Part shown: positions 1 to 35,268 of the stretch, piece after piece
How the letters are laid out: each line of letters opens with the position of its first letter
Position numbering within the stretch: position 1 is the stretch's first letter
IMG/VR virus record: IMGVR_UViG_3300030451_004114
Coordinates: 2,951 to 38,218 of that record
Source of the DNA: a virus
Direction: 5' to 3' (one strand)
Length of the DNA stretch: 35,268 nt
Made by a program: the position numbers and the translations under genes
The notes under the pieces: model-generated
Seen by the model: the letters and a program-made list of their open reading frames with translations, nothing else
Database searches by the model: none
Told to the model about the DNA's origin: nothing

Positions 1-1
1 C

Positions 2-1792
2 AATATATGCACTGCTCAAGCACTCCTCGCAAATATGGCAGGTTTTTATGCTGCTTATCACGGTTCGGAAGGTCTGAAAAAAATAGCAACCAGAGTGCTA
101 AGATATAGGCAAGTGCTACTAACAGCATTCAAATGGATGGGAATAGAAGTTGATGATACGGAAGGTTTTGATACAATAAGATTTAAAAGTTTTCTTTCAG
201 TTGATGGATTTAATGTTCGCTATGAAGGTGACCATACTATTATTAGTTTAGATGAACTAACGACTCTTGATGAGATACAAACTCTAATTAATTCACAGAA
301 AGATTTAGTAAATCAAAATGATACGATTGATCATATTGTAGAAGCAGTTGGAGAATACAAATGGAATCATGTTCCAGAAAGAACGAAACCATGGTTACAA
401 CAAGAAGTATTTAACAAGTATCATAGTGAAACAAATATGATGAGATATATTCATGAGTTAGTATCAAAAGATTTCTCATTAGTAAATGGTATGATACCAC
501 TTGGTAGTTGTACCATGAAGTTAAATGCAGCATCAGAACTGATGCCTGTATCTTGGCCAGAGTTTGCGAACATGCATCCATTTGCACCAGAAAATCAAAC
601 TCTTGGTTATCAAAGAATCATGCAAAATTTAAAAGATTGGTTGTGTGATATTACAGGATTTGCTGCTGTAAGTTTACAACCAAATGCAGGTTCACAAGGT
701 GAGTATGCAGGTCTTCTTGCAATACAAGAATATCATAAAAGTAATGGTGATGATAAGAGGAATGTATGTTTGATACCTACAAGTGCACATGGAACTAATC
801 CTGCTAGTGCTATCATGGCAGGTATGAAAATAGTTCCTATCAAATGCGATGATGATGGTAACATTGATATGATGGATTTAGAGAAGCAAGCAATAATGAA
901 TACCTTTGAGTTGTCTTGTATTATGATTACATACCCATCAACTCATGGTGTGTTTGAACCAACTATCAAAGACATTTGTAAAATTGTTCATGAGAATGGT
1001 GGTCAGGTATATCTTGATGGTGCAAACTTAAATGCTCAAGTTGGATTAGCAAAACCTGGTCATTATGGTGCAGATGTATGCCATATGAATTTACATAAGA
1101 CATTCTGTATTCCTCATGGTGGTGGAGGTCCTGGTGTTGGTCCTATTGGTGTTGCAGAACATCTTATTCCTTTTATGAATCAAAGAGTATCAGCAGCAGT
1201 TCAAGGTAGTGCATCAATACTTCCTATCAGTTGGATGTATATTCGTATGATGGGAGGTGATGGATTAAGAAAAGCAAGTGAGGTATCATTACTATCTGCA
1301 AACTGGTTGGCACATAAAATTGATTCATTTAAAGTATTATATAAAGGTGCGAATGGTAGGATTGCTCATGAATGTATATTTGATGTTCGATCAATGCCAG
1401 TAACTGCAGAGGATGTGGCAAAGAGACTAATGGATTATGGTTTCCATGCACCTACACTATCGTGGCCAGTTTTAAATACTATGATGGTAGAACCAACTGA
1501 AAGTGAATCATTAGATGAGTTACAGAGATTTGTAGATGCCATGGACAAGATAGGAAGAGAGATCTTTACTCTTCCTGAGATAGTGAAGAATGCTCCACAT
1601 ACTGAATCAGAAGTTTGTGGTCATTGGGATTACCCATACACAAGAGAGGAAGCATGTTTTCCTAATCAACCAAAGAAAAAGTTTTGGCCAGCAGTATCAA
1701 GGATCGATAATGTTTATGGCGATCGTAACCTTGTCTGCTCCTGTGAAAACTATTTTGATACCCAAATAAATAAAACTACTGAGGTGACTTAA
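2..1792 (+). CDS. gcvP: Glycine dehydrogenase (decarboxylating), P-protein of glycine cleavage; 5' end outside window
   Basis: The reading frame is open from base 2, so the gene is cut by the window edge; 596 residues are visible against about 950-980 for the whole family. P-protein is the PLP enzyme that decarboxylates glycine and passes the aminomethyl group to the lipoyl H-protein. The visible part contains [11 protein letters not shown] at its start, then [38 protein letters not shown] and the PLP site [18 protein letters not shown], with the Schiff-base lysine at codon 1097-1099. It ends in the family-typical [11 protein letters not shown]. Catalytic motifs look intact. Compared with bacterial homologues as I remember them, the loop between PIGV and [12 protein letters not shown] is about 13 residues shorter. 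It leads an apparent operon with a small ORF, a DUF2470 gene and pyrE. No H- or T-protein gene is visible, so it probably works with host partners. Confidence 0.96.
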
Positions 1793-1793
1793 A

Positions 1794-2048
1794 ATGAAAC
1801 CAACTGAAAATTACGAACAACTAATTCAGCGTTTTACGAAACGCACAATGCAAATCGCTGCCAGACAAGATGAAATCCAAGGTTGGTACGATGAGTATGT
1901 TAAAAATCAAAAAGATTTAACCAGACTAGAAGGATCATTACAAGCAATAGAGTATCTTGCATATGGTAAATTACCTGGTGATGGTAACCACGGTGGAATG
2001 AAAGATCATAAACCTGTAAAGCATGGTAAGTTAGATGCCCTCGATTAA
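1794..2048 (+). CDS. Hypothetical 84-aa protein, helical N-terminal half
   Basis: I do not recognise this protein. It starts one base after the gcvP stop codon and overlaps the next gene by 14 bases, so it belongs to the gcvP transcription unit. Residues 1-55 look like a charged amphipathic helix or short coiled coil rich in Q, E, K and L. The C-terminal tail is rich in Gly, His and Lys (GDGNHGGMKDHKPVKHGK). There is no signal peptide or membrane segment. The tight coupling to its neighbours is the main evidence that it is a real gene. Confidence 0.75.
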   Translation: MKPTENYEQLIQRFTKRTMQIAARQDEIQGWYDEYVKNQKDLTRLEGSLQAIEYLAYGKLPGDGNHGGMKDHKPVKHGKLDALD

Positions 2049-2268
2049 ATGGGAGGGGTTTACCCCTGAGTCAAGTGCAAGAATCTGTAATCATATGAAC
2101 AAGGATCATATGGAAGCAATTGACTCGTATGTAAAGAACTATGGTGATTTAGCAAAGATGACTTCATTGACACCTGATTACATTGATGTTACCATTAGAA
2201 TACCTTTTGGAAAAACTCTGACAGATGTGTCAGAAGCAAGGCAAGCACTCAAGGATTTGATCAAATGA
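2035..2268 (+). CDS. DUF2470-domain protein
   Basis: The 77 residues fit a stand-alone DUF2470 domain: ARICNHMNKDHMEAIDSYVKNYG near the N-terminus, a central MTSLTPDYIDVTI segment and a C-terminal PF-x4-LTDVSEARQALKDLI. In other proteins DUF2470 is found next to split-barrel, heme-related domains (HugZ-like heme oxygenases, pyridoxamine-phosphate-oxidase-like proteins), so a link to heme or tetrapyrrole handling is possible but unproven here. The start ATG lies inside the upstream gene, and the end overlaps the pyrE start as ATGA. This implies translational coupling within the gcvP-pyrE operon. Confidence 0.8.
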   Translation: MPSIKWEGFTPESSARICNHMNKDHMEAIDSYVKNYGDLAKMTSLTPDYIDVTIRIPFGKTLTDVSEARQALKDLIK

Positions 2269-2807
2269 CTACACATAAGGACACTTTACTACAATTAATA
2301 AAAGAAAGAGCATACAAACAGGGTGACTTTGTATTATCTTCTGGTAGAAAGACACAGCATTATGTCAACTGTAAACCTGTCACATTATCATGTGAAGGTA
2401 ATGCACTGTTGTCTCATTTATTAATAGAGAAGGTAGAAAAAGATGCAGTTGCAGTAGGAGGATTGACACTTGGTGCTGATCCATTAGTTTGTGGTGTTGC
2501 ACAGAAGGCATATTATACTGGTGACAGACACCTTGATGCACTTATTGTACGCAAGAACCCAAAGGGACATGGTACAAAAGAAGTTATTGAAGGTAACAAA
2601 CCACCCAAAGGATCAGTAGTAACAGTATTAGAAGACGTAGTAACAACAGGTAGTAGTGCACTCAGAGCAGTTCATGCACTACGTGATGCAGGATATATTG
2701 TCAATCGTGTGGTTTCTATTGTTGATAGAATGGAACACAATGCTGTATGGACAGATCATGAATTATCACATATCTCTTTGTTCAAACTTGAAGACATTAT
2801 TAAGTAA
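2265..2807 (+). CDS. pyrE: Orotate phosphoribosyltransferase
   Basis: PyrE transfers phosphoribose from PRPP to orotate, giving OMP, the precursor of UMP and all pyrimidine nucleotides. The 180 residues are a normal length. Visible motifs are the N-terminal SGRKTQHYVNCK (about residues 26-37), the loop RKNPKGHGTK (96-105) and the PRPP-binding signature VTVLEDVVTTGSSAL (119-133). The gene overlaps the DUF2470 gene by 4 bases and closes the operon begun by gcvP. Together with thyX downstream it suggests that the phage supports pyrimidine deoxynucleotide supply in the host. Confidence 0.95.
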   Translation: MTTHKDTLLQLIKERAYKQGDFVLSSGRKTQHYVNCKPVTLSCEGNALLSHLLIEKVEKDAVAVGGLTLGADPLVCGVAQKAYYTGDRHLDALIVRKNPKGHGTKEVIEGNKPPKGSVVTVLEDVVTTGSSALRAVHALRDAGYIVNRVVSIVDRMEHNAVWTDHELSHISLFKLEDIIK

Positions 2808-2813
2808 GTTTAC

Positions 2814-2842
2814 TTGCACTTTTAAATTTTAGTTGATATAAT
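2814..2842 (+). promoter_or_regulatory. Sigma70-type promoter candidate
   Basis: TATAAT at 2837-2842 is a perfect -10 box. A weak -35-like TTGCAC lies at 2814-2819, 17 bases upstream. The pair falls in the short gap after pyrE and would drive the small-protein cluster starting at 2868. The -10 match is seen directly; activity is inferred. Confidence 0.5.
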
Positions 2843-2867
2843 ATAGATACAGAAAAGAATTACTAAA

Positions 2868-3041
2868 ATGATTTTCGGTTCTAATCCATCTGTATACACT
2901 TTACCAGGAACTTGGGAAACACAACCGTTAGTTCCAGTTGAATTAATATTCAGCACTACGGTTGCAATAGCATCTCTAGGTTTAGTTGTAGGTGTAATGG
3001 CAGGTATCTCAATTATTAAAATTAGAAGAAATAGAGTATGA
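2868..3041 (+). CDS. 57-aa single-pass membrane protein, unidentified
   Basis: This short gene encodes MIFGSNPSVYTLPGTWETQ, then one hydrophobic helix (roughly residues 28-50, FSTTVAIASLGLVVGVMAG) and a basic tail IKIRRNRV. The topology resembles small thylakoid subunits, but I could not match it to any named photosystem or cytochrome b6f subunit. It follows a TATAAT box by 25 bases and overlaps the next gene by ATGA at 3038-3041. It lies two genes upstream of a PsbN-like peptide, so a thylakoid role is a reasonable but unproven guess. Confidence 0.65.
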   Translation: MIFGSNPSVYTLPGTWETQPLVPVELIFSTTVAIASLGLVVGVMAGISIIKIRRNRV

Positions 3042-3262
3042 CCACACGCTATTCTGATGATCGCATGTCTCTTAGAGCACAGGCACTAAGCATTCTATTG
3101 AAGAAGTACGGTAATCGTCTTGACATCAGTAGAAGATCCAAGTATACTAACCAATCGATATACCAGTGTGCGGAAGATTGGATTTCCATGGGAAACATGA
3201 ACTGCAATGGAATCGTTAAATATTATGAGGCATATTATTCAAGTGACGCATTACAACCTTGA
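3038..3262 (+). CDS. Hypothetical 74-aa soluble protein
   Basis: I do not recognise this protein. It is mixed and basic in its first half (SLRAQALSILLKKYGNRLDISRRSKY), with a C-terminal part containing two Cys (residues 43 and 55) and several Tyr. No signal or membrane segment is present. It overlaps the upstream membrane-peptide gene by ATGA and the downstream PsbN-like gene by 38 bases if that gene starts at its first ATG. Such packing supports a real gene expressed with its neighbours. Confidence 0.65.
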   Translation: MTTRYSDDRMSLRAQALSILLKKYGNRLDISRRSKYTNQSIYQCAEDWISMGNMNCNGIVKYYEAYYSSDALQP

Positions 3263-3386
3263 CCCTAACATCACATTTCCCATTTCAATAGCAGTAATTA
3301 CAATACTGTTGGCAGGTTATGGAGTATACAAGGGGTTCTTTGCAAATTCAAACTTAACAGACCCATGGGACGATCACGATGATTAG
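3225..3386 (+). CDS. psbN: PsbN-like small membrane protein
   Basis: The frame 3225-3386 encodes 53 residues: a hydrophobic helix FPISIAVITILLAGYGVYKGF followed by the tail NSNLTDPWDDHDD. The GYGVY-x-GF segment and the acidic DPWDDHDD terminus closely resemble cyanobacterial PsbN (about 43 aa), which has a Gly-Tyr-x-Val-Tyr helix end and a DPF-[DE]-[DE]-H-E-D tail. PsbN is needed for photosystem II assembly and repair and is not a stable PSII subunit. An in-frame GTG at 3243 gives 47 residues, nearer the usual PsbN length. The gene overlaps both neighbours. The assignment rests on remembered family sequence, so confidence is moderate. Confidence 0.62.
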   Translation: MRHIIQVTHYNLDPNITFPISIAVITILLAGYGVYKGFFANSNLTDPWDDHDD

Positions 3387-3645
3387 TTTTTTATTCGCAA
3401 GTGCAGGTTTATTGAACCTGCTTTTTTATATCTTTGCTATTGGTTTTATAATTGCATTGATACTAGAACAACTACCAACTGTTAAGCAGAACGAAAGAAG
3501 CTTGTACATTGTACAGAGCAATAGAAGATACTGTTGGAGACAGGCATGGATAACTAATGTTTATTGGTTTCTATGTAACGTAGGTTTGTATGTTATATCA
3601 AGAAACATGCAGACACCATCTGATACATTCTGGAACGGACTATGA
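3379..3645 (+). CDS. 88-aa protein with two membrane segments
   Basis: Unrecognised. A strongly hydrophobic helix spans residues 2-29 (SFLFASAGLLNLLFYIFAIG and onward). A second weaker one spans about 58-76 (TNVYWFLCNVGLYVI), and a polar, Arg/Gln-rich loop separates them. The start ATG lies in the last codons of the PsbN-like gene and the stop overlaps the next start by ATGA. It is the third small membrane protein within 800 bases, which suggests a module directed at the host membrane, perhaps the thylakoid. Confidence 0.65.
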   Translation: MISFLFASAGLLNLLFYIFAIGFIIALILEQLPTVKQNERSLYIVQSNRRYCWRQAWITNVYWFLCNVGLYVISRNMQTPSDTFWNGL

Positions 3646-3833
3646 AGATCGACACACAAGGAATGTCCTTGGATACAGGTAAGGACAGTGGTAAAAGTAT
3701 AGAAGAACAACGTGCAGCAATACCACCTGCTGAGTTCAACAAAGTCAACTTAATATCTGATGCTCTCAAACAAGAGTTAAAAGATATTATTAATGAAGTA
3801 TTAAATGAAAGAGGATATGAATGTCATTGGTAA
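3642..3833 (+). CDS. Hypothetical 63-aa acidic/helical protein
   Basis: Not recognised. The N-terminal third is polar and flexible (DTQGMSLDTGKDSGKS). From residue 25 on it looks alpha-helical (EFNKVNLISDALKQELKDII and following). No signal peptide or membrane segment is present. It overlaps the preceding membrane-protein gene by ATGA and ends the cluster that starts at 2868. A 93-base spacer with promoter motifs follows. Confidence 0.6.
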   Translation: MKIDTQGMSLDTGKDSGKSIEEQRAAIPPAEFNKVNLISDALKQELKDIINEVLNERGYECHW

Positions 3834-3868
3834 CAGCACGTAACAATAATCAGCGAGTCCACACATTA

Positions 3869-3890
3869 ATGCGTAAAAATACTCATATGA
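3869..3890 (+). repeat. 22-bp near-repeat, copy 1
   Basis: Bases 3869-3890 match bases 6931-6952 at 20 of 22 positions. Both begin ATGCGTA and end ATATGA, and both lie in the short spacer before a small gene. This copy is directly followed by TATAATAAATATT, which contains a sigma70-like -10 and a late-promoter-like AATAAATA. It may be a shared regulatory element. Confidence 0.6.
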
Positions 3891-3901
3891 TATAATAAAT
3901 A
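3891..3901 (+). promoter_or_regulatory. Promoter candidate: TATAAT overlapping late-type AATAAATA
   Basis: TATAAT at 3891-3896 overlaps AATAAATA at 3894-3901. The second matches the NATAAATA late promoter known for T4-like phages, and the first matches a host sigma70 -10 box. There is no good -35 at the expected spacing. The element lies 25 bases before the gene at 3927 and could serve both early and late transcription. Confidence 0.45.
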
Positions 3902-3926
3902 TTAGTGTACTGGAGTTGAAACTATC

Positions 3927-4088
3927 ATGTCCCATTACGTTATTGGTTATCACGACCTACAGAATAATCGCTACGAAATCTGCGAATACGCAAGTAGTGC
4001 TTACGACGCAATAAAACAAGCAAGAGAGGATTTACCTAACATGAAGGCAAGTCCTCTTTCTTGTGAGTACTGTATTAAAGAGGATTAA
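3927..4088 (+). CDS. Hypothetical 53-aa protein upstream of plastocyanin
   Basis: Unrecognised small soluble protein (begins MSHYVIGYHDLQNNRYEIC), with three Cys in all, two of them in a C-terminal SCEYCIKED tail. The CxxC (SCEYC) could bind metal or be redox-active, but the short length makes this uncertain. A TGGAG sequence at 3911-3915 lies a little far upstream for a Shine-Dalgarno. The stop overlaps the plastocyanin start as TAATG, so the two are probably translationally coupled. Confidence 0.6.
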   Translation: MSHYVIGYHDLQNNRYEICEYASSAYDAIKQAREDLPNMKASPLSCEYCIKED

Positions 4089-4444
4089 TGAAACAAATTT
4101 TACACTGGAGTCAGAGGTGCCTTGTAGTTTGTATACTACTAGTCTTCTGTTTCTTCTGGGGTAGCACAGCATATGCTATCGAAATACTGATGGGCAGTGA
4201 AGGAATGCTCGTCTTTGAACCATGTGAAGTAACTGTCAATGTCGGAGACACAGTTACATTTAAAAACAACGAACTACCACCGCACAATATGATGGTGGCA
4301 GACCATCCAGAGTATTCACACTCTGAATTAGCATTCGCACCAGGTGAATCCTTTGATGTAACCTTCGACAAGGCAGGAGATTATAAGTTCCAGTGTGATC
4401 CACACGCAGGTGCAGGTATGATAGGAGTTATACACGTTGAATAG
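4088..4444 (+). CDS. petE: Plastocyanin precursor
   Basis: Plastocyanin is the lumenal type-I copper protein that carries electrons from cytochrome b6f to photosystem I. The 118-residue precursor has a hydrophobic signal peptide (about residues 11-30, ending AYA before IEILMG). The mature part carries all four copper ligands: His66 in PPHNMM, then Cys103, His106 and Met111 in CDPHAGAGM. Length and the VNVGDTVTFKNNELPPHN motif are typical. petE is a known cyanophage auxiliary gene and here is strong evidence for a photosynthetic host. A small membrane-peptide gene overlaps its end. Confidence 0.96.
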   Translation: MKQILHWSQRCLVVCILLVFCFFWGSTAYAIEILMGSEGMLVFEPCEVTVNVGDTVTFKNNELPPHNMMVADHPEYSHSELAFAPGESFDVTFDKAGDYKFQCDPHAGAGMIGVIHVE

Positions 4445-4565
4445 AAAAGTAAAGTTATCAACTGCTTCTTTCCCAGTCTTCCTGTTCTGGTTTCTTATTG
4501 GATCATGGTTGGGTACTGTCTCATTGGTCATTTGGACGATAGTTGATAACATGGAATCTTTGTGA
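4437..4565 (+). CDS. 42-aa membrane peptide with TTG start
   Basis: This frame begins with TTG at 4437, inside the end of petE, and is preceded by AGGAG at 4423-4427 with 9 bases spacing, which favours that start. It encodes a short basic N-terminus (NRKVK) and one long hydrophobic helix (FPVFLFWFLIGSWLGTVSLV). It ends VDNMESL just inside the next promoter. No function is recognised. It may be a petE-coupled thylakoid or plasma-membrane peptide. Confidence 0.5.
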   Translation: MNRKVKLSTASFPVFLFWFLIGSWLGTVSLVIWTIVDNMESL

Positions 4566-4571
4566 TATAAT
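4543..4571 (+). promoter_or_regulatory. Sigma70-type promoter overlapping a terminator
   Basis: TTGATA (4543-4548) and TATAAT (4566-4571) are separated by 17 bases, a near-consensus promoter. The terminator hairpin begins 1 base after the -10 box. The expected start point near 4578 would fall at the end of the hairpin's 5' arm, so new transcripts would escape a terminator that stops transcripts arriving from petE. Confidence 0.65.
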
Positions 4572-4572
4572 T

Positions 4573-4598
4573 AGAGGGTGTAACAACCCTCTTTTTTT
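4573..4598 (+). terminator. Intrinsic terminator after the petE unit
   Basis: AGAGGG (4573-4578) pairs with CCCTCT (4587-4592) around the 8-base loop TGTAACAA, followed by a run of seven T (4592-4598). The next gene's ATG starts immediately after the T run. Confidence 0.85.
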
Positions 4599-5045
4599 AT
4601 GAAGAAGTACGAATACCCTACTAAGATAACTTGGGAAGATACTATTGATAAGTTAGATAAAGAAATACAAATGGGTAAGGATGCAGAAGGTCTTGATGTA
4701 GCATACAGAATGCGTGATACATATTATCTTAGTGGTCGTTACAGACCTAAGACATTTCAAGATGCTTATGATGAAGTACTCTCGAATTGTCCATTAAGAA
4801 TAGATGGTTATAATGAAATGGATGTATATGTCTCATTCACTGGTGGTGCTGAGTCATTTGGTAAACATAAAGATACTGATGATGTATTGATAGTACAAGC
4901 TATTGGAAGAATGAAATACACATTATACACTCATCAAATTCCTCAAGAGTTTATATTGAGTCCTGGAGATTCTTTATTCATACCTGAAGGAACGTATCAT
5001 GATCCTACAACATTAGAACCAAGAGTAACATTAAGTTTTTCATGA
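4599..5045 (+). CDS. JmjC/cupin-type 2-oxoglutarate Fe(II) oxygenase-like protein
   Basis: The 148 residues have a C-terminal double-stranded beta-helix signature: VSFTGGAESFGKHKDTDD with His90-x-Asp92, a central VQAIGRMKYTLY strand, then LSPGDSLFIPEGTYHDP with His134 and a final PRVTLSFS. The HxD...H arrangement is the iron-binding triad of JmjC/cupin oxygenases, and the GDSLFIP-x-GTYH motif is typical of that group. The substrate is unknown; hydroxylation of a protein or nucleic acid is possible. The N-terminal 70 residues are helical and unassigned. The gene has no leader beyond the terminator T run and overlaps the glutaredoxin gene by ATGA. Confidence 0.72.
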   Translation: MKKYEYPTKITWEDTIDKLDKEIQMGKDAEGLDVAYRMRDTYYLSGRYRPKTFQDAYDEVLSNCPLRIDGYNEMDVYVSFTGGAESFGKHKDTDDVLIVQAIGRMKYTLYTHQIPQEFILSPGDSLFIPEGTYHDPTTLEPRVTLSFS

Positions 5046-5293
5046 AATTCACAGTTTATTCCAAAAATGGATGTCCCTATTGCACTAAAGTAGAAAAGGT
5101 GCTACAATTGACAGAACTACAACATGATGTCTTAAAATTGGGAACTGACTTTGACCGAGAAGAATTTTATTCTAAGTTCGGTGAAGGTTCTACGTTCCCA
5201 AAAGTGACGATGTCATCTGATCTTGGTGATGAAGAAACCGTTGGTGGTTGTAGTGAAACTGTCAAATTCTTAAAGGAAAGAAACATTGTCTGA
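5042..5293 (+). CDS. Glutaredoxin
   Basis: The 83 residues form a classical small glutaredoxin: a beta strand FTVYSKNG, the dithiol active site Cys11-Pro-Tyr-Cys14, a cis-proline region STFPKVT and VGGCSE near the C-terminus in the glutathione-binding position. In T4-like phages such proteins donate electrons to ribonucleotide reductase (T4 nrdC role); that role here is inferred. The gene overlaps the oxygenase gene upstream by ATGA and the following TTG-start gene by 8 bases. Confidence 0.9.
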   Translation: MKFTVYSKNGCPYCTKVEKVLQLTELQHDVLKLGTDFDREEFYSKFGEGSTFPKVTMSSDLGDEETVGGCSETVKFLKERNIV

Positions 5294-5468
5294 CATCAAG
5301 ATAAATAGAGGTATTGAGCTATTACTTAATGGAGGTAAGAAAAAAGAACAACCAAAGCCAAAACCAGAAACTTTTAAAGTAGTTTTGGATAAAACTGTTT
5401 CTTTTCTCCGAAGAGAAATCAAGTTTTACTTTAAAATTTCTTTGAATGTATCGAAGATAGAAGAGTAA
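5286..5468 (+). CDS. Hypothetical 60-aa basic protein (TTG start)
   Basis: Unrecognised. The frame starts with TTG at 5286, preceded by AAAGGAAAG (5272-5280), a suitable Shine-Dalgarno, and overlaps the glutaredoxin gene by 8 bases. The product is very basic (GGKKKEQPKPKPETFK) with a C-terminal beta/helix stretch and no membrane segment. The start codon choice is uncertain, but no ATG lies nearby in frame. Confidence 0.55.
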   Translation: MSDIKINRGIELLLNGGKKKEQPKPKPETFKVVLDKTVSFLRREIKFYFKISLNVSKIEE

Positions 5469-5487
5469 AAAGTTCAAGGAGTATCAA

Positions 5488-5736
5488 ATGTTAGATCCCG
5501 TAGCAGCACTTACCATTGGTTCCATCGTTTCTATTATTGCATTAGTGGTTGGAACTATGCTAGGATGGATAGCAAGAGAATACATGTTAACTTATCATGA
5601 AAATAATGAGTCCGAAGAGGAATCATATACTATGCATCCAGAACTGATGTACGACGAACATGGAAATCTGTTAACAGATCAACTAATCGCATTTCGATTT
5701 GATAATAGCGAAGACATTGAACCATTAGATGATTAA
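5488..5736 (+). CDS. Single-pass membrane protein with acidic tail, 82 aa
   Basis: An N-terminal hydrophobic helix (about residues 6-28, AALTIGSIVSIIALVVGTML) is followed by a strongly acidic cytosolic or lumenal tail (NNESEEESY, NSEDIEPLDD). The predicted start has AAGGAG at 5475-5480, 7 bases before the ATG. It looks like a membrane-anchored small phage protein; function unknown. Confidence 0.75.
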   Translation: MLDPVAALTIGSIVSIIALVVGTMLGWIAREYMLTYHENNESEEESYTMHPELMYDEHGNLLTDQLIAFRFDNSEDIEPLDD

Positions 5737-5738
5737 TT

Positions 5739-6203
5739 ATGCCCACAAAAACAAAAACAACAACTAAATTACCTAAAGATGCTCTTGTCTCTGAAATCCT
5801 AGAAGCGGTTTCAAAACAGAGAACTAAAGCAAAAAAGATTGAAATACTACAGGAACGATCTAAAAACCAAGGATTGATTGCTGTTCTTGTATGGAATTAT
5901 GACCCTAACATTGAGTCAGCAGTTCCTGATGGGGAGGTTCCTTATACTCCCAACGATGCTCCAAAAGGAACTGAGCATACACGTTTAATTCATGAGTATC
6001 GTAACCTCTACAAATTCTGTAAAGGTGGAGACCCAACATTAACTCGTAATCGTAGAGAAATGTTGTTCATTCAACTTCTTGAAGGTTTAAACGAGGATGA
6101 AGCAGAAGTTATTTGTTTAGCAAAGGATGGAAAACTTGGAGAAAAGTACAAACTCACTTACGAAACAGTCAAAGAAGCCTTCCCAGAAAGAACTTGGGGC
6201 TAA
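5739..6203 (+). CDS. Conserved T4-like phage protein (DUF6433-like)
   Basis: A 154-residue protein with an N-terminal lysine/threonine-rich helix (residues 1-45) followed by LIAVLVWNYDPNIESAVPDGEVPYTPNDAP. It then has RLIHEYRNLYKFCKGG and LNEDEAEVICLAKDGKLGEKYKLT. The order 'tyrosine-Asp-Pro-Asn, proline-rich turn, charged helix, EAE helix, AFPE terminus' fits a small family common in T4-like phages that I recall as DUF6433; its role is not established. It begins 2 bases after the upstream stop. Confidence 0.7.
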   Translation: MPTKTKTTTKLPKDALVSEILEAVSKQRTKAKKIEILQERSKNQGLIAVLVWNYDPNIESAVPDGEVPYTPNDAPKGTEHTRLIHEYRNLYKFCKGGDPTLTRNRREMLFIQLLEGLNEDEAEVICLAKDGKLGEKYKLTYETVKEAFPERTWG

Positions 6204-6204
6204 G

Positions 6205-6525
6205 GTGAAACAGGTTCCAGAGAAGTGGACTCAAGAGGAGAAAACTAATCTCCAAAAGAAGTACTCATGTCAACTTCTTCTGGAGAATGCTACCCCTGAG
6301 CAACTGAAAGATAAAAACCAACCTTCTGACGCAATGATTATCACCTATGAATTTGGTGGTTCTAAATCTTGTGACCTTATTAGAGGTAGACGAGGTGACA
6401 TCTTCGATTTATATTATGATTACTTTGGTACAGGTGTCGTGAAGTCAATTGACTTTGGATCTGGTACTATCAGTCCAACTCTATGGAAGTACGCACAAAA
6501 ACCTCAAACCAAAAAGAAGAAATAA
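6205..6525 (+). CDS. Conserved hypothetical protein, 106 aa (GTG start preferred)
   Basis: The same frame has an ATG at 6127, but that would overlap the upstream gene by 77 bases. A GTG at 6205, just after the upstream stop, fits the spacing seen elsewhere. The product begins VKQVPEKWTQEEKTNLQ and contains a beta-rich core MIITYEFGGSKSCDLIRGRRGDIFDLYYDYFG. It ends in a Lys-rich tail KPQTKKKK. I know no function; a small nucleic-acid-associated protein is conceivable from the basic tail. A strong terminator follows. Confidence 0.65.
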   Translation: MKQVPEKWTQEEKTNLQKKYSCQLLLENATPEQLKDKNQPSDAMIITYEFGGSKSCDLIRGRRGDIFDLYYDYFGTGVVKSIDFGSGTISPTLWKYAQKPQTKKKK

Positions 6526-6535
6526 TTACAAAAAA

Positions 6536-6564
6536 GGCGGAAAAAAAATTCCGCCAATTTTTTT
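6536..6564 (+). terminator. Intrinsic terminator
   Basis: GGCGGAA (6536-6542) pairs with TTCCGCC (6549-6555) around an A6 loop, followed by AA and seven T (6558-6564). It closes the transcription unit that runs from 4599. Confidence 0.9.
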
Positions 6565-6577
6565 GCCCAGAGGGTCG

Positions 6578-6585
6578 CATAAATA
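6578..6585 (+). promoter_or_regulatory. Late promoter motif CATAAATA
   Basis: CATAAATA matches the T4-type late promoter core (NATAAATA) and lies 20 bases before the next gene and 13 bases after a terminator, a sensible position for a new unit. Confidence 0.65.
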
Positions 6586-6605
6586 ATTCATTATAAAGTA
6601 TCATT

Positions 6606-6923
6606 ATGACCTACGTATACAGAAAGTACGAAAATCCGTCAACTAACAAAATGGAGGATTTGCAGGATTTGATAAACGAACTTTACCAAATTAATAAAGT
6701 ACTAAAAGAAGATCTTGATAGACATGAAAAATATATGATAGATTTGAAAGACGCATCCGAAGATTTGCATAAGAGATTATGTGAACGCGAAGATGAAATT
6801 AATTCATTATCTCTCAAATTATTCCAATGTGAACAAGATAATATGGAACTACGTAATTTGTACGATGTTAACCATAATAGAATAGAAAGAGTTAGTATTG
6901 AGTTAGATAATCATTCACATTGA
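6606..6923 (+). CDS. Coiled-coil protein, 105 aa
   Basis: Most of the protein (residues 15-100) is a continuous charged heptad-like helix: LQDLINELYQINKVLKEDLD, SEDLHKRLCEREDEINSLSL and LRNLYDVNHNRIERVSIELD. There is no membrane segment or signal. Such small coiled-coil proteins are common in phages, and no specific function can be given. It is preceded by a late promoter motif, so expression may be late. Confidence 0.7.
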   Translation: MTYVYRKYENPSTNKMEDLQDLINELYQINKVLKEDLDRHEKYMIDLKDASEDLHKRLCEREDEINSLSLKLFQCEQDNMELRNLYDVNHNRIERVSIELDNHSH

Positions 6924-6930
6924 GTTCTTC

Positions 6931-6952
6931 ATGCGTATAAATACTTATATGA
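6931..6952 (+). repeat. 22-bp near-repeat, copy 2
   Basis: This is the partner of 3869-3890 (20 of 22 identical). In this copy one of the two changes creates a perfect TATAAATA late promoter core at 6936-6943, and the last four bases run into the start of the gene at 6949. Confidence 0.6.
6936..6943 (+). promoter_or_regulatory. Late promoter motif TATAAATA
   Basis: A perfect T4-type late core. Only 5 bases separate it from the ATG at 6949, so a transcript from it would start at about the start codon (leaderless). Confidence 0.6.
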
Positions 6953-7083
6953 AGACAAGAAAAGCAGCAAAGATCTTAATAAACCGAGCAAAAGAAAATC
7001 CTGATTTATACACTGACCAAGAAGTTCAATACGCAAAGTTATTAAGAAAATACAATCCAAAAACTGTAACAAAAATTACATAA
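6949..7083 (+). CDS. Small basic 44-aa conserved phage protein
   Basis: Begins MKTRKAAKILINRAKENPDL, then YTDQEVQYAKLLRKYNPK. It is a small, highly basic, helical protein of a type I remember as recurrent in T4-like cyanophages, without assigned function. No Shine-Dalgarno is visible, and a TATAAATA motif ends only 5 bases before the ATG. It may be translated from a leaderless or a longer read-through mRNA. A hairpin at 7104-7119 follows. Confidence 0.6.
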   Translation: MKTRKAAKILINRAKENPDLYTDQEVQYAKLLRKYNPKTVTKIT

Positions 7084-7087
7084 CTGG

Positions 7088-7116
7088 TTGACTATATAGT
7101 GTGGGTATGCTAACAT
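7088..7116 (+). promoter_or_regulatory. Sigma70-type promoter candidate with embedded hairpin
   Basis: TTGACT (7088-7093) and TAACAT (7111-7116) are 17 bases apart. A perfect 6-bp hairpin, GGTATG-CTAA-CATACC, covers 7104-7119 and includes the -10 region. The expected start near 7122 is 1-2 bases before the CGTTCATCC aptamer-like strand at 7124, so the transcript would begin with that element. Confidence 0.5.
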
Positions 7117-7123
7117 ACCTTTA

Positions 7124-7357
7124 CGTTCATCCAAATGCATAGTCTAGCACTACTGGTATTTCTATTCGCTGAACATGATGCAACCCATTGGGAAATGTCA
7201 TGTGATGACTGGAACCAGGCAAGGTATGAGATTCTTAGCGATAAGAACCACACACCTGATGCCAAGGAGTATCTTATAGATTACTTCTATACCAAAGTAC
7301 CAGATCCCGATTGCAGACCATGGAGCATTGGACGCAAGTAAGCCGACTCGGAACGGG
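7124..7357 (+). promoter_or_regulatory. Split glutamine-aptamer-like element enclosing a 68-codon gene
   Basis: The 5' strand CGTTCATCC (7124-7132) is identical to the 5' strand of the compact aptamer at 7360. The 3' core GGACGCAAGTAAGCC followed by GACTCGGAACGGG (7330-7357) matches that of the compact copy (7377-7404), with two gaps of 2 bases and a few changes. CGTTC (7124-7128) can pair with GAACG (7351-7355), and TCC (7130-7132) with GGA (7330-7332), exactly as in the compact copy. The hairpin loop would then contain the whole ORF 7135-7341. The sequence match is observed; folding and ligand binding are inferred. Confidence 0.45.
7135..7341 (+). CDS. 68-aa protein encoded inside the split aptamer
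   Basis: Unrecognised. The N-terminus MHSLALLVFLFAEHDA is hydrophobic and could be a short signal or anchor. The rest (MSCDDWNQARYEILSDKNHT, then DYFYTKVPDPDCRPW) has two cysteines placed as if for a disulfide and looks like a folded, possibly exported domain. There is no Shine-Dalgarno: the 11 bases before the ATG are CGTTCATCC plus AA, the aptamer-like strand. The TAA stop at 7339-7341 lies inside the 3' aptamer core (GCAAGTAAGCC). Translation and aptamer folding should therefore exclude each other. Confidence 0.65.
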   Translation: MHSLALLVFLFAEHDATHWEMSCDDWNQARYEILSDKNHTPDAKEYLIDYFYTKVPDPDCRPWSIGRK

Positions 7358-7404
7358 TACGTTCATCCTCGCAAGAGGACGCAAAAGCCGACTGAAGGAA
7401 CGGA
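7358..7404 (+). promoter_or_regulatory. Glutamine riboswitch-like aptamer (Downstream-peptide/glnA type)
   Basis: CGTTC (7360-7364) pairs with GAACG (7398-7402) to form P1. TCCTC (7366-7370) pairs with GAGGA (7375-7379) around a GCAA tetraloop to form P2. The conserved-looking CGCAAAAGCCGACTGAAGG links them. This layout, the GAAGGAACG end and the position upstream of a tiny cyanobacterial-type peptide gene match what is known of the Downstream-peptide/glnA RNA class, whose members bind L-glutamine in cyanobacteria and cyanophages. A further hairpin (AAAGT 7409-7413 with ACTTT 7420-7424) abuts the Shine-Dalgarno AGGAGA at 7425-7430. Confidence 0.68.
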
Positions 7405-7436
7405 TGTAAAAGTCCAACTACTTTAGGAGAAACCAA

Positions 7437-7562
7437 ATGGCACAAGTCACATACCGTGGTATCAAATATGATACTAATAGGGACAAAGCAAAGCAGACTA
7501 ACAAGGTCGATCTATCTTACCGTGGTGTAAGACAAGAAAAAGAACTTACAAGTCTTAAGTGA
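7437..7562 (+). CDS. Small DUF4278-type peptide downstream of the aptamer
   Basis: The 41 residues contain two copies of a TYRG motif: VTYRGIKYDT near the N-terminus and LSYRGVRQEK near the C-terminus. This is the pattern of the cyanobacterial DUF4278 family of tiny proteins, often encoded behind glutamine aptamers. AGGAGA lies 6 bases before the ATG. Function is unknown; a nitrogen-status-linked regulator is a plausible inference because small glutamine-controlled proteins in cyanobacteria can modulate glutamine synthetase. The stop overlaps the next GTG start. Confidence 0.75.
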   Translation: MAQVTYRGIKYDTNRDKAKQTNKVDLSYRGVRQEKELTSLK

Positions 7563-7645
7563 TTGAAACTCTAGAGATATGCATAGCATCTGCTATCTTT
7601 CTCACAATCATAACTGCTGAAGTCAAGTTCCTATACGGAAAATAA
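7559..7645 (+). CDS. 28-aa membrane peptide (GTG start)
   Basis: GTG at 7559 overlaps the upstream TGA as GTGA, a common coupling arrangement. The product is almost entirely one hydrophobic helix, ending in EVKFLYGK. It stops 3 bases before the terminator stem. The family is unknown. The size makes the call uncertain, but the coupled start and the position just before a terminator support it. Confidence 0.45.
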   Translation: MIETLEICIASAIFLTIITAEVKFLYGK

Positions 7646-7648
7646 AAC

Positions 7649-7675
7649 AGAGGGGGTTTACACCCCTCTTTTTTT
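7649..7675 (+). terminator. Intrinsic terminator with promoter element in its loop
   Basis: AGAGGGG (7649-7655) pairs with CCCCTCT (7663-7669), followed by seven T (7669-7675). The loop GTTTACA contains TTTACA, which is a -35 element for the promoter just downstream. Confidence 0.9.
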
Positions 7676-7685
7676 GTAGTATAAT
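7657..7685 (+). promoter_or_regulatory. Sigma70-type promoter interleaved with terminator
   Basis: TTTACA (7657-7662) lies in the terminator loop and TATAAT (7680-7685) lies exactly 17 bases downstream. It would drive the unit at 7705 through thyX. It is the second terminator-promoter overlap in this window. Confidence 0.65.
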
Positions 7686-7704
7686 TAGTCGAAAGGTAAT
7701 AAAC

Positions 7705-7875
7705 ATGAATAAAGGAAAACTAAAAGTTCTACTCATGGCACTTAAAGAAGTGGTTGATGAATTAGAATCTGAAGTTTATTCAGATACTGAAGCATATGTT
7801 CCTTCCACCCCACCTAAAGATACTTACGCAAGTTATGATGAAGTTTTAGGTGACGACGATGGTTACCCAGATTGA
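7705..7875 (+). CDS. Hypothetical 56-aa acidic protein
   Basis: Begins MNKGKLKVLLMALKEVVDEL and ends in a proline-containing acidic tail (VPSTPPKD, VLGDDDGYPD). The first half is a likely amphipathic helix, the second unstructured. I recall similar short acidic proteins in cyanophages, with no known function. AAAGGT at 7692-7697 lies 7 bases before the ATG. It begins the unit leading into thyX, with one base between its stop and the next ATG. Confidence 0.65.
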   Translation: MNKGKLKVLLMALKEVVDELESEVYSDTEAYVPSTPPKDTYASYDEVLGDDDGYPD

Positions 7876-7876
7876 T

Positions 7877-8029
7877 ATGGACGAAAACAAATGGTTAATT
7901 AAAAACATCAAAGAGGCACTCAAACAACCTTTCAATTATAATATTGAGGAAATGGAGTATCTCAAGGAACAACTGCGAGAAGCAGAAGAACGACAAAAAA
8001 ACGCAACTAGAGGTAAAGGATTCGGATGA
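7877..8029 (+). CDS. Hypothetical 50-aa helical protein
   Basis: Starts MDENKWLIKNIKEALKQP and ends with a charged helix (EYLKEQLREAEERQKN) and a short glycine tail. It overlaps the thyX start by ATGA at 8026-8029, so it is likely coupled to thyX. No motif is recognised and no membrane segment is present. Confidence 0.6.
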   Translation: MDENKWLIKNIKEALKQPFNYNIEEMEYLKEQLREAEERQKNATRGKGFG

Positions 8030-8685
8030 GTAATGTTAAACTAATCTCTGTTTCTAAAGGAGCAGGTGAACTTGAGGGTAAAGATGCCCAAGAAGTTATC
8101 ACCTATTGTGCTCGTGTAAGTAACCCAAGCAATCAAACTAAGTTTGATACTTCTGCAGGTCTTTTGAAGTATTGTATTAATCACAAACATTGGAGTATCT
8201 TTGAGCAAGCAGATATGACTGTGGAAATCAATACCACTCGTGGTCTTGCTGCTCAGGTGCTACGTCACCGTTCATTTACATATCAAGAGTTTTCACAAAG
8301 ATATGCTGATACGAGTAATTTGGGAGAAATTAAAACTCCACAACTTCGTAGACAGGATACCAAGAATCGTCAGAACTCTACTGATGATCTTGATGAATTT
8401 ACAAAACAGAAACTAGAAGTACAAATGAAAACTTTGTTTTCTTCTGCTGAGTCACTATATGAACAGATGCTTGAATTAGGTGTCGCAAAAGAGAGTGCCC
8501 GTTTTGTATTACCATTGGCAACTCCTACCAGACTCTATATGAAAGGTTCTGTTAGATCGTGGATTCATTATATTGATCTTCGTTCTGCACATGGTACTCA
8601 GAAAGAGCACATGCAGATTGCGGAAGAAGTCAGAGTAATATTCAAGGAACAATTCCCTGATATTGCAACCGCCCTAGAGTGGTGA
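8026..8685 (+). CDS. thyX: Flavin-dependent thymidylate synthase
   Basis: ThyX makes dTMP from dUMP using 5,10-methylene-tetrahydrofolate as carbon donor and NADPH through FAD. The 219 residues are a normal length. The family signature RHR-x7-S is present as R80-H-R82 through S90 in RHRSFTYQEFSQRY. Other conserved stretches are HKHWSIFEQADMTVEI and the C-terminal SVRSWIHYIDLRSAHGTQKE. It is a known cyanophage gene. Its stop codon overlaps the late promoter GATAAATA of the next gene. The substrate methylene-tetrahydrofolate is the product of the glycine cleavage pathway, to which the gcvP gene at the start of the window belongs. Confidence 0.96.
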   Translation: MSNVKLISVSKGAGELEGKDAQEVITYCARVSNPSNQTKFDTSAGLLKYCINHKHWSIFEQADMTVEINTTRGLAAQVLRHRSFTYQEFSQRYADTSNLGEIKTPQLRRQDTKNRQNSTDDLDEFTKQKLEVQMKTLFSSAESLYEQMLELGVAKESARFVLPLATPTRLYMKGSVRSWIHYIDLRSAHGTQKEHMQIAEEVRVIFKEQFPDIATALEW

Positions 8686-8691
8686 TAAATA
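8684..8691 (+). promoter_or_regulatory. Late promoter motif GATAAATA overlapping thyX stop
   Basis: GATAAATA shares its first two bases with the TGA of thyX and sits 19 bases before the next ATG, with AAGGAAAAG as a Shine-Dalgarno in between. Confidence 0.7.
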
Positions 8692-8710
8692 TTTTTACCT
8701 AAGGAAAAGT

Positions 8711-8962
8711 ATGGCAACGTATCCCGTTATTCATAAAGAAACTGGAGAACAAAAAGAAGTCGTAATGAGCGTCACCAAATGGTCGCAGTGGTGTGAAGAC
8801 AACCCAGACTGGAAACGCGACTGGTCTGATCCATCAACTTGCCCTCAACCTGGAGAGGTTGGAGATTGGCAAAACAAACTAATTCGCTCTAAACCAGGAT
8901 GGAATGAAGTTCTAGATAGAGCATCAAAATCACCAGGATCAACAGTAAAGAAAATTACTTAA
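8711..8962 (+). CDS. Conserved cyanophage hypothetical protein, 83 aa
   Basis: The protein begins MATYPVIHKETGEQKEVVMS and has the segments WSQWCEDNPDWKRDWSDPST and PGWNEVLDRASKSPGS. I recall proteins of this form, sometimes annotated as FmdB-like, directly upstream of phoH in T4-like cyanophages. The N-terminal part has the strand pattern of FmdB-type zinc ribbons, but the zinc-binding CxxC pairs are missing, so metal binding is unlikely. Four tryptophans in 30 residues suggest a compact fold. Function unknown. Confidence 0.75.
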   Translation: MATYPVIHKETGEQKEVVMSVTKWSQWCEDNPDWKRDWSDPSTCPQPGEVGDWQNKLIRSKPGWNEVLDRASKSPGSTVKKIT

Positions 8963-8966
8963 ACAC

Positions 8967-9716
8967 ATGCCCAGAAAAAAAGATTCTCCGATCGGAGTAG
9001 GAATGACGGCTAAACAGATGAAGCGTAAGAAACCAATTAATTCTGATTTCTTACTTGATGTAAAACCTCTTACAGAAAATCAAGAAAAACTCTTTAATGA
9101 CTATAAGCAAGGTAAAAACATCTTTGCATATGGTGCAGCAGGTACAGGAAAAACCTTTATTGTCCTGTATAATGCACTAAAAGAAGTGTTAGATCAAAGA
9201 ACACCATATGAAAAAATTTATATTGTTCGTTCTTTAGTTTCTACTCGTGAAATTGGTTTTTTACCAGGAGATCACGAAGATAAATCTGCTCTTTATCAGA
9301 TTCCTTATAAGAATATGGTAAAGTACATGTTTGAAATGCCATCAGACGCAGATTTTGAAATGTTGTATGGTAATCTTAAAGCACAGGCAACTATTTCATT
9401 CTGGTCTACTAGTTTCATCCGTGGTACAACATTTGATAATTCAATTTTGTTAATTGATGAATGCCAAAACTTGAATTTTCACGAACTTGATAGTATAATC
9501 ACTCGTACTGGTGAAAATACCAAAATTATGTTTTGCGGTGACGCATCACAATCTGACTTGACTAAAACTTACGAAAGAAACGGTATTCTTGACTTTATTA
9601 AAATCATCCGTAACATGGAAGATGAGTTTGGAATCACTGAGTTTACGGTAAATGATATTGTCAGATCAGGTTTAGTCAAAAAATACATCGCTACTAAACT
9701 TGCCCTAAATATTTAA
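8967..9716 (+). CDS. phoH: PhoH-family P-loop ATPase
   Basis: The 249-residue protein carries Walker A GAAGTGKT (residues 56-63) and Walker B LLIDECQN (161-168), followed by the PhoH-typical MFCGDASQSDLT sensor-like segment. PhoH proteins are cytosolic ATPases with proposed RNA-related or phosphate-stress roles; they are widespread in cyanophages, but their phage function is not settled. The N-terminus is Lys-rich and may bind nucleic acid. The gene lies 4 bases after the upstream stop, and its last codons contain a late-promoter-like CCTAAATA for the exonuclease gene. Confidence 0.95.
   Translation: MPRKKDSPIGVGMTAKQMKRKKPINSDFLLDVKPLTENQEKLFNDYKQGKNIFAYGAAGTGKTFIVLYNALKEVLDQRTPYEKIYIVRSLVSTREIGFLPGDHEDKSALYQIPYKNMVKYMFEMPSDADFEMLYGNLKAQATISFWSTSFIRGTTFDNSILLIDECQNLNFHELDSIITRTGENTKIMFCGDASQSDLTKTYERNGILDFIKIIRNMEDEFGITEFTVNDIVRSGLVKKYIATKLALNI
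9704..9711 (+). promoter_or_regulatory. Late-promoter-like CCTAAATA
   Basis: It matches the NCTAAATA variant also seen before two giant structural genes and lies 12 bases before the exonuclease ATG, inside the end of phoH. The match is imperfect relative to NATAAATA. Confidence 0.35.
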
Positions 9717-9723
9717 ATACTCA

Positions 9724-10401
9724 ATGTTTAATCATGTCAATTTGAACCTTCCTAAACTCAGTCGTAAGACTGTTGATGGAGTCAGATATTACCAAGTAGA
9801 AGATGGTGGTGAGATGCTAGATTTAGTGTCCATTACCTCTGTTACTAGTCACAGGAATAGAGCAAAGTTTGCAAAGTGGAGAAAAAAGGTTGGTGATAAA
9901 GAAGCTGACCGTATCACGAAAGCGGCTACAAGTCGTGGTACTGATATGCATACTCTTACAGAGTATTATTTAAAAAATGAGGATGCACCCACAGATGTAT
10001 TGCCTATCTCTAAAATGCTATTCAATATAGCAAAACCTTTTCTGGATAGTATCACCAATATTCACGCATTAGAGTCATCAATGTACAGCAAAGAACTTGG
10101 AATTGCTGGAACTGTTGACTGCATAGCAGAATATGACGGTGAACTTGCTATCATTGATTTCAAAACTTCCAAATCACCTAAACCACGAAAGTGGATTGAC
10201 CACTATTTCGTACAGTGTTGTGCATATGCATGTATGTTGTATGAACTCACTGGACTTACTGTAAAAAAGTTTGTTATTATCATGGCATGTGAAGATGGTG
10301 AATGTGAAGTCTATATTGAAAGAGATAAAACAAAGTATATCAAAGAACTGGTACAATACATCCAAGAATTCATCACATACAAACTCAAAGAATATGCCTA
10401 A
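9724..10401 (+). CDS. PD-(D/E)XK exonuclease (Cas4/RecB/MGME1-like)
   Basis: A 225-residue nuclease-type protein. Visible core elements are His76 in SRGTDMHTLTEYY, Glu117 in HALESSMYS, Asp132 in GIAGTVDCIAEYDG, Asp145 and Lys147 in IIDFKTSK, and Gln164 in HYFVQCCAYA. This H/E/D/DxK/QxxxY order is the RecB-like PD-(D/E)XK pattern of Cas4 and MGME1 exonucleases, which degrade single-stranded or damaged DNA ends. Its place next to gp33, gp59 and gp32 supports a role in phage replication or recombination. It overlaps the gp33 gene by 8 bases. Confidence 0.85.
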   Translation: MFNHVNLNLPKLSRKTVDGVRYYQVEDGGEMLDLVSITSVTSHRNRAKFAKWRKKVGDKEADRITKAATSRGTDMHTLTEYYLKNEDAPTDVLPISKMLFNIAKPFLDSITNIHALESSMYSKELGIAGTVDCIAEYDGELAIIDFKTSKSPKPRKWIDHYFVQCCAYACMLYELTGLTVKKFVIIMACEDGECEVYIERDKTKYIKELVQYIQEFITYKLKEYA

Positions 10402-10651
10402 AGAAACCCTAGATGAAGTCCTAAAAGAGAAATTCATGTGCAAACAGAGTTTTGCTCTTGAAATTGAAAATCTTGCCACGCAAGAAAATCTAAATTATAT
10501 TGACGCAATTATTTTGTTTTGCGAAAATAATGAGATAGAAGTTGATTCTGTGGTAAAATTAGTATCTAAACCACTGAAAGAAAAATTAAGATGGGATGCC
10601 ACGCAATTGAATTTTCTAAAGAAAACAAGTCGCGCAAAACTACCTCTATGA
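10394..10651 (+). CDS. gp33: Late transcription co-activator gp33
   Basis: T4 gp33 links the host RNA polymerase to the sliding clamp gp45 and, with the late sigma gp55, enables transcription from TATAAATA promoters. The 85-residue product starts MPKETLDEVLKEKFMCKQSF and contains LNYIDAIILFCE and LVSKPLKEKLRWDATQLNFL. It ends KKTSRAKLPL, where a short hydrophobic terminus is the expected clamp-binding tail. The ATG at 10394 is preferred over an in-frame ATG at 10271, which would lie deep inside the exonuclease gene. The identification rests on length, sequence pattern and the position before gp59. The stop overlaps the gp59 start as ATGA. Confidence 0.82.
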   Translation: MPKETLDEVLKEKFMCKQSFALEIENLATQENLNYIDAIILFCENNEIEVDSVVKLVSKPLKEKLRWDATQLNFLKKTSRAKLPL

Positions 10652-11235
10652 CTGCCTTTGATTGCTACAAAACATATCTAGCGATCAAACAGCACTTCAC
10701 TCAACCTACCTACGATTACTTCCGATATCATGGTGCTACTAAGGGATCTGTGGTATCTTTTAATAAAAGGAAGGATAAGTATTTTTTCGAGAAGATGTCT
10801 CGTCAGAAGACAGATAGTGAGATTAAGGAATATTTTGTGGCAAATTTTGTTTATCCATCCAATCCACAATCAGTTTGGATTGGTGAAATTATAAAACAAG
10901 GTGAGACTAATTATAATACTTGGTTGAAGATCAATCAAAGTCTTGCATATTATTATAAGGAAGATTTAGGGATATTATTTGAAACTGAAGATTTTAAAAG
11001 TGTGATGGAGTGTAATGGTCACCCGAAGTTGCTAAAAAAATATTTATCTGGTAAAATTAATTTGGAGACACTGGTTATTATGAACAAGATTCTTAATTTT
11101 GTTCCTTACTTTGATAATAAACTGAAAGATCCTGTATGGGAAACCGTAAGTTTGAAAATTAAAAAGTATAGTCCTTTCCTAAATATTAATGTGTTTTCAT
11201 GTAAAAAAATGCTAAAGGAGGTGACAAGTCAATGA
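10648..11235 (+). CDS. gp59: DNA helicase loader gp59
   Basis: gp59 loads the gp41 helicase onto gp32-coated fork DNA. The product from ATG 10648 is 195 aa (T4 gp59 is 217). It shows the family pattern FDCYKTYLAIKQHF near the N-terminus, KRKDKYFFEKMSRQ, NPQSVWIGEII, and a C-terminal all-helical part with LETLVIMNKILNF and KKYSPFLNINVFSCKKM. An upstream in-frame ATG at 10591 is rejected because it lies within gp33. Adjacent gp32 and gp33 genes support the call. The end overlaps the DUF1825 gene by 4 bases. Confidence 0.88.
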   Translation: MTAFDCYKTYLAIKQHFTQPTYDYFRYHGATKGSVVSFNKRKDKYFFEKMSRQKTDSEIKEYFVANFVYPSNPQSVWIGEIIKQGETNYNTWLKINQSLAYYYKEDLGILFETEDFKSVMECNGHPKLLKKYLSGKINLETLVIMNKILNFVPYFDNKLKDPVWETVSLKIKKYSPFLNINVFSCKKMLKEVTSQ

Positions 11236-11570
11236 GCGAGTTTTTCGATTCTAACATCGTACAACAGTCCTTGAAAGAAATTACTGATATTCAAGAGACG
11301 ATATTTAATTCTCTCTTCACATATCGGACATTTTCCGAAGAGGATAAGCAAGAGCACATTGACCAGTTGCGTATCCTTATTGAAAAGCAAAGGAATATGT
11401 ATGCAAGACTAAGTCTTACAGACGATCCCGAAGCACTTGAACTTAAAGATAAAATCGAGCAATCAGCACTGATGCTTGGATTTCCTGAAGGCACAAACAT
11501 GTCAGAAGTCTTCGACACAATGGATGAGACACTTTTACAAGTGATCAAAACCAGTGGACTTGACAACTGA
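11232..11570 (+). CDS. DUF1825-family protein
   Basis: The 112 residues fit DUF1825, a small helical family of cyanobacteria and their phages: FFDSNIVQQSLKEITDIQET at the N-terminus, a central EHIDQLRILIEKQRNMYARL with LSLTDDPEA, and a C-terminal EVFDTMDETLLQVI. The function is unknown. A strong Shine-Dalgarno, AAGGAGGTGA, lies at 11215-11224. Its location between gp59 and gp32 hints at a replication-linked role. The -35 of the gp32 promoter lies within its last codons. Confidence 0.85.
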   Translation: MSEFFDSNIVQQSLKEITDIQETIFNSLFTYRTFSEEDKQEHIDQLRILIEKQRNMYARLSLTDDPEALELKDKIEQSALMLGFPEGTNMSEVFDTMDETLLQVIKTSGLDN

Positions 11571-11588
11571 CCAATCATACACTATAAT
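11560..11588 (+). promoter_or_regulatory. Consensus sigma70 promoter for gp32
   Basis: TTGACA (11560-11565) and TATAAT (11583-11588) with 17-base spacing form a perfect sigma70 promoter, 32 bases before the gp32 ATG. It allows host polymerase to make the abundant ssDNA-binding protein without phage factors. Confidence 0.88.
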
Positions 11589-11620
11589 AACCAAATCCGT
11601 ACAAACACAGGCCAAATCTA

Positions 11621-12553
11621 ATGTCTTTTTCCGATCTTAAAAAACAATCCAAATTAGGTTCTCTTACCAGTAAACTGGTCAAGGAAATCGAAAAACAAAA
11701 CAACTCAAAGGGTGGTTCTGGCGATGATCGCTTATGGAAACCCGAAGTAGATAAAGCAGGTAACGGTTATGCTGTTATCAGATTTCTTCCACCACCAGAA
11801 GGTGAAGATATCCCATTCGTAAAACTATATACCCACGCATTTAAAGGTCCTGGTGGATGGTATATTGAGAACTCTTTGACTACTATAGGTCAAAAAGATC
11901 CTGTATCTGCGTACAATTCCGAACTTTGGAATAGTGGTAGCGATGCTAATAAAGAAATTGCCCGTAATCAGAAGCGTAAACTATCATATTACGCAAACAT
12001 CTATGTAGTGAAAGATCCTACTAACCCTGAAAATGAGGGTGGTGTATTCTTATTCAAGTTTGGTAAGAAGATCTATGATAAGATCCTTGCTGCTATGCAA
12101 CCTGAATTTGAAGATGAAGAAGCAATCGATCCTTTCGATTTCTGGAAAGGTGCTAACTTCAAACTAAAGATCAAGAAAGTTGCAGGTTACTGGAACTATG
12201 ATTCTTCTGAGTTTGCTGGTGTTAGTCCACTTTTAGACGATGATGATGCACTTGAAGCAATCTGGAAGAAAGAATATGGACTTGCAGAGATTATTGCTGC
12301 TGATAAGTTCAAGGATTATGCAATTCTTGAAAAACGTATGAAGACTGTTTTAGGTCTAGAAGGAGCAGTACGTCGTCCTGATCCAGAAGTTGCTGATGAA
12401 GATGATAGTAGAGGTGAATTAGAAGACTACAGTGAAGGTTTACACAATAAAATTGAGGTAACTGCTGCACCTAAAGTAGAAGTTGCACCACCATCAAATG
12501 ATGATGACCTTGATGATATTATGGCAAAGTTCCAGAAACTTGCTGAGGCTTAA
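11621..12553 (+). CDS. gp32: Single-stranded DNA-binding protein gp32
   Basis: gp32 coats single-stranded DNA during replication, recombination and repair. The 310-residue protein has the three-part T4 layout: a basic N-terminal cooperativity region (SDLKKQSKLGSLTSKLVKEI), an OB-fold core with GYAVIRFLPPPEGEDIPFVK and LSYYANIYVVKDPTNPENEG, and an acidic C-terminal tail (SNDDDLDDIMAKFQKLAEA) for protein contacts. T4 gp32 binds zinc through one His and three Cys, but this protein contains no cysteine at all, so the zinc site is absent. A perfect sigma70 promoter precedes it. Its stop codon overlaps that of the convergent gp53 gene. Confidence 0.93.
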   Translation: MSFSDLKKQSKLGSLTSKLVKEIEKQNNSKGGSGDDRLWKPEVDKAGNGYAVIRFLPPPEGEDIPFVKLYTHAFKGPGGWYIENSLTTIGQKDPVSAYNSELWNSGSDANKEIARNQKRKLSYYANIYVVKDPTNPENEGGVFLFKFGKKIYDKILAAMQPEFEDEEAIDPFDFWKGANFKLKIKKVAGYWNYDSSEFAGVSPLLDDDDALEAIWKKEYGLAEIIAADKFKDYAILEKRMKTVLGLEGAVRRPDPEVADEDDSRGELEDYSEGLHNKIEVTAAPKVEVAPPSNDDDLDDIMAKFQKLAEA

Positions 12554-13176
12554 TAAGATCCTCTCTTTGTTTTTCCATCTCTTCGTTGAGATGAAACAGT
12601 GTACTTATATGCTGTTCTCATATCATTAATAAACATTCCTAAGAACTGAGGTCTTAACAAATAGATCTCAGTTTTTTTATTGTTTTCTTCAAATTCATAT
12701 GCTAGGTTGGAAACACTTTTTACTGGATTTACGGCAGTTCCATTTAAATATACTGTAAAATTAGAATCAACCCACTTACCTTCAGGAACAATTAATTTAT
12801 CATTGAGATCTTTTAATTCAGTTGTTTCGTAGTGATGAATGTTTTGAATATTGTTTTTACCATACTTTCTGTAGATAAAGTTATAAAAGTCTTCTCCTCC
12901 TAGTGGCCACTCATCTCTTAGATTGATAATATTATTTGTGATTAATATAACATAGTCCAGTTCTTCATCTTTATAATATTCTAAGGCAACCTGATCAGGT
13001 CTAGTTCCATCTGGAATAATAAATCTATCAAAATTAGTCACATCATTATAAACCTCATCAATCATTTTCATTCTCTTGAAGAGGTTTTTAGTTTTTATGT
13101 ACTCGTCTTTCGAGTTTCTATAAGTTGAAAAAGGACTTTGAACTTCAAAGTCTGGTAGTTCTCTGAAATAACCCAT
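12550..13176 (-). CDS. gp53: Baseplate wedge protein gp53
   Basis: The 208-residue protein matches the gp53 pattern. The N-terminus GYFRELPDFEVQSPF leads into VTNFDRFIIPDGTRPDQVAL, then DYVILITNNIINLRDEWPL and FYNFIYRKYG, a LysM-like wedge core. In T4, gp53 joins neighbouring baseplate wedges. The C-terminal part (RPQFLGMFINDMRTAYKY) and basic tail are intact. It follows gp48 by a 1-base overlap on the same strand, and its stop overlaps that of gp32 from the other strand by 4 bases. Confidence 0.88.
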   Translation of the reverse strand: MGYFRELPDFEVQSPFSTYRNSKDEYIKTKNLFKRMKMIDEVYNDVTNFDRFIIPDGTRPDQVALEYYKDEELDYVILITNNIINLRDEWPLGGEDFYNFIYRKYGKNNIQNIHHYETTELKDLNDKLIVPEGKWVDSNFTVYLNGTAVNPVKSVSNLAYEFEENNKKTEIYLLRPQFLGMFINDMRTAYKYTVSSQRRDGKTKRGSY

Positions 13177-14168
13177 TAGTATCCTGTTCCTCTTAGACCT
13201 TCACCAGTGTCATAATCTTCTTTGTAAATTGGGTTGAGTTCCGCAAAAGACAATGCTAAATTCATATGAGTTGGTGTTGCATCTTCATATGTACTATACT
13301 GTCCACTAGCAGTGTAGTTAATACTACATTGCTCTAAAGCACAAATCTTATGTCTCTTCAAAAATCTATGTGGTTGAGATCCTGTCATAAATTCAACTCT
13401 CCATACATCTGGACTATTCAAGAAAACTCCTTGACTTCCTTTTGATGCAGACATACATTGTTTGAAAGTTCTAATAATTTCTTTAACTTCCTGACCTTCT
13501 TTCGGACTTCTTGGAATTATCTGGAAAGAATATTCAAATTTTCTTAGAGAAACACCATTGAATAGTGCTTCTTTGTTTCCATTGATAATTCTTCCTTCAG
13601 TTCTTGAAAGAATTGCTTGAGTATCAATATTTCCACCTGGTAAGGCATTTATTGCTGTTGCTGCCATTCTGTTTTGAAACTGTTTAATAAGAGCACCACC
13701 AGATCCAGTTATTCTATCCACTGTACCTTGAATTGTCTTACCAGCATTGTCAAGTGCCTTTTTTGGTTCAGTTAGTTTTGCATCATTGTTTATAAGTCCT
13801 GATGCTGCAGTATATGCTGTCATATTCAATGCATCTACTTCATCTTCAGCCCAACCAGCAGCCTGATAATCTGCAATACCATTTGGCATTGGTAATATAA
13901 TTGTCGATTTTATTTTACTAGCAGAAGCATTTACTTCACTACCTTCTGCAACCTTAAGGCTACCTTCTGCTATAAATCCTCCAGATGGTGTATACTCAAG
14001 ACAACTAATTTTCATATAATCAGTTGAAGAGTCTATTATATCCATAGGATATCTTAAAACATTTCCTCCACCAAAAAAACCTGCAATAGATCCCAAAGCA
14101 TTACTCAACCTTGAGGAATAATCTGCTATTTTGCCTAATTGTGTAGGTACTTCAGTAAATCTAACCAC
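13176..14168 (-). CDS. gp48: Baseplate tail tube cap protein gp48
   Basis: The 330-residue protein starts with GTG. Its C-terminal two thirds carry the tube-like region FNGVSLRKFEYSFQIIPRSP, EVKEIIRTFKQCM, DVWRVEFMTG, HRFLKRHKICALEQCSINYT and HMNLALSFAELNPIYK. This is shared by tail-tube-related proteins gp48 and gp54. In T4, gp48 and gp54 form the platform from which the tail tube polymerises (T4 gp48 is 364 aa). Its pairing with gp53, and the presence of a separate gp54-like gene at 15065, favour the gp48 assignment. A TATAAATA late promoter on this strand lies 24 bases upstream. Confidence 0.85.
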   Translation of the reverse strand: MVRFTEVPTQLGKIADYSSRLSNALGSIAGFFGGGNVLRYPMDIIDSSTDYMKISCLEYTPSGGFIAEGSLKVAEGSEVNASASKIKSTIILPMPNGIADYQAAGWAEDEVDALNMTAYTAASGLINNDAKLTEPKKALDNAGKTIQGTVDRITGSGGALIKQFQNRMAATAINALPGGNIDTQAILSRTEGRIINGNKEALFNGVSLRKFEYSFQIIPRSPKEGQEVKEIIRTFKQCMSASKGSQGVFLNSPDVWRVEFMTGSQPHRFLKRHKICALEQCSINYTASGQYSTYEDATPTHMNLALSFAELNPIYKEDYDTGEGLRGTGY

Positions 14169-14192
14169 TATCTTTTATTTGGTTTCCAAAAC

Positions 14193-14200
14193 TATTTATA
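14193..14200 (-). promoter_or_regulatory. Late promoter TATAAATA for gp48-gp53
   Basis: On the minus strand this reads TATAAATA, a perfect late core, 24 bases upstream of the gp48 GTG and in the 35-base gap between genes. Confidence 0.75.
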
Positions 14201-14203
14201 GAG

Positions 14204-14575
14204 TTATCTGCTAGTTTTTATTCTAGCGTAAGGAATTGACTTAAGATCTTCAAATTCAGTCCTTCTAACTTGGTGCACTTGACCTACAATTTCTGGAAAT
14301 GTATAGAATCTTAATTGTCCATTATGATGAAAATTAATACCTTTAAATCCCCACTCTGTAATCTCTGTGCATGCTATTAATGGGTGCTCATCATATGTAA
14401 TATTAGCTGTCTTTGGTTTATAGATGAATGTGTAATATTGTCCTACCTCTGGAACAGATCCACTTTCTCCTAAAACTGATATAATTGACAACATCATATC
14501 ATCTGGATCTTCCATACCAGTCATCTCATCTATAATAGGAGTAAGTCTATTCTCTGTTGGTGGATTTAATACCAT
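14204..14575 (-). CDS. Small structural-cluster protein, 123 aa
   Basis: I cannot name this protein. The N-terminal third is acidic and helical (DEMTGMEDPDDMMLSIISVL). The rest is beta-rich, with VGQYYTFIYKPKTANITYDE and TEWGFKGINFHHNGQLRFYT. The 'YxFxYxxKT...D.xPL...GFxGINxH' pattern recalls small SH3-like proteins that accompany neck or tail genes in T4-like phages. It overlaps gp4 as TAATG and precedes gp48, so a head-completion or tail assembly role is plausible but unproven. Confidence 0.65.
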   Translation of the reverse strand: MVLNPPTENRLTPIIDEMTGMEDPDDMMLSIISVLGESGSVPEVGQYYTFIYKPKTANITYDEHPLIACTEITEWGFKGINFHHNGQLRFYTFPEIVGQVHQVRRTEFEDLKSIPYARIKTSR

Positions 14576-15012
14576 TACTTAATACCTAGTTCATGTTCGG
14601 TAAAAATTTTGAATTCCCAAAGTCTGTCCTTACAAAACTCTTTGGCAGCTTTCCATTTTGCCTCATTTGTGACATATTGGGTTACCTCATATAAGTATCC
14701 TTTTGTTTTTCTTTTTGGTTTCTTAGGAGGTCTTGTTTGTCTATCTGGTTTCACTTCAATAATGGATCTACAAATCGATCCATTGGATTTTATGTATTTA
14801 ATATAAAAATCAGGAAAATATCTATGTACTCTATTATCTAACGGAGAACGATATGGTATAAAAAACTCTTCACTTCCCCATTCCAAAATATTATCATTTA
14901 AGTCACAGTAAAACATAAACTTACGTTCCCAAAGAGAACGATAGATGATGTTTGTTGGATCACCTTTGTACTTCTTAGGGTTAGTTGGTCTATACTTCCC
15001 TTTATATGCCAT
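14575..15012 (-). CDS. gp4: Head completion protein gp4
   Basis: The 145-residue protein matches T4 gp4 (gp50/65), needed to finish the DNA-filled head before tail joining. Visible family features: GKYRPTNPKKYKGDPTNIIYR, SLWERKFMFYCDLN, EWGSEEFFIPYRSPLDNRVHRY, FPDFYIKYI, SIIEVKPDRQTRPPKKPKRK and KWKAAKEFCKDRLWEF. The Glu...PDF...EVKP order resembles a PD-(D/E)XK/TnsA-like nuclease fold, so DNA-end trimming is possible. A GATAAATA motif on this strand lies only 3 bases upstream of the ATG. Confidence 0.9.
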   Translation of the reverse strand: MAYKGKYRPTNPKKYKGDPTNIIYRSLWERKFMFYCDLNDNILEWGSEEFFIPYRSPLDNRVHRYFPDFYIKYIKSNGSICRSIIEVKPDRQTRPPKKPKRKTKGYLYEVTQYVTNEAKWKAAKEFCKDRLWEFKIFTEHELGIK

Positions 15013-15015
15013 TAA

Positions 15016-15023
15016 TATTTATC
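15016..15023 (-). promoter_or_regulatory. Late promoter motif GATAAATA before gp4
   Basis: On the minus strand this reads GATAAATA, ending 3 bases before the gp4 ATG in the divergent gp4/gp54 spacer. A transcript from it would start at or just within the first codon. Confidence 0.5.
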
Positions 15024-15064
15024 GTTACTCTCCTATATAGTATAGGCAAATCATAACAACAAAC

Positions 15065-16048
15065 GTGCAAAATCTTGCAAAGGGTGCACAGATTGCTGCT
15101 GGATATGGAAGATTAGCAGCAAGCATATTCCCTAATAGTAAAGAAGTAAAGAAAGTATCTGGTATTCTTAATAGTGCTACAGCTATTGCTGACGCTTTAA
15201 GTGGTGGTAGTGGTAATGGATTTACTAATAAATCAGGTAGAGGATCACCAAAAGGAATGTCAGAAGTCATTTCTTCATTTGGTAGACTGGCACAGACCTC
15301 TCATTATGAAGCATCCTTTGCTGGTTTTATGAATCTATCTAATCTTAGTGGATACTTAGCACAAAAAGGAGTTGATACAGATTTTATTACTAGAGAACTT
15401 GGTTTATTGTGTAGTAGTGCGTCTCTCCCAACGTCCCGTTTTGCTATTTCTGAAGTAACAAACTTCATGGGTGTTAGAGAAAACATTGCACATACAAGAA
15501 CTTTTGTTCCTATTGATCTTACTTTTTATGTTGATGCAGAATATAAGACATTAAAGTTTTTCGAGCACTGGATGGAATATATTGTTAGTGGTGCAGAATC
15601 TGCTGATGGAGTTTTTGATAAAGCAAGACCAGGATATTATGTAAGAATGAAATATCCACAACAAGGTTACAAATGTGATACTATCCAAATTAAAAAATTT
15701 GACAGAGACTACCAATATCAGATAGAATATAACTTTGTTGGATGTTTTCCTCTTGATATTGTTGCTATTCCAGTTTCATATCAAGGATCACAGATACTTC
15801 AGATGACTGTTACCATGGCATACGATCGTTATGTTTGTGGTTCTATTGATAGTAAATCTATATCTCAAGGAACTTTCGGCAACTTTATTCCTCAATTAGG
15901 TGGTCTTGCTATTGGTGCTGCAGCTGCCTTTGGTGGAACCTCAGCACTAGGTCAAATCAATAGTGCTGCCAATAGTCTTGCTGGTATTTCTAGAAATGCC
16001 AGATCTTTACAGGGATCTGTTGAATCCATCAGACAACGTTTTATTTGA
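15065..16048 (+). CDS. gp54: Baseplate tail tube initiator gp54
   Basis: The 327-residue protein (GTG start, no clear Shine-Dalgarno) fits gp54, which with gp48 nucleates the tail tube (T4 gp54 is 320 aa). It has a small-residue-rich N-terminus and the central LCSSASLPTSRFAISEVTNFMGVRENIAHTRTF, split as LCSSASLPTSRFAISEV and TNFMGVRENIAHTRTF. These are followed by VPIDLTFYVDAEYKTLKFFE, YPQQGYKCDTIQIKKFDRDY and YNFVGCFPLDIVAIPVSY. That tail-tube-like fold is followed by a Gly/Ala/Ser-rich C-terminus. It is divergent from the gp4-gp53 block. Confidence 0.86.
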   Translation: MQNLAKGAQIAAGYGRLAASIFPNSKEVKKVSGILNSATAIADALSGGSGNGFTNKSGRGSPKGMSEVISSFGRLAQTSHYEASFAGFMNLSNLSGYLAQKGVDTDFITRELGLLCSSASLPTSRFAISEVTNFMGVRENIAHTRTFVPIDLTFYVDAEYKTLKFFEHWMEYIVSGAESADGVFDKARPGYYVRMKYPQQGYKCDTIQIKKFDRDYQYQIEYNFVGCFPLDIVAIPVSYQGSQILQMTVTMAYDRYVCGSIDSKSISQGTFGNFIPQLGGLAIGAAAAFGGTSALGQINSAANSLAGISRNARSLQGSVESIRQRFI

Positions 16049-16054
16049 CCCCTA

Positions 16055-16060
16055 TATAAT
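16055..16060 (+). promoter_or_regulatory. TATAAT box before gp26
   Basis: TATAAT at 16055-16060 in the 29-base gap before gp26. No -35 at proper spacing was found, so it may be a phage-controlled (middle) or weak promoter, or chance. Confidence 0.3.
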
Positions 16061-16077
16061 ATACTGAAATTGTAATT

Positions 16078-16794
16078 ATGCCATTACCAACCATTGCGAC
16101 TCCTACTTATGAGTTGACTTTACCATCAAATAACAAGAAAGTTAAATATCGTCCATTTCTAGTCAAGGAAGAGAAAGTCCTTATCCTTGCAATGGAATCG
16201 GAAGATACAAAACAAATAACTACTGCAATTACTGATGTTCTTAATGCATGTATCCTCACTAGAGGTATTAAGATAGACTCATTACCTACTTTTGATATTG
16301 AGTATCTCTTCTTAAATGTTCGTGCTAAGTCTGTCGGTGAAGTTGTAGATTTAGTTGTAACCTGTGAAGATGACGGTGAAACAAAAGTAGATATATCAGT
16401 CAACCTTGATGATATTAAAGTAGAGAGAAATAAAAAACATAAAAAAGATATTAAACTGGATAATAACCTTTCCTTAAGGTTAAAGTATCCTTCAATGGAG
16501 CAGTTTATTAAGAGTAACTTTGATTTTGAAGGTACTAATGTAGATGCATCATTCAAAATGATTGCTGGATGCATTGACCAAATTTATAATGAGGAAGAAG
16601 CATGGCCAGCAACTGATTATTCTGAAAAAGAAAGAATCGAATTCTTGGATCAACTAAACACCAAACAGTTCAAAGAAGTAGAACAGTTTTTTGATACCAT
16701 GCCTAAACTATCACATAAGTTGGTAGTTAAGAATCCCAACACTGGGGTTGATAATAATGTGGTACTTGAGGGTTTAGCATCTTTTTTCGTCTAA
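16078..16794 (+). CDS. gp26: Baseplate hub assembly protein gp26
   Basis: The 238-residue protein matches the T4 gp26 family of baseplate hub assembly proteins (T4 gp26 is 208 aa). It has a beta-rich N-terminus PTYELTLPSNNKKVKYRPFL, then KEEKVLILAMESEDTKQ, CILTRGIKIDSLPTFDIEYL, FLNVRAKSVGEVVDL and a C-terminal helical region (LDQLNTKQFKEVEQFFDTMP). It follows gp54 and precedes the short gp51-like gene, as expected in this group of phages. Confidence 0.83.
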   Translation: MPLPTIATPTYELTLPSNNKKVKYRPFLVKEEKVLILAMESEDTKQITTAITDVLNACILTRGIKIDSLPTFDIEYLFLNVRAKSVGEVVDLVVTCEDDGETKVDISVNLDDIKVERNKKHKKDIKLDNNLSLRLKYPSMEQFIKSNFDFEGTNVDASFKMIAGCIDQIYNEEEAWPATDYSEKERIEFLDQLNTKQFKEVEQFFDTMPKLSHKLVVKNPNTGVDNNVVLEGLASFFV

Positions 16795-16796
16795 TA

Positions 16797-16970
16797 ATGG
16801 CACATGAGGATCTTGTGTCATATTTTAAGTTAAATTTTGCCTTGATGCAGTACCATAAATACTCTTTGACAGAGCTTGAAAATATGATTCCTTGGGAAAG
16901 GGAGATTTATGTTTCACTCCTCCAACAACACATCGAAGAGGAAAACCTAAAGGCACAGCAGAATGGCTGA
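16797..16970 (+). CDS. gp51: Short gp51-like baseplate hub assembly protein
   Basis: A 57-residue protein: MAHEDLVSYFKLNFALMQYH, KYSLTELENMIPWEREIYVS and LLQQHIEEENLKAQQNG. The short helical 'L.Y....Y.l.eLe.MiPWEREIYV.LL..hi' pattern is that of small gp51/tail-assembly-chaperone-like proteins placed after gp26 in cyanophages; the T4 gp51 itself is much longer. It starts 2 bases after gp26 and overlaps the next gene by 8 bases. A CATAAATA motif occurs inside it at 16854-16861. Confidence 0.72.
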   Translation: MAHEDLVSYFKLNFALMQYHKYSLTELENMIPWEREIYVSLLQQHIEEENLKAQQNG

Positions 16971-18384
16971 TTCATACCAAAGAGGACAACGAAGCACGGG
17001 CAGAGCTCTTGCTAAAAATATGATGGGCAGAAATAGTCAGCCTCAGGGTGCTGCTGTTGGTGTTCAACAAGTTGTTGTTGCTGGTTTTAATGATTCACTT
17101 TTAGTAGGTATTAATAAAAATTTACAAGCAATCTATGCTATGTTAGCAGATGGTTTGAAAAAAGATAAAAAGGATTTAGTAGACAAAAAGAAAGCAGCAG
17201 TACAAGCAAAGGGTCAGGTAAGAAAGAAAGAAGAAGGAAAAGGACTTGGTAGTGCTATCGGTGGAGGAATAAAGAAGATTGGTAATATTGCCAAGGAAGT
17301 AACTAATTTTGGTGGTATATTAGATGGACTGATAAATGGATTCTTAGCTATTCTTGGGGGATGGTTAGCAGGTAAATTACCAGAGATAATAGATAAGCTT
17401 AAGAAAGCATGGGAAAAAGTTGGTCCGACTATAACTAAAATTTTTAATGTATTATGGAAGGCAATTAAGTGGACAGTTACCTTCATTGTGAAAACTGTAA
17501 GAGGTATAGTTGATTTCTTTAAGAAAGGATTTGAATTTGTTGGAGGTATAATCAAGAAATTTATAGATTTTGTTACTGGTATTGCAGAAAAAGTCATGAA
17601 CACCATAAAGAAAGTGGTTGATTTTGTGCAAAACGTTAAGAAGAAAATTTCTAATACCTTTGGAGCAATAGCAGGATTCTTAGGATTTGGTGATAGTGAA
17701 GACAAAACTGAGAAGGTAACATCAGTGTCGTCTGGAAGAAAGAACAGGAGAAATAAAAGAAGGAAAAAAGGAAAAGGTGAGACTTATGATAAGTGGAGAG
17801 CAAATTATGATGCTTCAGACACATCTATAAATGGTTTAAAAGAAGGTGACGAGGGTTTTGAGGAAGCATTAAAGAAAAGTTGGCTTAAAGAACAAGAGAG
17901 ACAAAAGAAAGGTAAGTCTGCAAATATCACTAATAAAAATAATGTAGTTGGTGATATGAAGGGTACGGGTACTAAATTTAAAGCTAATTTAATCGCTGGT
18001 CAACCTGTAGGTGATAAACTCACTGAAGATCAAATGAAAATGATTGGAATATCAAAGAGAATGTCTGAGAGTAATTACATGAATTTCTCACCAAAAGTAC
18101 GAGCAATGTATGAAGAGCAAATTTCTGGAGTGACTCCTACTGGTAAGGTGCAAGGAATTACAAAAGATAAAACATTTGTTCAAGAAAAACCAAAGTCTCA
18201 AGCTACATTTGTCATTCCACCATTACCTGTTGCTAATGCAGGTGGTATGGGCGGTCCTTCAGGTCCTAATCCTAGACCTAGTAGTAGTGGAAGCACTGCA
18301 TCTAAGTCAATTCCATCTAGTAATCCTAGTAATTTCTACACTTTATTCTCTGCAATTCAGTACAATTGCACAGCACACTTTTGA
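16963..18384 (+). CDS. gp29: gp29-like baseplate hub / tape-measure-type protein 1
   Basis: The 473-residue protein has an N-terminal region (QQVVVAGFNDSLLVGINKNL), a Lys-rich linker, and a hydrophobic block at about 117-145 (GGILDGLINGFLAILGGWLA, GKLPEII). A run of amphipathic helices (IKWTVTFIVKTVRGIVDFFK, FVGGIIKKFIDFVTGIAEKV) follows, with a polar C-terminus rich in Gly, Pro and Ser. Helix-rich proteins with a hydrophobic stretch at this locus are gp29-type hub/tape-measure proteins, which set tail length. The C-terminal tail is low-complexity. It shares the LAGK[LI]PE motif with the next gene, so the two look like a duplicated pair. Which one acts as the real tape measure is unclear. Confidence 0.65.
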   Translation: MADSYQRGQRSTGRALAKNMMGRNSQPQGAAVGVQQVVVAGFNDSLLVGINKNLQAIYAMLADGLKKDKKDLVDKKKAAVQAKGQVRKKEEGKGLGSAIGGGIKKIGNIAKEVTNFGGILDGLINGFLAILGGWLAGKLPEIIDKLKKAWEKVGPTITKIFNVLWKAIKWTVTFIVKTVRGIVDFFKKGFEFVGGIIKKFIDFVTGIAEKVMNTIKKVVDFVQNVKKKISNTFGAIAGFLGFGDSEDKTEKVTSVSSGRKNRRNKRRKKGKGETYDKWRANYDASDTSINGLKEGDEGFEEALKKSWLKEQERQKKGKSANITNKNNVVGDMKGTGTKFKANLIAGQPVGDKLTEDQMKMIGISKRMSESNYMNFSPKVRAMYEEQISGVTPTGKVQGITKDKTFVQEKPKSQATFVIPPLPVANAGGMGGPSGPNPRPSSSGSTASKSIPSSNPSNFYTLFSAIQYNCTAHF

Positions 18385-18394
18385 GGTAAGATAA

Positions 18395-19840
18395 ATGGCA
18401 AAAGTAGAACTACCAAAGGTTAATCAAAATCAATTAAGAAACTCAACTCTTCAAATGAAGAGTATTAATACTACTGTTCTTAATATATCTAAACTTCTAG
18501 GTAAGAAAGGTAATTTTGTAGAGAAGAGACGAAAGTTTTTGAAAGCTCAAGAAGCAATGATTAAAGGTCAAGAAAGGAAAAAAGATGAAGCAGCAAGTCT
18601 AAAAGTAGAGAAAAAAGAAGGACAAGAAAACCCAGTTGCTAGGTTTGCCAAGGAAAAGGCAGGTAACATGTTGGAAGGTGTTATCATGGCTCTTGGAGCT
18701 GTTCTTACAGGATGGTTAGCAGGTAAAATACCTGAACTTGTTGGATATGTTAAAAAAATATTACCAAGAGCGAAAGCATATTTTGATGGCATAATGTCAG
18801 TTTTTAAACAGATTGCCAAAGTAACGTGGGGTATAATCCAAATTTTCTGGAAAGTAGGTAAGTCTTTATTTACAGGAGAACCATTAGATAAAGAAGGGAT
18901 ATCACAAATATTTAAAGGTATGACAGAGGGATGGGGTGAAATGTTCCAAAGAATGGGTAATGCTTTTAATGCATTGTGGGGATATGACTATGAAGATCCA
19001 AAGGATATTGATGAAAAGTATAATAAAATAAAGGATAAAAAAGTAAACAAAGATAAGTTGTTAGATAAAAAGGATAAGAATAAGGAAAAGGATAATGAGA
19101 TAGAAGATAACGAAGAAGATTTCTCAGAAGATAAAGAGTCTAACGATAAGAATAGTGATATGTCTGGTGATGGTAAAGCAAAAACTAAACCAACTAAGGG
19201 TTATCAGGCAGCAGTTGCTCTTGGTAAGTTCCTCAATTCACAGGGTGTTGCTGTCTGGCAGCATCCAGATTTCAATATAGAACAAGGTTACACTGGTTCT
19301 GGTCAAGAAGCTGTAATGCAGAGATCTGCCAAGTCTTTCCATAATTTTGGTGAAGCACTTGATATTCCTATCTTAGGACAAGGTGAAAAGGGATTAGATA
19401 AGATCGCTGCAATGCTTAAGACTAATAAGAAGAAATATGGTATTAATGAAATAAAGTGGAAAACTGATGCTGACCATATGGATCATATCCATGTTTCTTT
19501 CAAAGGTGTAGAGGCAAAGACCAGAGGTAGACGACACCGAAGGGGTAGATCTTATAGAGCAAAAGTTGATCCAAAACCAAGTAATAAAGCTGCAACTACA
19601 GAAAATATTTCTTCTTCTGGAGATGTTGAAGAAAAATCTAAAGAGGCACAAATGCAAGGTGAACTTATGAAGGCATTACTGCCATTATTTGGTCAAGAAG
19701 CACAAGAGAAGGCAGCTATGGGACAAGGAAAAGTAATAGTTTCTTCTGGAGGTGATGGTGATACTGATGCACCTAGCAAAGAACAAGTGTTAAATACTAT
19801 GCATAAAGAAAACATATTAACCTCATTAGCGTACTTATAA
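18395..19840 (+). CDS. gp29-like hub protein 2 with C-terminal M15-type peptidase domain
   Basis: The N-terminal half (GNMLEGVIMALGAVLTGWLA, GKIPELVG, helices to about residue 195) is similar to the preceding gp29-like protein. A Lys/Asp/Glu-rich linker (about 203-265) leads to a peptidase-type domain (about 275-375). This has SFHNFGEALDIP, giving the metal-site pattern Ser314-x-His316-x6-Asp323, and DHIHVSF with Asp363, His364 and His366. That SxHxxGxAxD...HxH pattern is typical of M15-like DD-/LD-carboxypeptidases and related murein peptidases. A basic GRRHRRGRSYR segment follows. It could cut host peptidoglycan during infection, taking the place of the T4 gp5 lysozyme. Catalysis is inferred. 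Confidence 0.75.
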   Translation: MAKVELPKVNQNQLRNSTLQMKSINTTVLNISKLLGKKGNFVEKRRKFLKAQEAMIKGQERKKDEAASLKVEKKEGQENPVARFAKEKAGNMLEGVIMALGAVLTGWLAGKIPELVGYVKKILPRAKAYFDGIMSVFKQIAKVTWGIIQIFWKVGKSLFTGEPLDKEGISQIFKGMTEGWGEMFQRMGNAFNALWGYDYEDPKDIDEKYNKIKDKKVNKDKLLDKKDKNKEKDNEIEDNEEDFSEDKESNDKNSDMSGDGKAKTKPTKGYQAAVALGKFLNSQGVAVWQHPDFNIEQGYTGSGQEAVMQRSAKSFHNFGEALDIPILGQGEKGLDKIAAMLKTNKKKYGINEIKWKTDADHMDHIHVSFKGVEAKTRGRRHRRGRSYRAKVDPKPSNKAATTENISSSGDVEEKSKEAQMQGELMKALLPLFGQEAQEKAAMGQGKVIVSSGGDGDTDAPSKEQVLNTMHKENILTSLAYL

Positions 19841-19841
19841 C

Positions 19842-21152
19842 ATGGCAGCAGATCAAGCAGCAAGATACGAAGAATTTATAATCGAGTCTAACGATGGTTC
19901 TAAAACCGTAGACCTTAGATTTGGTGTGATATCTTTTCAATATTTTGAAGATTTATTTTCTCCAACATTAACTGCCAAAGTATTGGTTATGAGTTCTGGT
20001 GGTGGTGATGTCGATGATTATAAAGGAACTGGTGGTAAGAAAGCAATATTACAAGGTTTACCTATTGTTGGTGGAGAAAGAGTATCCGTTAAATTAAAAA
20101 CTCGTATCGGTGAAGGAATTGATTTGAGTAGTAATCCACTTTATGTTGGTGGTGTTAGTGATATATCTGCTGCTGATGGTAATAAGGAAGTATTTACATT
20201 GAATTTAGTTTCTAAAGCTGCAATTACAAATGAAACTGCCAGAGTAACAAAGAAATATCCAACTACTCAAAAGATTTCTGAATCTGTAAAACAAATTGCC
20301 AAAGAATTTTTATTAGTTGAGTTACCAAGTGAAAACCTTGACGATTCTAAAAATCAATATGGATTTATTGGTAATCTCAGAAAACCATTTACTGTACTAA
20401 CATGGTTAGCAGCCAAGGCAATTCCTGCCAGTGGTAAAAAAGATTCAACAGCAGGATATCTTTTTTATGAAACACTTGATGGTCATTACTTTAGGTCAAT
20501 TGATGAACTAATCAAGCAAGAAGCATACGCAGAATATAAAGAAGATAGTGTAAGTAAAACAGAACTTGAAGCTGGTGTCGAAGATACAGGAACCAAGATT
20601 ATGTCTTATGCTTTCAAGCAGAATACAAATATTCTAGAAAAACTTAGAACTGGTGCCCTTTCATCTAAAAACATTTTCTTTGATCCCCTGACATTTGAAT
20701 TCCCACAGTTTACATATAAGTTAAAAGACTTCGCAGAACAACTGGACGTAATGGGAGAACCTCCTGTATTACCACCAATGGAAGCAGGTAGTAGTGAAAG
20801 TCTTGGAGATTATCCAACAAGGATAATGACAGGAATACTAGATCGTGGTACAATGGATAAAGATGTCAAAATTGAAAAAAACGCAGAACCTGAAAAAATC
20901 CAGTCCCAAGCTATTGCTCGTTATAATCTATTAATGACTCAGGCAGTTCGTGTTACAGTAGCATGTAATTCTGATCTAAGAGTTGGTATGATTATTAAAT
21001 TAAACTTTAGAAATCAAAGTTTTGATAAGTCAAATGAATATGATGAGCACACAAGTGGACTATATATGATAAAAGAACTTTGCCATCAATTTACCCAGTT
21101 AGACTCCCTTACATCAATGTTATTAGTGAGAGATTCTTACGGTAGAAAATAA
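19842..21152 (+). CDS. gp27: Baseplate hub subunit gp27
   Basis: The 436-residue protein is the expected gp27-type hub ring (T4 gp27 is 391 aa): ESNDGSKTVDLRFGVISFQY, EDLFSPTLTAKVLVMSSGG, ERVSVKLKTRIGEGIDLSSN and a C-terminal LRVGMIIKLNFRNQSFDKSN, TSGLYMIKELCHQFTQLDSL. These beta-barrel-type segments occur in gp27 and VgrG-like hub proteins. gp27 connects the tail tube to the gp5 spike. It begins one base after the peptidase-hub gene and is followed by cp12 and gp5. Confidence 0.87.
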   Translation: MAADQAARYEEFIIESNDGSKTVDLRFGVISFQYFEDLFSPTLTAKVLVMSSGGGDVDDYKGTGGKKAILQGLPIVGGERVSVKLKTRIGEGIDLSSNPLYVGGVSDISAADGNKEVFTLNLVSKAAITNETARVTKKYPTTQKISESVKQIAKEFLLVELPSENLDDSKNQYGFIGNLRKPFTVLTWLAAKAIPASGKKDSTAGYLFYETLDGHYFRSIDELIKQEAYAEYKEDSVSKTELEAGVEDTGTKIMSYAFKQNTNILEKLRTGALSSKNIFFDPLTFEFPQFTYKLKDFAEQLDVMGEPPVLPPMEAGSSESLGDYPTRIMTGILDRGTMDKDVKIEKNAEPEKIQSQAIARYNLLMTQAVRVTVACNSDLRVGMIIKLNFRNQSFDKSNEYDEHTSGLYMIKELCHQFTQLDSLTSMLLVRDSYGRK

Positions 21153-21170
21153 CCTAATTCCCAAAAAAAC

Positions 21171-21398
21171 ATGAAAACCATAGAAGACCACATCGCAAAA
21201 GACAAAGAGATCCTTGCTGATCCTAAAACCTCTGAACCAATGCGACATCATGTCGAAGATGAGTTACATGATTTAGAAGAATATGTGGATCATCACAAAG
21301 AAGAGATCAAAGCAGGTGATCACCATGATCCAGATGTATTAGAATTATTTTGTGATATTCACCCAGACGAACCAGAGTGTTTGATTTATGACGACTAA
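21171..21398 (+). CDS. cp12: CP12-type Calvin cycle regulator
   Basis: CP12 is a small redox protein that binds glyceraldehyde-3-phosphate dehydrogenase and phosphoribulokinase and so inhibits the Calvin cycle. The 75-residue protein ends VLELFCDIHPDEPECLIYDD, the classical CP12 terminus with Cys61 and Cys70 (C-x8-C, the GAPDH-binding pair). The helical middle (HHVEDELHDLEEYVDHHKEE) recalls the CP12 core. The N-terminal cysteine pair that binds phosphoribulokinase in full CP12 proteins is absent. CP12 is a known cyanophage auxiliary gene. Here it lies between gp27 and gp5, so it is probably expressed with late structural genes. Confidence 0.88.
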   Translation: MKTIEDHIAKDKEILADPKTSEPMRHHVEDELHDLEEYVDHHKEEIKAGDHHDPDVLELFCDIHPDEPECLIYDD

Positions 21399-24300
21399 TG
21401 ATAGATGAAGCAACGTTTAAAAGTAATTTTGTAGGACGTGATGGATTTAGATGGTTTATTGCTCAAGTAGCACCTTCCAAGAAAAATAGAAAACAAAGAA
21501 AAGGTGGTTGGGGCAATAGATATAAAATTAGAATCATGGGGTACCATCCCTTTAATGATACTATTACAGATGATGACCTACCGTATGCACATGTGTTAAT
21601 GCCACCTACTGCAGGTAGTGGTGCAGCGAACACGTCGGAGTCTTGTATGATTAGACAGGGAGACGTTGTATTCGGATTCTTCTTAGATGGAGATGATGGA
21701 CAACTCCCTGTTATTTTAGGTTTATTTGGAAGAACTCCTCAGGTAAAGAGTGGAGAAGCAAAGGATGGAGATAGTCAAGAATTTAAACCTTTTAGTGGTT
21801 ACACTGATGAGATTGTTGCAACTTCCAAGATGGGTCAGGAAGAAGCAAATGATAACCAAGGAGTTGTCAATCTTCCTGATGCAAGAAACCCCAAGAATTC
21901 TCAAGGGGGAGTTGTTGATGGTTTATTAGGTGGAAACTTAACAGATCAATTAGAGTCTGTATCAGGATCGTTAGATAGTGCATTAGGAGCAGTAAGTCAA
22001 GGAATAGCAGAGGTTCCAGGTGTTGCTGGTCAACAAGCAAATGTTGTTAGTAATGCTGGTGGAGCAATTAGAGGTGCTACTCAGGGTGTTTTGAGTGGAT
22101 CATCCAGTGTGATATCAGAGGCAATTTCTGGAGCAGTTAAATCAGCACAAGCAGGTGATCTTTTAGGTGCAGCAACACAGGCACTAAAGGCAACAGAAGC
22201 TGCTACTGGTATTGTTGCTTCTATCGGACAAGATGCTGCCACGATTGCAAATAATATTAAGTCATTTGCATCAATATCAAATGCAAACCTTGCCAAGTAT
22301 ATTACTCAACCAGGTGGATATCAAAACCAATCAACTCTACCTGCCATTATTCCTTCAGGTAATGATGCACTGGACAATTTAATCTCTGCAAGAAATGCCA
22401 GTTCACAGATGGCAAGAAATAAAAAGTCTGGTACACCAAATACAGATAGTTTGGCAAATGGTCTAAGAGTTGAACCTGCGGGTGGAAGCACTGCTATTTC
22501 TAGTATCGATTCTGCTATCAATAATACTGTTACTAAACTACAAACAACCAGAGGAGTTTACGATTCAAATAAGGAAATTGCAAGAACAGCAGAAAAAATA
22601 ATTAAGGTTATTAGACCGATGATTGAGATTTCCTTGAAGCAAGTTAATAATGAAGTTACAAGTAGAACTCCTGATGGTTTAGAGAAACAATATAAACTTT
22701 TCTATGAGAGAAAACTTAATGCATTATATTATCAAGCTCTTGGTATTACAACGTCAGGTATTGGACAGTTTCAAGCGGGAAATACTGGTATTACAACTGC
22801 AATGACTGTAGCAGCACATCAAGCAGGATTAGACAGACAACTTGAATTTGAAGATCCTATTGTTGCATTTGAAGAAGCACAAAATGATATCTTACAAACT
22901 GTAGAAGATGATGTCACATCCAGAATGAACACTCATGTGGCAAGAACACTAAGATTTATTGCAGAAAGTCCTGCAGATGTTCCCAAGTGTGTTGCAGAAA
23001 ATTTAATGGTTAGAGCAACAGTTGAAATTGGTTATGGATTAGAAGAAGCATGTAAACCATATCTCATTCCATTAGAACCAATCAATGGTAATATTAATGT
23101 TACTGATTATGTCTGGTCATCACCAGAAGTTTACGAACCTATTGAACCTGTTGATGGTGCACCTAATTTTGGTATAGTTTTAGGTGGTGGTGGATACACT
23201 GTTCCAGTTGTAGATAAGGACAGAGTAATGAGAGTAACTCCAATTGCTGCTGGTGAATCAAGAGATAAACAATTATTGTTCCAAAATGAAACCCCATACT
23301 CTGCTGATCCAACATATGATGGAGGAGTATTAGGTAAGTGTTATACAGGACCACCTATATGTAGTGGTTTGATTGTTGAAATTATTGGTGGTAATGCAAC
23401 TAAAAATGCAACAGTATCTCCAATTTTTGAAAGAATACCAACAGAGGAAGAAGTTGGACAGTTTGCTGCTGCCGTTGGTGGAACTGGTGTTCTTGCAATT
23501 CAAGTTGTGGATCCTGGTGAGGGATATAAGAAAACACCAAAAATTGTTGTAAAGGATCACTCAAATCAAGGGTTTGGATGTATTGCCGAGGCAAAGATTG
23601 ATTTTAATACGGGATCTCCTACATATGGTCAGTTATTAAGAATCACTGTTAAATCTCCTGGTCAATCATATCCACCTAATGTTTGTCCAGAGACTATTAC
23701 AAATGATACTCCTAATAGAGTAGTCAAAGCAGCAAAAGAAGGTGGTTACATCAACACTATCAATATTGTTAATACTGGATCTGGTTATAAAGATACTGAC
23801 AAATTCAATACAAATGCACTTAAACCTGTTGTCTCTTTGGGTAAACTGGTCGGTGCCGATATTCTTGAACCAGTTTTATATGATGAATTACCAAACATCA
23901 AACTTCTTTCTGAAACTGGTAAAGGTGCAAAGATTTATCCTATCTTGGATAACCAAGAACCCGTTGAAACATATGGATATAAGAGAATTATTGATTGTGT
24001 AGGTTACTGGTCAACTCAATCTGCTAAAATACCAGTTGGATTTGTAAATGGTCGTCCTTACTATGGTGCATATCATTCACATAACAATGGAATTTTGATG
24101 ACAGGTGCAGTTCATACTAAGTTCAGTGTTATTATCTACACTACTCCTGATGCAAGTATTGCAAATGCTGATGCAATCCCAGATGCATCGACTGTATCAG
24201 GTACAACATCTACTGCTGATCAAGTTGTGTTACCATTACAAGGTACAGATGCAGCTACGACTACGACAACTACAACGTCATTAACAGATGCAGTAAGTTC

Positions 24301-24448
24301 TCAATCTGGATTCGCGGCCAATCCGACCCAGACATCTACCACTGCTGGTGGTGGTACACAGACTACAACAACTGGTAATCAATCAACCCCACCTCCAAGT
24401 CCACCAAGTTCTCCACCTAGTGGTGGCGGTGGCGGATACGGATACTAA
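21398..24448 (+). CDS. gp5: Giant gp5-like baseplate hub/spike protein, no lysozyme domain
   Basis: The 1016-residue protein starts with a gp5-type OB-fold region: GRDGFRWFIAQVAPSKKNRK, RYKIRIMGYHPFNDTITDDD, LPYAHVLMPPTAGSGAANTS, RQGDVVFGFFLDGDDGQLPV and ILGLFGRTP. T4 gp5 (575 aa) continues with a lysozyme; no lysozyme motif is visible here. Instead there is a Ser/Ala/Gly-rich part (about 160-340), a helical part, and three 'GxGY' segments (PGEGYKKTP, PGQSYPPN, GSGYKDTD) at about 700-800. A YYGAYHSHNNGILMTGAVHT segment follows. The end is Thr/Ser/Pro/Gly-rich low complexity (TTTTTT, PPPSPPSSPPS, GGGGG). The protein likely forms the tail hub; the murein cutting may be done by the peptidase domain two genes upstream. 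Confidence 0.82.
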   Translation: MIDEATFKSNFVGRDGFRWFIAQVAPSKKNRKQRKGGWGNRYKIRIMGYHPFNDTITDDDLPYAHVLMPPTAGSGAANTSESCMIRQGDVVFGFFLDGDDGQLPVILGLFGRTPQVKSGEAKDGDSQEFKPFSGYTDEIVATSKMGQEEANDNQGVVNLPDARNPKNSQGGVVDGLLGGNLTDQLESVSGSLDSALGAVSQGIAEVPGVAGQQANVVSNAGGAIRGATQGVLSGSSSVISEAISGAVKSAQAGDLLGAATQALKATEAATGIVASIGQDAATIANNIKSFASISNANLAKYITQPGGYQNQSTLPAIIPSGNDALDNLISARNASSQMARNKKSGTPNTDSLANGLRVEPAGGSTAISSIDSAINNTVTKLQTTRGVYDSNKEIARTAEKIIKVIRPMIEISLKQVNNEVTSRTPDGLEKQYKLFYERKLNALYYQALGITTSGIGQFQAGNTGITTAMTVAAHQAGLDRQLEFEDPIVAFEEAQNDILQTVEDDVTSRMNTHVARTLRFIAESPADVPKCVAENLMVRATVEIGYGLEEACKPYLIPLEPINGNINVTDYVWSSPEVYEPIEPVDGAPNFGIVLGGGGYTVPVVDKDRVMRVTPIAAGESRDKQLLFQNETPYSADPTYDGGVLGKCYTGPPICSGLIVEIIGGNATKNATVSPIFERIPTEEEVGQFAAAVGGTGVLAIQVVDPGEGYKKTPKIVVKDHSNQGFGCIAEAKIDFNTGSPTYGQLLRITVKSPGQSYPPNVCPETITNDTPNRVVKAAKEGGYINTINIVNTGSGYKDTDKFNTNALKPVVSLGKLVGADILEPVLYDELPNIKLLSETGKGAKIYPILDNQEPVETYGYKRIIDCVGYWSTQSAKIPVGFVNGRPYYGAYHSHNNGILMTGAVHTKFSVIIYTTPDASIANADAIPDASTVSGTTSTADQVVLPLQGTDAATTTTTTTSLTDAVSSQSGFAANPTQTSTTAGGGTQTTTTGNQSTPPPSPPSSPPSGGGGGYGY

Positions 24449-24451
24449 ATA
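24444..24451 (+). promoter_or_regulatory. Late-promoter-like ACTAAATA
   Basis: ACTAAATA overlaps the gp5 stop codon and ends only 5 bases before the next ATG. It is the same variant that precedes the 925-aa fibre gene. Activity is uncertain. Confidence 0.35.
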
Positions 24452-24456
24452 TTGAC

Positions 24457-24993
24457 ATGGCAAGACAAACAAAAGAACCAGCATACATAAAACAATTCGG
24501 ACCTAACTTAGCAATTTCTTCTGCTAATAATGTTGGGACTGGTGGAGAAGAAGCATATAAAATGTATTCTGTAAACTTACAGGAGGATGTTGCCTTCCAT
24601 AGTTTTGCAGAAAACGGAACTTTTAGATGGCATAGTGATAAAAGTATAGAAGTAGATGCAGGTATCACTGGAGACGGTGGACTTGATATGATGTTTATGT
24701 GTCATAATGGAAGTTATCAAGTAACTGCTGATAATGGCACAATTGTTTTAAAAGGAGAAAATGTTGTTATTGAAGCAACTAATGGAGTTTCGATCAAGGC
24801 AAAGACATTTTCTCATAATTCAAAAAACTATACTGCAACTGCAACAGCTGCCAGTAGTTCTTTTAGTAAAGGAAGTTGGCAAGCAAATAGAAAACTGCTT
24901 CCAGGTGGTGCATCCAGTTTCAGTGGATCTGCCTTCAAAGGATCGCGTGTAGCAAAGGAGCAACTCCTTACCAGAGCACCTAATGTCAGATAG
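24457..24993 (+). CDS. Spike beta-helix-type protein, 178 aa
   Basis: The central part has short valine/isoleucine-alternating strands (NGTIVLKGENVVIEATNGVS, IKAKTFSHNSKN) like the repeated strands of gp5 or VgrG spikes. In front lies a beta-rich SFAENGTFRWHSDKSIEVDA. It may provide a separate spike needle or tip, since the upstream gp5 has no evident C-terminal beta-helix. The C-terminal part is Ser/Ala/Gly-rich and basic. Function is inferred from fold pattern and location only. The gene ends the hub cluster. Confidence 0.6.
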   Translation: MARQTKEPAYIKQFGPNLAISSANNVGTGGEEAYKMYSVNLQEDVAFHSFAENGTFRWHSDKSIEVDAGITGDGGLDMMFMCHNGSYQVTADNGTIVLKGENVVIEATNGVSIKAKTFSHNSKNYTATATAASSSFSKGSWQANRKLLPGGASSFSGSAFKGSRVAKEQLLTRAPNVR

Positions 24994-25011
24994 AAAACTG
25001 GCACACAGGCA

Positions 25012-25041
25012 TTGACAAGGGGGTGGGTTTTGCCCTATACT
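25012..25041 (+). promoter_or_regulatory. Sigma70 promoter TTGACA-N18-TATACT
   Basis: TTGACA (25012-25017) and TATACT (25036-25041), 18 bases apart, lie in the 71-base gap before the gene at 25065. This is a host-type promoter in a region otherwise served by late promoters. Confidence 0.75.
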
Positions 25042-25064
25042 ATAAGAGTAATTAACAAAACCCC

Positions 25065-25283
25065 ATGAATCCAGATTTCTCTATCGAAGAAACAGACTCT
25101 TTCGTTTTCGGTGTTGTTGTGGACATCTGCACCCGCACATTTGTATTACTCAGTGATCAAGGTGAAGAAAAGGAAGTCCAATGTGATAGTTACCAACAAT
25201 TTACCAATGTCCTTGAGTTTGTCAGAGGAAGTTTGGAACCTAACCAAGTTCTATATGCAGAACCTGCAGTAAGTCTTAGATGA
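25065..25283 (+). CDS. Hypothetical 72-aa protein under a sigma70 promoter
   Basis: Unrecognised acidic protein: SIEETDSFVFGVVVDICTRT, then FVLLSDQGEEKEVQCDSYQQ, ending AEPAVSLR. The beta-rich front could be a small SH3/OB-like fold. It is directly preceded by a consensus host promoter, so it may be expressed early although it lies among late genes. Its stop codon overlaps the late promoter of the next gene. Confidence 0.65.
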   Translation: MNPDFSIEETDSFVFGVVVDICTRTFVLLSDQGEEKEVQCDSYQQFTNVLEFVRGSLEPNQVLYAEPAVSLR

Positions 25284-25289
25284 TAAATA
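25282..25289 (+). promoter_or_regulatory. Late promoter GATAAATA overlapping a stop codon
   Basis: GATAAATA begins within the TGA of the preceding gene and ends 18 bases before the next ATG, the same design as at the end of thyX. Confidence 0.68.
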
Positions 25290-25307
25290 TTGAAAAGATA
25301 ATATGAG

Positions 25308-25595
25308 ATGTCTTTTCAATATGAACTGACGGTAAATTATCGTTGGTATGATAATAAAACTACAATTTGTTTATTCTATTACATTCAAGGTGCTCCATTC
25401 ACTTTTGATGAATTGCCTTCATTAATGCAAGATCATCCAGAAGTAATAGCAGAAGCAGATTCACATGAACCTCTTGAACCAGAAGATATGTGGAAGGTTT
25501 CTAACTATCTAATTCAAGAACAAATGCATCCATGTCTCTTTGTAGTACCAGTGGATCATCCAGAATTATTACCTGATATAGCAAAATCCGAATGA
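25308..25595 (+). CDS. Hypothetical 95-aa protein
   Basis: Not recognised. It starts with a beta-strand pattern (FQYELTVNYRWYDNKTTICL, FYYIQGAP), then an acidic helical part (FDELPSLMQDHPEVIAEADS) and LIQEQMHPCLFVVPVDHPEL. There is no signal or membrane segment. It overlaps the next gene by ATGA. It may be a small tail accessory or an assembly factor; this is only a guess from location. Confidence 0.62.
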   Translation: MSFQYELTVNYRWYDNKTTICLFYYIQGAPFTFDELPSLMQDHPEVIAEADSHEPLEPEDMWKVSNYLIQEQMHPCLFVVPVDHPELLPDIAKSE

Positions 25596-25816
25596 AACTA
25601 ACACAAGAAGTTATTGATAAGATCCAAGAAGCAATGATGCATACCAAAAAGGATGGTAGTATTAATTGGCAAGATAGTGATGAGATAGAGGTAAATTTAG
25701 CAGGTACATTTGCTGCTGATAAATTTATTGTAATTAAAAATAAGACTAAAGACCCTGTTGTAAGTGCTTTACCACATCCTGACTTTGATTATGAAAAGAA
25801 AGAGTGGAAGAAATGA
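25592..25816 (+). CDS. Hypothetical 74-aa protein
   Basis: Unrecognised; begins MKLTQEVIDKIQEAMMHTKK. A helix is followed by DGSINWQDSDEIEVNLAGTF and a beta/turn end VVSALPHPDFDYEKKEWKK. It overlaps the upstream and downstream genes by ATGA, so it is translationally coupled in the 25.3-26.1 kb cassette. Confidence 0.62.
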   Translation: MKLTQEVIDKIQEAMMHTKKDGSINWQDSDEIEVNLAGTFAADKFIVIKNKTKDPVVSALPHPDFDYEKKEWKK

Positions 25817-26142
25817 AGTTCGAGTTTGAAAAATCCTTTGGTGAAGGTACAGATCCTTGGTACGAAAAGGCAGAGAGATGGGCAAAGAAGCAACGCTTTC
25901 CTATCTCTTTCCTTGCGTCAGGTATTATTGAGTGGTTAAAGAATAAATGGATTGATATTAAAATTGCAAATACGATGAGAGATATAGATAGACAATCAGA
26001 AGAAATTAAAAAGATATGGGATCAGTATGATGAAGAAGAGAAAAGACAATTTGCTCCAGAGTACATAGAAACTCCATCTGAAGTGGAAGGATTGATGGAT
26101 ATGGAGTTAAAAAGACCTGTAAAATGGGAAGATCTACCATAA
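25813..26142 (+). CDS. Hypothetical 109-aa helical protein
   Basis: The ATG at 25813 (overlapping the upstream stop as ATGA) is preferred over the in-frame GTG at 25804. The product starts MKFEFEKSFGEGTDPWYEKA and is largely helical and charged: RWAKKQRFPISFLASGIIEW, LKNKWIDIKIANTMRDIDRQ, SEEIKKIWDQYDEEEKRQ. There is one mildly hydrophobic stretch, FPISFLASGII. No function is recognised. It ends the small cassette before the giant virion gene. Confidence 0.62.
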   Translation: MKFEFEKSFGEGTDPWYEKAERWAKKQRFPISFLASGIIEWLKNKWIDIKIANTMRDIDRQSEEIKKIWDQYDEEEKRQFAPEYIETPSEVEGLMDMELKRPVKWEDLP

Positions 26143-26187
26143 TTAGCTAGAAATAAGCATACATATATTATATGGGTCTTTTAGTCT

Positions 26188-26195
26188 TCTAAATA
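26188..26195 (+). promoter_or_regulatory. Late-promoter-like TCTAAATA before the 1721-aa gene
   Basis: TCTAAATA lies 35 bases before the ATG in an 88-base AT-rich spacer. The next giant gene has ACTAAATA at exactly the same 35-base distance, which argues that this variant is functional. Confidence 0.5.
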
Positions 26196-26230
26196 GAACA
26201 GCATAACATTTTGTATCAGCATAGGGAAAG

Positions 26231-29200
26231 ATGCCTCTTAGTAAGCTAGAAAATTTTATTAAGAACACTGAAGGTCGTATTTTATATGTCAATCCAAGTG
26301 ATATTGACTCTACCGACAGTCTTGATAATCAGGGTAACTCGCTAACGAAACCCTTTAAAACAATTCAGAGGGCGATGTTAGAATCTGCCCGTTTCTCGTA
26401 TGTACGAGGAAAAGATAATGATATTATTGATAAAACAACGATTCTATTGTTCCCTGGTGAGCATTTAATTGATAATAGACCTGGATATGGTATTGTAGAT
26501 AATCTTGGTGCTAAAGCAGTTTCACCTGCTGGTGCACAGTCTGTTGCGTCCACTGAGTTTGGACTAACCTTAAACTCAAACTTTGACCTTTCCCAAGAAG
26601 ATAACGATTTATATAAGTTTAATAGTGTTAATGGTGGTGTAATACTTCCCCGTGGTACTTCTATAGTTGGTCTTGACCTTAGAAAAACAAAAATCAGACC
26701 GAAATATGTTCCAAACCCAACAGATCCTGCTACTCCTGAAAGTGCTATCTTCAGAATCACAGGTCTATGTTACATTTGGCAGTTTACTGTCTTTGATGCT
26801 GACCCTAATGGCACAGTATATACTAACCATCAGAATTTTACAAACCAGTTATATGTCTCAAGACCTCTATTCTCTCACCATAAACTAACTGCATTTGAGT
26901 TTGCAGACGGTGTTAATAAGGCAGAAGGTTATAATTATACTGACTTGAGCATGTATTATTATAAGATGAGTCATGCTTTTGGTCCTAATACTAACAGACC
27001 TATTGCATTCCAGTGGCCAGACCAACAGGGTGACTTTGATAAGCAAAGAACAGAGTGGGAAATTGTTGGTGCACTAGCATCTGATCCTATTGCTATTTCT
27101 AATATTATATCTGGTGACGGTACTACTCCAACTACAACTATTACTGTTGACACAGATGTACCACACTTACTTGATATTGGTACTCCTATTAGAATTACTG
27201 GAATCAACGTTGCTAACTACAACGTCAGTACGACTGTAACCAATGTTGTTACTGACACTAAGTTTACATATACCCTACCACTTATCCCTGTAAACCTAGA
27301 CCCAACACCATCAACATCAAGTCCAAGAGTTACAGTTGAATCTGATACTGTTAAGGGTGCATCACCATATATCTTCAACTGCTCTCTACGTTCTGTTTAT
27401 GGTCTAAATGGATGTCATGGAGATGGTAGTAAGTCAGATGGTTTCCGTTCCATGGTTACAGCGCAGTATACGGCAATTTCTCTACAAAAAGATGACAGAG
27501 CATTTGTAAAATATAACAAGAACGCTGGTACATATGATGGTATTAATATTAGTACACCTTCTTATGGTGCTGACCTACCAGCTGGTTCTTCCTCAACAAA
27601 CAGTGAGCAAGTATATCACTTAGATAGTAGAGCAGTTTATAGAAAGGGTTGGGAAACATGCCATATGAAATTCACCAATGATGGTGTATGTCAGGTCGTT
27701 TCGGTTTTCGCTATCGGATTTGCAAGACACTTCCAAGCAAGGTCTGGTGCTGACCAATCAATTACTAACTCTAACTCTAACTTTGGTCAAGTTTCTCTAT
27801 ATTCAGATGGATTTAAGAAAGAATCTTTCGGTAAGGATGATCAAATTTATATTACTGGTTTAGTTCCACCAAAAGCAATTCCAAGTTCTGTAGAAACTAA
27901 GATTAGTTATGTTACCCTTGATGTTGGTTTAACAACAGCAGTTGGTGTTTCTTCTCACTTATACCTCAAAGATTTCGTACAAGAAACAGGTGTACCACCA
28001 TCAGGTGCACAGGGTTTCAAAATTGGTGCAAAAGATTTTGATAAGATCTATGTAAACCTCAGTAATACTGGTATTGCAGAAACATATTCAGCACCTATTC
28101 AGATGTTAGATAATACTGTTTCTGTAGGACAGACTATTGCTGCTGGTGAAAATATTGGATATAAACAGACACAATGTGTTGGTACAATTGGTGGTCCAAA
28201 TGATGAAACAACTTTAAACACTAATGGTAATCATACATTCATTACTGGTGAGTCAGTAATTGTACAACAGGATCAAGGTAATATTCCTGATGGTATTAGT
28301 GATCACAGATTATATTATATCATTCGTACATCAACGAACACAATTAAGTTAGCATCAAACTTAACTAACGCTCTAAACGGAAAAGGTCTTAACCTCAATA
28401 ACGTTAAGACTGATGGTAGTTTACAGATTATCTCTAGAGTTTCTGATAAAATACCTGGTAATGTAGGACATCCTGTTCAATTTGACCCTAACCAGAATAA
28501 CTGGTTTATTAAAGTTGAGAGAAATAATGACATATACCCTCAATTACTTTCTAAAGGTGTAGCAGGTATTGGTGATGCTACTTCTGAATCATGGTTTAAT
28601 AGAGTTCAGGAAAATAGATCTCTTGATGAAAGAATCTATACTGCTAGAATGTTTATTCCTAAGGAAGCAGACGATGCAAGAGATCCTAGTGATGGTTTCG
28701 TTGTTCAGGAATCTAAGAATACTAGTGATATTCTTTTCGATCCAGTCCAAATTACTCAAGAACAATACCAGTATGGTAGAAACCCAAGATTTATTGGTAC
28801 ATGTTCCTATGATTCTGTATTAGCAAAGGTAACTCTCTTCTCAGAGAGACCACATACAATGCAGAAAGGACATATGATCGTGGTTAAGGGAGTTAAGAGT
28901 GCAAATAATGTTAACTCAATCGATACTCAAGGTTATAATGGTCGTTTTAAAGTTACTGATATTATAGATTCACATACACTTAAGTATGCACTTACTACTG
29001 GTGATCCTGGTGTGTTCCAGAATGATACATCTGTAAGAGATAGTAAGTTACCAAGATTTGAAAAGAACCAAATTAATGCAAACTTCTACATCTTCCGTCC
29101 AAATATTCTTGAGAACTTTGAGCAAGGATTTAATGATGGTATCTCACAGGCAGACTTTGTTAGTGCATCTTATCCACTAGACATTGAGTTTGATGATCGT

Positions 29201-31396
29201 AATTTTACTCAACCTGTTGAAGATTTCTACCCACAGTTAGATAGAGACAACTGGGATGATAACCCACTACCTTCTCAAACTTATGCAAAGAGAACTCCAA
29301 TTGGATTGACTGTTCTTAATGATAAGAAAAAGTCTCTTACTAGAGAAGCAATAGACAATTTCGTCAAGGATATTGGTATTGGTATTACTATGGTAAGTAT
29401 TGCAACTTCCGAAGCATCTGGTATTGCAACAATTACAACATCAACATTCCATGAATTTGGAAAACTACAACTGGTATCTAATATTAGTAATGCTGGTTCT
29501 GGTTTTGCTGATGGAGTTTACTATAATAAGAAACTCTTTAATACTGGTACAACTAATTGGGATGGTGCACTAGCAAAGATTGTTATTAATGGTGGATCAG
29601 TTATTGAATGTACTGTCACTGCTGGTGGTGCTGGTTATGTTGGTGGTGAAGTTTTAGATATCCAAGGTTTCCCTGGTGCTCAAGTAACAACTGCACCAAA
29701 TGAAATCTCACATGGTATTGGTGATGTTCTACAATTTACTGGTATATCTACCGTATCTGACTGTTACTACAGAGTTATAAAAATTCCATCTTCTACAACT
29801 GTTGCAGTCGCAATGACTGAAGGTGACCAAGTATTAGCATCTGAACAGTTCTACTTAAACACAGGTCCTGCTGTTGAAGTTTCATCTGTTGATTATAATG
29901 CCTCTGCTGGTATTGCAACATTTACAACTACAGGTCTTGCTGGTGGTCACGGTCTTGTACAAGGTAATTCTTTCAGGATTGTTGATGCTACCAACAATAA
30001 GGTATCTGCTGCTGATACACAAACTCCAAGTCAACCAAAATATTTCAACTTCCTTGTACAAGACGTTGTAAACACAACACAATTCTCTACTAAAACTTAT
30101 AATCCTAATGTTATTAATGCCTTCCACATTTATAAGGGTGGTATGGCAGCTAATGATGGTTCAATTCTAGGATCTGCTGACGAGAAGATTGGTGGTAGAG
30201 GTATGCCATTTTATGATAATGAAATAGGTTCATTAAAAGAAGCAATTGGTGATACTGATGCTGATAATATTATCAGAGTTGGTATCTTCACTGATACTTC
30301 TGGATCTGTTGGTGTTGGATCTACTGCAAGATACAAGATTGGTGATTATGTACAGGTCAACAATGAGATTATGAGAGTATCCAGAAATGATCTTTCTGGT
30401 GTTAATAATGATGGTCTTACTGTTATTAGAGGTTACTTTGGTACAGAGAAGAAATCTCAACCTATTGATTCCAGAGTCAAGAAGATTAGGGCAATTCCTG
30501 TAGAACTTCGTAGAAACTCAATTCTAAGAGCATCAGGTCACACGTTTGAATATCTTGGTTATGGTCCAGGTAACTACTCTACTGGTCTACCTGCTGTTCA
30601 GAACATCACACTGACACCTATGGAAACTTTCCTTGCCCAAGCACAGGAATTATCTGGTGGTGTTATTGTATACACTGGTATGAACAACGATGGTGACTTC
30701 TTTATTGGTAACAAGTCTGTTTCTTCTGCAACTGGTAGAGAGACAAGTTATGATACTCCAATTGCATCTGTTACAGGTGAAGAGGGAACTGCTGTTATAG
30801 GTGACTTTGATGAAGTTACTATCTCCCAGAGACTTAAGGTTGAGGGTGGTGCGTCTAAGACGATCTTATCTCAGTTCGATGGTCCTGTAACATTCCAGAA
30901 TGAGATAAAAATTAACGATGATGTATTGATTGATGGTGATAAATTTATTATTGATGCTAAGACACAATTAACTGGAGATTTCAATGTCACTGGTGATATA
31001 ACTGCAACTGGTATCGGTTCCTTTGGTGGAAATGGTAGTTTCGGTGGTGATGTAACTATTCAAGGTGCACTAACAGTTGGTTCACTTAACACTAACCAAA
31101 AAGTAGATGGTGATACTATTGAACTTGGTACAGTCGCATTTGTTAATACTACTTCTGGAACTGTTGCACTTACTGTTCCAGATCCAGGAACTGCTGCTAA
31201 GTCATTTAAAGTTATTGATGTTGCTGGTAATGCATCTGTCAATAATATTACACTTACATTCCAGACAGTTGCACCTAATCCCACTAGAAATGTGATGGGA
31301 TACAGTGAAACTTCATTCATTATTAACCAAGATCATGCAGCGATTGGATTTGTATTCAATACCAACGATAATAATTGGTATCCTACCGAGTTCTAA
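26231..31396 (+). CDS. Giant virion structural protein, pectate-lyase-like N-terminus, 1721 aa
   Basis: This is the largest gene in the window, with AGGGAAAG as Shine-Dalgarno. The N-terminus contains GRILYVNPSDIDSTDSLDNQ, GNSLTKPFKTIQRAM and TTILLFPGEHLI, the start of a right-handed beta-helix (pectate-lyase-like, DUF1565-type) fold. The long middle is beta-rich, and around residues 1055-1150 it contains GAGYVGGEV-type segments resembling the GxGY segments of the gp5-like protein. The C-terminal part, about 1560-1721, has repeated short beta strands (GDFNVTGDITATGIGSFGG, GDVTIQGALTVGS). It is probably a tail fibre or baseplate-attached virion protein that contacts the host. Exact position in the virion is unknown. 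Confidence 0.75.
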   Translation: MPLSKLENFIKNTEGRILYVNPSDIDSTDSLDNQGNSLTKPFKTIQRAMLESARFSYVRGKDNDIIDKTTILLFPGEHLIDNRPGYGIVDNLGAKAVSPAGAQSVASTEFGLTLNSNFDLSQEDNDLYKFNSVNGGVILPRGTSIVGLDLRKTKIRPKYVPNPTDPATPESAIFRITGLCYIWQFTVFDADPNGTVYTNHQNFTNQLYVSRPLFSHHKLTAFEFADGVNKAEGYNYTDLSMYYYKMSHAFGPNTNRPIAFQWPDQQGDFDKQRTEWEIVGALASDPIAISNIISGDGTTPTTTITVDTDVPHLLDIGTPIRITGINVANYNVSTTVTNVVTDTKFTYTLPLIPVNLDPTPSTSSPRVTVESDTVKGASPYIFNCSLRSVYGLNGCHGDGSKSDGFRSMVTAQYTAISLQKDDRAFVKYNKNAGTYDGINISTPSYGADLPAGSSSTNSEQVYHLDSRAVYRKGWETCHMKFTNDGVCQVVSVFAIGFARHFQARSGADQSITNSNSNFGQVSLYSDGFKKESFGKDDQIYITGLVPPKAIPSSVETKISYVTLDVGLTTAVGVSSHLYLKDFVQETGVPPSGAQGFKIGAKDFDKIYVNLSNTGIAETYSAPIQMLDNTVSVGQTIAAGENIGYKQTQCVGTIGGPNDETTLNTNGNHTFITGESVIVQQDQGNIPDGISDHRLYYIIRTSTNTIKLASNLTNALNGKGLNLNNVKTDGSLQIISRVSDKIPGNVGHPVQFDPNQNNWFIKVERNNDIYPQLLSKGVAGIGDATSESWFNRVQENRSLDERIYTARMFIPKEADDARDPSDGFVVQESKNTSDILFDPVQITQEQYQYGRNPRFIGTCSYDSVLAKVTLFSERPHTMQKGHMIVVKGVKSANNVNSIDTQGYNGRFKVTDIIDSHTLKYALTTGDPGVFQNDTSVRDSKLPRFEKNQINANFYIFRPNILENFEQGFNDGISQADFVSASYPLDIEFDDRNFTQPVEDFYPQLDRDNWDDNPLPSQTYAKRTPIGLTVLNDKKKSLTREAIDNFVKDIGIGITMVSIATSEASGIATITTSTFHEFGKLQLVSNISNAGSGFADGVYYNKKLFNTGTTNWDGALAKIVINGGSVIECTVTAGGAGYVGGEVLDIQGFPGAQVTTAPNEISHGIGDVLQFTGISTVSDCYYRVIKIPSSTTVAVAMTEGDQVLASEQFYLNTGPAVEVSSVDYNASAGIATFTTTGLAGGHGLVQGNSFRIVDATNNKVSAADTQTPSQPKYFNFLVQDVVNTTQFSTKTYNPNVINAFHIYKGGMAANDGSILGSADEKIGGRGMPFYDNEIGSLKEAIGDTDADNIIRVGIFTDTSGSVGVGSTARYKIGDYVQVNNEIMRVSRNDLSGVNNDGLTVIRGYFGTEKKSQPIDSRVKKIRAIPVELRRNSILRASGHTFEYLGYGPGNYSTGLPAVQNITLTPMETFLAQAQELSGGVIVYTGMNNDGDFFIGNKSVSSATGRETSYDTPIASVTGEEGTAVIGDFDEVTISQRLKVEGGASKTILSQFDGPVTFQNEIKINDDVLIDGDKFIIDAKTQLTGDFNVTGDITATGIGSFGGNGSFGGDVTIQGALTVGSLNTNQKVDGDTIELGTVAFVNTTSGTVALTVPDPGTAAKSFKVIDVAGNASVNNITLTFQTVAPNPTRNVMGYSETSFIINQDHAAIGFVFNTNDNNWYPTEF

Positions 31397-31400
31397 TCGC

Positions 31401-31408
31401 ACTAAATA
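31401..31408 (+). promoter_or_regulatory. Late-promoter-like ACTAAATA before the 925-aa gene
   Basis: ACTAAATA lies 35 bases before the ATG in the short gap between the two giant genes, at the same distance as TCTAAATA before the 1721-aa gene. Confidence 0.5.
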
Positions 31409-31443
31409 CTTAAAATAGTATCCCGCGCTATAACTATTGAATA

Positions 31444-34221
31444 ATGGCACAAAATTTTAGAAAGGTATTTACGGTCAGAGATGGTATCCAGGTATCTGGA
31501 GAATCTCTAGTCGTCGCTAATAATCGAGTTGGTATTGGTACTTCTACCCCGTCAAGACAGGCAGAAGTAGTTGGCGAACTCTTAGTTTCTGGTAAACTAT
31601 CCAACACTGGTGTGGTTTCTTTCCGAAACTTAGAATTATCTGGTATAACAACTTTCTATGAGTTTGACGATGTAACGGGATATAAAGGATTAGGTGCGGG
31701 TACAACTAATCCAGGTACTGTTATTGGTATTGGTACTAGTTACGCTGGTATTCAGACTGGTGCAACAATGCAGGTTGGATTTGGTATTACAATGTTTGCC
31801 AATTCAGGTAGATTTGAAGCAGTTGCATTTCATGGTGATGGATCTACATTATCTAATGTTCCTATCTCTGGTTGGACATCTACATCTGAACAACCGCCAG
31901 CTCTGGTTGCAGCAAATACGGAAGACATTTATAGACTGTGTAGTGTAGGTATTGGTACTACGATTGTAACCCACCGATTAACGGTGAAGACAGGTAATTT
32001 TGACGGGGATGATATAAAGGGAGATATTTTTGCAGATCAACATGGATTCTTTGGTGGTATTGTAACAGCAACTTCTTATAGAGGTGATTTATCATTAATG
32101 TCTGGTATCGCCCAGACTGCAGGATTTGCTAGGACTGCATTTGGATTGCAAGGAGATCCCACTATTGGTATTACAACCCTGACTGCACTGGGTGCTGCAA
32201 CAATTAATGGTAAGGTTGCAATTAATACGTCAGTTAACCATGAGATTATAGGTGCTGGTGTTAGTGTTACTGGTATTGTAACAGCAACAGCAGGTTTTGC
32301 AGGTTCAATTACTGGTGATGTAACAGGTAATGCCACAGGTCTACGATTAGATCCTGATATTTCCGTAAGTAATATATTTGCCAAAACAGTTGGTATTGGT
32401 ACTACAAATACTGGTATTGCAGTAACAAGTAATGGTGGTGTACTTATTGATGGTCTATTAGACCCAACTGGTAACACTTATTCTGGTATTGCTACAGACA
32501 ACGAACCACCTAATTATCATGTATTCCTAAGAAATACAGATGATAAAGATGCTGCCACTATTGGTGTGGGATTTGGTGTCGGCATGGGTAATACTGCTGG
32601 TGGTGCACTTGTTTATGAACAAACTGGTAATGAAGGTGGTAATATTTCGGTATATACAAGAAATTCAACAAGTGCAAGAGCACAAAGAAGATTTACTGTA
32701 GGTCAAGAAGGAAACGTTGGTGTCGGTACCTCACGACCAGGCAAACCACTTTCCGTGATAGGCGATGCAGAATACTATGGTAATGCAGAATTTATTGGTT
32801 CAGGAGTAACATTCAGTAATGGTACAAACTTAAATGTTGAACTCTTTACTCAGGGAACATTTGCAGGTATTCTGACTGGTCTGACTGCGGTTAAGGCAGA
32901 AGATATAAACTATGCGACAGGTGAAAGAAGTACATTTGGTCTAACTCACTTCAATACATCTACTGGTTTAGGTGTTTCTATTGGTGAACAGACCACAGGA
33001 TTGTATGTCGGTCAACCAAGAGTTGTTATTAACCCAGCTGGTGTTTCAAGTACTATTGATGCTCAATATACAACATTTGCAAATGGCGGATCTTGTTACC
33101 TAGGTGCTCAAGGTTTAGCAAGTAAAATTGTTATTGCCAATGATGCCTGTATTGCATTCGCAACTGATAGTTACTTACCTGGTATTGTTGCTGACTTAAC
33201 ACCATATTATCTCTCTTCAGGATTAGGTGGTTACACTGGTATTACTTCAGGATTCCTAAGGTTACCTGTTAACGGAGACCAAAGAGAAAGTGGTATCTTC
33301 ACTCCTGGTGGTTATACACAAGCACAAGACACAGGATTCTGGGGTCTAGAAGCATTTACTAATGAAGTTGGTTTCGAGTTCATTGCACCCGTAACAAAGA
33401 CAAGAGTTGGTCTTGGAACTACCAACTTTGGTATTACCATGCAGTTCAACTGTCATGCTCCTACTCCAAACGTTGTACAATGGTTCGGATTACCTAAGTG
33501 TAGTGTAGAAGCAAGAAATCAAACAGATTACTTATGGGCGAACTCTGTTGGTATTTCATCTGGTATGTTGTTCTGGGATCAGACGTCAGAACGAATGGCA
33601 TATCTGGGAAGACCTGAGGACTTTACTTCGGGTCAAGATACTTCGTTCAGGAGGGTAGTTAGTTCTAAGGATATTTTTGAATTGGTTGGTATTGCCACAG
33701 TAACAACCAATACTGCATATCAGTTGGGAACATTTACTGGTGGTACGATCAGTAACAACACCACGATCAAGAATGCCCTACAGCAATTAGAGACAGAAGT
33801 AGAAACAAAAATCACAAGTGCTTCTTTACCAACAGATATTATCGGATTGAATGCTGTAACTGATATCAGTGGTAATAGTAACAAAACTGTGAGTGCTGCT
33901 AGTTTTAATAAAGTTTACTGGACAGCAGCATTCAGTACTGGCAGAACTTTGAATATTAGTAATCTAACAGCGGGAAGAGAAATTACTGTTTGGATTAGAA
34001 ACACTGGTTCTAATGAGACTATTACTGTTCAGGCATCGACCAGTACTTCAGGATATGGTGATGTAAAATTAGCAGATGGTTCTACCACTGACAATGGTAA
34101 CCAAGGAACAGAACTTACTTCGTTTACTCTTGGTGATGGTACTGGTTCAAATGGTATGGCAGAAGTCCATGTTATTAATATTGGTGGTAACTTTGTTGGA
34201 CATGTTATAGGTAATTTATAG
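31444..34221 (+). CDS. Tail fibre-like virion protein, 925 aa
   Basis: The protein begins MAQNFRKVFTVRDGIQVSGE and contains many GIGT-type turns: VGIGTSTPSRQAEVVG, VGIGTTIVTHRLTV, VGIGTTNTGIAVTSNGG, VGVGTSRPGKPLSVIG. These 'xVGIGTxxP..xL.V.G' repeats are typical of phage tail fibre shafts. The C-terminal third (about 690-925) is more complex, with a Trp-containing segment and a final domain (NTGSNETITVQASTSTSGYG, EVHVINIGGNFVGHVIGNL). No tail-fibre chaperone domain or intramolecular chaperone motif was recognised. A perfect 8-bp hairpin starts right after the stop. It likely forms a fibre for host recognition. Confidence 0.8.
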   Translation: MAQNFRKVFTVRDGIQVSGESLVVANNRVGIGTSTPSRQAEVVGELLVSGKLSNTGVVSFRNLELSGITTFYEFDDVTGYKGLGAGTTNPGTVIGIGTSYAGIQTGATMQVGFGITMFANSGRFEAVAFHGDGSTLSNVPISGWTSTSEQPPALVAANTEDIYRLCSVGIGTTIVTHRLTVKTGNFDGDDIKGDIFADQHGFFGGIVTATSYRGDLSLMSGIAQTAGFARTAFGLQGDPTIGITTLTALGAATINGKVAINTSVNHEIIGAGVSVTGIVTATAGFAGSITGDVTGNATGLRLDPDISVSNIFAKTVGIGTTNTGIAVTSNGGVLIDGLLDPTGNTYSGIATDNEPPNYHVFLRNTDDKDAATIGVGFGVGMGNTAGGALVYEQTGNEGGNISVYTRNSTSARAQRRFTVGQEGNVGVGTSRPGKPLSVIGDAEYYGNAEFIGSGVTFSNGTNLNVELFTQGTFAGILTGLTAVKAEDINYATGERSTFGLTHFNTSTGLGVSIGEQTTGLYVGQPRVVINPAGVSSTIDAQYTTFANGGSCYLGAQGLASKIVIANDACIAFATDSYLPGIVADLTPYYLSSGLGGYTGITSGFLRLPVNGDQRESGIFTPGGYTQAQDTGFWGLEAFTNEVGFEFIAPVTKTRVGLGTTNFGITMQFNCHAPTPNVVQWFGLPKCSVEARNQTDYLWANSVGISSGMLFWDQTSERMAYLGRPEDFTSGQDTSFRRVVSSKDIFELVGIATVTTNTAYQLGTFTGGTISNNTTIKNALQQLETEVETKITSASLPTDIIGLNAVTDISGNSNKTVSAASFNKVYWTAAFSTGRTLNISNLTAGREITVWIRNTGSNETITVQASTSTSGYGDVKLADGSTTDNGNQGTELTSFTLGDGTGSNGMAEVHVINIGGNFVGHVIGNL

Positions 34222-34247
34222 GTAATGTCTAATACCCCTGACATTAC
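34222..34247 (+). other. Stem-loop directly after the fibre gene
   Basis: GTAATGTC (34222-34229) pairs perfectly with GACATTAC (34240-34247) around the 10-base loop TAATACCCCT. There is no T run, so it is not a standard intrinsic terminator; it may protect the 3' end of the fibre mRNA or be a processing site. Confidence 0.6.
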
Positions 34248-34269
34248 TTGAGGTCTCGAAAAAAGTGTG

Positions 34270-34277
34270 GTTAAATA
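34270..34277 (+). promoter_or_regulatory. Late-promoter-like GTTAAATA
   Basis: GTTAAATA lies 23 bases before the ATG at 34301. It differs from NATAAATA at one position, so it is only a candidate. Confidence 0.35.
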
Positions 34278-34300
34278 ATACTAATCACACTTATCAGTTT

Positions 34301-34594
34301 ATGTTATCAACCCAATATCGCCTTAGACTAGAAGGCATTTGCAAGGACATTGCATCAGGAACACAAGTCAGCATAGACGATATGATATGGGCACAGAAAT
34401 TAGCAAAAGCAAATACAAGTGCAAGGGGTATGTTAAGTAAAGCAAGAAGATTAGCAACTGATCCAGATGGCTCTTGCTTAAAATTTTTAGATATAGGAGA
34501 TCCAAGAACAGATAAGAAAGGTTTTAATGGTGCAGATGATATAGCAGACTGGTTCAAGAATGATAGATCAGACGATTGGAGACAGCGTGACTAA
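34301..34594 (+). CDS. Conserved cyanophage protein ending in DDWRQRD, 97 aa
   Basis: The ATG at 34301 is preferred over the in-frame GTG at 34265, since the product then begins MLSTQYRLRLEGICKDIASG. The protein continues with IDDMIWAQKLAKANTSARGM and ends in FNGADDIADWFKNDRSDDWRQRD, here split as FNGADDIADWFKND and RSDDWRQRD. I recall this pattern as a common T4-like cyanophage protein of unknown role. The acidic, Trp-rich C-terminus is the conserved part. The downstream gene begins within its last codons. Confidence 0.72.
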   Translation: MLSTQYRLRLEGICKDIASGTQVSIDDMIWAQKLAKANTSARGMLSKARRLATDPDGSCLKFLDIGDPRTDKKGFNGADDIADWFKNDRSDDWRQRD

Positions 34595-34919
34595 AGGATA
34601 CGATTTATTTGGAGATCATGGTAGAAACCTACCCACTCCTCATGGTAGTGGTACAAGACCCATGTATGCTGACATGGGTAAGTCATGTAGACCAGATCCA
34701 AATAGAAAGATTGAATATCCTTGTGTTATTGCTCTATTCACTCTTGACTCACATAATACCAGTTACTTTTTTAAGAGAGAAGATGGCACATACTATTGGT
34801 TACACTGTCGTAAAGAAAAGGATGATGTATATGTCGATGCAGATGAGTTACAATTAAATCTTTTAGGAGAGGATCCTATTTTAAGTAAAGAATATATAAT
34901 GAAGGCACTGTATTACTAA
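34587..34919 (+). CDS. Hypothetical 110-aa protein (GTG start preferred)
   Basis: The frame also has an ATG at 34560, but a GTG at 34587 has GGAG at 34578-34581, 5 bases upstream, and overlaps the preceding gene by only 8 bases. The product begins with an extended loop (KGYDLFGDHGRNLPTPHGSG) followed by a beta-rich core: EYPCVIALFTLDSHNTSYFF, KREDGTYYWLHCRKEKDDVY. Function unknown. Its stop overlaps the next gene's ATG by one base. Confidence 0.6.
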   Translation: MTKGYDLFGDHGRNLPTPHGSGTRPMYADMGKSCRPDPNRKIEYPCVIALFTLDSHNTSYFFKREDGTYYWLHCRKEKDDVYVDADELQLNLLGEDPILSKEYIMKALYY

Positions 34920-35158
34920 TGCAATCAGTAATTTATTCTAACGGAAACCAAGAATGTGAACGTGCTGTTTCACTTCTAAAAACTTTGGGTCATGATATAC
35001 ATGAGTACAAGGTAGGAGATGACTTCACGCAGACAGAATTTGAAATGGAGTTTGGTGGGGATGCCAATTATCCTATGATTACTGTTGGTATGTTCAGAGG
35101 TACATTGAAAGAGACTCTACAATATATGAGTAAGAAAGGTATGTTGACAAGAAGTTAA
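34919..35158 (+). CDS. Glutaredoxin-like protein lacking the CxxC site
   Basis: The 79 residues have a glutaredoxin layout: first strand SVIYSNG, helix CERAVSLLKTLGHDIHEYKV, a cis-proline region ANYPMITVGM and a final helix (LKETLQYMSKKGM). Where the dithiol site should stand it reads NQEC, keeping only one cysteine (Cys13), so it cannot use the dithiol mechanism; monothiol or non-catalytic roles remain. It is clearly related to the CPYC glutaredoxin at 5042 (both have a DF-x3-EF-x3-FG stretch after the second strand). Confidence 0.75.
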   Translation: MQSVIYSNGNQECERAVSLLKTLGHDIHEYKVGDDFTQTEFEMEFGGDANYPMITVGMFRGTLKETLQYMSKKGMLTRS

Positions 35159-35178
35159 AAATACACTACAATAAGATT

Positions 35179-35268
35179 ATGAAAATTTTACTAACAACCC
35201 TAATCACACTAGGTTCTATATCACCTGTTTTTGCAGATCAAAAGGCAGGATATTCAGAAGATAGAACC
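35179..35268 (+). CDS. Secreted protein, 3' end outside window
   Basis: Only 30 codons are visible. MKILLTTLITLGSISPVFAD is a clear signal peptide with a likely cleavage after VFA, before DQKAGYSEDR. The window ends before the mature domain can be identified. The upstream 20 bases contain ACAATAAGA, a weak -10-like sequence. Confidence 0.7.
   Translation, partial: MKILLTTLITLGSISPVFADQKAGYSEDRT

Follow-up and report, generated by a model that had tools for sequence, protein, structure and literature searches.

Whether a protein-coding gene can lie inside the loop of a metabolite-sensing RNA is the question raised by a locus in a 35,268-nucleotide stretch of viral DNA (the window), which sits in a virus record of 41,995 bases (IMGVR_UViG_3300030451_004114). 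The region has partial matches in 157 phage records, mostly of Synechococcus and Prochlorococcus phages, none covering more than 80% of the query. Here TACGTTCATCC is present twice, at 7122-7132 and 7358-7368, and exact copies of ACGTTCATCC in the window are found only at the same two sites. GGACGCAAGTAAGCC begins at 7330 and GGAACGG occupies 7350-7356; the 27-base core 7330-7356 is the sole match in the window at up to three mismatches, with none in 100 shuffles. Between the halves lies an ORF (ORF1, 7135-7341) whose UAA stop (7339-7341) falls within the aptamer core and whose ATG has no Shine-Dalgarno sequence upstream. The repeat, the core, the ORF coordinates, the missing Shine-Dalgarno and the stop inside the core had all been given in a preliminary description of this DNA, and all hold on re-examination of the window.

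The ORF1 product matches phrog_6471 (1.2e-25), and a Pfam search of it returned no domain. Median pN/pS is ~0.25 among 69 same-length ORFs, the window included, and 0.24 without the RNA-constrained ends; a spurious-ORF reading was dropped on this evidence of purifying selection. The 7135-7341 interval is confirmed as a genuine 68-codon gene between conserved halves of a glutamine-I aptamer.

Architecture of the proposed interlocked RNA

The RNA at 7124-7403 is probably a single interlocked, domain-swapped double glutamine-I aptamer, with P2 loops that serve as gene slots and whose genes would be regulated in the opposite direction to the gene downstream. Its parts in the window, which belongs to the combination class with an ORF in the first loop and a hairpin in the second (ORF/hairpin), are as follows.

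7124-7128, + strand: 5' strand of outer P1, CGUUC, partner 7398-7402 (long-range-pair topology in 394 of 394 pairs among the matches listed; RNAalifold on 38 relatives)
7130-7134, + strand: 5' strand of P2a, UCCAA, abutting the ATG (covariation across ORFs; pairs in the window)
7135-7341, + strand: 68-codon ORF in the P2a loop (phrog_6471; stop UAA in J23a/P3)
7328-7332, + strand: 3' strand of P2a, UUGGA, partner 7130-7134 (covariation; pairs in the window)
7333-7340, + strand: J23a, CGCAAGUA, with pocket G7334, long-range C7335 (to G7403) and AGUA at 7337-7340 (long-range pair, 394 of 394 among the matches listed)
7341-7348, + strand: 5' strand of P3, AGCCGACU, partner 7386-7393, six of eight standard pairs plus two A.C (inter-unit pairing across relatives)
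7351-7364, + strand: inner P1 hairpin, GAACG-GGUA-CGUUC (pair probability 0.88-0.90; spacer 3-6 nt)
7366-7379, + strand: P2b hairpin, UCCUC-GCAA-GAGGA, the short-loop version (sequence; Rfam; RNAalifold)
7380-7385, + strand: J23b, CGCAAA, with G7381 and C7382 of the inner pocket (long-range-pair analysis)
7386-7393, + strand: 3' strand of P3, AGCCGACU (inter-unit covariation)
7394-7397, + strand: J31b, GAAG, its GAA opposite the unit-1 AGUA (sequence; probable E-loop)
7398-7403, + strand: 3' strand of outer P1, GAACG, plus long-range partner G7403 (long-range-pair analysis)

The outer half would comprise P1 (7124-7128 with 7398-7402), P2a, J23a, P3 and J31b, and the inner half would sit within the P3 loop, with GAACG-loop-CGUUC as inner P1 followed by P2b and J23b, so that P3 would be common to both halves. 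The inner long-range pair joins C7382 to G7356. The UCC/GGA pairing of P2a is retained in the window and lengthened to UCCAA/UUGGA (7130-7134 with 7328-7332). Unit-1 AGUA (7337-7340) and the GAA of J31b form what we take to be the E-loop. Glutamine-I has a named E-loop (PMC6698751, available part), and the base roles proposed for the J23a pocket were assigned by analogy with the same source.

This arrangement revises the preliminary description, in which a split aptamer at 7122-7357 stood apart from an independent compact one; P3 and the pocket pair cross between the units. The P1 proposed there, CGTTC/GAACG, does join complementary strands (7124-7128 and 7351-7355), to which comparative evidence assigns the partners 7398-7402 and 7360-7364, respectively. 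Pairing of the core with a nearer strand, named there as an adverse outcome, is partly what was found, with GAACG at 7351-7355 pairing with the adjacent CGUUC at 7360-7364 at a probability of ~0.9. The free minimum-energy fold of the window RNA instead contains a register-shifted helix (UUUACGUUC with GGAUGUAAA), with probabilities of 0.01 for outer P1 and 0.00 for P3.

Occurrence among relatives

A scan with a 16-base core found at least 120 loci. At nearly all of those listed, the core is preceded by a short hairpin or an ORF end and followed, a few bases on, by another strand of the CGTTCATC type and then by a 3' core that differs slightly from the first. Most locus searches used patterns containing parts of the motif, and the parsers demanded CGTTCA and GGAACG and dropped rows that did not fit; the first parse gave 122 pairs from 127 loci plus the window, duplicates were removed before later counts, and the survey left out Prochlorococcus genomes. 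Among the matches listed, 351 distinct pairs were parsed, with loops longer than 90 bases scored as ORFs: 147 hairpin/ORF, 88 ORF/ORF, 86 hairpin/hairpin and 30 ORF/hairpin. Once 14 of the 351 had been set aside as independent tandems, 337 interlocked pairs remained, and the inner P1 spacer is 3-6 nt in all of these. ORF/ORF pairs occur in the complete genomes of the phage isolates P-RSM4, P-HM1, MED4-213 and P-SSM4, and a hairpin/hairpin pair in that of S-CREM1. One locus (L029, 6503-6830) has three units, an orphan hairpin unit 1 and then a complete ORF/hairpin interlocked pair.

A protein-only search, of which the best 80 of 386 ORF1 relatives were used, approaches the association from the gene. 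The 5' half is found in 77 of these 80; two of the other three start less than 30 bases from a contig end, and the third matches only from residue 13 onward. For the 3' half, 73 agree with the pattern; in each of them the next 5' strand comes after it, and in 72 the unit-2 core does too. The remaining seven comprise two that are truncated, four with AAGUAGG for AAGUAAG, and one (L553) with ORF1 in a unit-2 type loop. An ORF that persists without the RNA was considered and dropped; no relative that keeps the gene and lacks the halves, an outcome the preliminary description had set against its own proposal, was seen among the checkable ones of the best 80.

Evidence for pairing between the units

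The Rfam glutamine-I consensus holds an AAGUA-type J23 and a GAAG in one aptamer. Here these parts are divided, as unit 1 has a J23 with AAGUA and no GAAG, and unit 2 has GAAG or AAAG and no GUA. The strand after AAGUA in unit 1 is complementary to the strand before GAAG in unit 2. Six kinds of 5-bp P3 helix occur (AGUCG/CGACU, AAUCG/CGAUU, AUUCG/CGAAU, AAUCU/AGAUU, AGUCA/UGACU and AGUCU/AGACU), and all five positions are paired in 14 of the 15 types of this class; the longer and commonest class pairs AGCCGAC(U, A or G) with (A, U or C)GCCGACU, with two A.C mismatches in eight. When 56 P3 types, 51 of them inspected individually, were re-dealt, pairing was above every one of 1000 shuffles at positions 1 and 4 and narrowly so at position 7 (100, 88 and 78% paired against shuffle maxima of 95, 80 and 77%), and positions 0, 2, 3, 5 and 6 were not above the shuffles.

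The whole fold was assessed in a MAFFT alignment of 38 of the 71 hairpin/hairpin pairs, picked for their short loops and to cover a variety of P3 types. In this alignment 94.5% of the pairs of the interlocked structure are standard, with 94 cells changed on both sides against 25.2 in shuffles and a covariation of 0.255 against 0.090 shuffled, and none of 500 shuffles matched the observed pairing, double-change count or covariation; the number of pair types was not above shuffles (372 of 500). P3 alone is 81% paired, with double-sided changes in five of its eight pairs. RNAalifold, supplied with no structure, recovered outer P1, the inner hairpin and both P2 helices, with P3 absent, and for all 71 hairpin/hairpin pairs among the matches listed the interlocked fold has a lower energy than the separate units. 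The inner hairpin, required by the parser, is invariant in 38 of 38. P1 yields no covariation because it is invariant and because the parsers and most search patterns required it; a core scan without P1 in its pattern nonetheless found GGAACG followed by CGTTC in 118 of 120 loci listed, the rest being a chance match and a contig end. Of the covariation that the preliminary description had looked to in relatives, that in P2 is present and that in P1 is not.

The strongest discrimination between interlocked and separate units comes from the long-range pocket pair. In glutamine-II the conserved pair C19:G41 joins the third base of a J23-like strand to the base after GAACG, and glutamine-I carries an equivalent pair (PMC6698751, available part); single-unit or independent aptamers among the matches listed have it as G-C in 30 and G-U in 2. 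Among the distinct pairs in the matches listed, the outer pair, which joins J23 of unit 1 to the base that follows GAACG in unit 2, forms in 394 of 394 (C-G 300, G-C 94), compared with 297 of 394 under a separate-unit topology. The inner pair, between unit-2 J23 and the base after unit-1 GAACG, forms in 382 of 394 (372 C-G, 9 G-C and 1 G-U, with 12 failing), compared with 291 of 394. In the same set, 289 C-C-G-G and 2 G-G-C-C rows fit both topologies alike; 97 rows discriminate for the outer pair and 91 for the inner one, and every one of them is interlocked. By class, all 71 hairpin/hairpin pairs among the matches listed keep the outer pair, as do 74 of 74, 146 of 146 and 103 of 103 ORF-bearing pairs, and the inner pair is kept, in the same order, in 64 of 71, 74 of 74, 142 of 146 and 102 of 103. 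Comparison of these states, made with no tree, suggests at least three changes of the long-range pair (J23a G-C; C-G-C-G; G-G-C-C); related loci enter the pair counts, and the events are not independent. Two glutamine binding sites per interlocked RNA are plausible because each half keeps the bases that contact glutamine in solved glutamine riboswitches.

Genes in the P2 loops

Each P2 loop holds either a short hairpin or a small ORF, and all four combinations are found. The proposal that the ORF occupies the P2 loop of a glutamine aptamer is borne out by retention of P2 (TCC/GGA) and its covariation across the ORFs of relatives. In ORF-bearing unit 2 (n=142, matches listed), positions 2-4 of P2 are paired in 99, 96 and 89%, against shuffle maxima of 91, 70 and 65%; in ORF-bearing unit 1 (n=91, matches listed), position 2 is paired in 100% against 97% and position 3 in 75% against 54%, and positions 4 and 5 are not above the shuffles. 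Pairing at positions 3 and 4 drops when the partner strand is slid, and a one-base slide keeps position 2 at 100%. A change from UCC/GGA to UCU/AGA occurs in both units, and individual helices reach into the start codon, as in L080 (UCUUAUG/CAUAAGA) and L068 (UCCUAUG/CAUAGGA). P2 is just 3 bp in 39 of 175 distinct unit-1 ORF loops among the matches listed.

With the start codon taken as the first ATG within 14 bases of P2, the AUG is in the P2 helix or follows it by no more than 1 nt in 149 of 175 unit-1 and 240 of 243 unit-2 ORF loops among the matches listed; two further unit-2 loops have no such ATG. A Shine-Dalgarno-like site precedes none of 418 loop ORFs in that set. Unit-1 ORFs stop with UAA in J23 in 108 of 175 cases and unit-2 ORFs with UGA or UAA at P3/J31 in 234 of 243, and most of the remaining stops listed are shortly upstream of J23. 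The last codons of the ORFs, encoding GRK and DAKAD, double as aptamer core, placing sensing and coding in the same nucleotides. A single aptamer with an ORF in P2 was not convincingly found among the matches listed, which include one doubtful case, L291. An ORF1-family gene stands in a unit-2 type loop at L553, an arrangement indicating that genes can change slot.

Loop-encoded proteins

The encoded proteins are 60-69 (ORF1) and 49-67 (ORF2) residues long. Both have a short hydrophobic start, with two conserved cysteines in ten of each aligned, and their sequences look like those of exported proteins. ORF1 has conserved His, Trp and Cys residues, and across 56 distinct sequences no position of its final three codons varies. 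An AlphaFold model of ORF1 is helical, with a mean pLDDT of 83 and 61-66 for the first 20 residues; a PDB fold search with this model gave no match at E<=0.001. Six ORF2 sequences match phrog_504, and neither this family nor phrog_6471 has an annotated function. A second, unrelated-looking family of unit-1-loop ORFs (MTKALLLLAW...) occurs at L008, L013, L025, L028 and L045; the one member searched has no PHROG match.

Alternative explanations

On the reading published for tandem glutamine riboswitches, which is also the picture of the preliminary description, the locus would hold two independent aptamers, each complete with P1, P2 and P3, and the ORF would split the first. This reading accords with the CGUUC start, GAACG end and aptamer-like spacing of each unit, with the score of unit 2 alone (36.7 bits) and single-unit Rfam matches in six loci, and with the existence of tandems that have a local P3 in each unit. 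Such tandems, with a local P3 in both units, were seen at L395, L424, L439, L447, L449, L476 and L477, of which L395, L439, L447 and L449 are from SAR86 and L424 from Porticoccaceae, and in viral sequences at L322, L323, L356, L358 and L375. For the loci at issue, however, the long-range pair does not form within unit 1 in 97 of 394 pairs, or within unit 2 in 103, among the matches listed, the 5-bp class strands of neither unit can form a local P3 on inspection, GAAG is missing from unit 1 and GUA from unit 2, and the separate fold has the higher energy in all 71 hairpin/hairpin pairs among the matches listed; independent tandems are a very improbable account. A fold in which each unit keeps a separate P1 and P3 is an inter-unit kissing duplex is compatible with the P3 covariation taken alone, P1 being invariant. 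It is highly unlikely, since the crossed long-range pairs, the RNAalifold consensus, a spacer never shorter than 3 nt in 337 pairs and the energies (both among the matches listed) fit the interlocked form.

Other alternatives concern what the elements do. As DNA cassettes for the exchange of small genes, with RNA folding a by-product, the repeats would account for all four hairpin/ORF combinations and the second unit-1-loop ORF family, which indicate that the slot is modular; P2 and P3 covary, which recombination sites do not need, and the two sides of the crossed pocket pair change in concert, leaving this explanation scarcely credible on its own, although cassette exchange may occur besides RNA function. 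It is also conceivable, if unlikely, that the same RNA is regulated by the act of translation, as with a leader peptide, and that the protein is unimportant or the ORF constitutive and free of glutamine control. Most stops lie inside J23 or at P3/J31, and translation must therefore open the aptamer; on the other side, purifying selection on ORF1 (pN/pS ~0.24) and its conserved His, Trp and Cys imply that the product matters. The interlocked aptamer with gene-bearing loops is the reading followed below.

Promoter, downstream gene and proposed regulation

Three further features frame the RNA.

7088-7116, + strand: sigma70-like promoter, TTGACT-N17-TAACAT (7088-7093 and 7111-7116), by eye; overlaps a late-promoter-like TATATA and an inverted repeat
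7425-7429, + strand: Shine-Dalgarno sequence of the downstream gene, AGGAG (sequence)
7437-7562, + strand: downstream gene, DUF4278, 41 aa (Pfam PF14105, 4.9e-06)

The promoter-like sequence ends just before the 5' strand, where the preliminary description had put it. Of 391 pairs among the matches listed, 338 carry a TATATA/TAAATA-like element upstream and 194 have TTGAC-N16-18-T....T; neither count has a shuffle control. An inverted repeat (GGTATG/CATACC, 7104-7109 and 7114-7119) immediately precedes unit 1; in relatives its arms vary yet stay complementary, often with a -10 or late-promoter-like box in or before it. Perfect arms of at least 5 occur in 220 of 308 distinct upstream sequences among the matches listed, against 33 of 308 when base-shuffled, and the repeat may act as an operator or form a hairpin at the 5' end of the RNA. 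Downstream, a DUF4278-like protein with an early Y(R/N)G motif is encoded in 373 of 378 pairs with enough sequence among the matches listed, and a Shine-Dalgarno-like site precedes the downstream gene in 366 of 378.

In cyanobacteria, glutamine binding to either glutamine riboswitch type raises DUF4278 gene expression (PMC6316151, available part); the accessible part of PMC8092223, on PirA, makes no mention of phages or DUF4278. The anatomy of the locus suggests that the loop ORF and the downstream gene would be under opposite control. At high glutamine the aptamer would fold, P2 would shut on the ORF start codon, the folded aptamer would block ribosome entry and the ORF would be silent, with the DUF4278 gene on, as with glutamine switches in cyanobacteria. 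At low glutamine the aptamer would open and the ORF become translatable, and ribosomes reaching the stop inside the core would hold it open, so that one sensor would have two outputs in opposite directions. With genes placed within sensor loops, reading of the gene and folding of the sensor should exclude each other. Modelled access to the downstream Shine-Dalgarno site is mixed: in one class of 28 the bound model raises it for 11 and reduces it for 10, and in the other class of 38 for 20 and 3, respectively.

More tentatively, the RNA may act as a cooperative two-pocket glutamine sensor, its pockets interlocked via the shared helix and its stem-loops plug-in sites for genes, with internal genes off and the downstream gene on when glutamine is bound, and translation locking the structure open in a bistable manner; closure by glutamine of each P2 on an AUG lacking a Shine-Dalgarno would be one element of this possibility. 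Such a gene-hosting interlocked riboswitch would bear on how phages read host nitrogen state, and its presence in complete cyanophage genomes (P-RSM4, P-HM1, P-SSM4) makes it testable.

Relation to known RNAs

The RNA resembles glutamine-I (glnA RNA, RF01739) in P1 CGUUC/GAACG, P2, a J23 of CG(G/C)AAGUA, P3, GAAG and the long-range pair, and in its position upstream of a DUF4278 gene. It differs in being split over two tandem units with one common P3, in having a second pocket-like half inside P3, and in a P2 loop that may be a protein gene. P1, which the parser required, and the pocket bases including the long-range pair are present in 394 of 394 pairs among the matches listed, and a P2 hairpin with a variable loop shows covarying pairs in both short-loop and ORF-loop versions; a local P3 within one unit is replaced by an inter-unit P3, which makes the RNA a variant of the glutamine-I riboswitch and not a plain member. 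The long-range pair counts likewise do not agree with a tandem doublet of two complete, separately folding aptamers.

Rfam searches treat the pair mostly as parts. With RF01739, unit 2 of the window alone (the compact aptamer, 7358-7406) scores 36.7 bits against a gathering score of 35, and the window pair is not matched as one aptamer, presumably because of the 200-nt insert. The L070 pair aligns as one 96-nt aptamer (40.2 bits), the only joint alignment in ten sources scanned, the other nine giving single units or nothing; single-unit matches are at L003, L010, L029, L107, L115 and L127. With RF01704 (Downstream-peptide) the window reaches 25.8 bits against a threshold of 33, with three non-standard pairs marked, and L070 unit 1 passes at 35.9 bits. 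The models of the two families named in the preliminary description recognize unit 2 as glnA, and neither a Downstream-peptide RNA nor a joint match is recovered from the window.

Glutamine-II (RF01704) has pocket bases, C1, G2, G18, C19 and G41, with equivalents in this RNA (PMC6698751, available part), and its marine phage form shares CGCA and GAACGG; glutamine-II is a pseudoknot, in contrast to the nested three-way junctions here. Guanidine-II also creates two ligand sites, by a loop-loop contact (PMC6698751, available part), and differs in having no common P3 and no genes in its loops.

Glutamine riboswitches have already been reported in phages, in S-CREM1 (PMC9964418, available part) and in Melnitz and others (PMC9004378, available part). 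The S-CREM1 report gives a 99-nt glnA match of 44.0 bits (PMC9964418, available part), which our Rfam scan did not reproduce, finding only unit 2 at 33.5 bits, below threshold. Tandem glnA RNAs were noted in 2010 (PMC2864571, available part), and a 2022 count gave 157 doublets and 4 triplets, described as pseudo-cooperative (PMC9481103, available part). These published independent tandems are alike in having two units in tandem; the bacterial tandems among the matches listed have a local P3 per unit, whereas the interlocked RNA has none. Some published doublets may be of the interlocked type, and since tandem aptamers can apparently domain-swap into one structure, published tandem glutamine riboswitches need re-examination.

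Interplay between an upstream ORF and a riboswitch is described for B12 (PMC11260477, available part). A riboswitch with genes in its aptamer would merge sensing and coding. In the literature searched, largely apart from subscription papers and preprints, no description of interlocked glutamine aptamers or of ORFs in aptamer loops was found, which is not proof that there is none. Protein-coding sequence inside a folded RNA is familiar from group I and II introns and from tmRNA; to our knowledge, none of these is a metabolite sensor of this kind or has its start codon at an aptamer stem.

Several minor observations concern neighboring sequence. At freshwater-looking loci with a J23 of CGG (such as L269, L285 and L332), CUCUUUAAC follows GAACG and is complementary, by eye, to the downstream AAGGAG; the two likely form a Shine-Dalgarno hairpin. 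A snR55 snoRNA match at 9450-9558 of the window was taken as chance (26.9 against a threshold of 50). A ThyX-type thymidylate synthase (Thy1, 3.4e-45) is encoded at 8026-8685 of the window, and a manA RNA lies close to the glutamine RNA at L124 (P-SSM4, 1179-1364, 184 bits) and L070 (1299-1496, 176 bits).
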